Shown here in pieces: positions 1 through 64,000 of a stretch of DNA of 64,000 bases. This DNA is from Salipiger sp. H15. Its GTDB lineage: Bacteria; Pseudomonadota; Alphaproteobacteria; Rhodobacterales; Rhodobacteraceae. The stretch is from positions 310,001 through 374,000 of the forward strand of contig NZ_CP123386.1 of the NCBI RefSeq assembly GCF_040409955.1, read 5' to 3'. A program made the translations under genes and the position numbers. The notes beneath the pieces are model-generated. The model was given only the letters and a program-made list of their open reading frames with translations, did no database searches and was not told the origin of the DNA. Within the stretch, counting starts at the first letter, position 1; every line of letters starts with the position of its first letter.

Positions 1-1
1 G

Positions 2-1237
2 CTCTACAACGCCCCGCTGGTCTTCCTGTCGGTGCGCGCCTCTCTGCAGTGCCTGCCCGCCTCTCTGGTCGAGGCGGCGCGGTCGAACGGCGCCGGTGCC
101 CGCGAGGTCACCCGCGACATCATCCTGCCGCTGGTCCGCGGCGGCATCTTCGCCGGGGCGGCGCTGGCCTTCGTCTCGTCGATCGGCAATTTCGGCATCC
201 AGGCGATGCTCGGCATTCCCGCGCGCGTGCCGACGCTGATCACGCTGATCTACCAGCGGCTCAACTCCTACGGCCCCTCTGCGCTGAACGACATGGCGCT
301 GCTGGCGCTGCTGCTTGCCCTGCTGACGGTGTTCGGCATGGCGCTCACCGCCTGGCTCGGGCGGCGCGGAGACCAGCGCGTCGACGCGGCGCAGCGCCCG
401 CCGCGCATGGCGCTCGGCGGCTGGCGGCTTCCCGTCACGGCGCTGGCCTGGCTCTACCTTGCCCTCTGCCCGGTGCTGCCGCTCTCGGCGCTGCTCGGCA
501 CGGCGCTGGTGCGCGGCTACGGCCTGCCGCTGAGCGCCGAGACCATCACCTTCGAGAATTTCGCCAACGCGCTCTTTCACCACGCGGGCATCCGCTCGGC
601 CTTCCTGACCTCGCTCTGGCTCACCCTGCTGACCGTCGCGGTGCTGGTCCCGGTGGCGGTCGCGCTCGGCTACGTCCTCAGCTGGCGGCGCGGTTGGCTG
701 GCGCGGCTGCTTCGGCTCGCCTCCGAGCTTGCCTACGCGCTGCCTGGCATCATCATCGGGGTCGCCATGATCCTCTTCTTCCTGCGCCCGCTGCCCTTTC
801 TCGGCACCGGGCTCTACGGCACGGTCTGGGTGATCCTCGCGGCTTACCTCTCGAACTTCCTCGCCCTCGCGCTGCGCCCCGTGCTCGGAGGCTACGCGCA
901 GATCGACCGGGCGCTCGACGAGGCGGCGCAATTGGCCGGGGCGGGCATCTTCGCCCGGCTGCGCGACATCGTGCTGCCGGCGCTCGCGCCCTCGACCATG
1001 GCCGCCGCGATCCTCGTCTTCATGACGGCGGTGAACGAGATCCAGGTCTCGGTGCTGCTGGTCAGTTCGCGCGCCACCACGATCGGGCCGATGATCATCT
1101 TCCTCGAGGAGGCGGGTTCGTCCACGCTTGCCGCCGCGGTGGGCTGCCTGATGGTGCTGCTGGTGCTGGCGCTGATGGGGCTCTCGCTGCTCTTCGGCCG
1201 CCGCCTGCCCGAGGGGGTGCTGCCATGGCGCGACTGA
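2..1237 (+). CDS. ABC transporter permease, fused two-domain type (5' truncated)
   Basis: C-terminal 411 or so residues of an inner-membrane permease; the frame is open from the first bases, so the start lies before the window. Two copies of the EAA loop that contacts the ATPase are visible: EAARSNGAGAREVTRDIILP near the start and EAAQLAGAGIFARLRDIVLP near residue 300 of the visible part, each within a block of hydrophobic helices. Two permease modules in one chain is the pattern of the iron(III)/thiamine/2-aminoethylphosphonate importer family (AfuB/FbpB/ThiP/PhnU-like). The substrate cannot be told from the permease. The 3' end overlaps the next gene by 13 bases, and the metallo-hydrolase and phosphatase downstream suggest a phosphorylated organic substrate (inference). 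Confidence 0.85.
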   Translation, partial: LYNAPLVFLSVRASLQCLPASLVEAARSNGAGAREVTRDIILPLVRGGIFAGAALAFVSSIGNFGIQAMLGIPARVPTLITLIYQRLNSYGPSALNDMALLALLLALLTVFGMALTAWLGRRGDQRVDAAQRPPRMALGGWRLPVTALAWLYLALCPVLPLSALLGTALVRGYGLPLSAETITFENFANALFHHAGIRSAFLTSLWLTLLTVAVLVPVAVALGYVLSWRRGWLARLLRLASELAYALPGIIIGVAMILFFLRPLPFLGTGLYGTVWVILAAYLSNFLALALRPVLGGYAQIDRALDEAAQLAGAGIFARLRDIVLPALAPSTMAAAILVFMTAVNEIQVSVLLVSSRATTIGPMIIFLEEAGSSTLAAAVGCLMVLLVLALMGLSLLFGRRLPEGVLPWRD

Positions 1238-2250
1238 CCGCCCTGAGCGGGCTCGGCCGCAAGAGCGCCGCCGTCTTCCTGCTCGAGACCGGGGGCCGCA
1301 GGCTGCTGCTCGACATGGGCGGCGGGCTCGAGGCGGGCGAGCGCCCCGACATCGGCCGCGCGGGCCGGATCGACGCGGTGCTGCTGAGCCATGCCCACGT
1401 CGATCACGTGGGCTCGCTGGGCCGGCTGGACGAGATCGGCCGTCCCCCGGTCTTCGCCACCCGCGAGACCCTGCGCCAGCTGCCCCCGGCGCTGCGCCCC
1501 GCGCGCAGCGTGGTGCTGCCCGAGCGCGGCAGGGCCGAGGTGCTTGGCGTCGCGCTCGAGACCGGGCGCTCGGGCCATGCACCCGGTGGCATCTGGATGC
1601 GCTTTGCCACGCTGCGGGGCGGGTTTCTCTACACCGGCGACTTCAGCACCGAGGCGCCGCTGCTGCCCTGCGATCCCTTTCCGCGCAGCGCGACGGTGCT
1701 CGCCGATGCCTCCTACGGCGACCGCGACGAGGCGCTCGCCGCCCAGATCGCGGCGTTGGCCGAAGCGGCGCGCGGCGGCGCGGTGCTGCCCTGCCCCGCC
1801 GACGGGCGGGGACCCGACATGGTGGCGGCACTGAGCGCGGCGGGGCTTGAGGTGCGCGCCTGCCCGCAGATCGCGGCAGAGACGCTGCGCCTGACCGGCA
1901 CCGCCATTCCGCTCGCCTGCCCTGCAAGTGCCGAACCCCGGCAAGTCATCGTCGCCGACGGGCCGAACGCCGAGCATGGCCTGCCCGCCGCGCTGCGCGA
2001 CCGCCCCGGCTTCCGCTTCGTCTTCTCCGGGCATGTCCCGCGCACCAGCCCCGCCCATGCGATGATCGCCGAGGGGCGGGCGCGCTGGATGGGCTGGAAC
2101 GTCCACCCGCGGCGGTCCGACCTTCTCGCCCTTGCCGAGACGACCCGGGCCGAGCGCGTGCTGCCCGCCTTCGTCGATCTCTCCACCGCCCCCCTGCTCG
2201 CCGCCGCGCTCGGCCCGCGCCTGCGGCAGTGCTCCAGCCTCGAGGTCTGA
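1225..2250 (+). CDS. metallo-beta-lactamase-fold hydrolase with beta-CASP-like motifs
   Basis: A 341-residue MBL-fold protein. The metal site is visible as HAHVDH (residues 56-61), H118 in SGHAPGG and D139 in YTGDFS. Residues 161-167 (DASYGDR) resemble motif A of beta-CASP nucleases (ESTYGDR). The C-terminal FSGH (267-270) and NVHPRRSD (292-299) could supply later ligands, so it resembles a short beta-CASP enzyme rather than a lactamase. Known relatives are nucleases and phosphodiesterases; the substrate here is unknown. ATG 1225 is chosen because the frame upstream of it is only a shadow of the permease gene. It is translationally coupled to the permease and followed 3 bases later by a phosphatase gene, suggesting serial hydrolysis of a phosphoester (inference). 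Confidence 0.8.
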   Translation: MARLTALSGLGRKSAAVFLLETGGRRLLLDMGGGLEAGERPDIGRAGRIDAVLLSHAHVDHVGSLGRLDEIGRPPVFATRETLRQLPPALRPARSVVLPERGRAEVLGVALETGRSGHAPGGIWMRFATLRGGFLYTGDFSTEAPLLPCDPFPRSATVLADASYGDRDEALAAQIAALAEAARGGAVLPCPADGRGPDMVAALSAAGLEVRACPQIAAETLRLTGTAIPLACPASAEPRQVIVADGPNAEHGLPAALRDRPGFRFVFSGHVPRTSPAHAMIAEGRARWMGWNVHPRRSDLLALAETTRAERVLPAFVDLSTAPLLAAALGPRLRQCSSLEV

Positions 2251-2253
2251 GCC

Positions 2254-2835
2254 ATGATCCGCCATCACCTTCCCTCCGCCGTGCCCGATACCGAGGCCCG
2301 CGAGGACGCCCGCCCGCTGCTCTGGCAGGCCGCCAGCGGACCCGGCCCGGGCCTCGACGCGCTCTGGCTCGGCAACCTGCCCGCCGCCGAGGACCCGCGC
2401 GCGCTGGCCGAGGCGGGGATCAGCGCAAGCCTCAACCTCGCGATGAACATCTTTCCCGGCCCTCTCACCCTGCCCGGCGGCAGCCATGTGCGGCGCTACC
2501 AGATCGGCCTTCTCGACGGGCCGGGCAATGCGCCCGAGACGCTGGCCGCCGCCGTGCTGCTGATCGACGGGCTCGCGGCCCGCTACACGCCGGGCAAGCC
2601 GCATTATCCCGCCCATGCGCGCGGCGGGCTGCTGGTGCATTGCCGCGGCGGGCGCTCACGGTCGGTGACCGTGCTGGCGCTCTGGCTGCACCTGCGCCGC
2701 GCCGAAGCCTTCCCCAGCCTCGACGATGCGCTGGCGCATCTGCGCGCGCTTCGCGGGCTGGAGGGCACCTACCCGCTTCCCCCGATGCTCGACCTCGCCC
2801 GCGAGGTTCTGGACCGCGGGCTCTGCGCGCGATGA
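2254..2835 (+). CDS. protein tyrosine / dual-specificity-type phosphatase
   Basis: A 193-residue cytoplasmic protein with the cysteine-phosphatase signature HCRGGRSRS; the nucleophile is C130 and the phosphate-binding arginine R136, fitting C-x5-R. D88 in LLDGPGN is a candidate general acid. The fold resembles compact dual-specificity phosphatases, some of which act on small phosphorylated molecules rather than proteins. It starts 3 bases after the MBL gene, and its stop overlaps the LacI start (ATGA), so the genes form one operon. The context (importer, hydrolase, phosphatase, LacI regulator) makes a catabolic, small-molecule substrate more likely than a signalling role, but that is inference. 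Confidence 0.8.
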   Translation: MIRHHLPSAVPDTEAREDARPLLWQAASGPGPGLDALWLGNLPAAEDPRALAEAGISASLNLAMNIFPGPLTLPGGSHVRRYQIGLLDGPGNAPETLAAAVLLIDGLAARYTPGKPHYPAHARGGLLVHCRGGRSRSVTVLALWLHLRRAEAFPSLDDALAHLRALRGLEGTYPLPPMLDLAREVLDRGLCAR

Positions 2836-3860
2836 GGCCGCCGCGCCCGCCGATCGGCCCGCCCCGGGGCCGCTTCGTCTCTGCCGCCGACGTGGCGCGG
2901 CTGGCCGGGGTGTCGCGCTCGGCGGTCTCGCGGGCCTTCACCCCCGGCGCGCAGGTCTCGGACCAGGCCCGCGCCCGCATCCTCGCGGCGGCCGAGGAGC
3001 TGGGCTACCGGGTGAACCGCCTTGCCCGCGCGCTGCACCAGGACAGGTCGGACATCGTGGGCGTGGTCGGCGGCAACTTCTCCAACCCCTATATCTCGGC
3101 GCAGCTCGATGCGCTGTCGAAGGCGCTGCATGCGCGCCGCCTGCAATGCCTGCTGATGAACAGCGCGGGCGGGGTCGAGGCGGATCTCGAGCGCCTGCTC
3201 GACTACCGGGTGCGGACCGTGGTGCTGCTCTCGGGCGCCGCGCCCGACGCGCTGATCCGGCTCTGCGCCCAGAATGGCGCGCGCATGGTGCTGATCAACC
3301 GCCCGCGCCCGCCCGAAGGCGCGCGGGCCGACCTGATCCTCGTCGACAGCGCCCGCGGCGGGCGGCTCGCGGCGGAGCGGCTGGCGCTTGCGGGCTGCCG
3401 GAGCGTCGCGGTGGTGATCTCGGGTTCGCGCACCTCGGCCAAGACCGAGCGGGCCGAGGCCTTCTGCAGCGAGATGGCGCTGCGCGGCATCCCCGTCACC
3501 CGCTGGGCGGACGGGCCGAACAGCTACGAGACGGGCGTGCAGGCGGCGCGGGCGCTGCTGCGCGGGCCGGGCATCGACGGCATCTTCGGGGTGACCGACG
3601 AGATCGCGCTCGGCGTGCTCAACACGGCGCGGTTCGAGCTGGGGCTGCGGGTGCCCGAGGATCTGTCGGTGATCGGCTTCGACGACGCGCCGATCTCGGC
3701 CTGGTCGTCGCATGGGTTGACCACGGTCAGCCAGTCGCTCGAGGATCTCACCCGCGCCACGATGGAGGCGATCGCCCTGCCCGCCTGGGCCGAGCCCCTG
3801 CTGCGCGAACTGCCGGTGCGGCTGGTCGAGCGCGGCAGCGTGTGCCCGGCTTCCGGCTAG
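2832..3860 (+). CDS. LacI family transcriptional regulator
   Basis: 342 residues. The N-terminal LacI helix-turn-helix reads SAADVARLAGVSRSAVSRAF and is followed by the hinge (AAEELGYRVNRLARAL). The rest is a periplasmic-binding-protein-like ligand domain ending with the typical LSVIGFDDAPIS segment near residue 280. ATG 2832 overlaps the phosphatase stop by 4 bases. It is the last gene of the importer/hydrolase/phosphatase operon and probably senses the imported compound. Its TAG stop overlaps the convergent toxin gene's stop inside a CTAG, so the two loci abut with no spacer. Confidence 0.9.
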   Translation: MRPPRPPIGPPRGRFVSAADVARLAGVSRSAVSRAFTPGAQVSDQARARILAAAEELGYRVNRLARALHQDRSDIVGVVGGNFSNPYISAQLDALSKALHARRLQCLLMNSAGGVEADLERLLDYRVRTVVLLSGAAPDALIRLCAQNGARMVLINRPRPPEGARADLILVDSARGGRLAAERLALAGCRSVAVVISGSRTSAKTERAEAFCSEMALRGIPVTRWADGPNSYETGVQAARALLRGPGIDGIFGVTDEIALGVLNTARFELGLRVPEDLSVIGFDDAPISAWSSHGLTTVSQSLEDLTRATMEAIALPAWAEPLLRELPVRLVERGSVCPASG

Positions 3861-4255
3861 GCGGCGAAGGGGTTGCGGATGCGCAGGCTGTCTTCGACCA
3901 GCAGCCCGTTGTGCATGTCCTCGGACCAGAGCGTGTCGCAGCCCGCGAGCAGCGCCGCGGCGACGATCATCGAGTCGTAGACCGAGAAGCCGTAGCGCTG
4001 GCCGAGCGCCCGGCCGATGTCATGGGTTTCCACCGTCAGCGGCACGGTCTCGCAGAGCGCCCTGATCCCGCCGAGGAAGTCTGCGGCCTCGTCAGCGCTC
4101 AACCGCGCCTTGCGCAGGCAGTTGACCAGCGCCTCGTTGAGAACCTGCACGCTGATCACCCCGCCCTGCCGCAGCAGCGCCTCGGCGCGGTCCGCCTTCG
4201 GCCCCTCGCCCAGCAGGTAGAGGATCACGTTGGTGTCGAAGAAATCGCCGCCCAT
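3857..4255 (-). CDS. vapC: PIN-domain toxin (VapC-type ribonuclease)
   Basis: A 132-residue PIN-domain protein. The acidic metal-binding residues are visible: D7 (FFDTNV), E41 (LNEAL), D94 (VYDSMIVAAAL) and D113 (WSEDM). PIN toxins cleave tRNA or other RNA when free of antitoxin. The length and order fit a type II toxin, with the AbrB-like antitoxin gene ending 3 bases upstream. The 3' end overlaps the LacI gene by 4 bases. Target and activity are not deducible from sequence. Confidence 0.9.
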   Translation of the reverse strand: MGGDFFDTNVILYLLGEGPKADRAEALLRQGGVISVQVLNEALVNCLRKARLSADEAADFLGGIRALCETVPLTVETHDIGRALGQRYGFSVYDSMIVAAALLAGCDTLWSEDMHNGLLVEDSLRIRNPFAA

Positions 4256-4258
4256 GGA

Positions 4259-4486
4259 TCAGCGCGCGTTGGCCTCGTCGCGCGACAGGGGCCCGCCTTC
4301 GGCCATGCGGCCGCGGAAGCGGCGCAGCCCGGCGAGGATGTCCTCGGGCCGCTCGGCCCGGCGCACGGCAAGGCCGCGCGTGTCGGGATGCAGGTCGATC
4401 CGGTCGCCCTCCTTGAGACCGAGTTCGCGCACGAGGTCGGCGGGCAGGCGCACCGCGAGGGAATTGCCCCATTTCGAGATTTGCAT
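4259..4486 (-). CDS. vapB: AbrB/MazE-type antitoxin (VapB)
   Basis: 75 residues with a swapped-hairpin AbrB DNA-binding domain: MQISKWGNSLAVRLPADLV near the start, then LGLKEGDRIDL. The C-terminal 30 residues (from about RPEDILAGLRRFRGRM) would wrap the toxin. The start at 4486 is chosen because GGAGGT lies about 5 bases upstream; the frame extends further upstream but has no such site and no antitoxin-like sequence. It precedes vapC by 3 bases, as is usual for an autoregulated pair. The inverted repeat at 4505-4529 is its likely operator. Confidence 0.9.
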   Translation of the reverse strand: MQISKWGNSLAVRLPADLVRELGLKEGDRIDLHPDTRGLAVRRAERPEDILAGLRRFRGRMAEGGPLSRDEANAR

Positions 4487-4504
4487 CGGACACCTCCGCA
4501 TCAA

Positions 4505-4529
4505 GATATACACGCGACAAATGTATATC
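4505..4529 (-). promoter_or_regulatory. candidate VapB(C) operator, 8-bp inverted repeat
   Basis: Perfect arms GATATACA (4505-4512) and TGTATATC (4522-4529) are separated by 9 bases and sit 18 bases upstream of the vapB start. The A+T-rich arms stand out from the G+C-rich surroundings and could also hold the -10 element. Autoregulation by VapB/VapBC on such palindromes is known for the family; the site here is inferred from symmetry and position. Confidence 0.6.
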
Positions 4530-4612
4530 CTCGGCGCGGTCCGATCAAGCGCTGGCGCGGGCGGCGCCGGTCCGGGCCTCGCCGCGTCGAGAAACCGCCC
4601 GGCACAAAAATA

Positions 4613-4639
4613 GACACCCGAAGAATTTCTTCGGGTGTC
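4613..4639 (-). terminator. strong hairpin followed by a T tract on the minus strand
   Basis: Arms 4613-4625 (GACACCCGAAGAA) and 4627-4639 are perfectly complementary, 13 bp, with almost no loop as written (in practice about 11 bp with a 5-base loop). Reading the minus strand, the stem is followed by TATTTTTG. It is an intrinsic terminator by form. No gene ends just upstream of it on that strand: the isocitrate dehydrogenase gene has its own terminator about 570 bases earlier. Confidence 0.65.
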
Positions 4640-5190
4640 GCTCATGGATAAACAAGCAAAAGGAAACTTCCGCCCAAAGGCACTCCCAGTCACCCGAACG
4701 AAACTCGCCGCCCAAAAAAGCGGGCGCGACGATACCACGAGAAGAAAAATGTCTCCCTTTTCACAGGCGTGGCAGCGCCTCCAGGCCCTTTCAGGATAGC
4801 GGGAATTCCCGCCTCGGAAGCGGAATTCTGCAGCGCCGGGGCAAGTTTTTCACAAGCCCCTGTTCTGCCATATTTTTTCCACAGACTGTGGATTTCCGCG
4901 ATGCAACCAGCGCGAGAACGACTCAGAGAGCCCTAATTCGCACCCGCGAAAGCAAGACAGAATCACCTGTCCCGACACAGATTCAGTGTTCCTGAGCGAT
5001 CCTTAAAATGCTGTTAATGCTGAGTAATTTTCTATTTTTCCACCCGACCACTACATGAAGTGGTTCGCCGCAGACCACCTACTTTCTGCGGTGGGTGACT
5101 GTGGAAAAATCACTGCCCGACGACCGTCCTGGGCGCGCCGCCACGGATCATGCCGCCAGATCGGGGCGCTTCACCCCATCCGGAACGAAA
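4640..5190. other. non-coding region, A+T-richer, with hairpins and DnaA-box-like words
   Basis: About 550 bases with no convincing reading frame. It holds a 14-base palindrome GCGGGAATTCCCGC (4799-4812), a 7-bp inverted repeat TCCACAG/CTGTGGA (4878-4892), and two TTTTCCACA words (4875-4883 on +, 5100-5108 on -) that fit the relaxed DnaA-box pattern TTWTNCACA. A CCGCAG/CTGCGG stem lies around 5069-5090. The terminator-like hairpin at its left edge would end any minus-strand transcript made here, so a small RNA is possible. Confidence 0.4.
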
Positions 5191-5191
5191 A

Positions 5192-5218
5192 CGCCCCCGG
5201 CCGTGTCGGCCGGGGGCG
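5192..5218 (-). terminator. intrinsic terminator of the isocitrate dehydrogenase gene
   Basis: Arms CGCCCCCGGCC (5192-5202) and GGCCGGGGGCG (5208-5218) form an 11-bp stem with a GTGTC loop. On the minus strand it is followed by TTTTC. It lies 25 bases past the icd stop codon. Confidence 0.8.
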
Positions 5219-5242
5219 CGTGTCACGTCGGCTGGACCGGGA

Positions 5243-7447
<2,205 letters not shown>

Positions 7448-7644
7448 GATGCGATGCCTTTCCCTGGGGGTCTGGCCCCCTTTAGCCGTTCTGCATACAA
7501 AGGTCTACAGTCGCGGTGCCGCAGTCCGGAGCCGCGGTGCGCGCCCCTGCCCTATCGCGGATTTCGCCTGATTTCCACGCCGCGCCGGGCCCGTGCGCGG
7601 CCCCGTGCCGGTGCCCCCGGGACCCCGCCTGCCGAAGCGGCGGA

Positions 7645-8769
7645 TCAGTCCTCCTCGCGCAGGCTCGAGCCTTCGGGCAGCGGGCGCTTGATGTTGCGCT
7701 GCATGTCCATGACGTAGCCGATGATCGCGGCGACAGCCTCCCAGTGCTGCACCGGGATCTGCTTGTCGACCTCGGCCACGTCGTGCAGGGCGCGGGCCAG
7801 CGGCTTGTTCTCGATGATCGGCACCTCGGCCTCGCGCGCGAGCTCGCGGATCCGCGCGGCCAGCAGGTCGGCACCCTTGGCCACGCAGACCGGCGCGAGA
7901 TCGACGCCGCTCTCGTATTTCAGCGCCACCGCGAAATGGGTCGGGTTGGTCAGCACCACGGTCGCGCGCGGCACGGCGGTGGCGATGCGTTGGCGCGCCC
8001 GTTCCCGGCGCAGCTGCATCCGGCGGACGCGAATCTGCGGATCGCCCTCGGTGTCCTTGTGCTCGTCCTTGACCTCCTGCAGCGACATGCGCTGGTTGCG
8101 CCGGTATTCGAAGCGCTTCCACAGCACGTCGGCCACCGCGACCGCCACCAGCAGCACCAGAACCACCAGCAGCATGCGCGAGGCGGTGCGCCGGGCGAAC
8201 TCGGTCAGCATCTCGGGCAGCAGCCCCTGCACCTGCCAGATGTCGCGCACCCCGTGATAGGTGATCCAGATGCCGATCGTGCCAACCGTCAGCACCTTCA
8301 GCATGCTCTTCACGAATTCCACCAGGGCGGGCACGGAGAAGATCTTCTTGAAGCCCGCCAGAGGCGAGAGTTTTTCCGGTTTCGGCCGGATGCGTTCGAT
8401 GGCCATGACGATGTCGCCCTGCAGCACCACCCCGGCCACCGCGCCGAGCAGCATCAGGATCAGCAGCGGCGCAAGCAGGATGCCGACGCCGCGCATCACG
8501 CCCCAGGTCACGCCGCCGATGTCGCGCATCCCCTGCACGTCCTCGCCGACGGTGAACTGTCCCGCGGTCTCGAAGACCCCGCGCAGCACGCCGGCAAGCG
8601 GCGCCGAGACGCCGGGCATCACGAAGGCGGCGATGGCGAAGAGCGAGAGCACGGCGGTGACGTTGCCGACCTCGCGCGAACTCGGGACCTCGCCCTTCTC
8701 GCGGGCCCTTCGGAGCTTTCGCTCTGTCGGCTCTTCGGTCTTGCTGTCCTTGTCCTGATCGTCGGCCAT
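7645..8769 (-). CDS. flhB: flagellar export switch protein FlhB
   Basis: 374 residues. FlhB belongs to the export gate of the flagellar type III secretion apparatus in the inner membrane and switches substrate from rod/hook to filament. Four hydrophobic segments lie between about residues 35 and 215. The self-cleavage motif NPTH is at residues 275-278, inside the conserved VVLTNPTHFAVALKY. The N-terminus KTEEPTERKLRRAREKGEV is typical. It is the last gene of the minus-strand flagellar operon, 12 bases after fliR. Confidence 0.97.
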   Translation of the reverse strand: MADDQDKDSKTEEPTERKLRRAREKGEVPSSREVGNVTAVLSLFAIAAFVMPGVSAPLAGVLRGVFETAGQFTVGEDVQGMRDIGGVTWGVMRGVGILLAPLLILMLLGAVAGVVLQGDIVMAIERIRPKPEKLSPLAGFKKIFSVPALVEFVKSMLKVLTVGTIGIWITYHGVRDIWQVQGLLPEMLTEFARRTASRMLLVVLVLLVAVAVADVLWKRFEYRRNQRMSLQEVKDEHKDTEGDPQIRVRRMQLRRERARQRIATAVPRATVVLTNPTHFAVALKYESGVDLAPVCVAKGADLLAARIRELAREAEVPIIENKPLARALHDVAEVDKQIPVQHWEAVAAIIGYVMDMQRNIKRPLPEGSSLREED

Positions 8770-8781
8770 GATGCCCCGTCC

Positions 8782-9537
8782 TCAGAAGACCAGCAGGCCG
8801 AGCCACTCGGCGAACCGCTCGGCGAACTCGCGCAGCATCATCGGAACCGCCATCACGAGCACCAACAGCCCGGCGGCGATGAGCACCGAGCCCGCGACGA
8901 AGAAGACCGGCAGCGAGGGCATCATCCGCGCCGTCAGGCCCATGGCGAGGTTGAGCAGCAGCCCCATGACGAAGAAGGGCGCGGCGATCGACAGGCCCAT
9001 GTAGAAGCTCGCGCTCACCGCCTTGACGATCTGCTGCGCAAGATCGCCGGTCAGGATGCGTCCCGGCGGGAAGACGTCGTAGCTCATCACCATCGCGCCG
9101 ATGATCGCGTGGTGCAGGTCGGTGGCAAAGATCACCGCCACCGCCGCCATCATCAGCGCGGTCGAGACGAGGTTTGCGCCCTCGAACGAGCCGAGGCTGG
9201 GCGAGAAGGCGTTGGCGAGCCCGGCGATCGTGCCGATCTGGTAGCCGGCGAACTGCAGCCCGGTCATCAGGATCCGCGCGCTCACGCCGATCCAGACCCC
9301 CAGTGTCAGTTCGATGGCGAGGATCGCGATGAAGGCGGCGGTATCGTCGAAATCGACCGGCCCGAGCGGGGCCAGCGGGAAGAGCGCCAGCGACAGGACG
9401 AGGGCCATCGCCAGCCGGTAGCGCACCGGGAACAGCGTCTCGCCGAAGCCGGGCATGAACATGACGATGCCGCCGATCCGGGCAAAGACCAGCGCCACCC
9501 CGAGGAACTGGACGGTGATCAGCGCCGGGATGTTCAT
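8782..9537 (-). CDS. fliR: flagellar export protein FliR
   Basis: A 251-residue, highly hydrophobic protein with about six membrane helices and a typical FliR pattern (FARIGGIVMFMPGFGE near the N-terminus, PVFFVAGSVLIAAGLLVL near the C-terminus). It forms the core of the export gate with FliP and FliQ. The start codon directly abuts the flhA stop, indicating translational coupling. FliP is not in this window. Confidence 0.95.
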   Translation of the reverse strand: MNIPALITVQFLGVALVFARIGGIVMFMPGFGETLFPVRYRLAMALVLSLALFPLAPLGPVDFDDTAAFIAILAIELTLGVWIGVSARILMTGLQFAGYQIGTIAGLANAFSPSLGSFEGANLVSTALMMAAVAVIFATDLHHAIIGAMVMSYDVFPPGRILTGDLAQQIVKAVSASFYMGLSIAAPFFVMGLLLNLAMGLTARMMPSLPVFFVAGSVLIAAGLLVLVMAVPMMLREFAERFAEWLGLLVF

Positions 9538-11637
9538 TTACTTGCCGATGGTCGCGACGGTGCGAAGCGCCGCCTTGCGGTGGATCTCGTTGTGCGACAG
9601 CACGGTGGTCATCGGGCTCACCCGTTCCAGCATCGAGCGCACGAAGCTGCGCACCTCGGGGCTGACCAGCAGCGCGGGCCATTCGTCGCGTTCTGCGAAC
9701 TGCTGGATCTCGCGCCGGGCCTGCAGCACGAAGTCCTGCACCCGCTGCGGCGACATGACGAAGTTGCGCTCGTCGCCGCTGACCCGAAGCGACTCGAGGA
9801 ACTCCTTCTCCCAGGCGCCGCCCATGGTGATCACCGAGATGAAGCCCGAGCCGTCGGCCAGCGACTTGCAGATCTGGTTGGCGAGGCGGCGGCGCACCTG
9901 CTCGGTGATCTGCGTGACGCTCGAGGTGCCGCGCTTGGCCTCGGCGATCGCCTCGATGATCAGCGGTAGGTTGCGCACCGAGACGCGCTCGGCCAGCAGC
10001 CCCTGAAGCACCTGCTGGATCAGCACCATGGGCGCGTTGCCGGGGATCTCCTTGGCGAGCTTCTGGTACTCGCGGTCGAGCTCCTCGATCAGATCCTGCG
10101 TCGCGCCGTAGGTCATAAGCTCGGGCAGGTGCTCCTTCACCACCTCGGTGAGGTGGGTGATGATCACGCTTTCCGGGTCCACCACGGTGAGGCCCATGCC
10201 CTCGGCGGTCTTGGCGGTCTGCGGGTCCACCCAGAGCGCGTCGAGGCCGAAGGTCGGATCCTTGCCCTTCTCGCCCTTGAGGCCGCAGTCGCCGGGGTTG
10301 ACCACCATCATGCCGGTCGGTCGCACTTCGCCGCGGGCGACCTCGACCCCCTGCACCATCAGCGCGTAGCTCTGCGAGGGCAGCATCGGCTCGTCCTTGA
10401 TCCGCACCGTCGGCAGCACGAAGCCGAATTCGCGCGCGAAGAGGCCGCGCAGGCTCTTGATCTTGCCCGCCAGCGCCGCGTCGGGGCTCGAGATCAGCGG
10501 CACCAGCGCCTGCCCGAGGTCGAGCCGCAGCGTGTCGAGCTTCAGCGTCTCCTTGATGCTGTCCTCGGCCGGGGCGGCCTCGGCCTTCTGGCGGACCATC
10601 TCCTCGCGCGCGGCGGTGCGGCTGGCCTCGTCGGCGCCGCGCTGCACGGTGATCCCGAGGAACACCATGAGCGCCGCGAGCGCGGTGAAGACCAGCGTCG
10701 GGAAGCCGGGCAGCAGGCCGATGCAGAAGAGCAGCACCGCCGCCATGAACAGCGCCTTGGGGAATTTCGACAGCTGCCCCAGCACCGCCTCATTGGCCGC
10801 GCCCTCGGTGCCGCCCTTGGTGACGATGAGGCCCGCGGCCAGCGAGACCACCAGCGCCGGGATCTGCGAGACGAGCCCGTCGCCGATGGTCAGCACCGTG
10901 TAGAAATTCGCCGCCTCGGAGACCGACAGCCCGTGCTGCGCAACGCCGATGAGCATCCCGCCGATGACGTTGATCAGCGTGATGATGATCCCCGCCACCG
11001 CGTCGCCGCGCACGAACTTCGACGCACCGTCCATCGCCCCGAAGAAGCCGCTCTCGTCCTCGAGCTCCTTGCGGCGGGACCGGGCCTGCTGCTCGTCGAT
11101 CAGCCCGGCGCCGAGATCGGCGTCGATGGCCATCTGCTTGCCGGGCATCGAGTCCAGCGAGAAGCGGGCCGAGACCTCGGCGATCCGGGTCGAACCCTTG
11201 GTGATCACCACGAAGTTGATCACCACCAGAATGATGAAGACCACGATGCCGATGATGTAGTTGCCGCCCACGATGAAGCGCGAGAAGCCCTCGATCACCC
11301 CGCCAGCCGCGCCGGGGCCGGTGTGGCCCTCGGACAGGATCAGCCGGGTCGAGGCGACGTTGAGCGACAGGCGCAGCATGGTGACGACCAGTAGCAGCGT
11401 CGGGAAGGAGTTGAAGTCGAGCGGCCTCGGGATCCACAGCGCCACCATCAGGATCAGCACCGAGACCGAGAGCGACACCGCGAGACCAAGGTCGAGGATG
11501 ATCGGCGGCAGCGGCACGAAGAGCATGCCGAGCATCAGCGTCACGCCGATGGCGAAACCCACGTCGCGGTTCGCCAGCCCCTTGCTCATCAGGTTGGGGC
11601 GCTTGCGCGAGGTGGTGAAGGGATCGGTCACGGCCAT
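9538..11637 (-). CDS. flhA: flagellar export gate protein FlhA
   Basis: 699 residues. The N-terminal half has about eight membrane helices with the FHIPEP-type signature region (FPTLLLVVTMLRLSLNVAST, residues about 77-96). The C-terminal half is the large cytoplasmic substrate-docking domain. FlhA couples proton flow to substrate export. The stretch RFSLDSMPGKQMAIDADL is highly conserved in the family. It overlaps the stop of the upstream lytic transglycosylase gene by one base, in the order slt-flhA-fliR-flhB. Confidence 0.98.
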   Translation of the reverse strand: MAVTDPFTTSRKRPNLMSKGLANRDVGFAIGVTLMLGMLFVPLPPIILDLGLAVSLSVSVLILMVALWIPRPLDFNSFPTLLLVVTMLRLSLNVASTRLILSEGHTGPGAAGGVIEGFSRFIVGGNYIIGIVVFIILVVINFVVITKGSTRIAEVSARFSLDSMPGKQMAIDADLGAGLIDEQQARSRRKELEDESGFFGAMDGASKFVRGDAVAGIIITLINVIGGMLIGVAQHGLSVSEAANFYTVLTIGDGLVSQIPALVVSLAAGLIVTKGGTEGAANEAVLGQLSKFPKALFMAAVLLFCIGLLPGFPTLVFTALAALMVFLGITVQRGADEASRTAAREEMVRQKAEAAPAEDSIKETLKLDTLRLDLGQALVPLISSPDAALAGKIKSLRGLFAREFGFVLPTVRIKDEPMLPSQSYALMVQGVEVARGEVRPTGMMVVNPGDCGLKGEKGKDPTFGLDALWVDPQTAKTAEGMGLTVVDPESVIITHLTEVVKEHLPELMTYGATQDLIEELDREYQKLAKEIPGNAPMVLIQQVLQGLLAERVSVRNLPLIIEAIAEAKRGTSSVTQITEQVRRRLANQICKSLADGSGFISVITMGGAWEKEFLESLRVSGDERNFVMSPQRVQDFVLQARREIQQFAERDEWPALLVSPEVRSFVRSMLERVSPMTTVLSHNEIHRKAALRTVATIGK

Positions 11638-12446
11638 CAGAACATCTTTCGGAAGGCGGGCAGCACGGGTTGCATCACCTCGCGCCCATAGAGGCTGCGG
11701 GCGCCCTCGTCGGCGGCGCCGCTGCGCGTGGTCAGCCAGGAGGTCCAGAAATGCCCCTCGGGCAGCGGCTCGGCGACAGCCACGGCGACCGGCGCCTCCG
11801 CGGCGCCTCCGTCCCCGGCAGCCAGCATTCGGAAGATGTCAAGCCGGTCATTGGCGATGGTCACATTCTGCTTGAGCCGCGCGAGGTAGACCTGCTGGTA
11901 TTCGGGGGTCGCCGAGTGGTAGCGCCCGGCCGCCTCGACCCAGTCGCCGGTCTGCTCGTAGAGCGAGACCAGCAGCCGCGCCGCGTAGTCGACGTTGCGC
12001 GCCGGGTCGAACCCGTGCTCGAGCGAGACGAAGGCGTCGGGATGCCACCGCAGGTTCACCTGCATGCAGCCGACGTCGATGGATGTGACCCCGTCGGCCT
12101 TGCGGGCGCGCACCCAGCTGGCGGCGGTCTCGGGGTTGTTGAAGTAGCGCCCGTCGCCGTCGGCATTCGCGGTCCAGGGCCAGATGGTCAGCTCGCCCTC
12201 GTGCATCATGCCCGATTCCTGCAGGCCGATGCCCAGAAGCAGGTTGCCGGGGATCTGGTGGCGCAGCTGCGCGCGCAGGATCTCGCGGATGCAGACACCC
12301 GAGGGTGTGCCGGTGCTGCGCAGCTCGGGCACCGGCTCGGCCTCGCGCGGCGTCGGGCGGTAGAAATCGCTCCAGTCGGCGCTTGCGTGCTGCCCCGGCG
12401 CGAGGAGCGCGGCGAGGGCAAGGAGGGTGACCCGCAGCCCGCGCAT
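11637..12446 (-). CDS. lytic transglycosylase (SLT domain), flagellar-cluster type
   Basis: 269 residues with an N-terminal signal peptide (about residues 1-23, ending HASA). A lysozyme-like SLT domain follows: GIGLQESGMM carries the catalytic glutamate, and DVGCMQVNLRWHPDAF is the conserved substrate-groove motif. It would cut peptidoglycan glycan strands in the periplasm to let the rod through. Its position inside the flagellar operon, overlapping both fliQ and flhA, matches SltF-type enzymes described in Rhodobacter. The C-terminal 60 residues are not recognised. Confidence 0.88.
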   Translation of the reverse strand: MRGLRVTLLALAALLAPGQHASADWSDFYRPTPREAEPVPELRSTGTPSGVCIREILRAQLRHQIPGNLLLGIGLQESGMMHEGELTIWPWTANADGDGRYFNNPETAASWVRARKADGVTSIDVGCMQVNLRWHPDAFVSLEHGFDPARNVDYAARLLVSLYEQTGDWVEAAGRYHSATPEYQQVYLARLKQNVTIANDRLDIFRMLAAGDGGAAEAPVAVAVAEPLPEGHFWTSWLTTRSGAADEGARSLYGREVMQPVLPAFRKMF

Positions 12447-12715
12447 CAGAAGGCCCCGTTGATGATCAGGTCGAACACCGTGTCGGACAGGCGCTTCACC
12501 ATCGCGTACATGAAGGGCAGGAGCGCCAGCAGGCCGAGCAGGATCGCCACGATCTTCGGCACGAAGGTCAGGGTCATCTCCTGGATCTGCGTCAGCGCCT
12601 GGAAGAAGGCCACGGTCAGACCGATGATCAGCGCGATCGCCATGATCGGGCCGGATGCGTAGAGCACGGTCAGGAAGGCTTCCGACAGGATCGTATGCGT
12701 ATCGGCTTCGGTCAC
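12446..12715 (-). CDS. fliQ: flagellar export protein FliQ
   Basis: 89 residues, the usual FliQ length, with two membrane helices (about 15-37 and 50-75) and the characteristic ALTQIQEMTLTFVPKI linking segment. The GTG start at 12715 is preferred: it gives the family length and has a GAGGGGGG purine tract just upstream. A longer frame upstream has no FliQ-like sequence. The stop overlaps the transglycosylase start by one base. Confidence 0.93.
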   Translation of the reverse strand: MTEADTHTILSEAFLTVLYASGPIMAIALIIGLTVAFFQALTQIQEMTLTFVPKIVAILLGLLALLPFMYAMVKRLSDTVFDLIINGAF

Positions 12716-12734
12716 CCTGCCCCCCTCAGCCGGA

Positions 12735-13064
12735 TCAGACCGGCATGCGCATGATTTCCTGGTAGGCCTCGACCAGCTTGTCGCGCACCGCAACGGCGGT
12801 GTTCACCGTGGTTTCGAGCTCGAGCGTGGCCAGCACCACCTGCTGCGTGTCGGCGTTGCCGCGCAGGCCGTTCTGCGCCACGGCCTCGGCCTCGCGGATG
12901 GTCTGCACCGTGTCGGCGCCGGCCTTGGCCACCATGTCCGAGAAGCTGGGGCGCTCGGTGCGGTCCGGGGCGATGGTCGGAACCTGTTCGGCGACCATGT
13001 CGCGCGACGCGCGATAGGCGCCGCTGGCGGTGTTCAGCGATAGGAGCGAGGAGGGTCCCGCCAT
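12735..13064 (-). CDS. fliE: flagellar hook-basal body complex protein FliE
   Basis: 109 residues with the FliE pattern in the C-terminal half (VVLATLELETTVNTAVAVRDKLVEAYQEIMRMPV). FliE links the MS ring to the proximal rod and is an early export substrate. It lies 11 bases after flgC and 19 bases before fliQ. Confidence 0.95.
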   Translation of the reverse strand: MAGPSSLLSLNTASGAYRASRDMVAEQVPTIAPDRTERPSFSDMVAKAGADTVQTIREAEAVAQNGLRGNADTQQVVLATLELETTVNTAVAVRDKLVEAYQEIMRMPV

Positions 13065-13075
13065 TCTTCAAAGTC

Positions 13076-13486
13076 CTATTTCAGCAGGTCGAGGAGTTGC
13101 GAGCGCATGGTGCGCCCGGTCTCGAACATGTTCAGGTTGGCCTGGTAGCTGCGCGAGGCCTCGCGCATGTTGGCCAGCTCGAGGATGGTCTTCACGTTCG
13201 ACACCTTCACGAAGCCGTCCTGGTTGGCGGCCGGGTGCGACGGGTCGTAGCGCAGTTCGAACTCGGCATCGTCGCGGGACACGTCCGAGACGCCCACCAT
13301 CGAGGCGCCGGTCTCGCGGTCGATCAACTCCTCGAAGGAGATCACCTTGCGGCGGTAGGGATCGCCGCCCTCGGTGTTGCCGGTCGAGCTGGCGTTGGCG
13401 ACGTTCTCCGAGACGACCTTCAGCCGCTCGCCCTGGGCACGCATGCCGCTGGCGGCGACGCTCAATACGGATTTCAGCGGATCCAT
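13076..13486 (-). CDS. flgC: flagellar proximal rod protein FlgC
   Basis: 136 residues. The N-terminal rod/hook motif is ASGMRAQGERLKVVSENVANASSTG and the C-terminal heptad region is NMREASRSYQANLNMFETGRTM. It forms part of the proximal rod. It is co-transcribed with flgB (11 bases upstream) and fliE. Confidence 0.97.
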   Translation of the reverse strand: MDPLKSVLSVAASGMRAQGERLKVVSENVANASSTGNTEGGDPYRRKVISFEELIDRETGASMVGVSDVSRDDAEFELRYDPSHPAANQDGFVKVSNVKTILELANMREASRSYQANLNMFETGRTMRSQLLDLLK

Positions 13487-13497
13487 CTTCGGTCCTC

Positions 13498-13899
13498 TCA
13501 GCGGATGCCGGTGACCGCGACGGTCAACAGGGTGTGGCCCTTTCGATACAGCTCGGCGGCCAGCCGGTAGCTGCCGGCGACTTCCGCCGCCTTGATGGTC
13601 TGCTGCTCGACCGACACGGTGTTGCCGTCGATGCTGGCTTCCCAGGCATTCTCGTCCCGCTCGATTCGCACCCCGTCGGGGGTGGTGTGGCCGCTCTGGA
13701 TGTGCTGCGCGTTGGTGACCGAAAGGCCGTTCATGGCGCGCTGCCCCTCGAGGGCCTCGGCGAAGTCGTTCACCTCGCGGGCCTTGTAATCAGGCGTATC
13801 CGCGTTGGCGATGTTCTCTGAAATCACACCTTGCCGAGCCCCGAGCCACGTCATGCGGTCGGAGGCCAGCTGGAAAAAGGACATACCATCAAGTTTCAT
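13498..13899 (-). CDS. flgB: flagellar proximal rod protein FlgB
   Basis: 133 residues from ATG 13899. The ISENIANADTPDYKAREVNDF region is diagnostic for FlgB, and the C-terminal helix (EVAGSYRLAAELYRKGHTLL) fits the rod family. It is the first gene of the minus-strand flagellar operon. An in-frame TTG at 13920 would add seven residues, but the ATG is preceded by AAGGGAA and gives the usual length. Confidence 0.95.
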   Translation of the reverse strand: MKLDGMSFFQLASDRMTWLGARQGVISENIANADTPDYKAREVNDFAEALEGQRAMNGLSVTNAQHIQSGHTTPDGVRIERDENAWEASIDGNTVSVEQQTIKAAEVAGSYRLAAELYRKGHTLLTVAVTGIR

Positions 13900-13966
13900 G
13901 AAGAGTTCCCTTTCGATCAAATCAAGGATAGCATGGATAAAACGGACACATCAATGGATAGTGACC
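13900..13966. promoter_or_regulatory. divergent promoter region flgB / fliI
   Basis: Only 67 bases separate the divergent flgB and fliI starts, so both promoters must overlap here or lie within the coding ends. The stretch is A+T-richer than its neighbours. I do not see a clear sigma-54 or sigma-28 consensus. Confidence 0.4.
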
Positions 13967-15307
13967 ATGCACACCGCGTTTTCGGAGCTTTCAAGCCTTA
14001 CCAGGACCATTGAAAGGTCAAGCATAACCGGCGAGGTGAAATCCGCGCTGGGTCTGGTGCTGACGGTGTCGGGGCTCGAGCGCGCCGTGGGCATCGGCGC
14101 GCATTGCCTCGTGCAGGGCCGCGAGGGGCCGGTGCTCGCCGAGGTCGTGGGCATCGACGGACAGGGCACGCGGCTCCTGCCCTTCGGCAGCTGGGACGGG
14201 GTGCGCACCGGCGATCCGGTGCAGGTGTCGCACAGCGGCGCCGAGATCCGCCCCGACGACGCCTGGATCGGCCGCGTGGTGAACGCGCTCGGCCAGCCGC
14301 TCGACGGCAAGGGCCACCTTCCCGAGGGCGAGACACCACGCAAGATCCGCGCCGCGCCGCCACCCGCCTTCGAGCGCCGCCGGGTCGGCGAGCGGCTCAA
14401 CACCAAGGTCAAGGTGATGGACGTCTTCACCCCGCTCTGCCGTGGCCAGCGCATGGGGGTCTTTGCGGGCTCGGGCGTCGGCAAGTCGACGATGATGGCC
14501 ATGCTTGCCCGCGGCGCGCAGGCCGACGTGATCGTCGTGGGGCTCGTCGGCGAGCGCGGGCGCGAGGTGCAGGACTTCCTGCAGGAGGATCTCGGCGAGG
14601 CCGGCATGGCGCGTTCGGTGGTCGTGGTCTCGACCGGGGACGAGCCGCCGCTGATGCGCCGGCAGGCGGCCTGGACCGCCACCGCCGTGGCCGAGCATTT
14701 CCGCGACCAGGGCAAGCAGGTGCTGCTGCTGATCGACAGCGTGACCCGCTTCGCCATGGCGCAGCGCGAGATCGGCCTTGCCGGGGGCGAGCCGCCGACC
14801 TCCAAGGGCTACCCGCCCACCACCTTCGCCGAACTGCCGCGGATGATGGAACGCGCCGGGCCGGGCTCGGGTAGCGCCGGGGACATCACCGCGCTCTACA
14901 CCGTGCTGGTGGATGGCGGCGACATGGAGGACCCGATCGCCGACGCGGTGCGCGGGATCATGGACGGGCACATCGTGCTCGATCGCAAGATCGCCGAGCA
15001 GGGCCGCTTCCCGGCGGTGAACCTGCTGCGCTCGATCTCGCGGATGCTGCCCGACTGCCACCACCCGGACGAATACGCGATCTACAAGGCCGCCCGGCGC
15101 GCCGCCGCGCGCTATGCCGACATGGAGGAGCTGATCCGCATCGGCGCCTACCGGCGCGGCAGCGATCCCGACGTCGACTCGGCCATCGAGCTCGCCGAGC
15201 CGCTGGACGAGCTGCTCAGCCAGCGCAAGGACGAGGCGATGGAAAGCTCGGAGACCTTCGCGCGGCTGCACGGCGCGCTGGGGGACGCGGGGATCATCGT
15301 CGCCTGA
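13967..15307 (+). CDS. fliI: flagellum-specific ATPase FliI
   Basis: 446 residues. FliI is the hexameric ATPase that energises substrate unfolding at the export gate. The Walker A motif is GSGVGKST (in MGVFAGSGVGKSTMMAML, about residue 170), Walker B is VLLLIDSVTRFA, and the conserved GEPPTSKGYPPTTFAELPRMMERAG follows. Start ATG 13967 fits the family length; a GTG two codons upstream is an alternative. It is divergent from the flgB operon. FliH and FliJ are not seen nearby. Confidence 0.96.
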   Translation: MHTAFSELSSLTRTIERSSITGEVKSALGLVLTVSGLERAVGIGAHCLVQGREGPVLAEVVGIDGQGTRLLPFGSWDGVRTGDPVQVSHSGAEIRPDDAWIGRVVNALGQPLDGKGHLPEGETPRKIRAAPPPAFERRRVGERLNTKVKVMDVFTPLCRGQRMGVFAGSGVGKSTMMAMLARGAQADVIVVGLVGERGREVQDFLQEDLGEAGMARSVVVVSTGDEPPLMRRQAAWTATAVAEHFRDQGKQVLLLIDSVTRFAMAQREIGLAGGEPPTSKGYPPTTFAELPRMMERAGPGSGSAGDITALYTVLVDGGDMEDPIADAVRGIMDGHIVLDRKIAEQGRFPAVNLLRSISRMLPDCHHPDEYAIYKAARRAAARYADMEELIRIGAYRRGSDPDVDSAIELAEPLDELLSQRKDEAMESSETFARLHGALGDAGIIVA

Positions 15308-15901
15308 CCCCGACCCCGGCCGACGCCGGGGCAAGACTGCCGATGGACGCACCACGGCCCGCCGCCGCGCTTCGCGGCGGCCGCCCCCGTCCCGACCGCA
15401 GCTCTGCCTGAACCGACCCGCCCAGCAGTCGCTCAACGCAGAGACGAGTCACCCTACCTTACCAGCCAGAATCCCTTCCGCGGCCGCGCAAGCGGGCCGC
15501 CGACCGGTCACGGAAACCCCGCGAACCCGTGATCAGGCCGGCGTTGCATTATAAAAATTCGAACTACCTATGCGCGAGTAGCGAAAAAATGTCGCAAAAC
15601 TTCGCTATCCGAATGTTGTTTGAGCATCCCGCGACCCAACCCGGCCCACTCGGAGAGGAAGTGGCGCCCCGACTTGCAAGATTGGTTAACACTTTATGAA
15701 TGACGCATCCGACGCGCGCTCCACACCCCTTCCCCCAAGCGGAGGCCTCCCGCCGAGCACCAACGCCCAGTCCGGTCCTTTCTCCGCCGGAACGGAGTCC
15801 GTCCAAGCATTGAACCCACGGACAGCCAGACATTTCTTGCGCTCCCGCCGCGTTGACGGGTGCCCAGTCTTCCGACAACCGCGAACAGGGTCCGCGTATT
15901 G
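15308..15901. other. intergenic region fliI - exopolysaccharide operon
   Basis: 594 bases without a convincing gene. A CCCCGGC/GCCGGGG hairpin (15314-15331) just after fliI may end transcription, although no T tract follows. The A+T-rich part around 15541-15610 holds the inverted repeat TAGCGAA (15579-15585) / TTCGCTA (15601-15607). The sequence at 15681-15705 (TTGCAAGATTGGTTAACAC then TTTATGAAT) could serve as a promoter. This is the only long upstream region for the + strand polysaccharide operon. Confidence 0.4.
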
Positions 15902-17125
15902 ATGAACGACCATTCTGCACCGCAACCTCCCGCCGGCAGTCAGAGCCTCTCTCCCGAAACCCCAGCCTCCAACATCGTCGTCTTCGGCTTCGACGTCGCC
16001 GAGATCTCGCAGATCCGGCGCATCCGCGCGCTCCGGTCGCTCGGCCATTCGGTGCAGAGCTTCACAATGCGCCGCGCCAACATGAACCTCGACTTCACGC
16101 CGGACTGGCCGAACACGCATCTGTACAACGCCGAGAACGAGAAGATCCTGAAGCGTGCCTTCGTGGTCGCGGGCTCGATAGTGAAGATGACCCGGCACCG
16201 GCAGGCGATCCAGGCCGCCGACATGATCATGGCGCGCAACCTCGACATGCTGGCCATCGCCTGGGCCGCCCGCAGGCTGGCGCGGGCGCAGGACGTGCCG
16301 CTGGTGTACGAATGCCTCGACATCCATGACGCGATGACCGGCGACGGCGCGAAATCCGCCGCCATGCGCCGGGCCGAGAAGTTCCTGCTCGCCGATTGCG
16401 CGGTGCTCGCCGTGTCCTCGCCGGGCTTCCTGCGCAACTACTTCGAGCCCGTCCAGGGCTTCACCGGGACCAGCGTGCTGCTCGAGAACAAGCTCGCGCT
16501 GGGGGCGGCGACGCCGCCGCGTCCGGGCCTTTCCGCGCGCCCCGCGGGAACGGCGCTCCGTCTTGGCTGGGTCGGCACGATCCGCTGCAGGCCGAGCTTC
16601 GACATCCTGCTCGAGACCGCCCGCCGCATGGGGGACGCGCTCGAGGTGAACATCCATGGCGTGGTGCACCGGCACGTTCTGCCGGACTTCGACGCGCGCA
16701 TCGCCGAGGCGCCGAACGTGCGCTACCACGGCCCCTACGACTACCCGGCGGACCTGCCGGCGGTCTACGCCGGCTGCGATCTCGTCTGGTCGCAGGACCT
16801 CTGGCAGCGCGGGCGCAACTCGGACTGGCTGCTGCCGAACCGCATCTACGAGGCAAGCTGGGCCGGCTGCCCGTCGCTCGCCGTCGCCGGGACCGAGACC
16901 GGACGGCGCATCGAGGAGGACGGCCTTGGCTGGACCATCCCCGAGCCGAGCAGCGCCGCGCTGTCCGGGTTCCTGACCACGCTTCCCCGCGCCGCCATCG
17001 AGACGCGGCGGGCCGACATCCTGCAGATGCCGCAAGAGGCCTTCGTGCAGACCGATTCAGACATGCAGACCGTCATCGACCTGGCGCTGGCCGCCGGGCA
17101 GACGGCACGGAGGCGCGCCGCCTGA
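15902..17125 (+). CDS. glycosyltransferase, ExoL-like (GT4 type)
   Basis: A 407-residue, probably GT-B-fold, glycosyltransferase. The segment VPLVYECLDIHDAMTGDG is typical of ExoL-type enzymes of succinoglycan assembly, and the LPNRIYEASWAGCPSLAV region matches the donor-binding part of GT4 enzymes. It would transfer a sugar to the lipid-linked repeat unit on the cytoplasmic face. ATG 15902 is chosen over the in-frame codon at 15860, as similarity begins only after it. It is the first gene of the + strand operon, overlapping the next start (TGATG). Confidence 0.8.
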   Translation: MNDHSAPQPPAGSQSLSPETPASNIVVFGFDVAEISQIRRIRALRSLGHSVQSFTMRRANMNLDFTPDWPNTHLYNAENEKILKRAFVVAGSIVKMTRHRQAIQAADMIMARNLDMLAIAWAARRLARAQDVPLVYECLDIHDAMTGDGAKSAAMRRAEKFLLADCAVLAVSSPGFLRNYFEPVQGFTGTSVLLENKLALGAATPPRPGLSARPAGTALRLGWVGTIRCRPSFDILLETARRMGDALEVNIHGVVHRHVLPDFDARIAEAPNVRYHGPYDYPADLPAVYAGCDLVWSQDLWQRGRNSDWLLPNRIYEASWAGCPSLAVAGTETGRRIEEDGLGWTIPEPSSAALSGFLTTLPRAAIETRRADILQMPQEAFVQTDSDMQTVIDLALAAGQTARRRAA

Positions 17126-18168
17126 TGACCCGACTGATCGAAATCCACAGCCCCTCCGGGGACGTTTCCCTGCGGCCTCGGCCGGCCCCCGAGACCGTGC
17201 TCCTGGTGATCCCCACGCTGAACGAGGAGGCGCATATCGAGCACACGCTCGACCAGCTGCTTCGCGGCCGCTACGGCGCCGAGCGGGTCGAGACCGTCGT
17301 CGCGGACGGCGGCAGCACCGACCGCACCCGCGCGCTGGTGACCGCCTATGCCGAACGCAATCCCAACGTGCGGCTGATCGACAACCCGCGCAGGCTGCAA
17401 TCGGCCGCGGTGAACCTTGCCGTGAGCAGCTGCGCGCGCCCCGAACACCGCGTGCTGGTGCGCTGCGATGCCCATGCGATCTACCCGCCGGGCTACGTGC
17501 TGAGCGTCGCAAACAGCCTGATGGGGCGCGAGGCCGACGCGCTCGCCACGGTGATGGACGCCGTCGGCGAGACCTGCTTCGAGCGCGCGCTCGCGGCAAT
17601 CGTCGACACGCCGCTCGGCTCGGGCGGGTCGGGTCACCGGGGCGGTACGCGGTCGGGCTACGTCGATCACGGCCATCACGCCGGGTTCCGCCTCGACATG
17701 TGGCGCAAGGTCGGAGGCTACAACGAGTCCTTCGCCGCCAACGAGGATGCCGAGCTCGACCACCGCATCTCGCTGGCCGGCGGGCGCATCTGGCTCGATG
17801 CCGGCATCCGCATGAAGTACAAGGTCCGGCCGAGCCCCGCCCGGCTGGCGCGCCAGTACTGGCTTTATGGCCGGGGCCGCGCCCAGACCGTGACGACGCA
17901 CGGGCTCCGCCCGCGGCTGCGGCAGCGCATCCCGGTGATCGCGCTCGTCGTCAACATCCTCAGCCTGCTGGGCGGCGCCCTGCTGCACCCTGCCCTGTTC
18001 CTGCCGCTGGCGGTCTACCTGCTGACCCTCTGCGCGGCCTCGGCCTACCTCGTCCTCCGCATGCGCTCGGCCTGCGGCCTGTGGGGCGGGGTCGCCCTTT
18101 TCGCCATGCAGATGTTCTGGGGCGCGGGCTACCTGCGCCAGCGTCTTGCCGGACCCGGAGCCCGCTGA
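17125..18168 (+). CDS. exoA: glycosyltransferase family 2, ExoA-like
   Basis: 347 residues. The GT-A fold begins with VLLVIPTLNEEAHIEHTLDQL; VVADGGSTDRTRALV holds the nucleotide-binding aspartates. Three hydrophobic segments after about residue 265 anchor it in the membrane. ExoA of rhizobia adds a glucose to the growing succinoglycan repeat. The start overlaps the preceding stop by one base and the stop overlaps the next gene likewise, so the three transferase genes are coupled. Confidence 0.82.
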   Translation: MTRLIEIHSPSGDVSLRPRPAPETVLLVIPTLNEEAHIEHTLDQLLRGRYGAERVETVVADGGSTDRTRALVTAYAERNPNVRLIDNPRRLQSAAVNLAVSSCARPEHRVLVRCDAHAIYPPGYVLSVANSLMGREADALATVMDAVGETCFERALAAIVDTPLGSGGSGHRGGTRSGYVDHGHHAGFRLDMWRKVGGYNESFAANEDAELDHRISLAGGRIWLDAGIRMKYKVRPSPARLARQYWLYGRGRAQTVTTHGLRPRLRQRIPVIALVVNILSLLGGALLHPALFLPLAVYLLTLCAASAYLVLRMRSACGLWGGVALFAMQMFWGAGYLRQRLAGPGAR

Positions 18169-19055
18169 TGAAGATCGACATCAACCTCTGCACCTTCCGC
18201 CGCCCCGAGGTCGTCGAGACCCTGCGCTCGATCGACCGGCTGCAGATCCCCGAGGGCGTGCAGCTGCGGGTGATCGTCATCGACAACGACCACGCGCCGA
18301 GCGCCCGCGCCCGGGTCGAGGCCATGGCCGACGGGATGAAGCTGCCGGTGACCTACACGCACGCCCCCGCCGGCAACATCGCGCTGGCGCGCAACGCCGG
18401 GCTCGACCTCAGCGAGGCCGACTGGGTCGCCTTCCTCGACGATGACGAGACCGTGGGGCCGGACTGGCTCGCGGCGATGATCGAGCGGCAGCGCGAGACC
18501 GGGGCCGACGCGGTGTTCGGCCACAGCCGCGCCGCCTATGACGAGACCGCGCCGGCGTGGATCGTCGCGCGCGACTACCATTCCAACATCGTCGAGGCGC
18601 GCGGCGGGGTGGTCGAGACCGGCTACACCTGCAATTCGCTGCTGCGCTGGGGCGATGCGCCCTGGACCGACCAGCGCTTCGACCTGTCGCGCGGGCGTTC
18701 CGGCGGCGAGGACACCGAGTTCTTCTTTCGGCTGCGCGCCATGGGGGCGAGCTACGCCATCGCCGACAAGGCCACGGCGCATGAGCGGGTGAGCCCGAAC
18801 CGGCTCACCTTCCAGTGGCTGCGGCAGCGCAAGTTCCGCATGGGCCAGAGCTATTCCGTCTCGGCCCGGGGACCGGCGGCCTCGGCCCGGCTGTTCTGCA
18901 CCGCCGCCGCCAAGGCGGCCTTCTGCCACGGGCGGGCACTGCTGAGCCTGCCCTCGGCGGAGGCGCGCAACTACTGGCTGCTGCGCGGGGCGCTGCACCT
19001 CGGCGTCTGCACCGGCGTGCTCTCGATGCCGTCGCGCGACCTCTACGGGACGTGA
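18168..19055 (+). CDS. exoM: glycosyltransferase family 2, ExoM-like
   Basis: A 295-residue GT-A transferase. It starts INLCTFRRPEVVETLRSI, has the metal-binding FLDDDE motif near residue 90 (WVAFLDDDETVGPDWL), and a GGEDTEFFFRL acceptor-site motif near residue 180. ExoM-type enzymes add a glucose to the lipid-linked succinoglycan intermediate. It overlaps exoA by one base. Confidence 0.82.
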   Translation: MKIDINLCTFRRPEVVETLRSIDRLQIPEGVQLRVIVIDNDHAPSARARVEAMADGMKLPVTYTHAPAGNIALARNAGLDLSEADWVAFLDDDETVGPDWLAAMIERQRETGADAVFGHSRAAYDETAPAWIVARDYHSNIVEARGGVVETGYTCNSLLRWGDAPWTDQRFDLSRGRSGGEDTEFFFRLRAMGASYAIADKATAHERVSPNRLTFQWLRQRKFRMGQSYSVSARGPAASARLFCTAAAKAAFCHGRALLSLPSAEARNYWLLRGALHLGVCTGVLSMPSRDLYGT

Positions 19056-19119
19056 CCCCTTGCCCGAGGCGCGACCACGACCTGCCGGAGCCGATCCGGC
19101 GCAACGGAAAGACACGAGA

Positions 19120-20340
19120 ATGCACATGAAACTCTCTCTCCCGCCCCTCCTCGCCGCCGCCGCGATCGCGCTGGCCGCGGCCGCGCCGCTGCAGGCCGAG
19201 GAGTACCGGCTGGGCATCGGTGACACGATCAACGTCGAGATGGTGATGCTGGAGAACGGCAAGTTCGACGGCGCCGAGGTGCTGCGCCTCGAGGCCGAGG
19301 GCGAGCGCATCGGCCCCGACGGGCGGGCCACGGTCTCGTTCATCGGCGCGGTGCAGGCCGCCGACCGCACCGTAGACGAGCTGGCAAGCGACATCACCCG
19401 GCTGATGAGCGCCGAGATCCCGGTCAGCATCCAGCCCTTCGTCACGGTCTCGGTCTCGGCCTACCGGCCGATCTCGATCCTCGGCGCGGTGATGACCCCC
19501 GGCACCTACGACTACCAGCCCGGCATGTCGCTGCGCGACGCGCTGGCCCGCGCCGGCGGCACCGGGGCGACCTACCTGTCGGACATTCCCCCCGTCCGCA
19601 TCATCGAGGCCATGGCCGACCGCAGCGAAGCCGAGGCCGAGCTCAAGCGGCTGATGCTGACCCGCCAGCGGCTGCAGGCCGAGATCGACCAATCGCAAGC
19701 CTACCAGCCCGAGCCCGAGGACGGCTTCAGCGCTTCCGACATCGCGCGCGAGACCGAGATCTTCCGCCTGCGCAAGCAGAACCACGAGACCGAGGCCGCC
19801 TACCTGCAGGCCGAGGTCGAGCGCAGCACCGCGAACCGCGACCTGCTGCAGCAGAACCTCGACGTGCTGGGCCGTCAGCTGGCGGATTCCGAACGCGAGG
19901 CGGCACGCCGTGCGGAACTCGGAGAGCGCGGGCTGGCCGTGGCCGACACGCTCTTCCAGATGAACAACCACGTGAACGACCTCGAGATCCGCCGCATCCA
20001 GAGCCACGAGGACATGCGCGACGCCGAGCAGGACATCGCCCGCGCCCGCAACGCGCTGGCGTCCAACGAGACCAACCGCAGCATCACCCTGCAGGACGAG
20101 CTCAAGAGCACCGAGGCGAAGATCGGCAACCTGCGGATCCGCATCGCGCAGGATGACCTGCTGACCAACGGCAGCGGCGGTCAGCCCGGCGCCGACCAGG
20201 GCAAGGAAGACCGTTACGGCTACAAGGTCATCTCGCAGCGCCTCGGCGGCGACGAACGCGACGCGACCCGCGACACGGTGCTGTCGCCGGGCGACGTGGT
20301 CGAGGTGACGGCGCTGCCCGCAAACCCGGTGAGCCAATGA
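19120..20340 (+). CDS. polysaccharide export outer-membrane protein (ExoF/Wza-like)
   Basis: 406 residues with a signal peptide (about residues 1-25, ending LQAEEYRLGIGD). A polysaccharide export (PES) domain and a SLBB-like domain follow (YRPISILGAVMTPGTYDYQPG, residues about 125-145). A long helical/coiled-coil region (about 170-360) is typical of ExoF-type proteins rather than compact Wza. It would form the periplasmic/outer-membrane exit of the polymer. ATG 19120 is chosen for its GGAAAGA site and signal peptide. The stop overlaps the flippase start by 4 bases. Confidence 0.82.
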   Translation: MHMKLSLPPLLAAAAIALAAAAPLQAEEYRLGIGDTINVEMVMLENGKFDGAEVLRLEAEGERIGPDGRATVSFIGAVQAADRTVDELASDITRLMSAEIPVSIQPFVTVSVSAYRPISILGAVMTPGTYDYQPGMSLRDALARAGGTGATYLSDIPPVRIIEAMADRSEAEAELKRLMLTRQRLQAEIDQSQAYQPEPEDGFSASDIARETEIFRLRKQNHETEAAYLQAEVERSTANRDLLQQNLDVLGRQLADSEREAARRAELGERGLAVADTLFQMNNHVNDLEIRRIQSHEDMRDAEQDIARARNALASNETNRSITLQDELKSTEAKIGNLRIRIAQDDLLTNGSGGQPGADQGKEDRYGYKVISQRLGGDERDATRDTVLSPGDVVEVTALPANPVSQ

Positions 20341-21851
20341 CACAGCCCTCCGCAACCCCGCCCGCCGACCTCGTGCCAGACGCCGACGATGCGGTCGCGC
20401 AGAGCAGCGGCAAGAAGCTCGGCAAGGCGCTCGGCTGGTCGACGCTGCATACGCTCATCCCGACGATCAGCTCGATGGCGATCTTCTTCGGCGGCGCCTT
20501 CTTCCTGTCGCCCGAGGATTTCGGCATCGTCGCGCTGTCGCTGGCGATCGTGATGATCGCCACCGCAGCCTCGCCCCGCGCCTTCGGCGACGCGCTGGTG
20601 CAGAAGCAGACGCTGGACGACACCGATTGCAGCAGCGTGCTCTGGCTCAACCTGCTTGCCTCGATCGTGCTCTATTCAGCCGTCTACCTGCTCGCCCCGG
20701 TGCTGGCGGATTGGTTCGGCAAGCCCGACCTCGCGATGTACCTGCGCGTGCTGGCGCTGCGCATCCCCTTCGAGCTGCTGGCGATCGTGCCGCAGTCCAT
20801 GCTGATCCGCAGGCTCGAGTTCCGCTACGTGGCGATGCGCACGACCGCCGCGACGAGCGTGTCGCTGACCGTCTGCTTCGCGCTGCTGTTCCTCGGCTAC
20901 GGCCCCTGGGCGCTGATCGCCAGCCAGGTCTCCAACAGCCTGATCCTCGCGGTCACCGGCTTCATCGCGACGCGCTGGCTGCCCAGCCCGACCTTCTCCT
21001 TCGAGCGCATCCGCAGCGTCGCGCATTACGGCATCTTCGCCTCGGGCGACCGCTTCCTGAGCATGGCGCGGCTCGACCAGGTGCTGCTTGGCGCGCTCGT
21101 CTCGGCGCAGGCGCTCGGGCTCTACTACTTCGCGCAGCGCACCTGGACGATGATCATCCAGGTGCTGTCCGGCGCGCTCTGGGGGCTGCTGCATTCCTAC
21201 CTCAGCAGATTGCAGCAGGATCTGGGGCGCGTGCGCGAGGCCTATTCGCAGTTCACCCTGCTCGCCTCCTCGGTCGGCTTCGCGATCTTCGCCCTCAGCT
21301 TCGCGGTCAGCGAGGACCTGATCGCGCTGGTGCTGAAGCCGGAATGGCTTCCGGCCGCGGCCTACGTGAAGCTCTTCTGCGTGCTCGGGCTCTTCAGCGT
21401 GATGGAGTTCCTGCAGGGTGCGCTGATGCGCAGCCAGGGCTGGGCGCGGCAATGGTTCCTCTACCGGCTCGCGCAGGAGGTCGGCTCGGTGATCACCATC
21501 GCCCTGCTGCACCGCGTCTCGGTCGAGGCCATCCTGATCGCCATCATCCTCAAGTCCTACATCCTCTACCCGATCCAGCTGAAGATGAGCGCGCAGATCC
21601 TGCAGACGCGGGCCCGCACGATCTTCGGCTGGAGCCTCGCCCCGCTGATGGCCACGCTCGCCTCTGTCGCGGTGGCCTGGGGCGTGCACGAGGTGATGCT
21701 GGACGCGCCGATCCTGGCCCGGCTCGTCGCCGAAACCCTGGCCCTGCTGCTGACCTATGGCGCGCTGATGTTCGCCATGGAAGGCCAGCAGCTGAAGGCC
21801 CTCAAGACCCTGCTGCGCAAGAAGACCGCCACCGGCGGTGCGGACTCCTAG
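20337..21851 (+). CDS. oligosaccharide flippase (Wzx/ExoT-like)
   Basis: 504 residues with 12 or more membrane helices, beginning after a hydrophilic 40-residue N-terminus (LGWSTLHTLIPTISSMAIFFGGAFFLSPEDFGIVALS). It belongs to the polysaccharide-transporter (PST) group that includes ExoT and WzxC. It would flip the lipid-linked repeat unit to the periplasm for polymerisation by the ExoQ-like protein encoded further right. It overlaps the export gene by 4 bases. Confidence 0.85.
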   Translation: MTQPSATPPADLVPDADDAVAQSSGKKLGKALGWSTLHTLIPTISSMAIFFGGAFFLSPEDFGIVALSLAIVMIATAASPRAFGDALVQKQTLDDTDCSSVLWLNLLASIVLYSAVYLLAPVLADWFGKPDLAMYLRVLALRIPFELLAIVPQSMLIRRLEFRYVAMRTTAATSVSLTVCFALLFLGYGPWALIASQVSNSLILAVTGFIATRWLPSPTFSFERIRSVAHYGIFASGDRFLSMARLDQVLLGALVSAQALGLYYFAQRTWTMIIQVLSGALWGLLHSYLSRLQQDLGRVREAYSQFTLLASSVGFAIFALSFAVSEDLIALVLKPEWLPAAAYVKLFCVLGLFSVMEFLQGALMRSQGWARQWFLYRLAQEVGSVITIALLHRVSVEAILIAIILKSYILYPIQLKMSAQILQTRARTIFGWSLAPLMATLASVAVAWGVHEVMLDAPILARLVAETLALLLTYGALMFAMEGQQLKALKTLLRKKTATGGADS

Positions 21852-21860
21852 GAGCCTTAC

Positions 21861-22889
21861 ATGACTTTCGAAACCTCTCCCCTCGTGAACTTCAGGACGC
21901 CGACCTACCGGCGCGGCCCGGCGCTCGAGCGCTGCCTGCTCAGCATGATCGGCCAGACCCACGAGAACTGGGTCGCCGATGTCTACGACGACGATCCCGC
22001 CGGGTCCGCCGAGGCGGTGGTCGAGGCGATCGGCGATCCGCGCATCCACTACCACCACAACCAGCCGCAGCTTTTCGGCTCGCGCAACATCGACCAGTGC
22101 TTCTCGCGCCGGAACCCGCGCGACGCCGATTTCTTCGCCGTGGTCGAGGACGACAACTGGATCTTCCCCGGCTTCGCGCAGCGGGGCATCGAGCTTGCGA
22201 GGGCGCATGGCGTCGAGATCGTCTTCACCGACCAGGTGGTCGAGGACGACAGCGGCACCGAGGCCGCCACGCTCACCGACCGGCAGGTGCTGAAGCGGCG
22301 CTACAAGGAAGGCGTCTTCTCGGCGCAGGATCTGCACATCGCGCTGATGGTCTGGCACGGGCTCTCCAACGGCGGCATCTTCTGGTCGCGCAACATCTCG
22401 TCGGATCTCGAGATCAAGCACCCCTGCAACTCGACCATCCAGGAATACCTGCGTGCGCTCTGCATCCAGGAGCCGGTCTACGTCTCGACCGAGGCGCAGG
22501 GTGTATGGGCCAACTACGGCGCGCGCACGCTGCGCAACCTCGGCGACACCGCCTCGGAGCTCAAACGCGAGCTGCACCTGAAGAAGGCGATCCGCACGAT
22601 CCGGCGCGCGGTCTGGGCCAATGCCCCGGCCTCTGCCCAGGCCCTGCTGATGAGCGACGAGAAATACCGCTTCGACCGGCACGCCAAGCTCGAGAACCTG
22701 TTCCGCTCGCATCTCGGCACCGCCTACCTGGGCGAGGCGCCGCTCAGCAAGTCGCTCGGCACCTTTGGCCGGAGCCTCATGGTGCTGGCCTTCGGCAGGA
22801 CCGAGCCCGCCGTCGGCGCCATGCTCCGGGAAAAGGGCTTCTTCGACGGGGAGCCGCCGCGCGGCTCCCGCCACCGCACGCAACACTGA
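21861..22889 (+). CDS. glycosyltransferase family 2
   Basis: A 342-residue GT-A transferase (SPLVNFRTPTYRRGPALERCLLSMIGQ; metal site VVEDDNW near residue 95). No close named succinoglycan counterpart is recognised, so it may add a sugar specific to this organism's polymer. The C-terminal 100 residues are helical without membrane segments. It has a GGAG site 7 bases before the start and lies 9 bases after the flippase gene; the sulfotransferase gene follows after 13 bases. Confidence 0.8.
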   Translation: MTFETSPLVNFRTPTYRRGPALERCLLSMIGQTHENWVADVYDDDPAGSAEAVVEAIGDPRIHYHHNQPQLFGSRNIDQCFSRRNPRDADFFAVVEDDNWIFPGFAQRGIELARAHGVEIVFTDQVVEDDSGTEAATLTDRQVLKRRYKEGVFSAQDLHIALMVWHGLSNGGIFWSRNISSDLEIKHPCNSTIQEYLRALCIQEPVYVSTEAQGVWANYGARTLRNLGDTASELKRELHLKKAIRTIRRAVWANAPASAQALLMSDEKYRFDRHAKLENLFRSHLGTAYLGEAPLSKSLGTFGRSLMVLAFGRTEPAVGAMLREKGFFDGEPPRGSRHRTQH

Positions 22890-22902
22890 CCACGGATTTG
22901 CC

Positions 22903-23745
22903 ATGACCGGACTGCTCAGACTCTCCGAGAACCCGGATTTCACCCTCCAGAAGCGGGCCGGGCGGGCCCTGCGCCGATCGCTCTACACGTTTCACGGGCC
23001 GATGCAGCGCAATGTCATCTTCATGCACATCCCGAAATGCGGGGGCAATTCACTGATCTCGGCGATCCGCTCGGTCTGCCCGTTCTACAGCCGCACGAGC
23101 TGGGTGACCTTCGACGAGTCCTGCCTTGCCGCCGCCGCGATGGACGCGCAGGTCGAGGACATCCAGGCCTACCACGACGACAACGGCCGGGGTGACAAGA
23201 CCTACGAGGTGCGCCGGGCCGTGCTCAACTACGCGGTGCAGCACGGGCATTCCTTCGTCGGCGGGCATTTCCTGTTCGATCCGAACATCGCGGCGCTGAA
23301 GCCCGACAGCTACAAGTGGATCACCATCGTGCGCGACCCGGTGCCCCGGCTGATCTCGCATTACGGCGAGGAGGTCCGCTCCGGGCTGATCCCCGGCGAT
23401 TTCGACACCTACCTTGGAAGCGAGCTCGCCCGGCGGCACGGCACGGTGCTGGTCCGCTACTTCAGCGGTCGGCCGGACGCGGGCATGGTTCCCGGGCGCG
23501 AGGACGAGGATCTTGCCTGCGCCTGCGCCAATGCGCAGAAGTTCGCGGTGATCGGCTTCATCGACCGGATGGAGGCCTTCGAGGCCGATTTCGCCAGGAG
23601 CTTCGGCCGCAAGATCACCGTCGCCCATGCGCGCAAGGGGATGGTGAAGAAACCCGATCTCACCGAGGCGCAGATGGACCGCGTCCGCGACCTGAGCCGC
23701 CTCGACATCGCGCTCTTCGAGCGGCTCGAGCAGGAGAGGGGCTGA
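22903..23745 (+). CDS. sulfotransferase family protein
   Basis: 280 residues. The 5'-phosphosulfate-binding loop of PAPS-dependent sulfotransferases is visible as FMHIPKCGGNSLI (residues 40-52). The 3'-phosphate motif is TIVRDPVPRLISHY (about 143-156). This pattern matches the Sulfotransfer_2 group, which often acts on carbohydrates. It is the last gene of the + strand polysaccharide operon, so the likely acceptor is the exopolysaccharide or its lipid-linked unit (inference). A short GGGGC/GCCCC hairpin spans its stop codon. Confidence 0.8.
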   Translation: MTGLLRLSENPDFTLQKRAGRALRRSLYTFHGPMQRNVIFMHIPKCGGNSLISAIRSVCPFYSRTSWVTFDESCLAAAAMDAQVEDIQAYHDDNGRGDKTYEVRRAVLNYAVQHGHSFVGGHFLFDPNIAALKPDSYKWITIVRDPVPRLISHYGEEVRSGLIPGDFDTYLGSELARRHGTVLVRYFSGRPDAGMVPGREDEDLACACANAQKFAVIGFIDRMEAFEADFARSFGRKITVAHARKGMVKKPDLTEAQMDRVRDLSRLDIALFERLEQERG

Positions 23746-23774
23746 GCCCCCTCCCCCGTCGCCGCCGTGTCAGG

Positions 23775-24683
23775 TCAGGCCGCCCGCATCACCGAGCGGC
23801 GCGCGTCCTCGATATGGCCGCGCCACAGGTCCGCGTAGCGCGGCTTGATCGCCTCGAAGCCTTCGAGGTTCAGCTCGGACAATTCGAGGATGGGGCCCGC
23901 TAGGTCTTCGGACATCTGCAGCTTGGGCGAGGTGTTGACGATCCGGCCCATGGCCTGCCGCATCCCGTCGTCCCAGTGCTCGGCACCGTCGACGCCGAGA
24001 AACTCGCAGACGCCGTCGAAGAATTGCACCGGATCGTCGCGCAGGCCGTCGAAATAGCCGATCATCACACGGTCCTCGCCGAAGGCGGATTGCCAGCGCC
24101 GGACCATCTCGGCGTAGCGGCCGATGCGCTGCTTCTTCTCCTCGATCTCGCGCAGGAAACGCTCGGGCTCGAACACGCCGCTTTCCTTCTTGCGCAGCGC
24201 GACCATGCGGAAATAGGACCAGTTCAGCTGCACCGGGCTGCGCAGCATGATGATCACCTTCATCCAGGGATAGTCGGCCGCGAGCTTCCTGATCTCCGGC
24301 TCCTTCAGCCAGAAATAGTTGACCGTGACATCGCCCGAGACCGCGTCCGGGTGAAAGAGCCCGCGATACCAGGCATCATCCGTGCGCGGGTTGAAGTAGT
24401 AGCGTGCGAAGGACTGCGCCTCGTAGGAATTCGCCTGCAGTTTCGCGGCGCGCTTGCAGAACCGCGCGAAGAACGCCCTGTCCTGCTGCGCGGGCCAGCC
24501 ACTGGAGAACAGCTTCCAGAACCGCGCGCCGTTGTAATTGAGCTCGTCCTGGATGAGGTATTTGATTTCCTTCACGGGCGGCATTGCAATATCGCAATGA
24601 CAATCCAGAACGTTATGCAGGGTGCTTGTCCCGGCCTTTGGGAGACCAACGCAAATAAAGTCGGGCTTTCTTATTTCGGCCAT
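23775..24683 (-). CDS. sulfotransferase (Sulfotransfer_1 type)
   Basis: 302 residues. The PAPS-binding loop GLPKAGTSTLHNVL is at residues 13-26, and the 3'-phosphate motif is KVIIMLRSPVQLNWSYFRM near residue 165. A C-terminal KLQMSEDL region follows. No signal peptide or membrane anchor, so it is cytosolic. ATG 24683 (MAEIRKPDFICVG) is chosen because upstream in-frame sequence shows no family similarity. It is convergent with the other sulfotransferase gene, giving two PAPS-dependent enzymes beside the polysaccharide genes. Confidence 0.85.
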   Translation of the reverse strand: MAEIRKPDFICVGLPKAGTSTLHNVLDCHCDIAMPPVKEIKYLIQDELNYNGARFWKLFSSGWPAQQDRAFFARFCKRAAKLQANSYEAQSFARYYFNPRTDDAWYRGLFHPDAVSGDVTVNYFWLKEPEIRKLAADYPWMKVIIMLRSPVQLNWSYFRMVALRKKESGVFEPERFLREIEEKKQRIGRYAEMVRRWQSAFGEDRVMIGYFDGLRDDPVQFFDGVCEFLGVDGAEHWDDGMRQAMGRIVNTSPKLQMSEDLAGPILELSELNLEGFEAIKPRYADLWRGHIEDARRSVMRAA

Positions 24684-25269
24684 CTTATCCAATGCCCCTT
24701 CGTGAGTATTCGGTTCTCGGGAAACAATAAACGGAGCCGAGCCGGCCCATGACTTGTGCCCGACAAGGGTGACACGCGCATGAAGGGGGGTCAAACAGTC
24801 CGCCCCGGATCACCGGCGCTCCGCCGCCCCATCGGCGATTTTCCCCGGCGCGCGATGCATTTTGAAGCAACGCCGCGTCAAGCCCCGCGCGGTCCAAGTC
24901 CCGGCGCGGGCAGGAAGATGCCGCACGGCGGACGCAGGCCGATCGGCTGCCCGCCGCGAGCCTCAAGCGAGCTGCGACGCAGCCCCGCAGCGATCCGCTT
25001 GCAACTCTGCAAATCAATCGGGACGCGGCGGCGCGGAAATTGGCACTCGGGATGTATATTCATCTCAGCGTCATACCTATTCCCATTTTTCGCCACATGA
25101 CGTGGTTTCATGACAACACACGCAATTGTGCACTCTTGTGCCGCTACGGAACAAAGACCCTTGGGTCACTTTCCCAATATCCCTCCCGGGCATCGAATTC
25201 CTTCCGGAAATGCGCGGGCCGTTTGCCTGCCTCGCGGAAGCATCCTCATTTGTGATTTTGGAGTTGGAC
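24684..25269. other. divergent intergenic region sulfotransferase / GH16-RTX gene
   Basis: 586 bases between divergent starts, no convincing gene. The right half (25040-25140) is A+T-rich and contains small inverted repeats (CCAC/GTGG at 25094-25106, and CACA...TGTG around 25119-25132). It presumably carries the promoters of both genes. Confidence 0.4.
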
Positions 25270-28200
25270 ATGGGCGTGGATTTATCCGGTATGACACTCA
25301 TTTTCGAAGACAATTTCGAAGATGGACTGAACAGGTACGAAAATGGGGCCGGTTTGTGGTCCACCGGCAGCGCGACGGGACGGCTGAACACCAACAGCGC
25401 GTTTTCGGTCAACCTCTCGGGCGACGAGGTGACGGCGGAGGGCGGGGAGCTCGGCCTCGATCCGTTCAGCACCGGGGACGGCACGCTGCGGATCACCTCC
25501 GGCACGCTGACCGACGCGCAGAAGGACCAGGTCGCCGCCCTGCTCGGACAGACCGGCGAGGCGAGCTACCTCGATACCGATCTGGTCGATTACTACACCG
25601 GCCGGATGAGCACCCACGAGACCTGGTCGCAGACCTACGGCTATTTCGAGATCACCGCCCGCATCCCGCAGGGCAAGGGGCACTGGCCCGCCTTCTGGCT
25701 GGTCTCGGAAAAGGTCAACGACTGGCCGCCCGAGATCACCATCATGGAGGCCTATGGCGAAAGCACCGACGGCGCGCAATGGTGGGACGACACCTTCGTC
25801 GGCGCGGTGCATTTTGACAGCACCGACAGCAGCGGCAACGACGCCGAGATCGCGATAGAGAACCCCTACGATCTCGACGAGGACGGCAACCCGTCCCTGC
25901 CGGTGGACCGCAGCGAGATCGTCGGCCGGGAATCCTGGTCCTTCGGCAAGGAGTTCGACGCGCTCGAGGAGTTCGGCGCGGACATCTACGACCAGTTCTG
26001 GACCTGGTCGGTCGAGTGGAACGCCGAGGACATCATCTTCTACTTCGGACCCGACCGCGACCACCTGGTCGAGATCTTCCGCAGCCCGACACCGGATGAC
26101 ATCACCACGCCGATGTCGGTCATCATCAACGACCAGATCGGCAGCTACACCGGCTGGTTCGCCGAGGAAGGCGCCTCGGGTTTCGACCTCACCGACTATT
26201 TCGAGGTCGACTCGGTGTCGGTCTGGGCGCAGACGCCCGAGACGGCGGCCACGGTCACCGCCGGCGAGATCTACGTCGACAGCGCCGGCGACTCGGTGAT
26301 CCAGGGCAGCGCCGGCGATGACACCATCGTCACCGGCGACGGCTTCGACATCCTCACCCTCGGCGGCGGGGCCGATACGGTGCATGTCATGGTCAACGAG
26401 GGCCACAAGATCATCGAGGATTTCGGCCCCGAGGACCGGCTCCTGCTCGAGGGCTTCCGCTTTGCGGATGCCGCCGACATCGCGGCGAGCCTGACGCAGG
26501 TCGGCACGGATGTCTGGCTGAGCCAGGGGCAGTTCGGCGATGAGGGCCCGCAGACGATCATCCTGCGCAACACCACGGTGGACGCGATCACCGAAGGACA
26601 GATCGTCAGCCTCTGGCCGCAGACCCCCGACATCTGGACCTACCAGGTGCTCATGGAAAGCGGCCTCATCGCCGACGACGACCTCGACGGCGTCGTCACC
26701 GCGCCGGAGGCCGGCGGACGCATGACCGACGCGGGCTCGCGGGGCGCGACCTTCTACGGCAGCGAGATGGGCGACACCTACACCATCTACGGCGCGCTCG
26801 ACGTGACGATCCACGAGAGTGCGAGCGGCGGTGTCGACACGATCTACACCCAGTTCAGCCGGACCATCGCCGAGAACGTCGAGAACATGGTCTCGATCGC
26901 CACCACCGACGGCCAGGTGCTGGCCGGCAACGCCGCGGCGAACCGGATCACCGGCAGCAGCTGGGCCGAGACCATCGACGGCGCGGGCGGGGATGACCTC
27001 ATCGACCTCTCGGCGGGCGGCGCCGACACGGTGCTGATGCGGCTCGGCACCGGCCATGACACGGTGATCGACTTCGGCAGTGACGATACGCTGCTGCTCT
27101 ATGGCTACGAGACGATGGGCTGGGAGGCGCTCTCGCAGCTCTTCAGCTCGGACGGGCGCGACCTCACGCTGACGCTCGACGCGCATACGCAGGTCACCTT
27201 CCGCGGCATCGACGCGCTGAAGAAGGGCCAGGTGGTCTTCGCCGACATCCCGCGGGTTTCCGGCACGGCCGGGGACGACGAGATCGAGCTTGGCAGCGGC
27301 GATGACGAGGTGCTCCTCGGCGATGGCGGCGCCGACACGCTGACCATCTACGGCGCCTCGGGGCTCAAGATCGTCGAGGACTTCTCGGATGACGACCGGC
27401 TGGTGCTCGAGGGCTGGTCCGCCGCCAACGTCGGCCAACTGCTCGATCATTCCGCGCAGGTCGGCGACGATCTCTGGGTCTACGACCTTGGCCGCGCTGC
27501 CAGCGGCACGCCCGACCTCGTGCTGCGCGGCGTCTCGGCCAGCGACCTCACCGAGGCGCAGCTGACCCTGCGCTGGTCGATCACGCCCGAGGAGATCGCC
27601 GCGCAGGACATGCTCACCGACACCGATGGCGACCGGCGCGTCGTGGCCCCGGCAGACGGCGGGCACCTCGGCGACGCGGGCAGCGGCAGCACCACGCTCG
27701 TCGGCGGCGCGGGAAGCGACGTCTTCACCGTCACCCGCGCGGACACGGTGATCGAGGATGGCTCGGACACCGACGTCGACACGGTGCGCAGCACCCACGG
27801 CTACACGCTGGGCGCCCATCTCGAGAACCTGACCTCCATCGCCACCGCCGACGGCGAAACCTTCATCGGCAACGACAGCGCGAACCGCCTGACCGGCTCT
27901 GCCTATTCCGAGACGCTGGACGGTGGCAGCGGCGACGACCTCATCGACCTCTCGGCCGGGGGCGCGGACACCGTGCGGATCACCGCCGGTGCGGGGCACG
28001 ACACGGTGGTCAATTTCGGGGCGGATGACACGCTCGAGATCTCCGGCTTCGACATCGCCGACTGGGCCGAGCTCGTCTCGCGATTGCAGCTTGTCGGCGA
28101 CGACCTCGTGCTCGGCCTCGATGCAGAAACCAGCGTCACCTTCCGCGACCTCGGCAGCCTTCGCGCGTCGCAGCTGAAGGTCGACTACAGCTCCGAGGAT

Positions 28201-29337
28201 GCCGCCCACCCGACGCCCGGCAGCTCGGTTTCGGTACTCGACAAGCTCTACGGATCCGAGACCGGCGACGCGGCGCAGGGCAATTCCGCCGACAACACGA
28301 TCTATGGCAACGGCGGGGACGACTTCATTGCTGGCGGGCTCGGCGATGACAAGCTCTACGGCAATGCCGGGAACGACACGCTGCTCGGACAGGGCGGCGA
28401 CGACCTGCTGACCTCGGGCAGCGGGCACAACACGCTCGTCGGCGGCGCGGGCGCCGACCGCTTCGCCATCACCGGCGAAAGCGCGGCGGACAAGGTGATC
28501 TACGCCGGAGCGGCCTATGACAGCATCTCGACGATCGAGGATCTGTCCTTCGGCGAGGGCGACGTGCTGGTCCTGCGCAACGCGTTCGGCAGGGTGATCT
28601 CGGAGATGGGCCGCGGCTGGTTCGCGACCTTCGACACGCTGAAATCGCTCGTCGATCGCTACGCAATCGACGGTCAGCCCGCCGTCCTGCTGACCGCCGA
28701 CGACGGCACCCGCCACGTGATCGATCTGTCGGGCTACGGGGATCTGGACGCGCTCTTCCCCGAGCTGCCGCCGCAGGATCCTTACGCGATCCCCGAGGAC
28801 GCGCTGAAGGTCGAGGATCGCGCCTTCGGCACCAGCGGGGACGACGTCTACCTAGGCTCCGCCGCCGCCAACGTGATCTTCGGCGGCGCGGGCAACGACT
28901 TCATCGCCGGTGGCGACGGCGCGGACAGGCTCTTCGGCGACGCGGGCGACGACACGCTGCGCGGCGGTGCCGGGGATGACGTGCTCAAGGGCGGGGACGG
29001 GCGGAACGTGCTGATCGGCGACGACGGCGCGGACCGGTTCTGGTTCGAGGCCGCGACGAGCGAGACCCGGACCGAGCTGGCGGGGCAGATGTTCGACAGC
29101 GTCACGCTGCTGCCCGATCTCGACTTCGGCGAGGGCGACAACCTCTACTTCGCCAGCGGCTTCGGGCAGGCGCTCGCCGCCGCCGGCCTTTCGGGCACCA
29201 AGGTCTCGACCGCGCAGCAGCTGGACAAGCTCGGCACGCTGGGGACGGTGTCCGAGGACGGGACCACCTACGTGGTGCTGACCGGCGACGACGGCAGCCG
29301 CCACGCGGTCGAGCTCGCGCTCGACACGCTGCTCTGA
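25270..29337 (+). CDS. secreted GH16 glycanase-like protein with RTX calcium-binding repeats
   Basis: 1355 residues. The N-terminus (about 1-340) is a GH16 domain, with GYFEITARIPQGKGHWPAFW (124-143) before the active-site strand. The rest is RTX/hemolysin-type, with nonapeptides such as GGAGNDFIAGGDGADRLFGD near residue 1205. It has no signal peptide, as expected for type I secretion. The layout resembles ExsH/PlyA-type enzymes that shorten rhizobial exopolysaccharide. Oddity: the catalytic motif reads EITIME (E155, T157, E160), where the family has aspartate in the third position; both glutamates are kept. ATG 25270 has a GGAG site and starts the GH16 similarity. No type I secretion genes are in the window. 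Confidence 0.88.
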   Translation: MGVDLSGMTLIFEDNFEDGLNRYENGAGLWSTGSATGRLNTNSAFSVNLSGDEVTAEGGELGLDPFSTGDGTLRITSGTLTDAQKDQVAALLGQTGEASYLDTDLVDYYTGRMSTHETWSQTYGYFEITARIPQGKGHWPAFWLVSEKVNDWPPEITIMEAYGESTDGAQWWDDTFVGAVHFDSTDSSGNDAEIAIENPYDLDEDGNPSLPVDRSEIVGRESWSFGKEFDALEEFGADIYDQFWTWSVEWNAEDIIFYFGPDRDHLVEIFRSPTPDDITTPMSVIINDQIGSYTGWFAEEGASGFDLTDYFEVDSVSVWAQTPETAATVTAGEIYVDSAGDSVIQGSAGDDTIVTGDGFDILTLGGGADTVHVMVNEGHKIIEDFGPEDRLLLEGFRFADAADIAASLTQVGTDVWLSQGQFGDEGPQTIILRNTTVDAITEGQIVSLWPQTPDIWTYQVLMESGLIADDDLDGVVTAPEAGGRMTDAGSRGATFYGSEMGDTYTIYGALDVTIHESASGGVDTIYTQFSRTIAENVENMVSIATTDGQVLAGNAAANRITGSSWAETIDGAGGDDLIDLSAGGADTVLMRLGTGHDTVIDFGSDDTLLLYGYETMGWEALSQLFSSDGRDLTLTLDAHTQVTFRGIDALKKGQVVFADIPRVSGTAGDDEIELGSGDDEVLLGDGGADTLTIYGASGLKIVEDFSDDDRLVLEGWSAANVGQLLDHSAQVGDDLWVYDLGRAASGTPDLVLRGVSASDLTEAQLTLRWSITPEEIAAQDMLTDTDGDRRVVAPADGGHLGDAGSGSTTLVGGAGSDVFTVTRADTVIEDGSDTDVDTVRSTHGYTLGAHLENLTSIATADGETFIGNDSANRLTGSAYSETLDGGSGDDLIDLSAGGADTVRITAGAGHDTVVNFGADDTLEISGFDIADWAELVSRLQLVGDDLVLGLDAETSVTFRDLGSLRASQLKVDYSSEDAAHPTPGSSVSVLDKLYGSETGDAAQGNSADNTIYGNGGDDFIAGGLGDDKLYGNAGNDTLLGQGGDDLLTSGSGHNTLVGGAGADRFAITGESAADKVIYAGAAYDSISTIEDLSFGEGDVLVLRNAFGRVISEMGRGWFATFDTLKSLVDRYAIDGQPAVLLTADDGTRHVIDLSGYGDLDALFPELPPQDPYAIPEDALKVEDRAFGTSGDDVYLGSAAANVIFGGAGNDFIAGGDGADRLFGDAGDDTLRGGAGDDVLKGGDGRNVLIGDDGADRFWFEAATSETRTELAGQMFDSVTLLPDLDFGEGDNLYFASGFGQALAAAGLSGTKVSTAQQLDKLGTLGTVSEDGTTYVVLTGDDGSRHAVELALDTLL
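26295..28185 (+). repeat. tandem duplication of a ~315-residue RTX module (copies 26295-27240 and 27256-28185)
   Basis: Two successive protein segments align along their length. GSAGDDTIVTGDGFDILTLG matches GTAGDDEIELGSGDDEVLLG, IIEDFGPEDRLLLEGF matches IVEDFSDDDRLVLEGW, and ITGSSWAETIDGAGGDDLID matches LTGSAYSETLDGGSGDDLID (DLIDLSAGGADTV is identical in both). This is an internal duplication within the GH16-RTX gene. Confidence 0.75.
28246..29334 (+). repeat. second tandem duplication, ~175-residue C-terminal RTX module (copies 28246-28780 and 28806-29334)
   Basis: Both copies run from RTX nonapeptides (GGDDFIAGGLGDDKLYGNAG versus GGAGNDFIAGGDGADRLFGD). They continue through a GADRF segment, a DLSFGEGD/DLDFGEGD segment, and end with VLLTADDGTRHVIDL versus VVLTGDDGSRHAVEL. 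With the preceding repeat this gives an A-A-B-B layout behind the GH16 domain. Confidence 0.7.
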
Positions 29338-29347
29338 CGCCGGGGGT

Positions 29348-29365
29348 CCGGGCCGGATGGCCCGG
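29348..29365. terminator. hairpin between convergent genes
   Basis: Arms CCGGGCC (29348-29354) and GGCCCGG (29359-29365) with a GGAT loop lie in the 40-base gap between the convergent GH16-RTX and exoQ-like genes. There is no clear T tract, so the call rests on position and stem strength. Confidence 0.45.
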
Positions 29366-29377
29366 GCCCGCCCACCC

Positions 29378-30592
29378 TCAGGCGAGCCGCCCCCGCAGGC
29401 CTTCGATCGCGTAGACCAGCGCCGAGACCGTCATGCTCGAGCGGAACTCGAACTGCACGAGGATCGGCACCTCGATCATGCTGTGCAGGATCGACATGGC
29501 GCAGAGCGCCGCGAGCAGCATGACCCCGCTCGACCGCGTCCGCACCGCAAGCACGAAGGACGCGAGGAACCCGCCGTAGAGCAGCAGGATCTGCATTGCC
29601 ACGCCGACGACGCCGATTTCCACGGCGTTCGAGATGTAGAGGTTGTGGAAGTGGAAGCCGGTCCGCGCCTCGATGCCGAAATCGCGCCAGATGGTCTCTG
29701 CGGGCCCGTAGCCCTGAACCCAGAAGGCCTGGTAGCCGACGCCGAGCAGCGGCCGCTCCGAGATCAGCTTCAGCGCCTCGCTCCACAGCACGGTGCGCCC
29801 GGTCAGGGTGATGTCCTTCTGCAGCAGCGTGAGCACGTAGTAGATCACGTCCGAGAGGTTGAGCAGCACGAAGGTGACCACGATCGCGACGACGAGCACG
29901 AAGATCACGATCTGCACGACGCGGGTCAGCGGCGACACCGTCGAGAAGACATAGCCCATCCAGACCACCGACAGGACCATGGGCACCAGCACCCAGGTTC
30001 CCGCCGATTTCGCCAGGATCACCGCGAGGGCCGAGCTCAGCAGCGCGAGCAGGGCCAGCGCCTTGCGCCAGCGGGATTCCTCGGGGTCGATCAGCAGCAG
30101 CACAGCGGCGACGAGCAGCACGGCGGTCGCCCCGGCCAGCGCGTTCTTGCTGCCGTAGACCCCGATCAGCGCGCCCGTGTAGGGGTTGATGTTGCCCGAG
30201 GCGAGGCTCAGCAGCGTCGTTGCAAGGAAACTGCCGACGATCAGGAAGCGGATCTGCCGGACGCTGAGGTTGCGCGCCGCGAGGATCGCGAAGATCACCG
30301 TCACCAACAGCTGGATGCCGTGGCGCAGGCTGGCCGAGGGGTGCAGCGACCAGAGCGTGCTGGCCACGCAGTAAAGCGGCAGCACGAGGATGAACCAGTA
30401 GCGCAGCAGGAAGTTGGTCGAGGCCACCGGCCGCGACAGCAGCATCCCCATGCCGCAGGCCAGCAGGCCGACGGCAGCGAGCTGGCCCACCGCGTAGGTC
30501 AGCGCCACCGAGACGACGTAGCCCGAGGCGAAGAGCTGCGGTGCCGAGGGCATCGCGACCCGTCCCTCATCGGTCAGCGCAAGGTCCGTCAC
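29378..30592 (-). CDS. exoQ: polysaccharide polymerase / O-antigen ligase-like protein (ExoQ-like)
   Basis: 404 residues with about ten membrane helices and a periplasmic loop (residues about 270-325). The loop contains LTGRTVLWSEALKLISERPL, GVGYQAFW and FHFHNLYISNAVEIGV, the conserved motifs of Wzy/WaaL-type enzymes. It would join flipped repeat units into polymer. The GTG start at 30592 has GGAGG 7 bases upstream; an in-frame ATG at 30553 has none. It is the last gene of the minus-strand exoY-exoP-exoK-exoQ operon. Confidence 0.85.
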   Translation of the reverse strand: MTDLALTDEGRVAMPSAPQLFASGYVVSVALTYAVGQLAAVGLLACGMGMLLSRPVASTNFLLRYWFILVLPLYCVASTLWSLHPSASLRHGIQLLVTVIFAILAARNLSVRQIRFLIVGSFLATTLLSLASGNINPYTGALIGVYGSKNALAGATAVLLVAAVLLLIDPEESRWRKALALLALLSSALAVILAKSAGTWVLVPMVLSVVWMGYVFSTVSPLTRVVQIVIFVLVVAIVVTFVLLNLSDVIYYVLTLLQKDITLTGRTVLWSEALKLISERPLLGVGYQAFWVQGYGPAETIWRDFGIEARTGFHFHNLYISNAVEIGVVGVAMQILLLYGGFLASFVLAVRTRSSGVMLLAALCAMSILHSMIEVPILVQFEFRSSMTVSALVYAIEGLRGRLA

Positions 30593-30619
30593 GTCCGTTC
30601 CTCCGTCCGCGGCACCGGC

Positions 30620-32029
30620 TCAGCCCGGCTCCGCGGGGGTGATGCTGATGCGCTCGATGCGCACCTCGCGCCCCTGCCCGCGGCCGCCGGTAACGACCAC
30701 CACGCGGATCTCGCCCGGGCCGTCGGTCGTGATCGTCCCCAGCAGGTCCTCGCCCTCGGCGCCGTCGATCAGCACCGCGCCGTCGGCATCGGTCACCGCC
30801 ACGTGCCCGGGGTCTTGCCCCTGCCTCAGCCGGACGTCGACGCGCCACTCGCCCGCCGGAAGCTGCACGGGAAAGGCGGCGATGCCGCGCGCCCGACTGC
30901 CGTTCGAGACCAGCGCCCGCCCCTCCTCGCGGCGGAAGCGCGCGTCGTTGAAGAGTTCCATGCGGCCATGGACCGGGCCGGAGAAATCGCCGCCAAGGAA
31001 GAGTTCCGGCAGCGCCGCGGCGCCCTCCGCCTCATCCGAGGCGATCTCGTAGGCCGCGGCCCAGTCCACCTCCATCCGCACCGGCAGCGCGGCGGGATCG
31101 ACGCTCCCTGGCCAGCGCCCGCCGATCCCGAGGTTGAGGATCATCTGCATCGGCTGGTCCAGCTCGCCCGGAAGTGAGACGGTGGTGGTCGGCTTGCGGT
31201 CGATGAAGAAGGTGACCTGCTCCTCGGTCCAGAGCACGCCGTAATTGTGGAAACCCTCGTCGAAGCCGTCGAAGCGGAAGCCGCCCATCCCCGCCGAGGC
31301 GTGGGTGGTGCCGTCGCCGGTGCCGTAATGCACGGCTTGGTGGATGTCGCCGCGGACCATCTCGAGGAAGTCGATCTCGCCCACCTCGGGCCAGCGCACC
31401 ACCGGGCCGTCCTCGGGCTTGTAGTTGAGCCCGACGAGCCAGAGCGCGGGCCAGGCCCCCTCGAAGCGCGGGATCTTCGCCCGCACCTCGAAGAAGCCGT
31501 GCTTCTGGGTGAAGCTGGGCCAGGACGAGAGCTGCCCGCTGTAGTAGTCGAGCGCGCGGCCGTCGCCGGTGTCGCCGATCATCCCGGGCGTGATGCCCGC
31601 CGGGACGCGGTCGGCGGTGATCGTCAGGATCGAGTTCTCCACCGAGAAGGGATCGAGCCCCAGCGGCGCGCCCGTTGTTCCCTCGAAGGCGGGATCGGCG
31701 TAGAAGGCCTGCTGGTCATTGAGCAGGCGCAGGTGGATGCTGTTCTCGGGATCCTCGGGCGGATAGGGCCGGTAGGCGCGGTGCGCCCACCTCCCCTGCC
31801 CCGGTTCGAGACTGTCGAAATCGTCGAAGAAGGTCCGCCGCAGCTCCACCCGGCGCGACACGCCCGGCGCGGCGGTCATGACATCGGGGCGGAAGCCGGT
31901 GTCGGGAGCGCCCAGCGACAGCTGCTCGGGCGCCTCGGCAATTGAGGTCTCGGCGGCGCGGCCCGGAAGCGCCCCGGCGCAGCAGAGCCCCAGCACCGCG
32001 ACCAGTCGCGCAAGTCTTCGGAAGCGCAT
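30620..32029 (-). CDS. secreted family 16 glycoside hydrolase (ExoK-like)
   Basis: 469 residues with a signal peptide (about residues 1-26). The GH16 catalytic strand is intact: GEIDFLEM gives E218, D220, E223 (ExDxxE). Related enzymes such as ExoK cleave succinoglycan during synthesis. It is longer than the roughly 270-residue ExoK: about 130 extra C-terminal residues (from LFLGGDFSGPVHGRMELF) look like a beta-rich carbohydrate-binding domain. It overlaps the exoP stop by one base. Confidence 0.87.
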   Translation of the reverse strand: MRFRRLARLVAVLGLCCAGALPGRAAETSIAEAPEQLSLGAPDTGFRPDVMTAAPGVSRRVELRRTFFDDFDSLEPGQGRWAHRAYRPYPPEDPENSIHLRLLNDQQAFYADPAFEGTTGAPLGLDPFSVENSILTITADRVPAGITPGMIGDTGDGRALDYYSGQLSSWPSFTQKHGFFEVRAKIPRFEGAWPALWLVGLNYKPEDGPVVRWPEVGEIDFLEMVRGDIHQAVHYGTGDGTTHASAGMGGFRFDGFDEGFHNYGVLWTEEQVTFFIDRKPTTTVSLPGELDQPMQMILNLGIGGRWPGSVDPAALPVRMEVDWAAAYEIASDEAEGAAALPELFLGGDFSGPVHGRMELFNDARFRREEGRALVSNGSRARGIAAFPVQLPAGEWRVDVRLRQGQDPGHVAVTDADGAVLIDGAEGEDLLGTITTDGPGEIRVVVVTGGRGQGREVRIERISITPAEPG

Positions 32030-33912
32030 CAGAGATCCCCCATGAAGGCTTCGTAGCCACCGGCCGAGTAGGTCCGCAGCTTGCGCAGGTTGGCGCGGTT
32101 GAGCACCAGCCCGTCGACGTGATCGGCGAACTCCGGGCTGAGCTCCATGTACTTGTCGATCAGCTTGCGCGGCGTTGCGCCCCAGGCCGCGACGAAGAGC
32201 AGCGTGTCAAAACGGTCGACGTTGAGCCGCGCCTCGTTCGAGATCACCAGCGACGGAAGGTCGACGATGATCAGGTCGTGATCCTCGAGGCTGAGCTCGA
32301 CCTGGTCGAGCACGTCGCTGCAGGTCTGCGGCAGCGGCAGCTCCGCGTCGTCGAAGCTCTGGTGGGTGATGGCGCTGAAATCGCGCCCCTCGAAGCGCCG
32401 CAGCACGCTGTTCCTCAGCGCGAGGTCGGCCTGCGGTGCGGGGGCGCTGTCGATCAGCTTGCCCTGAAGCAGCGTGCTGAGCCCGGCGCGGTGTCGGTCC
32501 GCGTCGACGACAAGCGCGCTCAGGCCGCGCTCGACCGCGCGCGTCGCGAGGCAGGCGGCGAAGGTCGACTTGCCGTCGCCGTCCAGCATCGACGTCACCC
32601 CGACGACGTGCCCGCGCGACGTGCCGGCAAGGCGCGAGCCGATCAGCGACAGCGTCTGGTCCAGCGTCTCCTCGACCAGCAGAACGGCGCGGCGGTCGCC
32701 CTTGCGCGCGGCGCGGCGGCCCGGCAGGCAGAGATCCATGACGCGGGCCATCGACGGCACGTAGCCGAGGAAGGGCGCGTCGAGCTTGCCCATCAGCTGC
32801 TCGGCGGTGCGCAGCTTGTCATCCAGCAGCTCGCGCATCGCCGCGACGAAGACCGCGAAGAGCATCCCCACGAGCGTGCTGAGCACCACCCACTTGGGCA
32901 GGCTCGGCGCCGAGGGCGAGGTCAGTTCCTTCGGCGCGTCGAGCACCTTCACGCCGCTGAACGGAACCGCCTGCTGGCTGCTCACGAGGCTTTCGTAGGC
33001 CTCGGAGGACGAGGTCTGGAGCTGTTCGATCGCCGCGCGCCGGCGCAGCAGCGCATCCACCGCCGCCGAGGCCTGCCCGCCGCCGGTCCGCCGCTCGATG
33101 ATCTGCCGGTCGATGTCGGAAAGCGTCTGCTGCAGCATGTTCTGGCGCTGCTCGAGCCAGGCCAGCGCCTGTTCCGCGGCCTCTTCGCTCGCGTTCACCG
33201 GCGCCGCGATATAGGCCGACAGGAAGGCGCGGAGGATCTGGGTCGCCAGCGCCGGGTCGTGGCTCTGGTAGCTGATGTTGATCGCGTAGCCGCGCCCCAC
33301 CTGAACCACCCGCAGCGCGCTGCGCAGGTCGTCGGCGGCCTGCGCCTCGAGCGCCTCGCGCGTCGGCGGCGCGGAACCCGCCCCCTCCGCGTCGGAGCCG
33401 GAGGGTTTCAGCACCGAGATGAGGCCCGAGATCGCCGACTTCAGCCGCGCGGCGCCCGACACCGGCGGGGAATTGAAGGCCGCGTTGTCCACGAGGTCGA
33501 GATCGCGCACCACCCGCAGCGCCAGTTCGCGCGAGTTCAGGACCGCCACCTCGTTGAAGAAGCCGGTCTCGTCGCGCACGAAGGAGGGCGCCACGTCGAT
33601 CTGGTCGGCCAGCTGGCTCAGCCGGTCGTCGACCAGCACCATCGCCTCGGCCTCGTAGCTGTCCGGGGTGGTTGTGTAGATGAAAAGCCCGAGTGCAAGG
33701 AACAGCGCCACGGTGGCGCACATGGCCCGCCACTGGCGCCGCACGGCTCCGAACAGGCGGACGATCGTCAGCTCGTCGTCGTTCGCGTCGCGCCGCCTGC
33801 GGCGGCGTTGCACCGAGAGCGAAGGCGCGGCGCGTTCGTTCTGCCCCGCATCAAGGCGCGCTATCGTTCCGCGCTTCTCCTGGGGGCTGGCCGCTTTGCT
33901 CTCAATAATCAT
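32029..33912 (-). CDS. exoP: polysaccharide co-polymerase / tyrosine autokinase (ExoP-like)
   Basis: 627 residues. A Wzz-type chain-length domain lies between membrane helices at about 64-82 and 341-358, with a proline-containing segment (PSAPSLPK) before the second. A periplasmic coiled coil occupies about 240-320. The cytoplasmic BY-kinase domain has Walker A SMLDGDGKST (441-450) and Walker A' ALVVDADRHRAG (466-477). The C-terminus has two tyrosines (TYSAGGYEAFMGDL) that could be autophosphorylated, fewer than in Wzc. It would control polymer length with the ExoQ- and ExoF-like proteins. Start ATG 33912 has a CAGGAG site. Confidence 0.88.
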   Translation of the reverse strand: MIIESKAASPQEKRGTIARLDAGQNERAAPSLSVQRRRRRRDANDDELTIVRLFGAVRRQWRAMCATVALFLALGLFIYTTTPDSYEAEAMVLVDDRLSQLADQIDVAPSFVRDETGFFNEVAVLNSRELALRVVRDLDLVDNAAFNSPPVSGAARLKSAISGLISVLKPSGSDAEGAGSAPPTREALEAQAADDLRSALRVVQVGRGYAINISYQSHDPALATQILRAFLSAYIAAPVNASEEAAEQALAWLEQRQNMLQQTLSDIDRQIIERRTGGGQASAAVDALLRRRAAIEQLQTSSSEAYESLVSSQQAVPFSGVKVLDAPKELTSPSAPSLPKWVVLSTLVGMLFAVFVAAMRELLDDKLRTAEQLMGKLDAPFLGYVPSMARVMDLCLPGRRAARKGDRRAVLLVEETLDQTLSLIGSRLAGTSRGHVVGVTSMLDGDGKSTFAACLATRAVERGLSALVVDADRHRAGLSTLLQGKLIDSAPAPQADLALRNSVLRRFEGRDFSAITHQSFDDAELPLPQTCSDVLDQVELSLEDHDLIIVDLPSLVISNEARLNVDRFDTLLFVAAWGATPRKLIDKYMELSPEFADHVDGLVLNRANLRKLRTYSAGGYEAFMGDL

Positions 33913-34114
33913 GTCTTCGTGCTCCTGGGGAGGGGCCAAGTCTACCGTTGGTCAAAACTCGTGAGGGTGCGCCGACCGCGCGCTTGGAGCCGGGGCGCAT
34001 GCCCGGCCCGGCCTGTCAGAACGAAGGACTTCCGCGGAACGCGCAGCGGCCGCAGCGGCGATGAAACGCCCCTGCGCCCGCGGGTCCGCTGGTCCGGTTC
34101 AAGCTCATCCGGGC

Positions 34115-34798
34115 TCAGTACCCTGACCGGAAGAGGACTGCGCCGACGGTCCGCGACAGGATCGAGAGATCCGAGCGCAAGCTGAGCGTGTGGAAGTACT
34201 CGCTGTCGAGATCGACCCGCTCGTCGTAGCTGACCTCGTTGCGACCGGAAACCTGCCAGAGGCCGGTCACGCCGGGGCGCAGCGCGAGATAGACCCACTT
34301 GCGGCTGCGGTAGCGCTCGAGCTCGGGCTCGGTGATCGGGCGCGGACCGATGAGGCTCATCTCGCCGCGCAGCACGTTCCAGATCTGCGGCAGCTCATCG
34401 AGCGAGGAGCGGCGCAGGAAATCGCCCATCGGCGTCACGCGCGGATCGCAGCGCAGCTTCTGGTCGCGCTCCCATTCGGCGCGGGCCTCGGGGTCGGTCG
34501 CCAGCAGCTCCTCGAGGCGTTCCTTCGCATCCGGCACCATGGTGCGGATCTTCCAGCACTTGAACAACTCACCGTTGCGGCCGACGCGGGCGTGGCCGAA
34601 GAAGCCCGGCCCTCCGTCCATCCGCGCAGCCACGTAGAGGCACAGGATGACCGGCGCCAGCATGGGCAGCATCAGCAGCGAGAGGACAACGTCCAGCCCA
34701 CGCTTGACCGCGTCGCGGTAGGTGACCGACTGACCAATCGCCGGAGAGAGCATCGACGGAGCGTCGCCGGGGTTTTGGTCGTAGGGGGCTTTGGGCAT
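34115..34798 (-). CDS. exoY: undecaprenyl-phosphate sugar phosphotransferase (ExoY-like)
   Basis: 227 residues. One membrane helix (about 30-52) is followed by the polyprenyl-phosphate hexose-1-phosphate transferase domain: KCWKIRTMVPDA, RRSSLDELPQIWNVLRGEMS and GPRPITEPE, and LRPGVTGLWQVSGR. ExoY-type enzymes start each repeat unit by loading a hexose-phosphate onto the lipid carrier. ATG 34798 has AGGGA 8 bases upstream; a GTG at 34816 would add six residues. It is the first gene of the minus-strand operon, 200 bases upstream of exoP. Confidence 0.9.
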   Translation of the reverse strand: MPKAPYDQNPGDAPSMLSPAIGQSVTYRDAVKRGLDVVLSLLMLPMLAPVILCLYVAARMDGGPGFFGHARVGRNGELFKCWKIRTMVPDAKERLEELLATDPEARAEWERDQKLRCDPRVTPMGDFLRRSSLDELPQIWNVLRGEMSLIGPRPITEPELERYRSRKWVYLALRPGVTGLWQVSGRNEVSYDERVDLDSEYFHTLSLRSDLSILSRTVGAVLFRSGY

Positions 34799-35185
34799 CT
34801 TGCGTATCCCTGTCACTGAAAAAGGTCTTTAGTTCCAAAAAATCACGCACTCACAAAACTCACCGGAGGAAGCTGCGTGGCACCGCCACCGCGATCTAGC
34901 CGCCTCCAAGCCTCGGCCGTACTTATTACGGGTTAACCTCATTTCCATGACAACCCGTCGGAAGAGCAAGGTCCCGCCCACCGTGGCACGTCCCTGTTCG
35001 ACCAGAGTTCGCGTGAAATTACCACGTGATATAAGACCGTTACTCCAACTGTGGCGGCATCCCGCCCAAGTCGTGGCGGAGATTTTTCTGCACTGCAGTA
35101 TCTTTTCATGCGTAAATTACCCGCAACGACCAAAATATAGCCGCTGAGTGTACGTGCGGGCTCAGGGAGGGCCCCCCGGGGCAAA
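34799..35185. other. upstream region of the exoY operon
   Basis: About 390 bases without a supported gene. It is A+T-richer than the coding DNA and should carry the promoter of the minus-strand operon. An 8-base ACTGCAGT palindrome lies near 35093-35100. I cannot assign a specific regulator site. Confidence 0.35.
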
Positions 35186-35190
35186 AGAAA

Positions 35191-35221
35191 ACCCTGCCCG
35201 CAGGGTCTCTGCAGGCAGGGT
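35191..35221 (-). terminator. intrinsic terminator of the transglutaminase-like gene
   Basis: Arms ACCCTGCC (35191-35198) and GGCAGGGT (35214-35221) form a stem, with an alternative CCTGC/GCAGG register inside. On the minus strand it is followed by TTTTCTTTT. It lies 56 bases past the stop codon. Confidence 0.75.
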
Positions 35222-35276
35222 GAGTCGTTCACGGGCGAATCAACCTAAGGGGTAGCTCCCCGCGGCTGCTCCGAAA

Positions 35277-36374
35277 TCAGGCGCCGATTTCCTGCGCCGA
35301 GATCTCATAGGCGAAGCTCGGCGCGTCGAGCTCGTCCTGCTCCACGCCGTCGATCTCGGCCTGCGGGTACATCAGGAAGCCCACCGAGTCCCGCGACGAG
35401 CCGGGCAGCACGACGTCATGGCCGAAGTTGAAGCCCGCCCAGTTGCCTTCCCAGGCGCCGAAGAGCGCGGCGCGCACCGCGCGCACCTTCGGATCGTCGA
35501 GCGCCAGATCCTTCGGCGGCTCTTCGAGCATCACCTTGCGGACATCCGCCGGGTCGACCGCGACCCAGCCGTAACCATCGAGGAAGACCTCGGCCCGGCA
35601 GTGCTGCGACTTGGTCACGTCGGACGACCCCGCGCCAAGGCTCTTGTAGCCGAAGGCCGAGGGCGCCACGCGCAGGCCGTAGACATCGCGTGCCGGAAGC
35701 CCCGCCGCGCGTGCCAGCCCGACGTAGAGCGCGTTGAGGTCGGCGCACTTGCCGGTCAGGTCGCCCATCTCGAGCATCGAGGCCACGTCGCCGATGCCGC
35801 AGCCGCGGGTCTCGGGGTTGCGCTCGGTGCTCTCGACCACCCACTCGTAGATCGCGCGGGCCTTGGCGAGATCGCCATCGGCCTCGGCGGTGATCATGTC
35901 GGAGGTGGCCTTGACGATGCCGTCGGTCGGGATGAGCCGGGTCGGCGCGGTGTAATGCGCGCGCTCGGCCTCGGAGAGCGTGGCCCCCTGCCCCGGCTTG
36001 TCGAGGTCGGTCGCGCGGTCCCGCGTCGAGACCACGGCCGCGACCTCCAGCTCGGCGCTCGGCTGGCCGCCGTTCCAGATCGCGTGCACGAACTGCGCGC
36101 CGCTCTCGGGGTCGGTCTTCAGCTCGGCGCTGTCGGCGTTGCCGGTGAAGCTCGGCGCCTCGGACTTCATCCACTCGGCCTCGTTGACCGAAGGCACCGG
36201 GATCCAGGCCTGCACGGGCTTGCCGTCGGCCGGGATCGCGACCCGGGTGGTGATCTCGAAGCGCCGCCAGTCGGCGGGCGTCGGGGTGAACGCGGCAGAC
36301 GCGCCGCGCGGCAGCAGGGCCGACAGCGAAAGCGCCGCGCCGGTGCCGATGAAATGTCTCCGATCCATGTGCAT
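35277..36374 (-). CDS. Tat-exported transglutaminase-like protein
   Basis: 365 residues. The N-terminus DRRHFIGTGAALSLSALLP is a twin-arginine signal, cleaved near ASAAF. The transglutaminase/cysteine-protease core has the cysteine in GDLTGKCADLNALYVGLARA, the histidine in SQHCRAEVFLDGYGW and the aspartate in VAVDPAD. It would act in the periplasm, as a peptidase-like or cross-linking enzyme; the substrate is unknown. ATG 36374 has GGAGG 7 bases upstream (a second ATG lies two codons in). It is divergent from the antiporter gene and alone in its transcript. Confidence 0.85.
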   Translation of the reverse strand: MHMDRRHFIGTGAALSLSALLPRGASAAFTPTPADWRRFEITTRVAIPADGKPVQAWIPVPSVNEAEWMKSEAPSFTGNADSAELKTDPESGAQFVHAIWNGGQPSAELEVAAVVSTRDRATDLDKPGQGATLSEAERAHYTAPTRLIPTDGIVKATSDMITAEADGDLAKARAIYEWVVESTERNPETRGCGIGDVASMLEMGDLTGKCADLNALYVGLARAAGLPARDVYGLRVAPSAFGYKSLGAGSSDVTKSQHCRAEVFLDGYGWVAVDPADVRKVMLEEPPKDLALDDPKVRAVRAALFGAWEGNWAGFNFGHDVVLPGSSRDSVGFLMYPQAEIDGVEQDELDAPSFAYEISAQEIGA

Positions 36375-36571
36375 CGCGTGCCTCCATGTTCGTGGGCTGG
36401 TTGGTGGGATCCGCCGTCCCGGTCTTGATGCCCGCAGATACCCCTTTGCCCCCAGCGGCTCAAGAACCAAGCAGGCACGGAATCGCCCAACTTCAGCGAC
36501 GGAAAGAGAAAGCACAAAAATTTTGACGGACCGCCGTTCTCCCCGCGTAAATTGCGGTCTATTTGGAACCC

Positions 36572-39079
36572 ATGGATGTCGTCATTGTCACTGCGGTCAT
36601 TGCATCGCTCTTTCTCGTCATCGCCGCGGCCGAGCCGCTGGCGGATCGTCTCCGTCTGCCCTACAGCGCGATCCTCGCGCTTCTGGGCATATTCATAGGC
36701 AGCGCCGCGATATTCCTGCTGCGCACCGACATCACGGATGCGCTCAATCCCTTCGCGGCGGCGATCATCAACCTGCCGATCAGGTCCAACGTCTTCCTCT
36801 ACGTGTTCCTGCCCACCCTGCTCTTCCAGGCGACATTGGGCATGAACCTCAGGCGGATGCTCGACGACTGGGTGCCGATCCTCGTGCTGGCCATCGTCGC
36901 GGTGGTCGCCGCCACGCTCTTCGTCGGGCTGGCGCTGTCGTGGACAAGCTCGCTGCCGATCATGGCCTGCTTCCTCGTCGGCGCGATCGTCTCGACCACC
37001 GACCCGTCGGCTGTTGTCGGCATCTTCCGCTCGATCGCCGCGCCGCGCCGGCTGGTGCGCATCATCGAGGGCGAGAGCCTGCTGAACGACGCCGCCGCCA
37101 TCGCGCTCTTCGGCCTCTTCATGGGCTTCGTGATGGAGGGCGTGCCCGACCCGACCGCGCTTGGCGCCATCGCGCAGTTCCCCAAGCTGCTCGGCGGCGG
37201 GGCGCTGGCCGGCTGGCTGGTGGCGCAGGGCGCCATCGGCGCCATGGCCCTGCTCGCACGCTACGAGAAGGCGCAGCTCTCGGTTTCGATCGCCCTGCCC
37301 TACCTCGCCTACATCGGCTCCGAGCAGGTCTTCGGCGCCTCGGGCGTGATCGCCGTGGTTGTCTCGGGCCTGACGCTGAACCTCGTCGGCCCCGGGAAGA
37401 TCCCGCCCACCGCCTGGGCCAACCTCAAGGACGTCTGGGACATCCTCGCCCACTGGGCCGGGGCGCTCATCTTCATCCTCGCCGCGCTGCTGATCCCGCG
37501 ACTGCTCGAGGATGTCCATTCCCGCGATTTCGTGCTGATCCTCGTGGTCGTCGCCGCCGCAATGGCGGCGCGCGGGGCAATCCTCTCGGGGCTGCTGCCG
37601 ATCCTGCGCATACTCCGCCTCTCGCCCCGGATCGAACGCCCCTACCGCGTCGCCATCCTCTGGGGCGGGCTGCGCGGCGCGCTCACCCTGGCGCTGGCCC
37701 TCGCGGTCACGGAAAGCTTCCGCGTGCCGATCGAGGTCAAGCGGCTCGTCGGCATCCTGGCCACCGGCTTCACCCTCTGGACGCTGCTGGTGCAGGGCAC
37801 GACGCTCACCTGGGTGATCAAGAGGCTCGGCCTCGACAAGCTGGCCCCGCTCGACCAGGCGCTCAGCAACCAGGTCGTCGCCGTGGCGCTGCAGAGCGTG
37901 CGTGAACAGGTCTCGACCACCACCGACACCTACGGGCTCGACCGCGAGATTGTCCGCGCCGAGGCCAAGCGCTTCGGCAGCCGGCTCGACAAGGCGGTCA
38001 AGGCCGCCGAGGAAGGCGACGAGATCCTCGACCGCGACCGCATCACGCTCGGGCTCATCGCCCTTGCCGGTGCCGAGCGCGACGCGACCACCGCCCGCAT
38101 CCGCGAGCGCACGCTCTCGCTGCGGCTGGCGCAGAAGGCGCTGTCGGATTGCGACCGGCTGATCGAAGGCGCGCGCAGCGAGGGCCGGACCGGCTACCAG
38201 CGTGCCGCCCGCGCCAGCACCCGCTACGGCGCCCCCTTCCGGGCCGCGCTCTTCGCCCACAACCGCCTCCACATCTCGGGGCCGCTCGGCCGGATGACCG
38301 CGGACCGCTTCGACCTGCTGCTCTCGCAGCGGCAGATCCTGCGCGACCTCGACAGCTTCATCGACGGGCGCATCCGGCGCATCCACGGCCGCCGCGTCGC
38401 CGACCTGCTGCGCGAGCTCCTCGCCCGCCGGCGCGAGGCCGCCGAGACCGCGCTCGAGGGCCTGCGCCTGCAGTATCCGGGCTACGCCGAGGAGCTCGAG
38501 CGCCGCTTCATCCGCCGCACCGCGCTGCGGCTCGAGGAAGGCGAATACGAGACCATGCACGACGACGGGCTCATCGGGGCCGAGCTCTACACCGCGCTCA
38601 AGCAGGACCTGTCCCGCCGCCGTGCCCGCGCCGAGGAACGCCCGCCGCTCGACCTGTCGGTGCAGCGCACCGAACTCGTTCGGCAGTTCCCGCTCTTCGC
38701 CGATCTCGAGGAGAAGGAAATCCGCTCTCTCGCCCGCACCCTGCGCACCCGCTACGCCGCGCCCGGCGACATCATCATCCGGCGCGACAGCACCGCCCGT
38801 TCGGTCTGGTTCATCGCCTCCGGCGCGGTCGAGCAGCAGGCCGGCGGCCAGAGCTTCCGGCTTGGCCGCGGCGAGATGTGCGGACAACTCGCGTTGCTGA
38901 TGCCCATGCGCCGCCGCCGCTCCGAGGTGCGCGCCATCGCGCCCTCGACCCTGCTGCGGCTCGACGAGAGCCGGTTCAAGCGGCTGCTGAAGCGCTCCGA
39001 GAAGCTGCGCGAAGCCGTGCGGCAGAGCGCCGAGCGTCGCGGGCTCGACGTATCGTCCATCCTCGGCGAGGACGCCTGA
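36572..39079 (+). CDS. Na+/H+ antiporter (CPA1/NhaP type) with C-terminal cyclic-nucleotide-binding domain
   Basis: 835 residues. About 12 membrane helices fill residues 1-420, with the CPA1 transport motif GAIVSTTDPSAVVGIF and the helix RIIEGESLLNDAAAIALFG. A helical cytoplasmic linker (about 440-690) leads to a cyclic-nucleotide-binding fold near 700-810 (FPLFADLEEKEIRSLARTL, then RRDSTARSVWFIASGAVEQQ). It probably exchanges Na+ or K+ for H+, with the C-terminal domain as a regulator. The phosphate-cassette arginine is not clearly present, so nucleotide binding is uncertain. ATG 36572 is preferred to a TTG three codons upstream. The role fits the salt-adaptation genes further right. Confidence 0.88.
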   Translation: MDVVIVTAVIASLFLVIAAAEPLADRLRLPYSAILALLGIFIGSAAIFLLRTDITDALNPFAAAIINLPIRSNVFLYVFLPTLLFQATLGMNLRRMLDDWVPILVLAIVAVVAATLFVGLALSWTSSLPIMACFLVGAIVSTTDPSAVVGIFRSIAAPRRLVRIIEGESLLNDAAAIALFGLFMGFVMEGVPDPTALGAIAQFPKLLGGGALAGWLVAQGAIGAMALLARYEKAQLSVSIALPYLAYIGSEQVFGASGVIAVVVSGLTLNLVGPGKIPPTAWANLKDVWDILAHWAGALIFILAALLIPRLLEDVHSRDFVLILVVVAAAMAARGAILSGLLPILRILRLSPRIERPYRVAILWGGLRGALTLALALAVTESFRVPIEVKRLVGILATGFTLWTLLVQGTTLTWVIKRLGLDKLAPLDQALSNQVVAVALQSVREQVSTTTDTYGLDREIVRAEAKRFGSRLDKAVKAAEEGDEILDRDRITLGLIALAGAERDATTARIRERTLSLRLAQKALSDCDRLIEGARSEGRTGYQRAARASTRYGAPFRAALFAHNRLHISGPLGRMTADRFDLLLSQRQILRDLDSFIDGRIRRIHGRRVADLLRELLARRREAAETALEGLRLQYPGYAEELERRFIRRTALRLEEGEYETMHDDGLIGAELYTALKQDLSRRRARAEERPPLDLSVQRTELVRQFPLFADLEEKEIRSLARTLRTRYAAPGDIIIRRDSTARSVWFIASGAVEQQAGGQSFRLGRGEMCGQLALLMPMRRRRSEVRAIAPSTLLRLDESRFKRLLKRSEKLREAVRQSAERRGLDVSSILGEDA

Positions 39080-39101
39080 GGCCGGACCGCCGAAGGGCGA
39101 C

Positions 39102-39140
39102 GGCCCGCGGAAGCACCGGACAACGGGCTTTCCGCGGGCC
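39102..39140 (+). terminator. hairpin downstream of the antiporter gene
   Basis: Arms GGCCCGCGGAA (39102-39112) and TTCCGCGGGCC (39130-39140) are perfectly complementary over 11 bp, extendable with one bulge. It lies 22 bases past the stop; a modest T-containing stretch (ATCTTTC) follows about 14 bases later. Confidence 0.55.
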
Positions 39141-39189
39141 GCCCCGGACGGGCCATCTTTCAAAAAACCGAGCCTCCGCCTGACGGGCC

Positions 39190-39218
39190 ACATGGCTGGA
39201 CAATTAGTTCAGCCATGT
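39190..39218. promoter_or_regulatory. 9-bp inverted repeat upstream of the MarR gene
   Basis: Perfect arms ACATGGCTG (39190-39198) and CAGCCATGT (39210-39218) are separated by the A+T-rich GACAATTAGTT. It lies 170 bases upstream of the MarR-family start and could be an operator for it, or the edge of a transcript. No T tract follows. Confidence 0.4.
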
Positions 39219-39387
39219 TAACTATCTTGCTTACCCATCGGGCTGTGCCTGCCCCGCGCTTTGGTGTTCCAGCATTGGCCTCGGACAACGTCGCTGCCGC
39301 TGCCGCGCCCCACGCGACCGGAACACCTGGGGTCGCGTTCGCCGATCCTGCCTGACGGCCTTAGGCCACGACAAAGGAGACCGCGAC

Positions 39388-39867
39388 ATGCCGAGACGCC
39401 CCACCGATCTCCAGCCCGAGGCCGCGCGGCTCACCGAGACCCTGTCCGATCTCTGGGCGGCCATCACGACGGCGTCCCGCTCTCGCGGCCAGCCGTCTCA
39501 CCTTGCCCCGACCCAGGCCCGCGCGCTTCAGATGATTGCCGAGAACGACGGCATCACCCCGGCGGCGCTCGCGGCGCAGCTCGAGATGTCCCGCCCCCAG
39601 CTCAGCGAGGTCCTGCGCAGGCTCGAGGACGGAGAACTTGTCCTGCGCATGAAGTCCTCGACGGATGGCCGGTCCTTCATCCTCACGCCCACCACCGCGG
39701 GACTCGCGGCACTGGGCCATCTGCGTCACGGCCCGGCCGGTGCGGTGGCCGAGGCGCTGTCGTCCCTGCGGGAAGAAGATGCGCGGAAGATCATCGCCAG
39801 CCTCCCCGCGCTGTCGCGCCTCGCCGCGGCGTTGTCCGGTATCGTCGACGGGGATGTCGCTTCCTAG
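39388..39867 (+). CDS. MarR family transcriptional regulator
   Basis: 159 residues with a MarR winged helix: LAPTQARALQMIAENDGITPAALAAQLEMSRPQLSEVLRRLEDGELV (recognition helix SRPQLSEVLRRL, about residues 68-79), then the wing MKSSTDGRSFILTPT. AAGGAGA lies 8 bases upstream of the ATG. It is monocistronic between the antiporter gene and the replication module; no target is obvious. The ligand is unknown. Confidence 0.85.
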   Translation: MPRRPTDLQPEAARLTETLSDLWAAITTASRSRGQPSHLAPTQARALQMIAENDGITPAALAAQLEMSRPQLSEVLRRLEDGELVLRMKSSTDGRSFILTPTTAGLAALGHLRHGPAGAVAEALSSLREEDARKIIASLPALSRLAAALSGIVDGDVAS

Positions 39868-40197
39868 GTCACGCCCTCGCGGCGGCATGATGTGGAAGGA
39901 CCTGGGAACCGTTGTCCGCGGACAATCTTATATTTGGGGACTCGGGTTCACTGCCCTGCTTCGGAACGGGGGTTTGCGCAACCTTTGGCGTTCGACGCAT
40001 TTCCCGGACGGTGCCTTCATAGCTCGAACCCGAAATGACTATCTCGCCTCAGTCTAGTCGAGCGCTCTCCTAGCGGCAGAAGATGGCAGACCCCGCTTCG
40101 CAGTTCGGTTGTTCGCAGCGGCATCGCGGGAACCCGTTGATGTGGTCTCCGGATTCCAGAGTGGTCTGACCACAAGCGATTCCTGAACGCAAAACCC
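39868..40197. other. region downstream of repC
   Basis: 330 bases without a supported gene. It contains the parS-like palindrome at 39911-39926 and a GTGGTC-T-GACCAC palindrome (40161-40173). One short open frame (39887-40057) crosses the palindrome but shows no coding features. Confidence 0.5.
39911..39926. promoter_or_regulatory. parS: parS-like centromere site 1
   Basis: The core TTGTCCGCGGACAA (39912-39925) is a perfect palindrome, identical at two other places in the repC area. The 16-base context GTTGTCCGCGGACAAT differs from the repABC parS pattern GTTNNNNGCNNNNAAC in only its last base. RepB would bind it for plasmid segregation. Confidence 0.8.
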
Positions 40198-41250
40198 TCA
40201 AATTGTCCGCGGACAACTCGGCGCAGTCTGCCTCGCCAGGGACCGGATCAGGCGCGCAGGGTCGAAGCCCGCGCTGCGCGGTCCAAGCGTCAGGCTCCGG
40301 AAATAGGCTCCGAACCTGCCGATCCGGTCCTGCATCTGCACCATGGCCCAAATCGTCAGCGCGGCCGATCGAATGCCGATCCGCTTCTCGGCCTCGGCGT
40401 AAAGCTCGGGGCTGATCCCCAGCATCGGGGCAAGCGTGCGTCCATGGCGGACGAGCTGGTGCTCGTCCTTCACCGGCTCCTGGGCAAAGGCCGCTGCCTC
40501 GGGACAGGCCTCGACGACATCCTGTGCCGAGATCGTCCGGGCCTTATCAATATTTTCTTTTGTTGACCTATGATGGTGCCGGACATTCTGGCCGTCATTG
40601 CCGGTCATTTCCTCGGGTTGTGCAGCGTCTTCGAGGGCGTTTTCCACAGGGCTTTCGGACAGCTGATCGAGCAGGGCCGCGCAGTCCTCGACCGTCAGCT
40701 TGCGGCGCAGGGCGCGGAGCGCGGCGAGGGCGGAGGTGTCCTCGGCATCCCGCGCAAGGGACAGGTGTGCCGCGGCACGAAGCTTGGCGCGCAGGTAGTC
40801 GAGCCGCTCGCGCAGCTCGTCCATCTGCGCGGCGATGCGGGCGAAGTCACCGAGCCTGGAGAAGAGCGGGGCGAGGTCGAAGCCGAAGCGCAGGCAAAGC
40901 CCGTCGGTGCGGTTTCTGCGGGTGAAGCGCTTGCGGTTGGGGCTGTCCCGGCGCGCGATCAGCCCGGAGTCGACAAGCTGCTCGACGTGGCGGCGGATGG
41001 TCCGCTCCGACAGGCCGTTGAGGCGCGAGACGAGCGACTCGTTCGAGGCAAAGACCATGTGATGCCCGCGCTGCGGCGGCAGGAAGGACAGCATCGCGTC
41101 GAGCGTCGCGAGCACCGGGGGCTTCAGCCCGAGCGCCGGCGCGGCCTTGCGGAGAATCGACAGGACGATGTGACGCTCCGGCGGGTTGTCCGCGGACAAC
41201 AGATCACCGGGCCGCTGCCCGGCGGCAGCGGAGAGATGGTGTACGGCCAT
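40198..41250 (-). CDS. repC: replication initiation protein RepC
   Basis: 350 residues from ATG 41250. An in-frame TTG at 41277 would add nine residues, including FGRRE, which resembles RepC N-termini; the choice is open. A winged-helix region lies at about residues 70-125 (FASNESLVSRLNGLSERTIRRHVEQLVDSGLIARRDSPNRKRF), characteristic of repABC initiators. RepC is the sole initiator of repABC replicons, and oriV usually lies inside the gene. Two parS-like palindromes fall within the coding sequence (40203-40216 and 41185-41200). It is the last gene of repA-repB-repC. Confidence 0.95.
   Translation of the reverse strand: MAVHHLSAAAGQRPGDLLSADNPPERHIVLSILRKAAPALGLKPPVLATLDAMLSFLPPQRGHHMVFASNESLVSRLNGLSERTIRRHVEQLVDSGLIARRDSPNRKRFTRRNRTDGLCLRFGFDLAPLFSRLGDFARIAAQMDELRERLDYLRAKLRAAAHLSLARDAEDTSALAALRALRRKLTVEDCAALLDQLSESPVENALEDAAQPEEMTGNDGQNVRHHHRSTKENIDKARTISAQDVVEACPEAAAFAQEPVKDEHQLVRHGRTLAPMLGISPELYAEAEKRIGIRSAALTIWAMVQMQDRIGRFGAYFRSLTLGPRSAGFDPARLIRSLARQTAPSCPRTI
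40203..40216. promoter_or_regulatory. parS: parS-like centromere site 2 (inside the 3' end of repC)
   Basis: TTGTCCGCGGACAA, identical to the other two copies. It lies directly before the repC stop codon and encodes the last RepC residues (CPRTI). Confidence 0.8.
41185..41200. promoter_or_regulatory. parS: parS-like centromere site 3 (inside the 5' part of repC)
   Basis: GTTGTCCGCGGACAAC, a full match to the GTTNNNNGCNNNNAAC pattern and the most complete of the three copies. It encodes LSADN about 20 residues into RepC. Confidence 0.85.
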
Positions 41251-41473
41251 GGCAAATTCACGGCGTCCGAAGGTCAAAACACCCGGTCACGCCAAAAAAG
41301 GCATGACTTTCCCGCCAACCGAATCGGTTGCTGTTGACTGTCGCGGAGAAGCTGGTAAATCTGAGGGTGCTAAGCACAGATTGGGCCTCTCCGAGTTTAT
41401 CTTGGGGGGCTCTTTCTCTTTTCGGCCTGCGTCGTGCTCCTTCTTTGGTTGCTGCTCGAGTTTTGTTGTCCGG
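41251..41473. ncRNA. repB-repC leader with structured RNA; probable site of the counter-transcribed incompatibility RNA
   Basis: In repABC replicons an antisense RNA from the repB-repC gap limits repC expression. This 223-base gap has the expected structure. A stepped stem spans 41345-41392 (GGAGA/TCTCC, then AATCTG/CAGATT, then TGC/GCA), and a CAACCGA-A-TCGGTTG stem spans 41316-41330. A TTGACT element on the + strand (41334-41339) has only a poor -10 partner, so the RNA's exact start and end are not resolved. Confidence 0.45.
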
Positions 41474-42439
41474 TCAGCCCTGCTTGGCCTTCCAGAGGTC
41501 GTAGATGCGCAGGAGTTCCGCCTCGGCGTTCTCCTCCAGCCAGTCGGCGAAGCCGGGGACCTCGGTCCGCGACAGCTTCAGCGTCAGGGCGCGTGCCGTG
41601 GGGCGCAGCTCGGCGAGGCGCGTGCCATCCTTCAGAAGGATCGGCAGGGCAGGGGAGGTGCCGGTCGCCTGTGCGGGGCCGCGCAGGCGCGTCGAGACGG
41701 CCTGCGCCAGCTGTTCGAACCGCGCGTCCGACGAGGGGATCGCGGCGAACTGCACGCCATTTGCGAGCGCGTCGAGGTCAAGCTCGTTGTCCCGCACCGC
41801 GTCGGCCATCTCTTCCCAGCGCCGCCGGCCGATCCCGTGTGCCGGGCCGACCTGCTGGATCACGTTCGACGAGATCACCCGCGCCACCTTGTTCATCCGC
41901 GACAGCATCGGCTTGTCGATCGCCAGCGCGTCCATGACGACGTCGGATGTGTAGCCCGCGTCGCTGAGCTCGCGGATGAACAGCGCCTTCTCGATGAAGG
42001 ACGGATCGAGCCGCTGGCTGTTCTCATGGCCCTGGGCGAGGATCGCCTCCTCGTCGGAAAGCGACCGGACAAGCGCCTTGGCGGTCAAACCGAGGCTGCG
42101 CAGGGCGCGCAGGCGGCGGCGACCATAGACGACCTTGAAGCGCCCCGGCTGCTCGGGCAGCGGGCGCACCATGATCGGGACCTGCTGGCCATGCTCGCGG
42201 ATGCTCGCGGCGAGTGCCGCGACCTCGGCATCGCCGAAGGCGAGCCGGTCGTTCGGCCCGCCGTCGTCGATCAGGTCGGGGGAAATCTCGCGCACCGCAT
42301 TGGCCGACAGGTCCTTCAGCGTCGAGCGCACGCCGCTCATCGCGCCGGTGTTCGGAAAGCGCGATTTCTGCGGTTTAGACTCTTCCGAAGGCGGCGTGGC
42401 CGGCGGGGGAGGGGGCTGGAAAAGGTTGCGGCGTGCCAT
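41474..42439 (-). CDS. repB: plasmid partitioning protein RepB (ParB family)
   Basis: 321 residues. The ParB-type N-terminal domain has VAALAASIREHGQQVPIMVRPL (about 70-92) and the VVYGRRRLRALRSLG box. A helix-turn-helix follows (SDVVMDALAIDKPMLSRMNKVARVI, about 160-185). It binds the parS palindromes and works with RepA in segregation and autoregulation. Its ATG overlaps the repA stop (ATGA). A proline-rich stretch (PPPPPATPP) lies near the N-terminus. Confidence 0.95.
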   Translation of the reverse strand: MARRNLFQPPPPPATPPSEESKPQKSRFPNTGAMSGVRSTLKDLSANAVREISPDLIDDGGPNDRLAFGDAEVAALAASIREHGQQVPIMVRPLPEQPGRFKVVYGRRRLRALRSLGLTAKALVRSLSDEEAILAQGHENSQRLDPSFIEKALFIRELSDAGYTSDVVMDALAIDKPMLSRMNKVARVISSNVIQQVGPAHGIGRRRWEEMADAVRDNELDLDALANGVQFAAIPSSDARFEQLAQAVSTRLRGPAQATGTSPALPILLKDGTRLAELRPTARALTLKLSRTEVPGFADWLEENAEAELLRIYDLWKAKQG

Positions 42440-43641
42440 CAGTCAGTCTCCCGTCCCCAGGCCGCCTGGATCACGGCCTCGAATTCGTCCGCGACCCCGT
42501 TCACACTCTCTAAGATGCGGTCTAGGGTCTTTTTCACGACCTGCGCAGGGTCTATTTCGTAGATCGTCTGCTGCGTCATCCCGGCGTCGGAGATCGCCGT
42601 CGACTTCAGCATCGGGTTGGTCAGCACCTGGTCGAGCAGGATCGACCGCAGGAAGCCCGCCATCTGCGATTGCGGAACGTCGGTCGGCTCGTAACGCGCC
42701 ACGAGGAACTTCAGGAAGTCCCAGTCGATGGTGCCCGCGGCCTCTTCCAGCGCGCGGATCGTCTCGCCCGCCATCTCGAGGAACTGCGCCATGGACGCGA
42801 CGTCGAGCATCGAGGGCACGACGGTGATCAGCAGGCCGGTCGAGGCCAGAAGCGCCGACATCGTGGTGAAGCCGAGCTGCGGCGGACAGTCGATGATGAC
42901 GAGGTCGTAGTCGGCCTCGATCTCGTCGAGCGCGATGGCGAGCCGCTGGGTGAAGGGCGGCTCGAGCCGGTGCTGCAGCGCGTAGGCGGTCTCGGTCTCG
43001 TATTCCGAGAGCATGAGCCCCGCCGGAGCGATGTCGAGATTGTGGAAATAGGTCTTTCGGACGACATGGCTCAGCGGCACCGGGTCCTCGTAGCGCAGCG
43101 CGTCGTAGACGGTGCCGCCCTCGGCGAACTCGATCTCGGGCCTATAGCCGAACATGGTGGTCAGGCTCGCCTGCGGGTCCATGTCGATGGCCAGCACGCG
43201 GTAGCCGCGCAGGGCGTAGCGCTGCGCGAGATGCACCGCGGTGGTGGTCTTCGAGCTGCCGCCCTTGAAGTTGACGATGCTGATCACCTGCAGCTTGTCG
43301 CCCTCGCGGCGGCCGGGCAGGTAAGCCTCGCCATTGCGGCCGGTGCGCGCCATGACGTGCCGGATCGCGTCGATATCCGCCGCGCTGTAGAGTCTTCGGC
43401 CGCGGCTATCCGTCTCTACATCGGGGAAATCGCCCTCCTGGTGACGGGTGCGCAGGTTGGACATGCTGATCCCGGTCAGCTCCGAGACTTCCGACGCGTT
43501 GAACCGGCGCAGCAGCTTGCGGCTGTCCGGCTGGAAGCTGTTGCGCATGTGTTCGTTGAGCGCGCTGGACAGGCGCTCGGCATTTGCCGAAATTGATGCG
43601 GCAACGGAACCTGCTGCGGACAGGGTATCGGTCGAAGTCAT
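42439..43641 (-). CDS. repA: plasmid partitioning protein RepA (ParA family ATPase)
   Basis: 400 residues, the usual RepA length. The deviant Walker A motif KGGSSKTTT is at 126-134, Walker A' (AIDMDPQASLTTMFG) follows, and DLVIIDCPPQLG is Walker B. An N-terminal MerR-like helix-turn-helix (ASEVSELTGISMSNLRTR) allows repression of its own promoter. ATG 43641 has GAGGA about 10 bases upstream and matches known RepA N-termini (SANAERLSSALNEH); the frame extends further upstream without family similarity. Confidence 0.96.
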   Translation of the reverse strand: MTSTDTLSAAGSVAASISANAERLSSALNEHMRNSFQPDSRKLLRRFNASEVSELTGISMSNLRTRHQEGDFPDVETDSRGRRLYSAADIDAIRHVMARTGRNGEAYLPGRREGDKLQVISIVNFKGGSSKTTTAVHLAQRYALRGYRVLAIDMDPQASLTTMFGYRPEIEFAEGGTVYDALRYEDPVPLSHVVRKTYFHNLDIAPAGLMLSEYETETAYALQHRLEPPFTQRLAIALDEIEADYDLVIIDCPPQLGFTTMSALLASTGLLITVVPSMLDVASMAQFLEMAGETIRALEEAAGTIDWDFLKFLVARYEPTDVPQSQMAGFLRSILLDQVLTNPMLKSTAISDAGMTQQTIYEIDPAQVVKKTLDRILESVNGVADEFEAVIQAAWGRETD

Positions 43642-44006
43642 ACTGCGCTCGTCCTCGGGTGGCCTCTTGTCGGACCTGTTGGTCGCCGACGCCAGATTGC
43701 GCAAAAAGCGCCATTCAGCGTCGACACAATAGATCGCACGCAACTCTTCAATTCTCAACAGTTTTTTCTCCGGCGGCCGGGCCAGGTGCGCGCGGAGCCG
43801 GGCACGATGCGCGGGATCTGACGTCAAGGCATTGAAAACTATGAGGCTTATTGATCGCCTGAATTGCCGTCATGCCACAGTGGGGATGCCTCCGCGCGCG
43901 GCGGGAGCGGGGGATTCAAGAATCGAGGCGCCGGTCAGACCGGATAGGCCGATGAAAAACCGCGATGAATCGGCAGGTAAGGCTCTGGATCGGCGACTCC
44001 GCCGCC
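43642..44006. other. upstream region of repA
   Basis: 365 bases carrying the repABC promoter(s) on the minus strand and the downstream end of the MFS transporter gene. No parS-like copy was seen here. The A+T-rich patch at 43740-43775 is the best place for a promoter, but no clear -35/-10 pair stands out. Confidence 0.4.
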
Positions 44007-45236
44007 TCAGCGCGCGCCCTGCGCCAGTTTCACGGATTCGGGGCGGCGGCGCAGCAGCAGCATGGCCGTTGCACCCATGGCCGGGCCCGGGACGAGGAAG
44101 AGGAAGGCCCAACGCCAGCCGCCGATCGCCTCGGCGACGAGCGGCATGGCCCAGATCGTCAGCACGGTGAGGCCGAAGCCGATTCCCATCTGCAGGGCGA
44201 GCGCGGTGCCGACGAAATGCGACTCGGCGAGCTCGGTCACCGCGGCGGAGAACTGCGCGCTGTCGCCGACCACACTGATTCCCCAGACCAGCACCAGCGC
44301 CGCCAGCAGCAGCGACGGGCCGTCGAAGGCAAAACCGATCAGCGCGGCGCAGCTGCCCGAGACCAGCATCATGCCGGCGCAGGTCAGGCAGCGGCCGATC
44401 CGGTCCGAGAGCCAGCCGCCGAGAAGGCAGCCGATGACGCCGCTCGCCACCACGACGAAACTGAGCATCGAGGCGGTGCCGAAGGGGAAGGGCGAGAGGC
44501 CCGCGTTCTGCGCTGCCATGGCGAAGGCGAGGAACCAGGCCCACATGGCGTAGAGCTCCCACATGTGGCCGAAATAGCCGAGATTGGCGAGCAGCAGCGG
44601 CCGGTTGCGGAAGACGAGCAGCGACTGGCGCGGATCGAAGGTGGCGCGGCCGAAGGCGTGCGGGCCCTCGCGCAGCGCGAGGCCGAAGAGCAGGGCCGCG
44701 GCCAGCGCGGCCCCGGAGGTGCCCCAGACCACGCTGCGCCAGTCGACGCTGCCGGTCAGGGCGCGGATCAGGTGCGGCATCGACGAGCCAAGGGTCAGCG
44801 CGCCGATCAGGAAGCCGAGCGCGAGCCCGCGCCCGCGCACGAACCAGGTGGCCATGAGCTTGAGCGCGGGCGGATAGACCCCGGCAAGCGCGATGCCGGT
44901 GACGAAACGCGCGGCGATGGCCCCGGCGGGGCCGGTCACGAGCAGCATCGCGTTGGCACCCATGGCAATCAGCGCGGCAAGGGTCATCAGGCGCTTCATC
45001 GGCACGATGTCGGGCAGGTTCACGAGGCTCGAGCCCACCGCGCCCACCACGAAGCCGAGCTGCACGGCGTTGGTCAGCCAGGCGGCCTGCGCCCGCGACA
45101 GTTGCCATTCGTGGATCAGCTCGGGGATGATCGCCGTCGCCGAGAACCAGGTGGTCAGCACGCCGACGACGCCGATGCAGATCACCGCGAGCATCGGCCA
45201 GCGGCCCGGGGCAGGGGGGGTGAGGGCGGTGGTCAT
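44007..45236 (-). CDS. major facilitator superfamily transporter
   Basis: 409 residues with 12 predicted membrane helices. The MFS loop 2-3 motif is degenerate (LVNLPDIVPMKRLMTL), and the loop 8-9 motif is GGWLSDRIGRCL. It looks like the CynX/NarK-related anion or organic-acid porters, but the substrate cannot be deduced. ATG 45236 is preceded by GGAAGG. It is separated from the polyamine genes by their terminator. Confidence 0.82.
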   Translation of the reverse strand: MTTALTPPAPGRWPMLAVICIGVVGVLTTWFSATAIIPELIHEWQLSRAQAAWLTNAVQLGFVVGAVGSSLVNLPDIVPMKRLMTLAALIAMGANAMLLVTGPAGAIAARFVTGIALAGVYPPALKLMATWFVRGRGLALGFLIGALTLGSSMPHLIRALTGSVDWRSVVWGTSGAALAAALLFGLALREGPHAFGRATFDPRQSLLVFRNRPLLLANLGYFGHMWELYAMWAWFLAFAMAAQNAGLSPFPFGTASMLSFVVVASGVIGCLLGGWLSDRIGRCLTCAGMMLVSGSCAALIGFAFDGPSLLLAALVLVWGISVVGDSAQFSAAVTELAESHFVGTALALQMGIGFGLTVLTIWAMPLVAEAIGGWRWAFLFLVPGPAMGATAMLLLRRRPESVKLAQGAR

Positions 45237-45321
45237 GCTGCGGCCTTCCGGATGCTGTCCTGCGCACACACTCTGCCGGAGGGAGGGAAGCCGCGCAATC
45301 GCCGAGCATCACTTGCAAAAA

Positions 45322-45349
45322 GGGCCGGAAGCGTGTGCTTCCGGCCCTC
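45322..45349 (-). terminator. intrinsic terminator of the polyamine operon
   Basis: Arms AGGGCCGGAAGC (45322-45333) and GCTTCCGGCCCT (45338-45349) form a perfect 12-bp stem with a GTGT loop, followed on the minus strand by TTTTGC. It lies 23 bases past the dehydrogenase stop. Confidence 0.85.
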
Positions 45350-45372
45350 GTGCCTCGGCGATCGACCGGGGC

Positions 45373-46608
45373 TCACGCGTTCCAGGGGCGGTCGCCCTCG
45401 GCATCCTTGATGCGGGTCGGCAGGCCGATCGCGTCGAGGATGGTGAAGAAGGGCTTGGGGTCGAGCTCCTCGACGTTCTTCATCGCCTTCGCATCCCACT
45501 CGCCCGTGGCCACCAGCATGGCGGCGGCGACGGGGGGCACGCCGGCGGTGTAGGAGATGCCCTGCGATCCCACTTCCTCGTAGGCTTCCTTGTGGTCGGC
45601 GACGTTGTAGACGAAGATCTCCACGTCCTTGCCGTCCTTCACGCCCTTCACCAGGTCACCGATGCAGGTCTTGCCGGTGTAGTCGGGGGCAAGCGAGGAA
45701 GGATCGGGCAGCACGGCCTTCACCACCTTCAGCGGCACGACCTCGAGCCCTTCGGCGGTCTTGATCGGCTGCTCGGAGAGCAGACCCAGCGACTGCAGCA
45801 CGGTGAAGACGTTGATGTAATGCTCGCCGAAGCCCATCCAGAAGCGCACGTCGGCCTGCGGGTAGTTGGCCGAAAGCGAGTGCACCTCGTCGTGGCCCGA
45901 CTGGTAGGCGCGCTGGGTGCCGACGACGGGCAGGTCCCAGTCCTTGCCAGAGGCGAACATCTGCGTCTCCTTCCACTGCTGGTCTTCCCAGTAGTAGACG
46001 GTGCCCGTGAACTCGCGGAAATTGATCTCCGGGTCGAAGTTCGTGGCGAAGTAGCGGCCGTGGCTGCCGGCGTTGATGTCGACGATGTCGATGCTCTTCA
46101 CCTCGTCCATGCGGTCGATGGCGAAGCGGGCGAAGGCGTTGACCACGCCCGGATCGAAGCCCGCGCCGAGGATCGCGGTGACGCCCTTCTCGGCGCAGAG
46201 GTCGCGCTTCTTCCACTCGTAGTTGGCGTACCAGGGCGGGGTCTCGCAGATCTTCTCCGGATCCTCGTGGATCGCGGTGTCGATATAAGCGGCACCCGTC
46301 TCGATGCAGGCATCGAGCACGGTCATGTTGACGAAGGCGCTGCCCACGTTGATCACGATCTGCGCGCCGGTGTCGCGGATCAGCTGGGCGACGGCAGCGG
46401 TGTCCATCGCATCGACCTGGTGCGCCTTCAGGACGCCCTCAACCTTCATCGCGCCCTTTTCGCGGACCGACTCAAGGATCGCTTCGCATTTCGAGAGCGT
46501 CCGGCTGGCGATATGGATCTCGCCGAGCACATCGTTGTTCTGAGCGCATTTATGCGCCACGACCTGAGCGACGCCGCCTGCGCCGATGATGAGAACGTCT
46601 TTTTTCAA
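45373..46608 (-). CDS. carboxynorspermidine/carboxyspermidine dehydrogenase (saccharopine dehydrogenase family)
   Basis: 411 residues with a Rossmann start KDVLIIGAGGVAQVVAHKC (GxGxxA/V). The fold is that of the saccharopine dehydrogenase family, and conserved stretches include GAGFDPGVVNAF and DINAGSHGRYFATNFDPEINFREF. The family member paired with NspC reductively condenses aspartate semialdehyde with putrescine or diaminopropane using NADPH. The start is TTG at 46608, with GGAGG 9 bases upstream. It follows nspC by 45 bases in one operon, which fixes the assignment better than sequence alone. Confidence 0.88.
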   Translation of the reverse strand: MKKDVLIIGAGGVAQVVAHKCAQNNDVLGEIHIASRTLSKCEAILESVREKGAMKVEGVLKAHQVDAMDTAAVAQLIRDTGAQIVINVGSAFVNMTVLDACIETGAAYIDTAIHEDPEKICETPPWYANYEWKKRDLCAEKGVTAILGAGFDPGVVNAFARFAIDRMDEVKSIDIVDINAGSHGRYFATNFDPEINFREFTGTVYYWEDQQWKETQMFASGKDWDLPVVGTQRAYQSGHDEVHSLSANYPQADVRFWMGFGEHYINVFTVLQSLGLLSEQPIKTAEGLEVVPLKVVKAVLPDPSSLAPDYTGKTCIGDLVKGVKDGKDVEIFVYNVADHKEAYEEVGSQGISYTAGVPPVAAAMLVATGEWDAKAMKNVEELDPKPFFTILDAIGLPTRIKDAEGDRPWNA

Positions 46609-46653
46609 CTCACTGGACCTCCGTCTTTTGTCCGTCTCTTGTGTCGCGCGGGC

Positions 46654-47745
46654 TCAGGAGAGCGCCGCGCTGAAATCGTCGTAGGTGAAGTCGCGCACCA
46701 GCCGCTCGGTGCCGTCGAGCTCGCGGATGGCGATCGAGGGCATCTGCACCCCGTTGAACCAGTTCTTCTTGACCATCGTGTAACCGGCGGCGTCCTGGAT
46801 GCTCAGCCGGTCGCCGGGGTTCAGCGCCTTGGGGAAGTTGAACTCACCGAAGATGTCGCCCGCCAGGCAGGACTTGCCGCAGATCATCCAGGGCTGGTCG
46901 CCGCTCTCGTTCATCTTGGCGCTCTCGCGGTAGATCAGCAGGTCGAGCATGTGCGCCTCGATCGAGCTGTCGACGATCGCGAGGTTCTTGCCGTTGAAGA
47001 GCGTGTCGAGCACCGTCACCTCCAGCGTGGTCGATTTCGTGATCGTCGCCTCTCCGGGCTCAAGATAGACCTGAACCTCGTTCTCGCCAGCAAAACGCTT
47101 GAGCCGCTCGGCCAGCCGGTCGAGCGGGTAGCCCTCGCCGGTGAAGTGGATGCCGCCGCCGAGGCTGATCCAGCCCATCTGCCGGATGAGGTGGCCGAAG
47201 CGCTGCTCGATGCTGCCGAGCATGGCGTCGAAGCGGTCGAAATCGGCGTTCTCGCAGTTGTTGTGGAACATGAAGCCGCTGACCTGGTCGAGCACCGGCT
47301 CGATGTCCTTCGGATCATGCTCGCCGAGGCGCGAGAAGGGGCGGGCGGGGTCTGCGAGATCGAAGCTCGAGGTCGATACGCCCGGGTTCACCCGCAGCCC
47401 GCGGGTGTGCCCGCGGCTGACCTCCTCGAAGCGGGTCAGCTGCGCGGCGGTGTTGAAGATGATCTTGTCCGAGCTCGACAGCACCTCGGCGATCTCGTGG
47501 TCGGCCCAGGCCACCGAATAGGCATGGGTCTCGCCCGGGAATTTTTCCCGCCCGAGCTTCACCTCGAAGAGCGACGAGGAGGTGGTGCCGTCCATGTACT
47601 CGCTCATCATGTCGAAGACCGACCAGGTGGCGAAGCACTTGAGCGCCAGCAGCGCCTTGGCGCCGGAGGCCTCGCGCAGGTGGGCGATCTTCTCGAGATT
47701 GGGCAGGAGCCGGGCTTTGTCGATCAGGTAGTAGGGCGTCTGCAT
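46654..47745 (-). CDS. nspC: carboxynorspermidine decarboxylase
   Basis: 363 residues, a fold III PLP decarboxylase of the alanine-racemase/ornithine-decarboxylase type. The PLP lysine is K36 in LLALKCFATWS; HNNCEN, GGGIHFTGEGYP and CGKSCLAGDIFGEF are conserved, the last carrying the catalytic cysteine. It decarboxylates carboxy(nor)spermidine to spermidine or norspermidine. A perfect GGAGGTGA site precedes the ATG. It is the first gene of the pair and gives an alternative to the SAM-dependent spermidine route. Confidence 0.94.
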   Translation of the reverse strand: MQTPYYLIDKARLLPNLEKIAHLREASGAKALLALKCFATWSVFDMMSEYMDGTTSSSLFEVKLGREKFPGETHAYSVAWADHEIAEVLSSSDKIIFNTAAQLTRFEEVSRGHTRGLRVNPGVSTSSFDLADPARPFSRLGEHDPKDIEPVLDQVSGFMFHNNCENADFDRFDAMLGSIEQRFGHLIRQMGWISLGGGIHFTGEGYPLDRLAERLKRFAGENEVQVYLEPGEATITKSTTLEVTVLDTLFNGKNLAIVDSSIEAHMLDLLIYRESAKMNESGDQPWMICGKSCLAGDIFGEFNFPKALNPGDRLSIQDAAGYTMVKKNWFNGVQMPSIAIRELDGTERLVRDFTYDDFSAALS

Positions 47746-47769
47746 CGGTGGTCACCTCCGGACAGCGAA

Positions 47770-47792
47770 CACGGGGAAACCGTGCCAATATA
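47770..47792 (-). promoter_or_regulatory. candidate nspC promoter -10 and leader hairpin
   Basis: On the minus strand TATATT (47787-47792) could be the -10 element, with CATTGT 17 bases upstream as a weak -35. The leader then has a CACGG/CCGTG hairpin (47770-47784) before the ribosome-binding site. Low-strength prediction by inspection. Confidence 0.4.
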
Positions 47793-47863
47793 GTGCAAGC
47801 GGGCCAAGAACAATGCCCCCCAAATGCCGCAGGTCCCTGACAGGGACATGACGGCGCCGCGGG

Positions 47864-47907
47864 CAAAAGCCTTCGAAGGCTTTTGCAAGTCTCTTCGAAG
47901 AGACTTG
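47864..47907. repeat. two back-to-back perfect 22-base palindromes
   Basis: Palindrome 1 (47864-47885) has half-site CAAAAGCCTTC, and palindrome 2 (47886-47907) has half-site CAAGTCTCTTC; each is fully self-complementary and both centre on TTCGAA. They abut with no spacer, in the gap between the ectoine operon's terminator and the nspC promoter. They could form tandem hairpins that block read-through or a dyad operator. No T tract follows. Confidence 0.7.
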
Positions 47908-47932
47908 CCCCTTGGCCCGTGGAAGCGAAAAA

Positions 47933-47954
47933 GGGGCAGCCCCTCGGCTGCCCC
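47933..47954 (-). terminator. intrinsic terminator of the ectABC-ask operon
   Basis: Arms GGGGCAGCC (47933-47941) and GGCTGCCCC (47946-47954) with a CCTC loop, followed on the minus strand by TTTTTCGC. It lies 34 bases past the aspartokinase stop. Confidence 0.85.
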
Positions 47955-47988
47955 CAGTTGGTCGCTCTCCCTGTCGGAGACTGCAGGT

Positions 47989-49416
47989 TCAGGCGGCTGT
48001 CTTCAGCTTCGCCTTCGCCTGCGGGGAAACGAAAGCGCCGTGCAGGGCGGCGATCACCGGCTCGAGGTCGCCCCGCTCGAGGATGAATTGCACGTCCACG
48101 TTGCGCGGACCTTGTGTGGCGCCGATCGACTCGAACCCGGCCTCGGCGATGGCCTGCAGGCCGCGGGTCAGCACGCAAAGCGTGCTGAGGTCCCGCCCGA
48201 TGACCGAGGCCATGGCCAGTGTGCGCGAGCTGATCTTGGCCTGCGGGTAGAGCTTCGCGAGGTCGTCCTCGACGCGGCGCATCGTCTTGAGCGAGCCGTC
48301 GAGGTAGTGGGTGATCGTGTTGGCGTTCGACACCTTGGACACGATGCGCACGCCATGCCGGGTCAGCACGTCGAGGATCGCGGCGTCGTAGCCCTTCACC
48401 CCCACCATGTCCTGCTCGAAGACCTCGAGCGCGACGATGTCGAGCCCGGTGACGATCTCGACCGCCGGGGTCTCGGCGGGCTGGTCGTCGATCAGCGTGC
48501 CCGGATCGCCCGGCTCGAAGGCGTTGGTGACGCGCAGCGGCACCTGCGCCTGGCGCAGCGTCTTGGCGGCCTTGGGGTGGATCGCCTCCATCCCCATGTT
48601 CGAGAGCTGGTCGGCCACGTCGTAGTTGGTGCGGCCGAGCTTGCGGACGTTCTCCGCGCCCACCAGCTTGGGGTCGGCCGAGCTGAGGTGGAACTCCTTG
48701 TGGATGATCGCCTCGCGCGCTCCGGTAAGGGCGGCGAGCCGCGAGAAGGTCACCTCGGAATAGCCACGGTCGAACTCGCGCATGAGCCCCTCGGCGCATT
48801 GCGCGTAGCCGGTCACGATGGGCATCTCGGTCGCCGGATCGACGCCGTCCATCGCCCTGGTGATCCGCTCCTCGAGCGAGACATGCCCGTCGTCGCGCCA
48901 GCCCGAGAGATCGACGTAGCGCGCGCTCACCCCGGCGCGCTGCAGCATCAGCACGGTCACATAGGCCGAATGCGCCTCGCCGAGGCCGGAGAGCAGCTCG
49001 CGGATCTGCAGCATGTGCTCCGACAGCTGGAAGTGCCCGTAGGAGCAGAGCCGTTGCAGGTCGATCAGGCAGTTGCGCGCGCCCTCGATGCGGTTGCGCA
49101 CGAAGTCGGTGGCCTGCTCGACGTCGCCGGGATGGTCCAGCACCGCCTCGTGGGCGGCGATCATCGCCTGCGACACCTCGGTCAGCGCGTCGTGCCAGCC
49201 GTGGCCGGTGTCGGAATTGGCGAACTGGCCGTAGACGCCCGGCTTGCCCGATTTCTTGTGCTCGAGCAGCAGGTCGGTGATGCCGCCGAAGGCGGAGACC
49301 ACGAAGACACGACCGTAGAGATCCTCGCCCTCGCGGCCGCCGATCAGCAGCGTGTCGCGCAGTTCGCTGAGGCGGGACATGCTCGTCCCGCCGATTTTCT
49401 CGACGGTGTGGGTCAT
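47989..49416 (-). CDS. ask_ect: ectoine-type aspartate kinase
   Basis: 475 residues. The N-terminal kinase domain begins TVEKIGGTSMSRLSEL (aspartokinase signature region), and two ACT-like parts follow after about residue 320. It phosphorylates aspartate as the first step to aspartate semialdehyde, the precursor of ectoine. The specialised Ask_Ect form is found with ect genes and is less feedback-inhibited than the housekeeping enzyme (family knowledge). It is the last gene of ectA-ectB-ectC-ask, 3 bases after ectC. No ectD (hydroxylase) gene is present here. Confidence 0.94.
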   Translation of the reverse strand: MTHTVEKIGGTSMSRLSELRDTLLIGGREGEDLYGRVFVVSAFGGITDLLLEHKKSGKPGVYGQFANSDTGHGWHDALTEVSQAMIAAHEAVLDHPGDVEQATDFVRNRIEGARNCLIDLQRLCSYGHFQLSEHMLQIRELLSGLGEAHSAYVTVLMLQRAGVSARYVDLSGWRDDGHVSLEERITRAMDGVDPATEMPIVTGYAQCAEGLMREFDRGYSEVTFSRLAALTGAREAIIHKEFHLSSADPKLVGAENVRKLGRTNYDVADQLSNMGMEAIHPKAAKTLRQAQVPLRVTNAFEPGDPGTLIDDQPAETPAVEIVTGLDIVALEVFEQDMVGVKGYDAAILDVLTRHGVRIVSKVSNANTITHYLDGSLKTMRRVEDDLAKLYPQAKISSRTLAMASVIGRDLSTLCVLTRGLQAIAEAGFESIGATQGPRNVDVQFILERGDLEPVIAALHGAFVSPQAKAKLKTAA

Positions 49417-49419
49417 GGC

Positions 49420-49812
49420 TTACGCCGCCTCCCCGGCCGGTGCGTAGGACCCGTCCGCGCGGTGCACCTCGGTGCCGGTGACGGGCGGGTTGAAGCAGCA
49501 GGCCATGTGCAGTTCCTCGTCGGCGCGCAGCACGTGCTTGTCGTTGAGGTTGAGCGCGTACATCACGCCCGGCCTGATCGCGTGGGTCTCGCCGGTGGCA
49601 AGGTCGGTGATCGAGCCCGAGCCCTTCATGCAGTAGACGCTCTCGAAGTGGTGCTTGTAGTGGAACGTGTGTTCCGAGCCCGCTTCCAGAACGGTGATGT
49701 GGAACGAGAAGCCCATGCCGTCATCCGCCAGCAGCATCCGGGTGGAGGTCCAGCGCGCATCGGCCACGTGCTTGTCGGTTTTCTTCAGCTCGTTGAAATC
49801 GCGTACAATCAT
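49420..49812 (-). CDS. ectC: L-ectoine synthase
   Basis: A 130-residue cupin. MIVRDFNELKKTDKHVADARW and the ETHAIRPGVMYALNLNDKHVLRA beta-barrel strands are diagnostic, with HYKHHFESVYCMKGSG around the metal/substrate site. It cyclises N-acetyl-diaminobutyrate to ectoine. ATG 49812 (GGAG upstream) is chosen over an in-frame start six codons earlier. It overlaps neither neighbour: 4 bases from ectB, 3 bases from ask. Confidence 0.96.
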   Translation of the reverse strand: MIVRDFNELKKTDKHVADARWTSTRMLLADDGMGFSFHITVLEAGSEHTFHYKHHFESVYCMKGSGSITDLATGETHAIRPGVMYALNLNDKHVLRADEELHMACCFNPPVTGTEVHRADGSYAPAGEAA

Positions 49813-49816
49813 GGTG

Positions 49817-51106
49817 TCACTCCGCGGCAATCTTGTGGTTGTTGAGGCAGGCGGCGGCGCTGTCGCGCAGGATGCCGAAGCCCTTGCGGAAGGTCTCTTC
49901 CGAAGTGGTCAGCGGCGCGAGCACCTTGACGACCTCGTCATTCGCGCCCGAGGTCTCGATGATGAGACCGCGCTGGAAGGCCTCGGCGCAGATCTCGCCG
50001 GCCAGCTCGCCCGAGCCGACGTCGACGCCGCGCATCAGGCCGCGCCCCTTGAGGTAGGCGCCGGGGATCATCTCGGCGATGGTGCCGAGCTCGTCCTCGA
50101 CCAGCTTGGCCTTCTCGCCCAGCGAGCGCTGGAAGCGGCCATCGGACCAGAACTTCTCGAGCGCCACGCGCGCCGTGATGAAGGCGTGGGTGTTGCCCCG
50201 GAAGGTGCCGTTGTGCTCGGCCGGTTTCCAGACGTCGAGCTTGGGCTTCACCAGCAGCGCGGCGAAGGGCAGGCCGAAGCCCGACAGCGACTTCGCGAGC
50301 GGGATGAGATCCGGCTCGATGCCCATCTCCTCGAAGGAGAAGAAGGTGCCGGTGCGGCCGATCCCGGCCTGGATGTCGTCGGCGATGAGCAGCGCGCCGT
50401 GTTTCTTCGCAAGGCGCGAGATGCCGCGCAGCCACTCGGCCGAGGCGGCGTTGAGCCCGCCTTCGCCCTGCACCGGCTCCACGAGGAAGGCGGCGGGGGC
50501 GTCGAGACCCGAAGAGGGGTTCTCGAGCATCATCTCGATCTGCGCGAGCGTGTCGACATCGGGGCCGAAGGCGCCCTCGTAGGGAAGGTGCGTCACGCCC
50601 TGCAGCGGCATGCCGGAGCCGCTGCGCTTGCCCTTGTTGCCGGTCGCCGCCAGCGCGCCCACGGTCATGCCGTGGAAGCCGTTGGTGAAGGCGACGATGT
50701 TGGTGCGCCCCGTCACCTTGCGGGCAAGCTTCATCGCCGCTTCGACGGCGTTGGTGCCGGTGGGGCCGACCATCATCACCTTGTGGTCCATGCCGCGCGG
50801 CTCGAGGATGATCCGCTCGAAGGCCTCGAGGAAGGCTTCCTTGGCATCGGTGTGCATGTCGAGGCCATGGGCGATGCCATCGCTCATGATGTGCTCGACC
50901 AGCGCCGCCTTCATGTGCGGGTCGTTGTGGCCGTAGTTCAGCGAGGAACATCCGGCGAGGAAGTCGATGTAGGTCTTGCCCTGGTCGTCGGTCAGTTCCG
51001 AGCCGCGCGCCGAGGTGAAGCTCACCGGGAAGGAGCGGCAATAGGAACGTGCCTCGCTCTCGCGGCGGGCATAGATGCTCGGGCCGTTAGACGTGTCTTT
51101 CGGCAT
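49817..51106 (-). CDS. ectB: diaminobutyrate-2-oxoglutarate aminotransferase
   Basis: 429 residues, class III PLP aminotransferase. GPTGTNAVEAAMKLARKVTGR, LVEPVQGEGGLNAAS, LLIADDIQAGIGRTGTFFSFE and the PLP lysine in PLAKSLSGFG are visible. It aminates aspartate semialdehyde to L-2,4-diaminobutyrate, the first committed step to ectoine. It follows ectA by 47 bases. Confidence 0.97.
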   Translation of the reverse strand: MPKDTSNGPSIYARRESEARSYCRSFPVSFTSARGSELTDDQGKTYIDFLAGCSSLNYGHNDPHMKAALVEHIMSDGIAHGLDMHTDAKEAFLEAFERIILEPRGMDHKVMMVGPTGTNAVEAAMKLARKVTGRTNIVAFTNGFHGMTVGALAATGNKGKRSGSGMPLQGVTHLPYEGAFGPDVDTLAQIEMMLENPSSGLDAPAAFLVEPVQGEGGLNAASAEWLRGISRLAKKHGALLIADDIQAGIGRTGTFFSFEEMGIEPDLIPLAKSLSGFGLPFAALLVKPKLDVWKPAEHNGTFRGNTHAFITARVALEKFWSDGRFQRSLGEKAKLVEDELGTIAEMIPGAYLKGRGLMRGVDVGSGELAGEICAEAFQRGLIIETSGANDEVVKVLAPLTTSEETFRKGFGILRDSAAACLNNHKIAAE

Positions 51107-51153
51107 GACGAAATCCTTTCTAGGAATTCTCGGAAAATTGGAGTTGGCGGAGA

Positions 51154-51690
51154 TCAGGCGGCCTTGCGCAGCGCCTCGTCTTCCCGTGGCAGCGCGATGG
51201 TCACCATGTGCTCGGTCGCGTGCTGCCCGTCGAAGTGGTCGTCGCGCGTGTAGTGCGGCGCGTCCGACAGCACGCCGCCGATGGTCCGGGCGAAGCTGCG
51301 GAAGAGACCCCAGGAGGCGTCGTTGTCGCGGGTGATCGTGGTCTTCAGCGCCGTTGCGTCGGTGCAGACGTCGCGATCGATCAGATGCGCCAGCATCTTG
51401 CGGCCGAGACCCAGCCCGCGCGCCGCGGGGCTCACCGCCACCTGCCAGACGAAGAGCGCGTCCTCGTTCGGGATCATGTGGCCGGAGATCCAGCCCACCG
51501 CCTCGCCATCGAGTTCGGCGAGCACGCAGGTGTCGCGGAAATGCTCGGCCTGGACGAGGTTGCAGTACATGGAGTTCTCGTCGAGCGGCTTGCAGGCGCG
51601 CACGAGATCCCAGATCGCAGCCCCGTCCGTCGCGTCGGGCTTGCGCAGCACCGGGGTGCGCACATCGGGCTGTGTCATGTCTTTCGGCAT
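51154..51690 (-). CDS. ectA: diaminobutyrate acetyltransferase
   Basis: 178-residue GNAT acetyltransferase. LRKPDATDGAAIWDLVRACKPLDENSMYCNLVQ is the typical EctA N-terminus, and VAVSPAARGLGLGRKML is the acetyl-CoA-binding motif A. It acetylates the gamma-amino group of diaminobutyrate. ATG 51690 has GGAGG 11 bases upstream; ATG 51678 is an alternative. It is the first gene of the operon, divergent from ectR. Confidence 0.96.
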   Translation of the reverse strand: MPKDMTQPDVRTPVLRKPDATDGAAIWDLVRACKPLDENSMYCNLVQAEHFRDTCVLAELDGEAVGWISGHMIPNEDALFVWQVAVSPAARGLGLGRKMLAHLIDRDVCTDATALKTTITRDNDASWGLFRSFARTIGGVLSDAPHYTRDDHFDGQHATEHMVTIALPREDEALRKAA

Positions 51691-51906
51691 TGATCCGGGG
51701 TCCTCCGTTTGGTTCGTCAATCTAACTAATGCGGGAGCTCTAAAGTTTCAACCTTCGAAGCAGTATTTGCGCTAATGGAGGAGCATTCGTTGATTTATGG
51801 TGATATTTTTCAGAAGTTAGTGAAGCAATTCCGCTTAGCTTCGTGAATGATTTCGTCAAGTGCTTCGATGATTGAAGCTTTGGCGGAAACCTGCCAAAAC
51901 CTTGGC
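51691..51906. promoter_or_regulatory. divergent ectA / ectR control region
   Basis: A strongly A+T-rich stretch (51720-51850) in an otherwise G+C-rich area. On the minus strand, TTGCTT and TATCAC 17 bases apart (within about 51800-51830) could drive ectA. Small repeats such as CTTCGAAG (51754-51761) and GCTTC/GAAGC (51860-51876) are present. EctR-type repressors bind palindromes overlapping the ectA promoter in methylotrophs; I cannot point to one certain site. Confidence 0.5.
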
Positions 51907-52407
51907 ATGGCTGAGCATGTCCCAGATCGCACCGACCAGAGCCTGATCGCGCTGCGCCGCATCCTGCGCGCGACCGAGCTTTACGAGCGCAAGCTCGCGC
52001 AGGCCGCCGGGCTGACCCCGGCGCAGCTGCGGGTCCTGCAGATCGTCGCCAAGAAGGAGGACGGCGCCACGACGCCGAAGGCGCTGGCCACCCAGATGGG
52101 GGTCAGCCAGGCGACGGTGACCGCGCTGGTCGACAAACTGGTTGCGCGCGAGATGGTCACCCGGCACCGCTCGGACGTCGACCGGCGGCAGACCGACGTG
52201 GCGATCTCGGCCAAGGGGCGCGAGGCGGTCAGCCAGTCCCCCGACGCGCTCCAGCAGAAATTCGTGAAGAGCTTCGAGGCGCTGCGCGACTGGGAGCAGG
52301 CGCAACTCGTCGCCTCGCTCGAGCGGGTCGCGGCGATGCTCGACGCGCACGAGATGGATGCCTCGCCGGTGCTGACCATCCGCGACATCCGCCAGGACGA
52401 TCACTGA
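51907..52407 (+). CDS. ectR: MarR family regulator of ectoine genes (EctR-like)
   Basis: 166 residues from ATG 51907. Winged helix: LTPAQLRVLQIVAKKEDGATTPKALATQMGVSQATVTALVDKLVAREMVTRHRSDVDRRQTDVAIS. The N-terminal PDRTDQSLIALRRILRATELYERKLAQAAG is typical of EctR-type proteins next to ect operons. Upstream in-frame ATGs at 51847 and 51868 are possible; none has a good ribosome-binding site. The divergent position suggests control of ectABC-ask. Confidence 0.88.
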   Translation: MAEHVPDRTDQSLIALRRILRATELYERKLAQAAGLTPAQLRVLQIVAKKEDGATTPKALATQMGVSQATVTALVDKLVAREMVTRHRSDVDRRQTDVAISAKGREAVSQSPDALQQKFVKSFEALRDWEQAQLVASLERVAAMLDAHEMDASPVLTIRDIRQDDH

Positions 52408-52431
52408 GCACGACGCAGGGCGGCGGGCTGG

Positions 52432-55400
52432 CTAGGCCTCGTCGCCGCGCAGGGGCGCGGGCGCGCGCAGCGCCGCTTCCAGCGCCTCGGCATCGTCGAG
52501 ATCGCGGCTGCGCTGTCCCGGGGCAAGCTCGGCCAAAACCGCGCTCAGCGCTGCGGGCCCGCCGGTGGCGCCCTCGGTCCGGGCAAGATCCATCGCCGCC
52601 CGCAGCGCGAGCAGCGTCGCGCCCGAGCGCCGTGCGCTCTGCAGCGCGCCGGTGAGCAGGGCCTGAGCGTCGCCGCCGCAGCGGGCGAGCAGGCGCTGCA
52701 ACTCGGCGTCGAAATAGGTCACGCCGCTTTCCTCGGTGACCCGCCGGGCCTCCTGCAGAAGCGCACGGGCCTCCTCGCGCTGCCCGTCGCGCAGCCGGGT
52801 CTCGGCCAGCCAGGCGCGGGCGTAGGGCAGGGCGAGGCATGCCCCGGTGTCGAGGTAGGCGGCCGTGCCGCGTTCGAGTTGCAGGGCGCCCTCCGGATCG
52901 CCCTTCAGGGCGCGGGCATGGCCGGTCACCATGTCGGACTGGGCCAGCCATTGCGCATAGCCATGTTCCGCCGCGATCCGCGCGGCGATCTCGCCATGCC
53001 GCTGCGCTGCCTCGGGGCGCCGCAGGAAATGCTGCATGACCCCGGTGAAGACATGCGCGAAGGTCATCGAGAAGACGTGTTTCAGCGCCGAGGAGGTGGC
53101 GATCGCCCAGGCACTGCTGAGCTCCGCCGCCTCGACCTCGCCGCGCAGCGCGTGCAGCCAGCCGAGGTAGCTGCGGGCACAGACCGAGAGGTCGAGCCCG
53201 TAGCGCTCGATCTCCTCGAGCGCGAGGTCGGGAAGGTGCTGTTCGAGCGCCGCCTCGAAGGCGCGCTGCGCCGGGCCGAGATCCCCCGCGTAATACTGCG
53301 TGACGCCAAGCGCGTAATGCCCGGCGACGATGCCGACCTCGTCCTGCGCCTCCTCGCAGAGCGCCAGCAGCTTGCGGGCGATGCGCAGCGCGGTGGCGAT
53401 GTCGGCGCGCACCACGTAGAAGCTCCAGAGCCCCCAGTGGACATGCGCGCGTTCCATGGGATCGCCGGAACTGTCGGCGAGGGTCAGCGCCTGCGCATAG
53501 GTCTGCGCGACCTCCTCGGCGGCGAAACCGTGCAGGGCGATCAGCTGCGGGCCGCGCAACAGCAGGAACTTCAGCTCGAGCGCGGCGGCCCCGGCCCGGT
53601 CGGGCTGCGTGCGGGCGAGGGTCAGGGCGCGGCCGAAATGCGCCGCGGCCTCGGAATGGGCGGCGACCCGGAGCGCCTGCTTGCCGGCCGTCTCGAGCCG
53701 CGCGATGGCGTCGAGCGGGCGACCGCCAAGCTCGAAATGCGTGGCGACGAGTTCGGCCGGGGCGGGAACGGAGGCCTCGGCCAGGATCGTGCCGAGCCGG
53801 CCGTGAAGCTCGGCGCGCTCGGCCAAGAGCAGGGTCTGGTAGGCCTGTTCCTGCACCAGCGCGTGCTTGAACTCGTAACGCGCGTCGGGCGCGGGCCCGA
53901 GCCGGTAGACGAGGTCGTGCCCCTGCAATTCCTGCAGCGCCGCCTCGAGCGCCTCGGGTGCCCGACCGGTGAGCCGCGAGAGCGTTGCGGTGTCGAAGAC
54001 CCGGCCGATCACCGCGGCCTGCTGCAGCACGCTGCGCGCGCCGTCGAGCCGGTCGATGCGCGCGGTCAGCGAGGCGTGCAGGCTGTCGGGGATGGCGCCG
54101 TCACCGCCCTCGGCGGCGGTGCGCACCAGCTCCTCGAGGTAGAGCGGGATGCCGTCCGACCGTTCGACGATGGCGTCGATGCGCGCGGCGGGCCAGTCGG
54201 GCGGGCAGATGTCGGTGACGAGCGCACGCGCCTGCGCCCTGTCGAGGCGGCGCAGGGTGATGTTGCGCATCGCCGAGGGCGCCGGAACCGCGATGCCGGG
54301 CGGCTGGCGCGAGCTGCCGAGCATCATCAGCGGCAGGTTGGCGAGCTCGGTCGCGAGCCGGGCGAGCAGCAGCTGCGAGGTCGGGTCGAGCCAGTGCAGG
54401 TCCTCGACGATCATCAGCACCGGCCGTCCCTCGCGGACCGCGGCGCGCAGCAGGGCGGCGACGGCGGCGATCAGCACATCCTGATCGATCGGCGTCGCGT
54501 CCGGCGCGCTCGACAGGCCCAGCAGCGCCACCAGCACCTGCTCGACCTGCGCGGTGTCGAGCCCGGACCGGGTGGCGAGCCAGTGCCGCAGCGCCCGCTG
54601 CCGCTCCTCCGGCGAGGGCAGGCGGGCGAAGCCGAGCATCTCCTGCAGGTAATGCACAAGCGGGTAGAGGGCGCTCTGCCGGTGATGCGGCGAGGACTGG
54701 AACTGCAGGATCTGCGGATCGTCGGCCATGGCATGTTGCTTGAACGCCGCGAGCAGCCGCGACTTGCCGATGCCGGCCTCGCCGCGCAGCACGGCGACGC
54801 GGGTCTTGCCGCCGGTCACCTCGGCCCAGAGCGCGGCAAGCGCGCCCAGCTCCTCCGCGCGCCCGGTCAGGGCGGTGAGCCGGCTGGCGGCGCCGGAGGC
54901 AAGGAAGCGGTCGGCGTAGAGGCTCTCGCCCAGCACGATCTGCGCGGGGTGGCTGCCCTCGCCGCCGGGCACGGGAATGGTTCGGAAGCGGTCGCGCAGG
55001 CTGCGGCGCATCGCGCCCGAAATGCGGACCTCGCCGGGACCGGCCTGCAGCTCGAGGCGCGAGGCGGTGATCACCGCCGGCCCGGCCACGGACATCAGCA
55101 TCCTGTCGTCGTTCCGGGTCACCACCGTCTCGCCCATGGCAAGGCCCGCGCGCAAGTCGACGGCTTGCCCCGCGGCGTCGGTGAAGCCGCGCTTGACGAG
55201 GTCGAGCGCGGCATAGACCGCGCGTTCCGGATCCGCCTCGTCGGCGCGCGGGTGGCCGAAAAGGGCCAGCACCCGCCCGTCCGCCTGCACCAGCACCTTG
55301 CCGCCGGCGGGCTCGACGCGCGCGCGGCAGACCTCGGCAAGCCGGGTCAGCAGCGCGACGATGTCCTCGGGATCGCGCTCGAGCTCGTCGGCCGAGGCAA

Positions 55401-56205
55401 GGCCGATGGCGGCGACGGTCATCTCGCGCCGTTCCGGCACCGTCGCCTCGGCGCGCGGCGCCGGATGCACCGGCGGTCGGGCGGGGCCGGGGCCGGCGGT
55501 GTCGCGGATCTCCTCGTAGAGCTCGAACGTGTCCTGGTCGGGCTCGGCGTCGAGCTCGCGCCGCAGCGCCTCGACGCAGCGCTGGTATTGCTGCAACGCC
55601 TCGCCGCGCCGTCCCGACTGCCACAGGTGCCGCATCAGCGTGCGGTGCGCCTCCTCGTTGGTCTCGTCGATGCGCAGCAGCGTGCGGGCGATCCCGGGCT
55701 CGGCGGGGGCGTAGAGCAGCGCCGCGTGCAGCCGCTCGAGCACCCGGTCGCGGATCTGCTCGCGGCAGAGCCGCCGCCACTCCTCGAAGGCCTCGGAGCG
55801 GATGTCGAGCCCGGCGAGGAACTCCCCCCGGTAGAGCTCGGCGACTTCCGCCGCCGCCTCGGGCGTGGCGGTGGCGCAGAGCGTCTCGACCCGCTGCACG
55901 TCGAGGAAAAGCTCGCGCGTGTCGAGCAGCACGGCCTCCTTGCTGGCCTCGATCACCTCGAGCCCGACCCGGCTGAGCGTGCGGCGCAGCACCGAAAGCT
56001 CCTGCCGCAGGCTGGCCCGGGCCTGGTCCTCGGTGCGGTCTCCCCAGAGCAGCGTGGCGATCTCTTCCCGGGGCACGGCGCGGTCGGCGCGCTCGGCCAG
56101 AATGGCGAGCAGGGCGAAGGACTTGCGCGAGCTGAGGCGCAGCAGGCTGCCGTCCGCGACGCGCAGCTCGCAGCCTCCCAGCAGTCTGAGCTCGGCTTTC
56201 GTCAT
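52432..56205 (-). CDS. large BTAD/SARP-type regulator with cyclase-like, ATPase and TPR regions
   Basis: 1257 residues. Order: winged helix of the OmpR/SARP type (about 1-95), BTAD helical domain (100-245), class III adenylyl-cyclase-like domain (258-430), STAND/AAA-type ATPase (445-760; Walker A GEAGIGKS at 475-482, Walker B VLMIVEDLHWLD near 596-607), then TPR-like helices to the end. The cyclase-like part is degenerate: the family's first metal aspartate (FADL) is replaced in AAIGLA (266-270), while DG at 309-310 remains. It is probably a signal-gated transcriptional activator; ligand and targets unknown. It is convergent with ectR and monocistronic. Confidence 0.85.
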   Translation of the reverse strand: MTKAELRLLGGCELRVADGSLLRLSSRKSFALLAILAERADRAVPREEIATLLWGDRTEDQARASLRQELSVLRRTLSRVGLEVIEASKEAVLLDTRELFLDVQRVETLCATATPEAAAEVAELYRGEFLAGLDIRSEAFEEWRRLCREQIRDRVLERLHAALLYAPAEPGIARTLLRIDETNEEAHRTLMRHLWQSGRRGEALQQYQRCVEALRRELDAEPDQDTFELYEEIRDTAGPGPARPPVHPAPRAEATVPERREMTVAAIGLASADELERDPEDIVALLTRLAEVCRARVEPAGGKVLVQADGRVLALFGHPRADEADPERAVYAALDLVKRGFTDAAGQAVDLRAGLAMGETVVTRNDDRMLMSVAGPAVITASRLELQAGPGEVRISGAMRRSLRDRFRTIPVPGGEGSHPAQIVLGESLYADRFLASGAASRLTALTGRAEELGALAALWAEVTGGKTRVAVLRGEAGIGKSRLLAAFKQHAMADDPQILQFQSSPHHRQSALYPLVHYLQEMLGFARLPSPEERQRALRHWLATRSGLDTAQVEQVLVALLGLSSAPDATPIDQDVLIAAVAALLRAAVREGRPVLMIVEDLHWLDPTSQLLLARLATELANLPLMMLGSSRQPPGIAVPAPSAMRNITLRRLDRAQARALVTDICPPDWPAARIDAIVERSDGIPLYLEELVRTAAEGGDGAIPDSLHASLTARIDRLDGARSVLQQAAVIGRVFDTATLSRLTGRAPEALEAALQELQGHDLVYRLGPAPDARYEFKHALVQEQAYQTLLLAERAELHGRLGTILAEASVPAPAELVATHFELGGRPLDAIARLETAGKQALRVAAHSEAAAHFGRALTLARTQPDRAGAAALELKFLLLRGPQLIALHGFAAEEVAQTYAQALTLADSSGDPMERAHVHWGLWSFYVVRADIATALRIARKLLALCEEAQDEVGIVAGHYALGVTQYYAGDLGPAQRAFEAALEQHLPDLALEEIERYGLDLSVCARSYLGWLHALRGEVEAAELSSAWAIATSSALKHVFSMTFAHVFTGVMQHFLRRPEAAQRHGEIAARIAAEHGYAQWLAQSDMVTGHARALKGDPEGALQLERGTAAYLDTGACLALPYARAWLAETRLRDGQREEARALLQEARRVTEESGVTYFDAELQRLLARCGGDAQALLTGALQSARRSGATLLALRAAMDLARTEGATGGPAALSAVLAELAPGQRSRDLDDAEALEAALRAPAPLRGDEA

Positions 56206-56625
56206 TCAGCGCTTCCGTTCCCGCGAAGGCGGGCGCGGCTCGTGGTGTTTTGCGGCAAAAGCGCCGCGAGGGTCACGATCGAGAAAGTTTTGCGAGGGGC
56301 CATAAGCGTCGCGATTACATGAGACTCGGAAATAATTCTGAAATTTAAGTGAAAACGGTCCGCGCTTGCGGATCAAATTGCAAGCGTTTCCGGCAGGAAC
56401 CTTCAACATTTCCCGTGGACTGGGTCGCGCGCGATGCTGCCGAAGCGTGTCGCCGCGGGCGCGCTTGCCGGATGGCGCGGGTTTCGCACTTGTAACCTCC
56501 GCTGCGGTAAGGGCAGATGGGCGCGACCCGCGCCGCCACGGGAGGGACCGCCCGCGCGGTCAGTCGGCGCCCAAGATCGTGACCCGGCGCAGGGCGGGCG
56601 CGCGCCACGAACGGAGCCCCTTCTC
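56206..56625. other. divergent intergenic region BTAD regulator / 2-hydroxyacid dehydrogenase
   Basis: 420 bases without a supported gene. The A+T-rich middle contains an inverted repeat CGCTTGC (56363-56369) / GCAAGCG (56380-56386) with a 10-base spacer. This is a plausible operator for one of the divergent genes. Confidence 0.45.
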
Positions 56626-57579
56626 ATGCGGCAGCAGATCGCCATCAACATCAAGACTCAGGCCTATCACCGCATGCTCGGCGAGCATTTCACGCTGCAC
56701 GATTGCACCGGGGGCTACGCGCACCTGACAGGTGAGGAGCGGGCCGAAACGCGGGTGCTGATCACCGCCGGGTTCAAGGGCGCGACGGGGGCCGAGATGG
56801 ACGAGCTGCCGAACCTCGGGCTGATCTGCTGCGTCGGCACCGGCTACGAGGGGATCGACGTGCAGGCCGCCATCGCGCGCGGCATCCGCGTCTCGCACGG
56901 GGCCGGGGTGAACGCGGGGGCGGTGGCCGATCACGCCATGGCGCTGCTGCTCGCGGCGGTGCGCTGCATTCCGCACCAGGACCGGCTGACCCGCTCGGGC
57001 GCGTGGAACTATACCGAGACGCCGCGCCCGCTGGTCTCGCGCAAGAAGATGGGCATCTTCGGCATGGGCGGCATCGGCGCGGCGCTGGCGCGGCGGGCTT
57101 CCGCCTTCGACATCGAGGTGCGCTACCACAGCCGCACGCCCAAGGCCGATCTGCCCTATGCCTACGTGCCCTCGCTGCTGGAGCTGGCGCAGCAGGTCGA
57201 CTACCTCGTCGCCTGCGTGCCGGGCGGGGCGGGGACGCAGCATGCGGTGAACGCCGAGGTGCTCGAGGCGCTGGGGCCGAAGGGCTACCTCTTCAACGTC
57301 GGGCGCGGCTCGGCGGTCGACACCGGGGCGCTGATCGCGGCGCTGCGCTCGGGCGGCATCGCCGGGGCGGGGCTCGACGTCTTCGAGAACGAGCCCGAGG
57401 TGCCCGCCGAGCTCTGCGCGCTGGAGAACGTCGTGCTGACGCCGCACATGGCGGGCAACGCGCCCGAGGTGCAGGAGATGGCGTCGGATCTCATGCGCGA
57501 GAACATCGCCGCCTTCAACGCCGGCCAGCCGCTGGTCACCCCGGTGCCCGAGATGAAGGTCTTCGCCTCGGCAGGATAG
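56626..57579 (+). CDS. D-isomer-specific 2-hydroxyacid dehydrogenase
   Basis: 317 residues, a cytosolic NAD(P)H-dependent reductase of the glyoxylate/hydroxypyruvate/phenylpyruvate reductase group. The nucleotide loop is FGMGGIGAALARR (GxGxxG). Catalytic residues are in FNVGRGSAVD (Arg), ENEPEVP (Glu) and TPHMAGN (His). ATG 56626 has GGAG 9 bases upstream. It is monocistronic and convergent with pcaQ, 24 bases apart. Substrate not determinable. Confidence 0.88.
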   Translation: MRQQIAINIKTQAYHRMLGEHFTLHDCTGGYAHLTGEERAETRVLITAGFKGATGAEMDELPNLGLICCVGTGYEGIDVQAAIARGIRVSHGAGVNAGAVADHAMALLLAAVRCIPHQDRLTRSGAWNYTETPRPLVSRKKMGIFGMGGIGAALARRASAFDIEVRYHSRTPKADLPYAYVPSLLELAQQVDYLVACVPGGAGTQHAVNAEVLEALGPKGYLFNVGRGSAVDTGALIAALRSGGIAGAGLDVFENEPEVPAELCALENVVLTPHMAGNAPEVQEMASDLMRENIAAFNAGQPLVTPVPEMKVFASAG

Positions 57580-57603
57580 GGCAGGGGGCTTTCAGCCGTC
57601 CCC

Positions 57604-58527
57604 TCAGCCGCCCCGCGCGGGGTGCTCGGCGGCCACCGCGATGAGCTCGTCCACCAGTCCCTGAAGCAGCGCGTCGGGGGGCACCCCGTCGCGCAGCGAT
57701 ATCCCGACCGGCCCGCCGAGAAGCTCGTTGCTGACCGGCAGCACGGTCAGCTCGCCGCTTTCCAGCTCGGCCCGGACCACGCCTGCCGAGATGAACCAGA
57801 TCGTGTCAGACTGCGCCACGACGCGCCGGCCGAAGGCGTGGGAAACATTCTCATATGCGGGAATCGGCTCTCCGAGCCCCAGCGATTGCAGGTAGGACCG
57901 GACCGAGCCCGAGATCACCGCCCCCGCCGGCGGCAGCATCAGCGGGTAGCGCAGCAGCTCGGCCGGCTCCCAGTCCTCACCCTCGAGCGGGTGGCCCGGC
58001 CGGATCACCGGCACCACGCGCTCCCAGTAGAGCTGGCGGAAACTGAGCCCCTCGCCGGTGCCGGTGACCGGCATCCTCCCCACCACGAGGTCGAGCGCCC
58101 CCTCGCGCAGCTGCGACAGCAGCAGCCAGTTCGGCCCGGTCGAGACGCGCAACGTGCAATCGGGATGGGCGGCGCGGAAGCGGGCGGCGGCGTCGGGGAA
58201 GAGCCCGGTCGCGGCGGTCGGCAGCACGCCCACGGCGAGCTTGCGCTGGCGCTGCGGCAGGTCGTGCAGCAGCCGTTGCCCGCGTTCGAGATCGGCCAGC
58301 GCCGTGCCCGCGTGCTGCTGGAAGATCTTGCCCGCCCGGGTCAGCGCCAGCCGCCGCCCGCTGCGGTCGAAGAGCTGCGCGCCGAGGATGTCCTCAAGCT
58401 CGCGGATGGTCTTCGAGGCGGCGGGCTGGCTGACGTGCAGCGCCTCGGCGGCGGCGCTGAGGCTGCCGAGCCGCGCGGTCTCGAGAAAGCAGCGCAGGTG
58501 CCTCATGCGCAGGTGCGGGTGGATCAT
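57604..58527 (-). CDS. pcaQ: LysR-type activator of the pca genes (PcaQ)
   Basis: 307 residues. LysR helix-turn-helix RHLRCFLETARLGSLSAAAEALHVSQPAASKTIRELEDILG (about 9-50), then the co-inducer domain with the PcaQ-typical VGVLPTAATGLFPDA and VVGRMPVTG segments. PcaQ activates pca operons in response to beta-carboxy-muconate or its lactone in related bacteria. It is divergent from pcaD, and an inverted repeat sits directly upstream of its start codon. Confidence 0.93.
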   Translation of the reverse strand: MIHPHLRMRHLRCFLETARLGSLSAAAEALHVSQPAASKTIRELEDILGAQLFDRSGRRLALTRAGKIFQQHAGTALADLERGQRLLHDLPQRQRKLAVGVLPTAATGLFPDAAARFRAAHPDCTLRVSTGPNWLLLSQLREGALDLVVGRMPVTGTGEGLSFRQLYWERVVPVIRPGHPLEGEDWEPAELLRYPLMLPPAGAVISGSVRSYLQSLGLGEPIPAYENVSHAFGRRVVAQSDTIWFISAGVVRAELESGELTVLPVSNELLGGPVGISLRDGVPPDALLQGLVDELIAVAAEHPARGG

Positions 58528-58528
58528 T

Positions 58529-58546
58529 CATAACCTCGAAGTTATG
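58529..58546. promoter_or_regulatory. candidate PcaQ box
   Basis: CATAAC (58529-58534) and GTTATG (58541-58546) with 6 bases between form a perfect dyad of the LysR type. It lies 1 base upstream of the pcaQ start and 84 bases before pcaD. A TATATT at 58562-58567 could be the pcaD -10 element, which places the dyad at its -35 region, as expected for activation plus autorepression. PcaQ sites in rhizobia have a similar ATAAC-type half-site. Confidence 0.7.
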
Positions 58547-58630
58547 GGTCATGCCTCTACTTATATTTTCCAACGGCGATTTGCCATGGCAGAAGGGCGG
58601 CAAGGCCCGGCCGGGCCCCGAGGAGGCACC

Positions 58631-59413
58631 ATGCAGACACTTTCCGTATCCGGCGTCAGCCTGAACATCCGCGACGAGGGGCCGAGGGACGGCCGCGTGC
58701 TGATGCTGGCGAACTCGCTGGGCACCGACCTCCGGGTCTGGGACGCGCTGATCCCGCTCTTGCCCGAGGGGCTGCGCGTCGTGCGCTTCGACAAGCGGGG
58801 GCACGGGCTCTCGGACGCGCCCGCCGCGCCTTACGCGATGGAGACGCTGGTCTCGGACGCCGAGGCGATCTGCGAGGCGCTGGGGCTTTCGGACGTGACC
58901 TTCGTCGGCCTGTCGATCGGCGGGCTGATCGGGCAGGGGCTGGCGGCGAAGCGACCGGATCTGGTCCGCGCGCTGGTGCTGATGGACACGGCGGCTAAGA
59001 TCGGCACGCCCGAGATGTGGCAGACCCGGATCGACGGCATCCGCGCGAACGGCGTCGGCTCGCTGGCAGATGCCATCCTCGAGCGCTGGTTCACCCCCGG
59101 CTTCCGCGCGAGCGACCCGCAGTTCGCGGCGTGGAAGAACATGCTCGTGCGCACGCCGGTCGAGGGTTACGTCGGCTGCTGCGCCGCGATCGCCGGGGCG
59201 GACCTGACCGAGAGCACCCGCGCGCTGACCCTGCCGGTGCTGGCGATGGCCGGGGCCGAGGACGGCTCGACCCCGCCCGAGCTGGTGCGCGGCACCGCCG
59301 AGCTTTGCGGCGCCGAGTTCGCGCTGATCGAACACGCGGGGCACATCCCCTGCGTCGAGCAGCCCGAAGCCACCGCCCGGCTCATCACCGATTTTCTGGA
59401 AAGGACCGCCTGA
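58631..59413 (+). CDS. pcaD: 3-oxoadipate enol-lactonase
   Basis: 260-residue alpha/beta hydrolase. The nucleophile elbow is GLSIGG with S95; the acid is in AGAEDGSTP and the histidine in HAGHIPCVEQP. It hydrolyses beta-ketoadipate enol-lactone to 3-oxoadipate. AGGAGG lies 5 bases upstream of ATG 58631; the longer open frame upstream is not coding. It is the first gene of pcaDCHGB, with its stop next to the pcaC start. Confidence 0.95.
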   Translation: MQTLSVSGVSLNIRDEGPRDGRVLMLANSLGTDLRVWDALIPLLPEGLRVVRFDKRGHGLSDAPAAPYAMETLVSDAEAICEALGLSDVTFVGLSIGGLIGQGLAAKRPDLVRALVLMDTAAKIGTPEMWQTRIDGIRANGVGSLADAILERWFTPGFRASDPQFAAWKNMLVRTPVEGYVGCCAAIAGADLTESTRALTLPVLAMAGAEDGSTPPELVRGTAELCGAEFALIEHAGHIPCVEQPEATARLITDFLERTA

Positions 59414-59797
59414 ATGGACGAGCTTTACGAACAGGGCATGAAGACGCGCCGCGCGGTGCTGGGCGACGCCCACGTCGACCGCGCCGAGGCCGCCAAGACC
59501 GCCTTTGACGAGCCTTTCCAGACGCTGATCACCCGCAGCGCCTGGGGCACGGTCTGGTCGTCGGACGCGATCAGCCAGCGCGAACGCTCGATGCTGACGC
59601 TGGCGCTGCTCGCGGCGACCGGCAACTTCGAGGAGATCCCGATGCACATCCGCGCCACGGCGCGTACCGGGGCCAGCAAGCAGGATGTGCTGGAGGCCTT
59701 CCAGCACGTGGCGATCTACGCCGGCGTTCCGCGCGCCAACCACGCGCTGAAACTCGCCAAGGCGACCTATGCCGAGATGGAGGCGGCAGCCGAATGA
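59414..59797 (+). CDS. pcaC: 4-carboxymuconolactone decarboxylase
   Basis: 127 residues, the usual length. RSAWGTVWSSDAISQRERSMLTLALLAATGNFEEIPMHIRA is the carboxymuconolactone decarboxylase core, followed by GASKQDVLEAFQHVAIYAGVPRA. It converts the lactone to beta-ketoadipate enol-lactone. It abuts pcaD and overlaps pcaH by 4 bases. Confidence 0.96.
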   Translation: MDELYEQGMKTRRAVLGDAHVDRAEAAKTAFDEPFQTLITRSAWGTVWSSDAISQRERSMLTLALLAATGNFEEIPMHIRATARTGASKQDVLEAFQHVAIYAGVPRANHALKLAKATYAEMEAAAE

Positions 59798-60537
59798 GCA
59801 ATTTCGTGACCACAGAGAAGGGGCCGCTGATCCCGCGCAACCGCGACGCGCATCCGGTCGCCTATGATCCCGGCTACAAGACCAGCGTTGCCCGCTCGCC
59901 GAACCTGCCGCTGCTGTCGATGGAAAGCTCGCCATCGGAAGAGACCGGCCCGACCTTCGGCCATGGCAGGTTCGGCGCGCTCGACAACAATCTGATCCTG
60001 AACTGGACCAAGGGCGCGGCCCCGGCCGTCGGCGAGCGTATCCTGATGCACGGCCGCGTGCTGGACGAGAACGCGCGCCCGGTGCCGAACACGCTGATCG
60101 AGATCTGGCAGGCCAACGCCGGCGGGCGCTACCGTCACAAGAAGGACACCTACCTTGCGCCGCTCGATCCGAACTTCGGCGGCTGCGGCCGCACGCTGAC
60201 CGACGAGAACGGCTACTACCAGTTCCTGACCATCCGTCCCGGTGCCTATCCCTGGCCCAACCGCGGCAACGACTGGCGGCCGATGCACATCCACATCTCG
60301 GTCTACGGTCACAGCTTCGGCCAGCGGCTGATCACCCAGATGTATTTCGAGGGCGATCCGCTGATCAACCATTGCCCGATCGCCGCGACGATCAAGAACC
60401 GCGCCCAGCTCGACGCGCTGGTCGCCCCGCTCGACCTGGCGCATTCGCGCCCGCTCGACTACCTCGCCTACAAGTTCGACATCGTGCTGCGCGGCCGTCG
60501 CCAGTCGATGTTCGAGAACAAGCTGGAGGGCATGTGA
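59794..60537 (+). CDS. pcaH: protocatechuate 3,4-dioxygenase, beta subunit
   Basis: 247 residues. The intradiol dioxygenase signature LDENARPVPNTLIEIWQANA is followed by GGRYRHKKD (tyrosine Fe ligand) and the HIHISVYG histidines; a second tyrosine ligand lies in NGYYQF. It carries the active-site non-haem Fe(III), cleaving protocatechuate to beta-carboxy-muconate. It overlaps pcaC by 4 bases and precedes pcaG by 2 bases. Confidence 0.97.
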   Translation: MSNFVTTEKGPLIPRNRDAHPVAYDPGYKTSVARSPNLPLLSMESSPSEETGPTFGHGRFGALDNNLILNWTKGAAPAVGERILMHGRVLDENARPVPNTLIEIWQANAGGRYRHKKDTYLAPLDPNFGGCGRTLTDENGYYQFLTIRPGAYPWPNRGNDWRPMHIHISVYGHSFGQRLITQMYFEGDPLINHCPIAATIKNRAQLDALVAPLDLAHSRPLDYLAYKFDIVLRGRRQSMFENKLEGM

Positions 60538-60539
60538 TC

Positions 60540-61139
60540 ATGGTGCAGAAACTCGACACGCTGGTGGAAACCGCCTCGCAGACCGCCGGGCCCTATGTCC
60601 ACATCGGCCTCATGCCCACCTATGCGGGCAATGCCGGCTACTACGACGAAGAGATCGGCACCTCGCCGATCGAGGACGGCTGCGAGGGCGAGATCATCGA
60701 GATCACCGGCTCCGTCTTCGACGGCACCGGATGGGCGATGCGCGACGCGCTGATCGAAAGCTGGCAGCCGGATGCCAAGGGCGTCTTCCCGGGCCAGGAC
60801 GGCGCGGATCCGAAGGTCTCGGGCCTCTGCCGCTTTGCCGCCCATGCCGAGACCGGCGAGTTCACCCTGCGCACGGTCAAGCCGGGCAAGGTGAAGGGCC
60901 GCGGCGGCGTGGTCAGCGCCCCGCACATCTCGCTCTGGGTGGTCGCGCGCGGTATCAACATCGGGTTGCAGACGCGCATCTACTTCGAGGACGAGGACAA
61001 TTCCTCGGACCCGCTGCTGGCGCGCATCGAGCAGCGCCCGCGTGTCGACACGCTGATCGCGAAGAAGACCGGCGAGGGCAAGTACCGCTTCGACATCCGC
61101 CTGCAGGGCGAGGGCGAGACGGTCTTCCTCGACATCTGA
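60540..61139 (+). CDS. pcaG: protocatechuate 3,4-dioxygenase, alpha subunit
   Basis: 199 residues. TASQTAGPYVHIGL at the N-terminus and the intradiol core MRDALIESWQPDAKG are typical of alpha subunits, which lack the Fe ligands. It pairs with PcaH. ATG 60540 has GGAGG about 10 bases upstream, inside the end of pcaH. Confidence 0.96.
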   Translation: MVQKLDTLVETASQTAGPYVHIGLMPTYAGNAGYYDEEIGTSPIEDGCEGEIIEITGSVFDGTGWAMRDALIESWQPDAKGVFPGQDGADPKVSGLCRFAAHAETGEFTLRTVKPGKVKGRGGVVSAPHISLWVVARGINIGLQTRIYFEDEDNSSDPLLARIEQRPRVDTLIAKKTGEGKYRFDIRLQGEGETVFLDI

Positions 61140-61215
61140 GGCAGGGTCCGTAAGAAAATGACAACGGGGGCGGCCGTATGGTCGCCCTTTCGGCATGCAA
61201 GAGGGACGAGGCAAC

Positions 61216-62292
61216 ATGAGCGCGAGCGTTTTCGATCACCCCTGGCTGGGCGGGCTCTTCGGTGATCCGCAGATGGCGGAGATCTGGTCGGCCGAGCGGC
61301 AGATGGCGCATATGCTCGCCTTCGAGGCCGCCTGGAGCCGGGCGCTCGGCGCCTGCGGCCGGGTCGATGGGGATCTGGCCGAAACCGCGGCGAGCCGGAT
61401 CGCGGCGGCGCGGATCGACCTCGAGGACATCCGCGCGGGCATGGCGCAGGACGGCGTGCCGGTGCCGCGGCTGGTCAAGCAGTTGCAGGCGGTGGCCGGG
61501 CCCGATGCGGCGCCTGCCGTCCACAAGGGGGCGACCTCGCAGGACGTGGTGGACAGCGCGCTGGCGCTCACGCTGAAGGACAGCACGGCGCTGCTGGCGC
61601 GGCGGCTCGCCGAGCTCGAGGCGGCGCTGATCGAGCTCGACGCGCGGCAGGGCGAGACGCCGCTGATGGGCCGCACGCGGATGCAGGCGGCGACCGGGAT
61701 CACCGTCTCGGACCGGCTGCGCCCCTGGCACCAGCCGCTCGCCGCGCATCTTGAGCGGCTGGCCGAGATCGCCCCGCGCGTCGAGCGGGTGCAGGTCGGC
61801 GGCGCCTCGGGCGACCGCAAGGCGCTGGGGCAGGACGCGCAGGCGGTGGCGGATCACGTCGCGGCCGAGCTCGGCCTTGCCAGCGCCGGTGCCGCCTGGC
61901 ACGCGATGCGCGACGGGATCGCGGACTATGCTGGGCTGCTCTCGCTGGTCACCGGCACGCTCGGCAAGATCGGGCAGGACATCTGCCTCATGGCGCAGCA
62001 GGGGCTGGACGAGATCAAGCTCTCGGGCGGCGGCGGCTCCTCGGCCATGCCGCACAAGCAGAACCCGGTCGGGGCCGAGCTCTTGGTGACGCTGGCGCGG
62101 TTCAACGCGGTGCAGCTTTCGGCCATGCACCTTGCGCTGGTTCACGAACAGGAACGCTCGGGCGCGGCCTGGGCGCTGGAATGGATGATCCTGCCGCAGA
62201 TGGCGCAGGCGACGGCGCGGGCGCTCGCCACGGCGCAGGGCCTCGTCGCGGGCATCGACCGGATCGGCACGCCGGAGCGGCGCACCGACTGA
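61216..62292 (+). CDS. pcaB: 3-carboxy-cis,cis-muconate cycloisomerase
   Basis: 358 residues, fumarase/aspartase superfamily. The signature GGGGSSAMPHKQNPVGAE (about residues 275-292) and GATSQDVVDSALAL near 110 are visible. It lactonises beta-carboxy-muconate to gamma-carboxymuconolactone. Members are often about 450 residues; this shorter form lacks the C-terminal tail, as in other alphaproteobacteria. ATG 61216 has a GAGG-containing site; an in-frame ATG seven codons earlier is less likely. It is 76 bases after pcaG. Confidence 0.93.
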   Translation: MSASVFDHPWLGGLFGDPQMAEIWSAERQMAHMLAFEAAWSRALGACGRVDGDLAETAASRIAAARIDLEDIRAGMAQDGVPVPRLVKQLQAVAGPDAAPAVHKGATSQDVVDSALALTLKDSTALLARRLAELEAALIELDARQGETPLMGRTRMQAATGITVSDRLRPWHQPLAAHLERLAEIAPRVERVQVGGASGDRKALGQDAQAVADHVAAELGLASAGAAWHAMRDGIADYAGLLSLVTGTLGKIGQDICLMAQQGLDEIKLSGGGGSSAMPHKQNPVGAELLVTLARFNAVQLSAMHLALVHEQERSGAAWALEWMILPQMAQATARALATAQGLVAGIDRIGTPERRTD

Positions 62293-62312
62293 GTGGCGGG
62301 TCCGCCCGTCCT

Positions 62313-62359
62313 CCTGTAACTGGGTCGGGAGCAGTTTCCCTCCCCGACCCAGTTGCAGG
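62313..62359 (+). terminator. long stem-loop between pcaB and the M20 peptidase gene
   Basis: AACTGGGTCGGG (62318-62329) pairs perfectly with CCCGACCCAGTT (62343-62354), and CCTG/CAGG extends the stem (62313-62316 with 62356-62359). It could end the pca transcript, but no T tract follows. The right arm reaches into the GCAGGA ribosome-binding site of the next gene, so it might instead control its translation. Confidence 0.6.
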
Positions 62360-62367
62360 ACCCTTCC

Positions 62368-63579
62368 ATGACCCAAGACGTTGCCCGGATCATCGCCTCG
62401 GACCGTTTCAAGCGCGCGCAGGAGGACCTTGCGCAGGGGCACGAGCGCTTCGTCGACGAGATCATCGAGCTGACCGAGATCCCCGCGCCGCCCTTCAAGG
62501 AAGAGGTGCGCGCCGCCGCCTACGAGGCGAAGTTCCGCGCGCTGGGGCTGCAGGAGGTCGAGCTCGACGGCATCGGCAACGTGCTCGGCCTGCGCCGCGG
62601 GCGCGGCAACGGGCAGGTGGTCGTCGTCGCGGCGCACCTCGACACGGTCTTCCCCGAGGGCACCGACGTCACCGTGCGGCGCGAGGGCACCAAGCTCTTC
62701 GCGCCCGGCGTCGGCGACGACACCCGCGGGCTTGCGGCGCTCCTGGCCTTCATTCGCGCGCTGGGTGCGGCGGGGATCGAGACCGAGCAGGATCTCCTCT
62801 TCGTCGGCGACGTCGGGGAGGAGGGCAAGGGCGACCTGCGCGGCATCCGCCACCTTTTCGAGGAAGGGCGTTACCGCGAGAAGATCGCCGGCTTCTTCAC
62901 CATCGACGGGCTTGAACTGGGCGAGATCACCACCGGCGCGGTCGGCTCGCTGCGCTACCGCGTGACGTTCCGCGGACCGGGCGGGCATTCGCTCAACGCC
63001 TTCGGCACGGTGAACCCGGCCTATGCGCTGGGATCGCTGATGGCGGGCATGGCGCGGATCGAGGTGCCGAAGGCGCCGCGCACCACCTTCTGCGCCTCGG
63101 TCATGGGCGGCGGCAGCTCGATCAACGCCATCCCCGAGGAGGTCTGGCTCGAGATCGACCTGCGCTCGGTCGACGCGGGCGAACTGGCGAAGCTCGACGC
63201 CACGCTGCTGGCGCTGGTGGACGAGGCGGTCACGGCAGAGAACGCGCGCGGCGACACCAGCCATGGCGCGATCCGCGCAGAGATCACCCGCATCGGCAAC
63301 CGCCCGGCCGGGCAGACCGCGCAGGACAGCGCCATCGTGCGGGCTGCCTTCGCCGCGCTTCCGGCCTTCGGCTTCACCCCGACGACGGGCGACAGCTCGA
63401 CCGATGCCAACATCCCGATGAGCCTTGGCGTGCCGGCGATCTGCCTCGGCTCGGGCGGCACCGGCGGGCGGGCGCACACGCTCGAGGAATGGATCGACGT
63501 CGCGCCCGAGCTGTCGCTGCGCGGGCTCTGTGCCGGGCTCGCGGCGATCCTCGGAACGGCGGGCATGGTCGAGGACTGA
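62368..63579 (+). CDS. M20 family metallopeptidase / amidohydrolase
   Basis: 403 residues. The zinc-site residues are visible: H in VAAHLDTVFPEG, bridging D in PGVGDDTRGLA, the general base/ligand pair EE in VGDVGEEGKGDLRG, a further D in FTIDGLEL, and the last H in GRAHTLEEW. A lid/dimerisation domain lies at about 195-310 (FRGPGGHSLNAFG). It resembles peptidase T-like di- and tripeptidases, but M20 enzymes also deacylate amino acids, so the substrate is open. A GCAGGA site precedes ATG 62368. Confidence 0.87.
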   Translation: MTQDVARIIASDRFKRAQEDLAQGHERFVDEIIELTEIPAPPFKEEVRAAAYEAKFRALGLQEVELDGIGNVLGLRRGRGNGQVVVVAAHLDTVFPEGTDVTVRREGTKLFAPGVGDDTRGLAALLAFIRALGAAGIETEQDLLFVGDVGEEGKGDLRGIRHLFEEGRYREKIAGFFTIDGLELGEITTGAVGSLRYRVTFRGPGGHSLNAFGTVNPAYALGSLMAGMARIEVPKAPRTTFCASVMGGGSSINAIPEEVWLEIDLRSVDAGELAKLDATLLALVDEAVTAENARGDTSHGAIRAEITRIGNRPAGQTAQDSAIVRAAFAALPAFGFTPTTGDSSTDANIPMSLGVPAICLGSGGTGGRAHTLEEWIDVAPELSLRGLCAGLAAILGTAGMVED

Positions 63580-63689
63580 CGCCCGCCGGGCAGGCAGACA
63601 GTCGCGCAGCCACGTGTTTGCGCCAACACGATGTCGGGAATTGCTGTCTCGGAACGAATGTCGATGTACACTCGCGCTGGGAGGATGCC

Positions 63690-64000
63690 ATGCCATACAC
63701 CGATCTTGCACGCGGGCCCCGGCCGCCGACCGGCCCCCGCCGCCGAACCGAGGAACAGGCCGAAATCACCCGTCTCGAGAACGAGTTGCGCGCCTTCGTG
63801 GCGATCGCCCTGCAGCACGGGCTGCGCGACTATTGCGAGATTCGCCACCCCGAGCTGACGCGCGAGCTCGAGGAGGGGCTCGAACGGGCGCGCCACCGCG
63901 CCGAGGTGAAATACACCTACGTGATGGAGCGGCTCTCGCGGGTTCCGGGGCTCATGGCCTCGACCGGCGAGACCGGCGAGCGGACCTATTACCGCAATGC
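63690..64000 (+). CDS. unrecognised protein, 3' truncated by the window end
   Basis: About 103 residues are visible, beginning MPYTDLARGPRPPTGPRRR and open to the last base. GGGAGG lies 5 bases upstream of the ATG. The sequence is charged and helical (TEEQAEITRLENELRAFVAI, ELEEGLERARHRAEVKYTYV), with no domain I recognise. A coiled-coil-like start is possible. It follows the M20 gene by 110 bases on the same strand. Confidence 0.55.
   Translation, partial: MPYTDLARGPRPPTGPRRRTEEQAEITRLENELRAFVAIALQHGLRDYCEIRHPELTRELEEGLERARHRAEVKYTYVMERLSRVPGLMASTGETGERTYYRN

Follow-up and report, generated by a model that had tools for sequence, protein, structure and literature searches.

For the repABC systems considered here, the founding classification is reportedly that of Petersen et al. 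2009, where the in-gene sites discussed below may already stand; a literal search of the literature for the 14-mer TTGTCCGCGGACAA gave no match. Later descriptions provide several points of comparison: the plasmid pDSM110277_a (NZ_CP084960) is labelled RepABC-10, a named Rhodobacterales compatibility group, in a table of PMC9025767, RepABC-5 is represented by pDSM107133_e (NZ_CP085159), and one deviating position in the parS pattern GTTNNNNGCNNNNAAC is allowed in the account of Paracoccus aminophilus pAMI4 (PMC9040568).

The window (the whole 64,000-nt stretch of Salipiger sp. H15 DNA analysed) carries an ordinary repABC module with an interesting site-turnover pattern. In our main reading, contig C3 (438 kb) is a low-copy replicon maintained by this RepABC-10-type replication/partition module, which we hold to be very probable (about 0.92). 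Its features and the neighbouring gene are:

42439 to 43641, minus strand: repA, 400 aa, ParA-type partition ATPase (TIGR03453, 567.5 bits, cut-off 348.45)
41474 to 42439, minus strand: repB, 321 aa, predicted ParB-type centromere-binding protein (TIGR03454, 302.8 bits, cut-off 201.5)
41334 to 41421, plus strand: predicted antisense RNA gene (ctRNA/RepE-like) in the repB-repC gap, with a -35 element TTGACT (41334-41339), a -10 element TAAATC (41356-41361) and a terminator-like hairpin (41387-41409) with a T-rich tail
41316 to 41330: CAACCGAATCGGTTG, a conserved inverted repeat of 15 bp directly upstream of the predicted ctRNA promoter
40198 to 41250, minus strand: repC, 350 aa from the ATG at 41250, replication initiator (NF040974, 226.1 bits, cut-off 150)
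41186 to 41199: parS-like site 1, read in frame as LSADN within repC (codons 18-22), with the full 16-mer GTTGTCCGCGGACAAC at 41185-41200
40546 to 40614, minus strand: putative oriV block, repC codons 213-235, from synonymous-conservation scans
40203 to 40216: parS-like site 2, in the last repC codons, 2 nt ahead of the stop codon
39912 to 39925: parS-like site 3, in the gap that separates repC from a MarR-family gene, 272 nt beyond the repC stop
39388 to 39867: the MarR-family gene, adjoining site 3 on the side away from repC

The initial annotation had described an intact module with overlapping genes. Intact it is: repA, repB and repC lie in one predicted operon with all three families present, each protein passes its NCBIfam equivalog cut-off (TIGR03453, TIGR03454 and NF040974), and RepC, whose profile scans were run from a TTG at 41277 upstream of the ATG start at 41250, also matches Pfam RP-C and RP-C_C. 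The overlap holds for repA and repB (1 nt, TGATG at 42439) and fails for repB and repC, where 223 nt separate the repB stop from the repC ATG. Such a gap is usual for the group, ranging from 206 to 262 nt across 75 modules with start codons picked by script.

RepB places the module with RepABC-10. In a quick RepB tree, the window's protein belongs to one clade with pDSM110277_a, the 78 palindrome-bearing rows and that plasmid forming a single group (SH-aLRT 90, not starred) that is sister to the RepABC-5 clade (joint support 96, starred); the tree gave warnings of long branches meeting among other groups, which is why no use was made of it beyond the window's clade and the sister RepABC-5 clade. 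The RepB is 60-64% identical to 13 aligned plasmid RepB proteins, and the palindrome is the very one found in the labelled member. Judged from these sequences, the palindrome tracks RepB: it is present in 64/64 named loci with RepB identity of at least 55% and in 0/16 at 45% or below, 14 of these 16 being informative because two loci (L116 and L123) end soon after repB. The genome's other repABC loci bear other palindromes, GTTGGCCATGGCCAAC on C5, GTTCACAGCTGTGAAC on C6 and TGACCGCGGTCA on C7. Neighbouring copies of the 14-mer, two or more together, also make RepABC-10 easy to type; single copies are unsuitable, because some arise by chance. Labels conflict within the clade, one member being named 'RepC-5a' in the record of M. 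algicola pMaD2.

The three identical palindromes announced by the initial annotation are there: TTGTCCGCGGACAA is exact at 39912, 40203 and 41186, and no further exact copy occurs in the whole assembly (7 contigs, 6,108,930 bases). Its statement that one copy fully fits GTTNNNNGCNNNNAAC was also correct, at 41185-41200 only, and the two other copies are off at one end base, within the single deviation tolerated. The GTTNNNNGCNNNNAAC pattern is weak by itself, with 0.40 matches expected and a match present in 34/100 shuffles; searching TTGTCCGCGGACAA with up to two mismatches gave 4 matches against 0.24 expected, a count reached in 0/100 shuffles. Two or more exact copies are kept in all 75 modules with a complete repC, each with at least one copy in the repC 3' half or past repC, and 13/13 plasmid relatives fetched have the exact palindrome close to both ends of repC. 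Over whole records the count is two in 12 of these 13 relatives and four in pEJ01, where a further pair is found some 100 kb off, again with a 1-kb spacing. Site 3 of the window is an additional copy beyond the usual two.

At site 1, the peptide LSADN occurs in 65/75 modules and all 65 spell it with the palindrome-forming codons TTG TCC GCG GAC AA[CT]; over all 71 aligned modules, six of the 122 conserved columns have zero entropy (median 1.67 bits), and the L, S and D codons belong to these six. These tests took modules by the peptide LSADN alone, or all 71 aligned modules, and did not select on the palindrome. Modules that lack an exact site 1 show LSTDN, LPTTH, LPTDN, LPADD or unrelated residues instead, which shows that a module can do without the peptide even as it retains two DNA copies. 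As a full cause of site 1, protein-level conservation of LSADN is rejected in view of the frozen codons and the replaced peptide. It could still be argued that the palindromes are operators, serving repression by RepA/RepB or another regulator, or that site 1 merely reflects LSADN as protein. Site 1 does lie at the repC start, next to the predicted ctRNA gene, where bound RepB might hold down repC expression, and a role of this kind has been proposed for the repB-repC site of pAMI4 in PMC9040568. Two of the three sites, however, are located in the repC end and beyond, LSADN is replaceable with two DNA copies retained, and the codons are frozen wherever the peptide occurs, so that we consider this explanation unlikely. 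Site 1 may nevertheless have a mixed role, centromere plus operator.

The elements expected around the initiator are also of a conserved kind. In a 29-sequence alignment, the -35 element and the GGGGGCTCT block are invariant, and promoter- and terminator-like ctRNA features are kept in 29/29 aligned modules (alignment and consensus fold, with a terminator scan at the locus). A strict promoter scan called no promoter for the predicted antisense RNA, and Rfam, searched up to an E-value of 10, listed no ctRNA family. Variants of the CAACCGAATCGGTTG repeat are found in 68/75 modules, some of them changed on both arms. Within repC, codons 213-235 form a second stretch with frozen synonymous sites, and A+T reaches 0.53 at 40533-40592 versus 0.23-0.40 in the remaining 60-nt repC blocks; by comparison with the p42d oriV described in PMC3155836, this block is a putative oriV.

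The module sits on C3 (438,649 bp), a contig separate from C1 (2.93 Mb) and C2 (1.75 Mb), which bear tRNAs, and its complete gene set and group-specific parS-like sites agree with the earlier proposal of a repABC replicon. Could it instead be a silent passenger, with C3 driven by another origin or belonging to the C1/C2 chromosome? The 20-kb segments at the two ends of C3 do not overlap and so give no sign of circularity, and its sampled composition (G+C 0.69; G+C and tetranucleotide usage) is near that of C2. Against this, genes, sites, ctRNA features and origin block are all intact and of the conserved kind, the sole RepC-family match on C3 is the module's own repC, and none of the assembly's 45 tRNA matches falls on C3. 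We consider a passenger unlikely. C3, which is not closed, may be a trimmed circle, and there is no indication that the module is integrated in the main chromosome; no RF00177 (16S rRNA) match was found in the assembly, hence no contig placement, and PF03135 (VirB4 type), the sole conjugation family tried, has 0 matches in the genome. The initial annotation went further and saw a candidate chromid or motility/biofilm plasmid. Its list of cargo stands for the families tested, FlhA and EctB scoring above cut-offs, the two norspermidine enzymes matching below theirs, and polysaccharide genes being present. The C2-like composition is compatible with a chromid and no proof of one, and neither label is supported: C3 has no tRNA, C1 carries a full second flhA, flagellin matches occur on C1, C3 and C4, and the palindrome is found in 5/20 genomes of the genus.

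That the three copies are an artefact of chance or recent duplication is barely credible: lone copies do arise by chance (6/394 family genomes have one, without a rep gene within 1.5 kb, and a reversed control pattern likewise occurs in 6/394), but the observed count is reached by no shuffle and the positions of the two usual sites are common to many genera. A chance origin is rejected on the shuffles and the covariation of RepB with the palindrome.

The positions of the palindromes appear to turn over among relatives. The 10/75 modules without an exact in-gene copy all carry two copies near the repC end, and a second downstream copy is found in 10/10 of these versus 6/65 of the modules with an in-gene site, the latter falling to 2/65 when only second copies that begin less than 150 nt beyond the stop codon are counted. 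These raw ratios do not represent 75 independent events, the 10 modules reflecting about four changes on the tree, and an independence test of in-gene absence against a second downstream site, with two pairs on starred branches and four on all branches, is not significant and cannot be. Change counts on the RepB tree do not separate gain from loss. Falsigemmobacter (L102 and L103), which branches off first in the drawn clade, may never have had the in-gene site. The closest relative, Citreicella C3M06, has an in-gene copy with one mismatch plus two copies near the repC end. We tentatively propose, at slightly less than even odds, that RepABC-10 and RepABC-5 replicons do not fall below a floor of two parS sites, and that the positions of these change by gaining a new site before an old one is lost: one of them would stay at or near the repC 3' end, while the second would shift between an in-frame place in repC, where codons are frozen, and a downstream tandem place, the three-site window being an intermediate and Citreicella C3M06 the next step. 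The relatives amount to a natural experiment that asks what number of ParB-loading sites a low-copy replicon requires and whether it matters where they lie. Were the floor real, a one-site replicon should be less stable, and the in-frame centromere in an initiator gene would be a case of DNA-level selection overriding codon choice.

For the module itself, we hypothesize that RepC opens the A+T-rich origin within its own gene and that the antisense RNA from the repB-repC gap limits RepC. The three TTGTCCGCGGACAA sites would serve as loading points for RepB dimers, and RepA would move the resulting RepB-DNA complexes apart during segregation. The palindrome sequence would make the replicon incompatible with others of its kind and compatible with the genome's three other repABC modules.

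Compared with known systems, the window is most like pDSM110277_a, with which it shares the RepB clade, the identical 14-bp palindrome, the gene spacing and sites at the repC start (LSADN) and the repC end; it differs by its third exact copy 272 nt past repC and by identities of 52% for RepC and 63% for RepB. RepABC-5 relatives, from the sister RepB clade, also have one site immediately after the repC stop and, in several loci, another in frame in repC, but their palindrome is GTCCACCGCGGTGGAC and the in-gene site is read STAVD, beside the origin block and not at the repC start. The repABC megaplasmid pAMI4, close to C3 in size (438 kb), has an operon parS and three extra copies; PMC9040568 places these three 11.5 kb downstream of repC, in a long non-coding locus, whereas all three window sites fall within 1.3 kb. 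Rhizobium etli p42d differs in being rhizobial, and the parS locations listed for repABC in PMC3155836 do not include the repC start, the place that site 1 occupies in the window.

The repABC operon lies on contig C3 (438,649 bp, of which the window is bases 310001-374000) of an assembly of 7 contigs and 6.1 Mb, and its three genes all pass the curated NCBIfam cut-offs:

42439-43641, minus strand: repA
41474-42439, minus strand: repB
41316-41330: inverted repeat CAACCGAATCGGTTG, 15 bp, just upstream of the predicted ctRNA promoter
ATG at 41250, stop codon at 40198-40200, minus strand: repC
41186: palindrome site 1, in frame in repC codons 18-22, peptide LSADN
40203: palindrome site 2, ending 2 nt short of the repC stop codon
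39912: palindrome site 3, 272 nt past the repC stop

The initial annotation described the genes as overlapping as expected, which is correct for repA and repB (one base) and incorrect for repB and repC, which are separated by 223 nt. Its three identical palindromes are borne out: TTGTCCGCGGACAA starts at exactly these three positions and has zero further copies in the whole assembly. A match to the consensus pattern is weak evidence by itself because 0.40 matches are expected by chance, whereas the same exact sequence found three times around a single operon is not weak.

The palindrome follows the RepB lineage. The nearest plasmid relatives show ~50% identity in RepC and up to 65% in RepB; of 15 plasmid records whose RepB identity exceeds 60%, 13 were taken as the plasmid set, and in all of these (13/13) the palindrome lies both near the repC start and near its end, with two copies per whole record in 12 and four in pEJ01. 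Among 80 named loci on genome contigs (the best 80 of 228), an exact copy is present in 64/64 with RepB identity of at least 55% and in none of the 16 at 45% or below, even at one mismatch (14 of these are informative, L116 and L123 ending shortly past repB). A quick RepB tree with 97 rows unites the group's 78, pDSM110277_a among them, in a single clade (support 90, not starred); its sister (joint support 96, starred) is a 7-row clade (100, starred) with pDSM107133_e. A table of PMC9025767 labels these two plasmids RepABC-10 and RepABC-5, respectively, so that by RepB phylogeny the window's clade is taken as RepABC-10 and its sister as RepABC-5. pMaD2, whose older record label is RepC-5a, falls inside the RepABC-10 clade. 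In this tree the window clusters with Citreicella sp. C3M06 and Salipiger aestuarii (100, starred). A RepABC-10 module with normal sites also occurs on a contig whose record names a gammaproteobacterium, Vreelandella neptunia HM116 (L052), through either contamination or transfer. In plasmid pEJ01 (R. xanthinilyticus, NZ_CP017782.1; L018), the 14-mers form two pairs (151778-152834 and 252015-253070), the extra one ~100 kb off with the same 1-kb spacing as the module, and the RepC search lists three places; because of this pairing and these RepC places, pEJ01 may have arisen by fusion and contain two modules of this kind.

These modules appear to share a minimum number of sites. Gathered by RepB similarity and not by palindrome, the set comprises 78 modules (the window, 13 plasmids and 64 loci), of which three were excluded because no complete repC could be read in them (L050 and L092, one copy each; L099, two). 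All 75 modules with a complete repC have at least two exact copies within the stretch examined: two in 69, three in five (the window, L045, L077, L090 and L105) and four in L093. Ten have no exact in-gene copy, and in every one of these, two copies whose starts are 28-61 bp apart sit near the end of repC; a second downstream copy is found in 6/65 modules with an in-gene copy, or 2/65 if it must start under 150 nt beyond the stop. The tree requires at least four changes for the in-gene absence, and its pairing with a second downstream copy was not significant when tested on the RepB tree. At the site-1 place these ten encode LSTDN (L044), LPTDN (L097), LPADD (L098), LPTTH (five) or unrelated peptides (L102, L103), and because LSADN is thus replaced its residues are dispensable. 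Citreicella C3M06 has a one-mismatch in-gene copy and two copies near the repC end; it and the three-site window both look like steps of gain before loss. In a separate draw of 394 family genomes, the 14-mer occurs in 15, eight with at least two copies and seven with one. For six of these seven, no match to RepB or RepC lies within 1.5 kb, and the reversed control gives the same number of genomes; the seventh (L166) is a genuine module, one of its two copies being exact and the other having one mismatch, and comes closest to contradicting the two-copy pattern.

Site 1 is conserved as DNA. When modules are chosen by the peptide LSADN rather than by the palindrome, it is found near the repC start in 65/75, always encoded by TTG, TCC, GCG, GAC and AAC (40) or AAT (25) (65/65, a raw count uncorrected for kinship). 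In an alignment of 71 modules (divergent L101-L104 excluded), 122 columns are at least 85% conserved in amino acid and six have zero codon entropy, against a median of 1.67 bits (kinship-uncorrected). Three of these six are the L, S and D codons of site 1; the others fall within codons 223-231. The site-1 leucine is TTG in 71/71, including 8 aligned modules without an exact site; at other conserved leucines, five or six different codons occur (in palindrome-selected modules, a selection that leaves the comparison unaffected). A sliding scan of synonymous conservation over all modules gives two peaks, codons 15-22 and ~213-235, the latter overlapping the most A+T-rich stretch of repC. In PMC3155836, the p42d oriV lies in the A+T-rich part of repC and silent changes there stopped replication; because of this resemblance, we infer a putative origin at codons ~213-235.

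The arrangement recurs in the sister group. The RepABC-5 16-mer occurs in 35/394 family genomes, with two copies in 27, one in 6, three in 1 and four in 1, and 29/30 loci checked adjoin a repC relative (single-copy L194 does not). In four of the six single-copy genomes, a second copy with one mismatch lies at the in-gene distance (446-449 bp); the last of the six yielded no locus. Among 11 RepABC-5-type loci inspected, seven encode STAVD at an in-frame site inside the gene, next to the origin block, and in another three both sites lie beyond the stop; a single exact copy only is seen in L110 (in-gene) and in L115 (downstream). The site pattern thus spans both groups, with exceptions at the exact-match level.

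A ctRNA is expected in the repB-repC spacer, antisense to repC. On that strand, TTGACT is invariant across 29 aligned modules selected from the 75, which also share a -10 resembling TAAATC and a terminator-like hairpin with a T-run; a strict promoter scan does not report the promoter, and Rfam lists no ctRNA. Variant forms of the 15-bp inverted repeat are present in 68/75 modules, with both arms changed in a few.

Read cautiously, C3 is a large plasmid, with chromid as a candidate reading. All 45 tRNA matches lie on C1 and C2, none on C3; a search of the genome for VirB4-family (PF03135) genes found none; and samples of C3 resemble C2 in composition. C1 has a second flhA, so C3 does not hold the only flagellar gene set. 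Circularity, which the initial annotation proposed to check, found no backing, the contig ends showing no overlap. On C1, 1800001-1820000 (L142) has a G+C of 0.497 over 20 kb vs 0.65-0.70 in three other 20-kb samples, and is possibly a foreign island.

Three further repABC loci each have their own palindrome: that of C6 is the RepABC-2 motif printed in PMC5613091, and that of C5 is the one of the pMaD4 record labelled RepC-6. The same source distinguishes compatibility groups by specific palindromes, and the distinct palindromes fit coexistence of compatible replicons. The C7 locus (L034, L155) has TGACCGCGGTCA three times, one reciprocal base off the window's palindrome; the G+C of C7 is 0.61-0.62 vs ~0.69 in C3-C6 samples, and its tetranucleotide usage deviates strongly. 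C4 (322,786 bp) is probably another replicon type because it has only a weak RepB-family match (132974-133444) and no RepC match in the search of the genome's contigs.

Elsewhere in the window, a 1257-aa frame (52432-56205, minus) matches a TOMM-system kinase/cyclase fusion model below cut-off. Another (36563-39079, plus) matches a CPA1-type Na+/H+ antiporter below cut-off; its C-terminal part matches positions 73-199 of an encapsulin-2B model and is perhaps a cyclic-nucleotide-binding-like domain. A 1403-aa frame (25126-29337, plus) has RTX calcium-binding repeats, with polysaccharide genes nearby.

Rhodobacterales parS sites are described in PMC9040568 between repB and repC as well as beyond repC, in up to four repeats and also inside following ORFs. 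Neither a two-site floor nor a site read in frame where repC begins is stated in the portions of PMC9040568 and PMC5613091 available or mentioned in the titles and abstracts searched; Petersen et al. 2009 may describe in-gene sites. The kind of system is already known; the site-turnover reading is our own.
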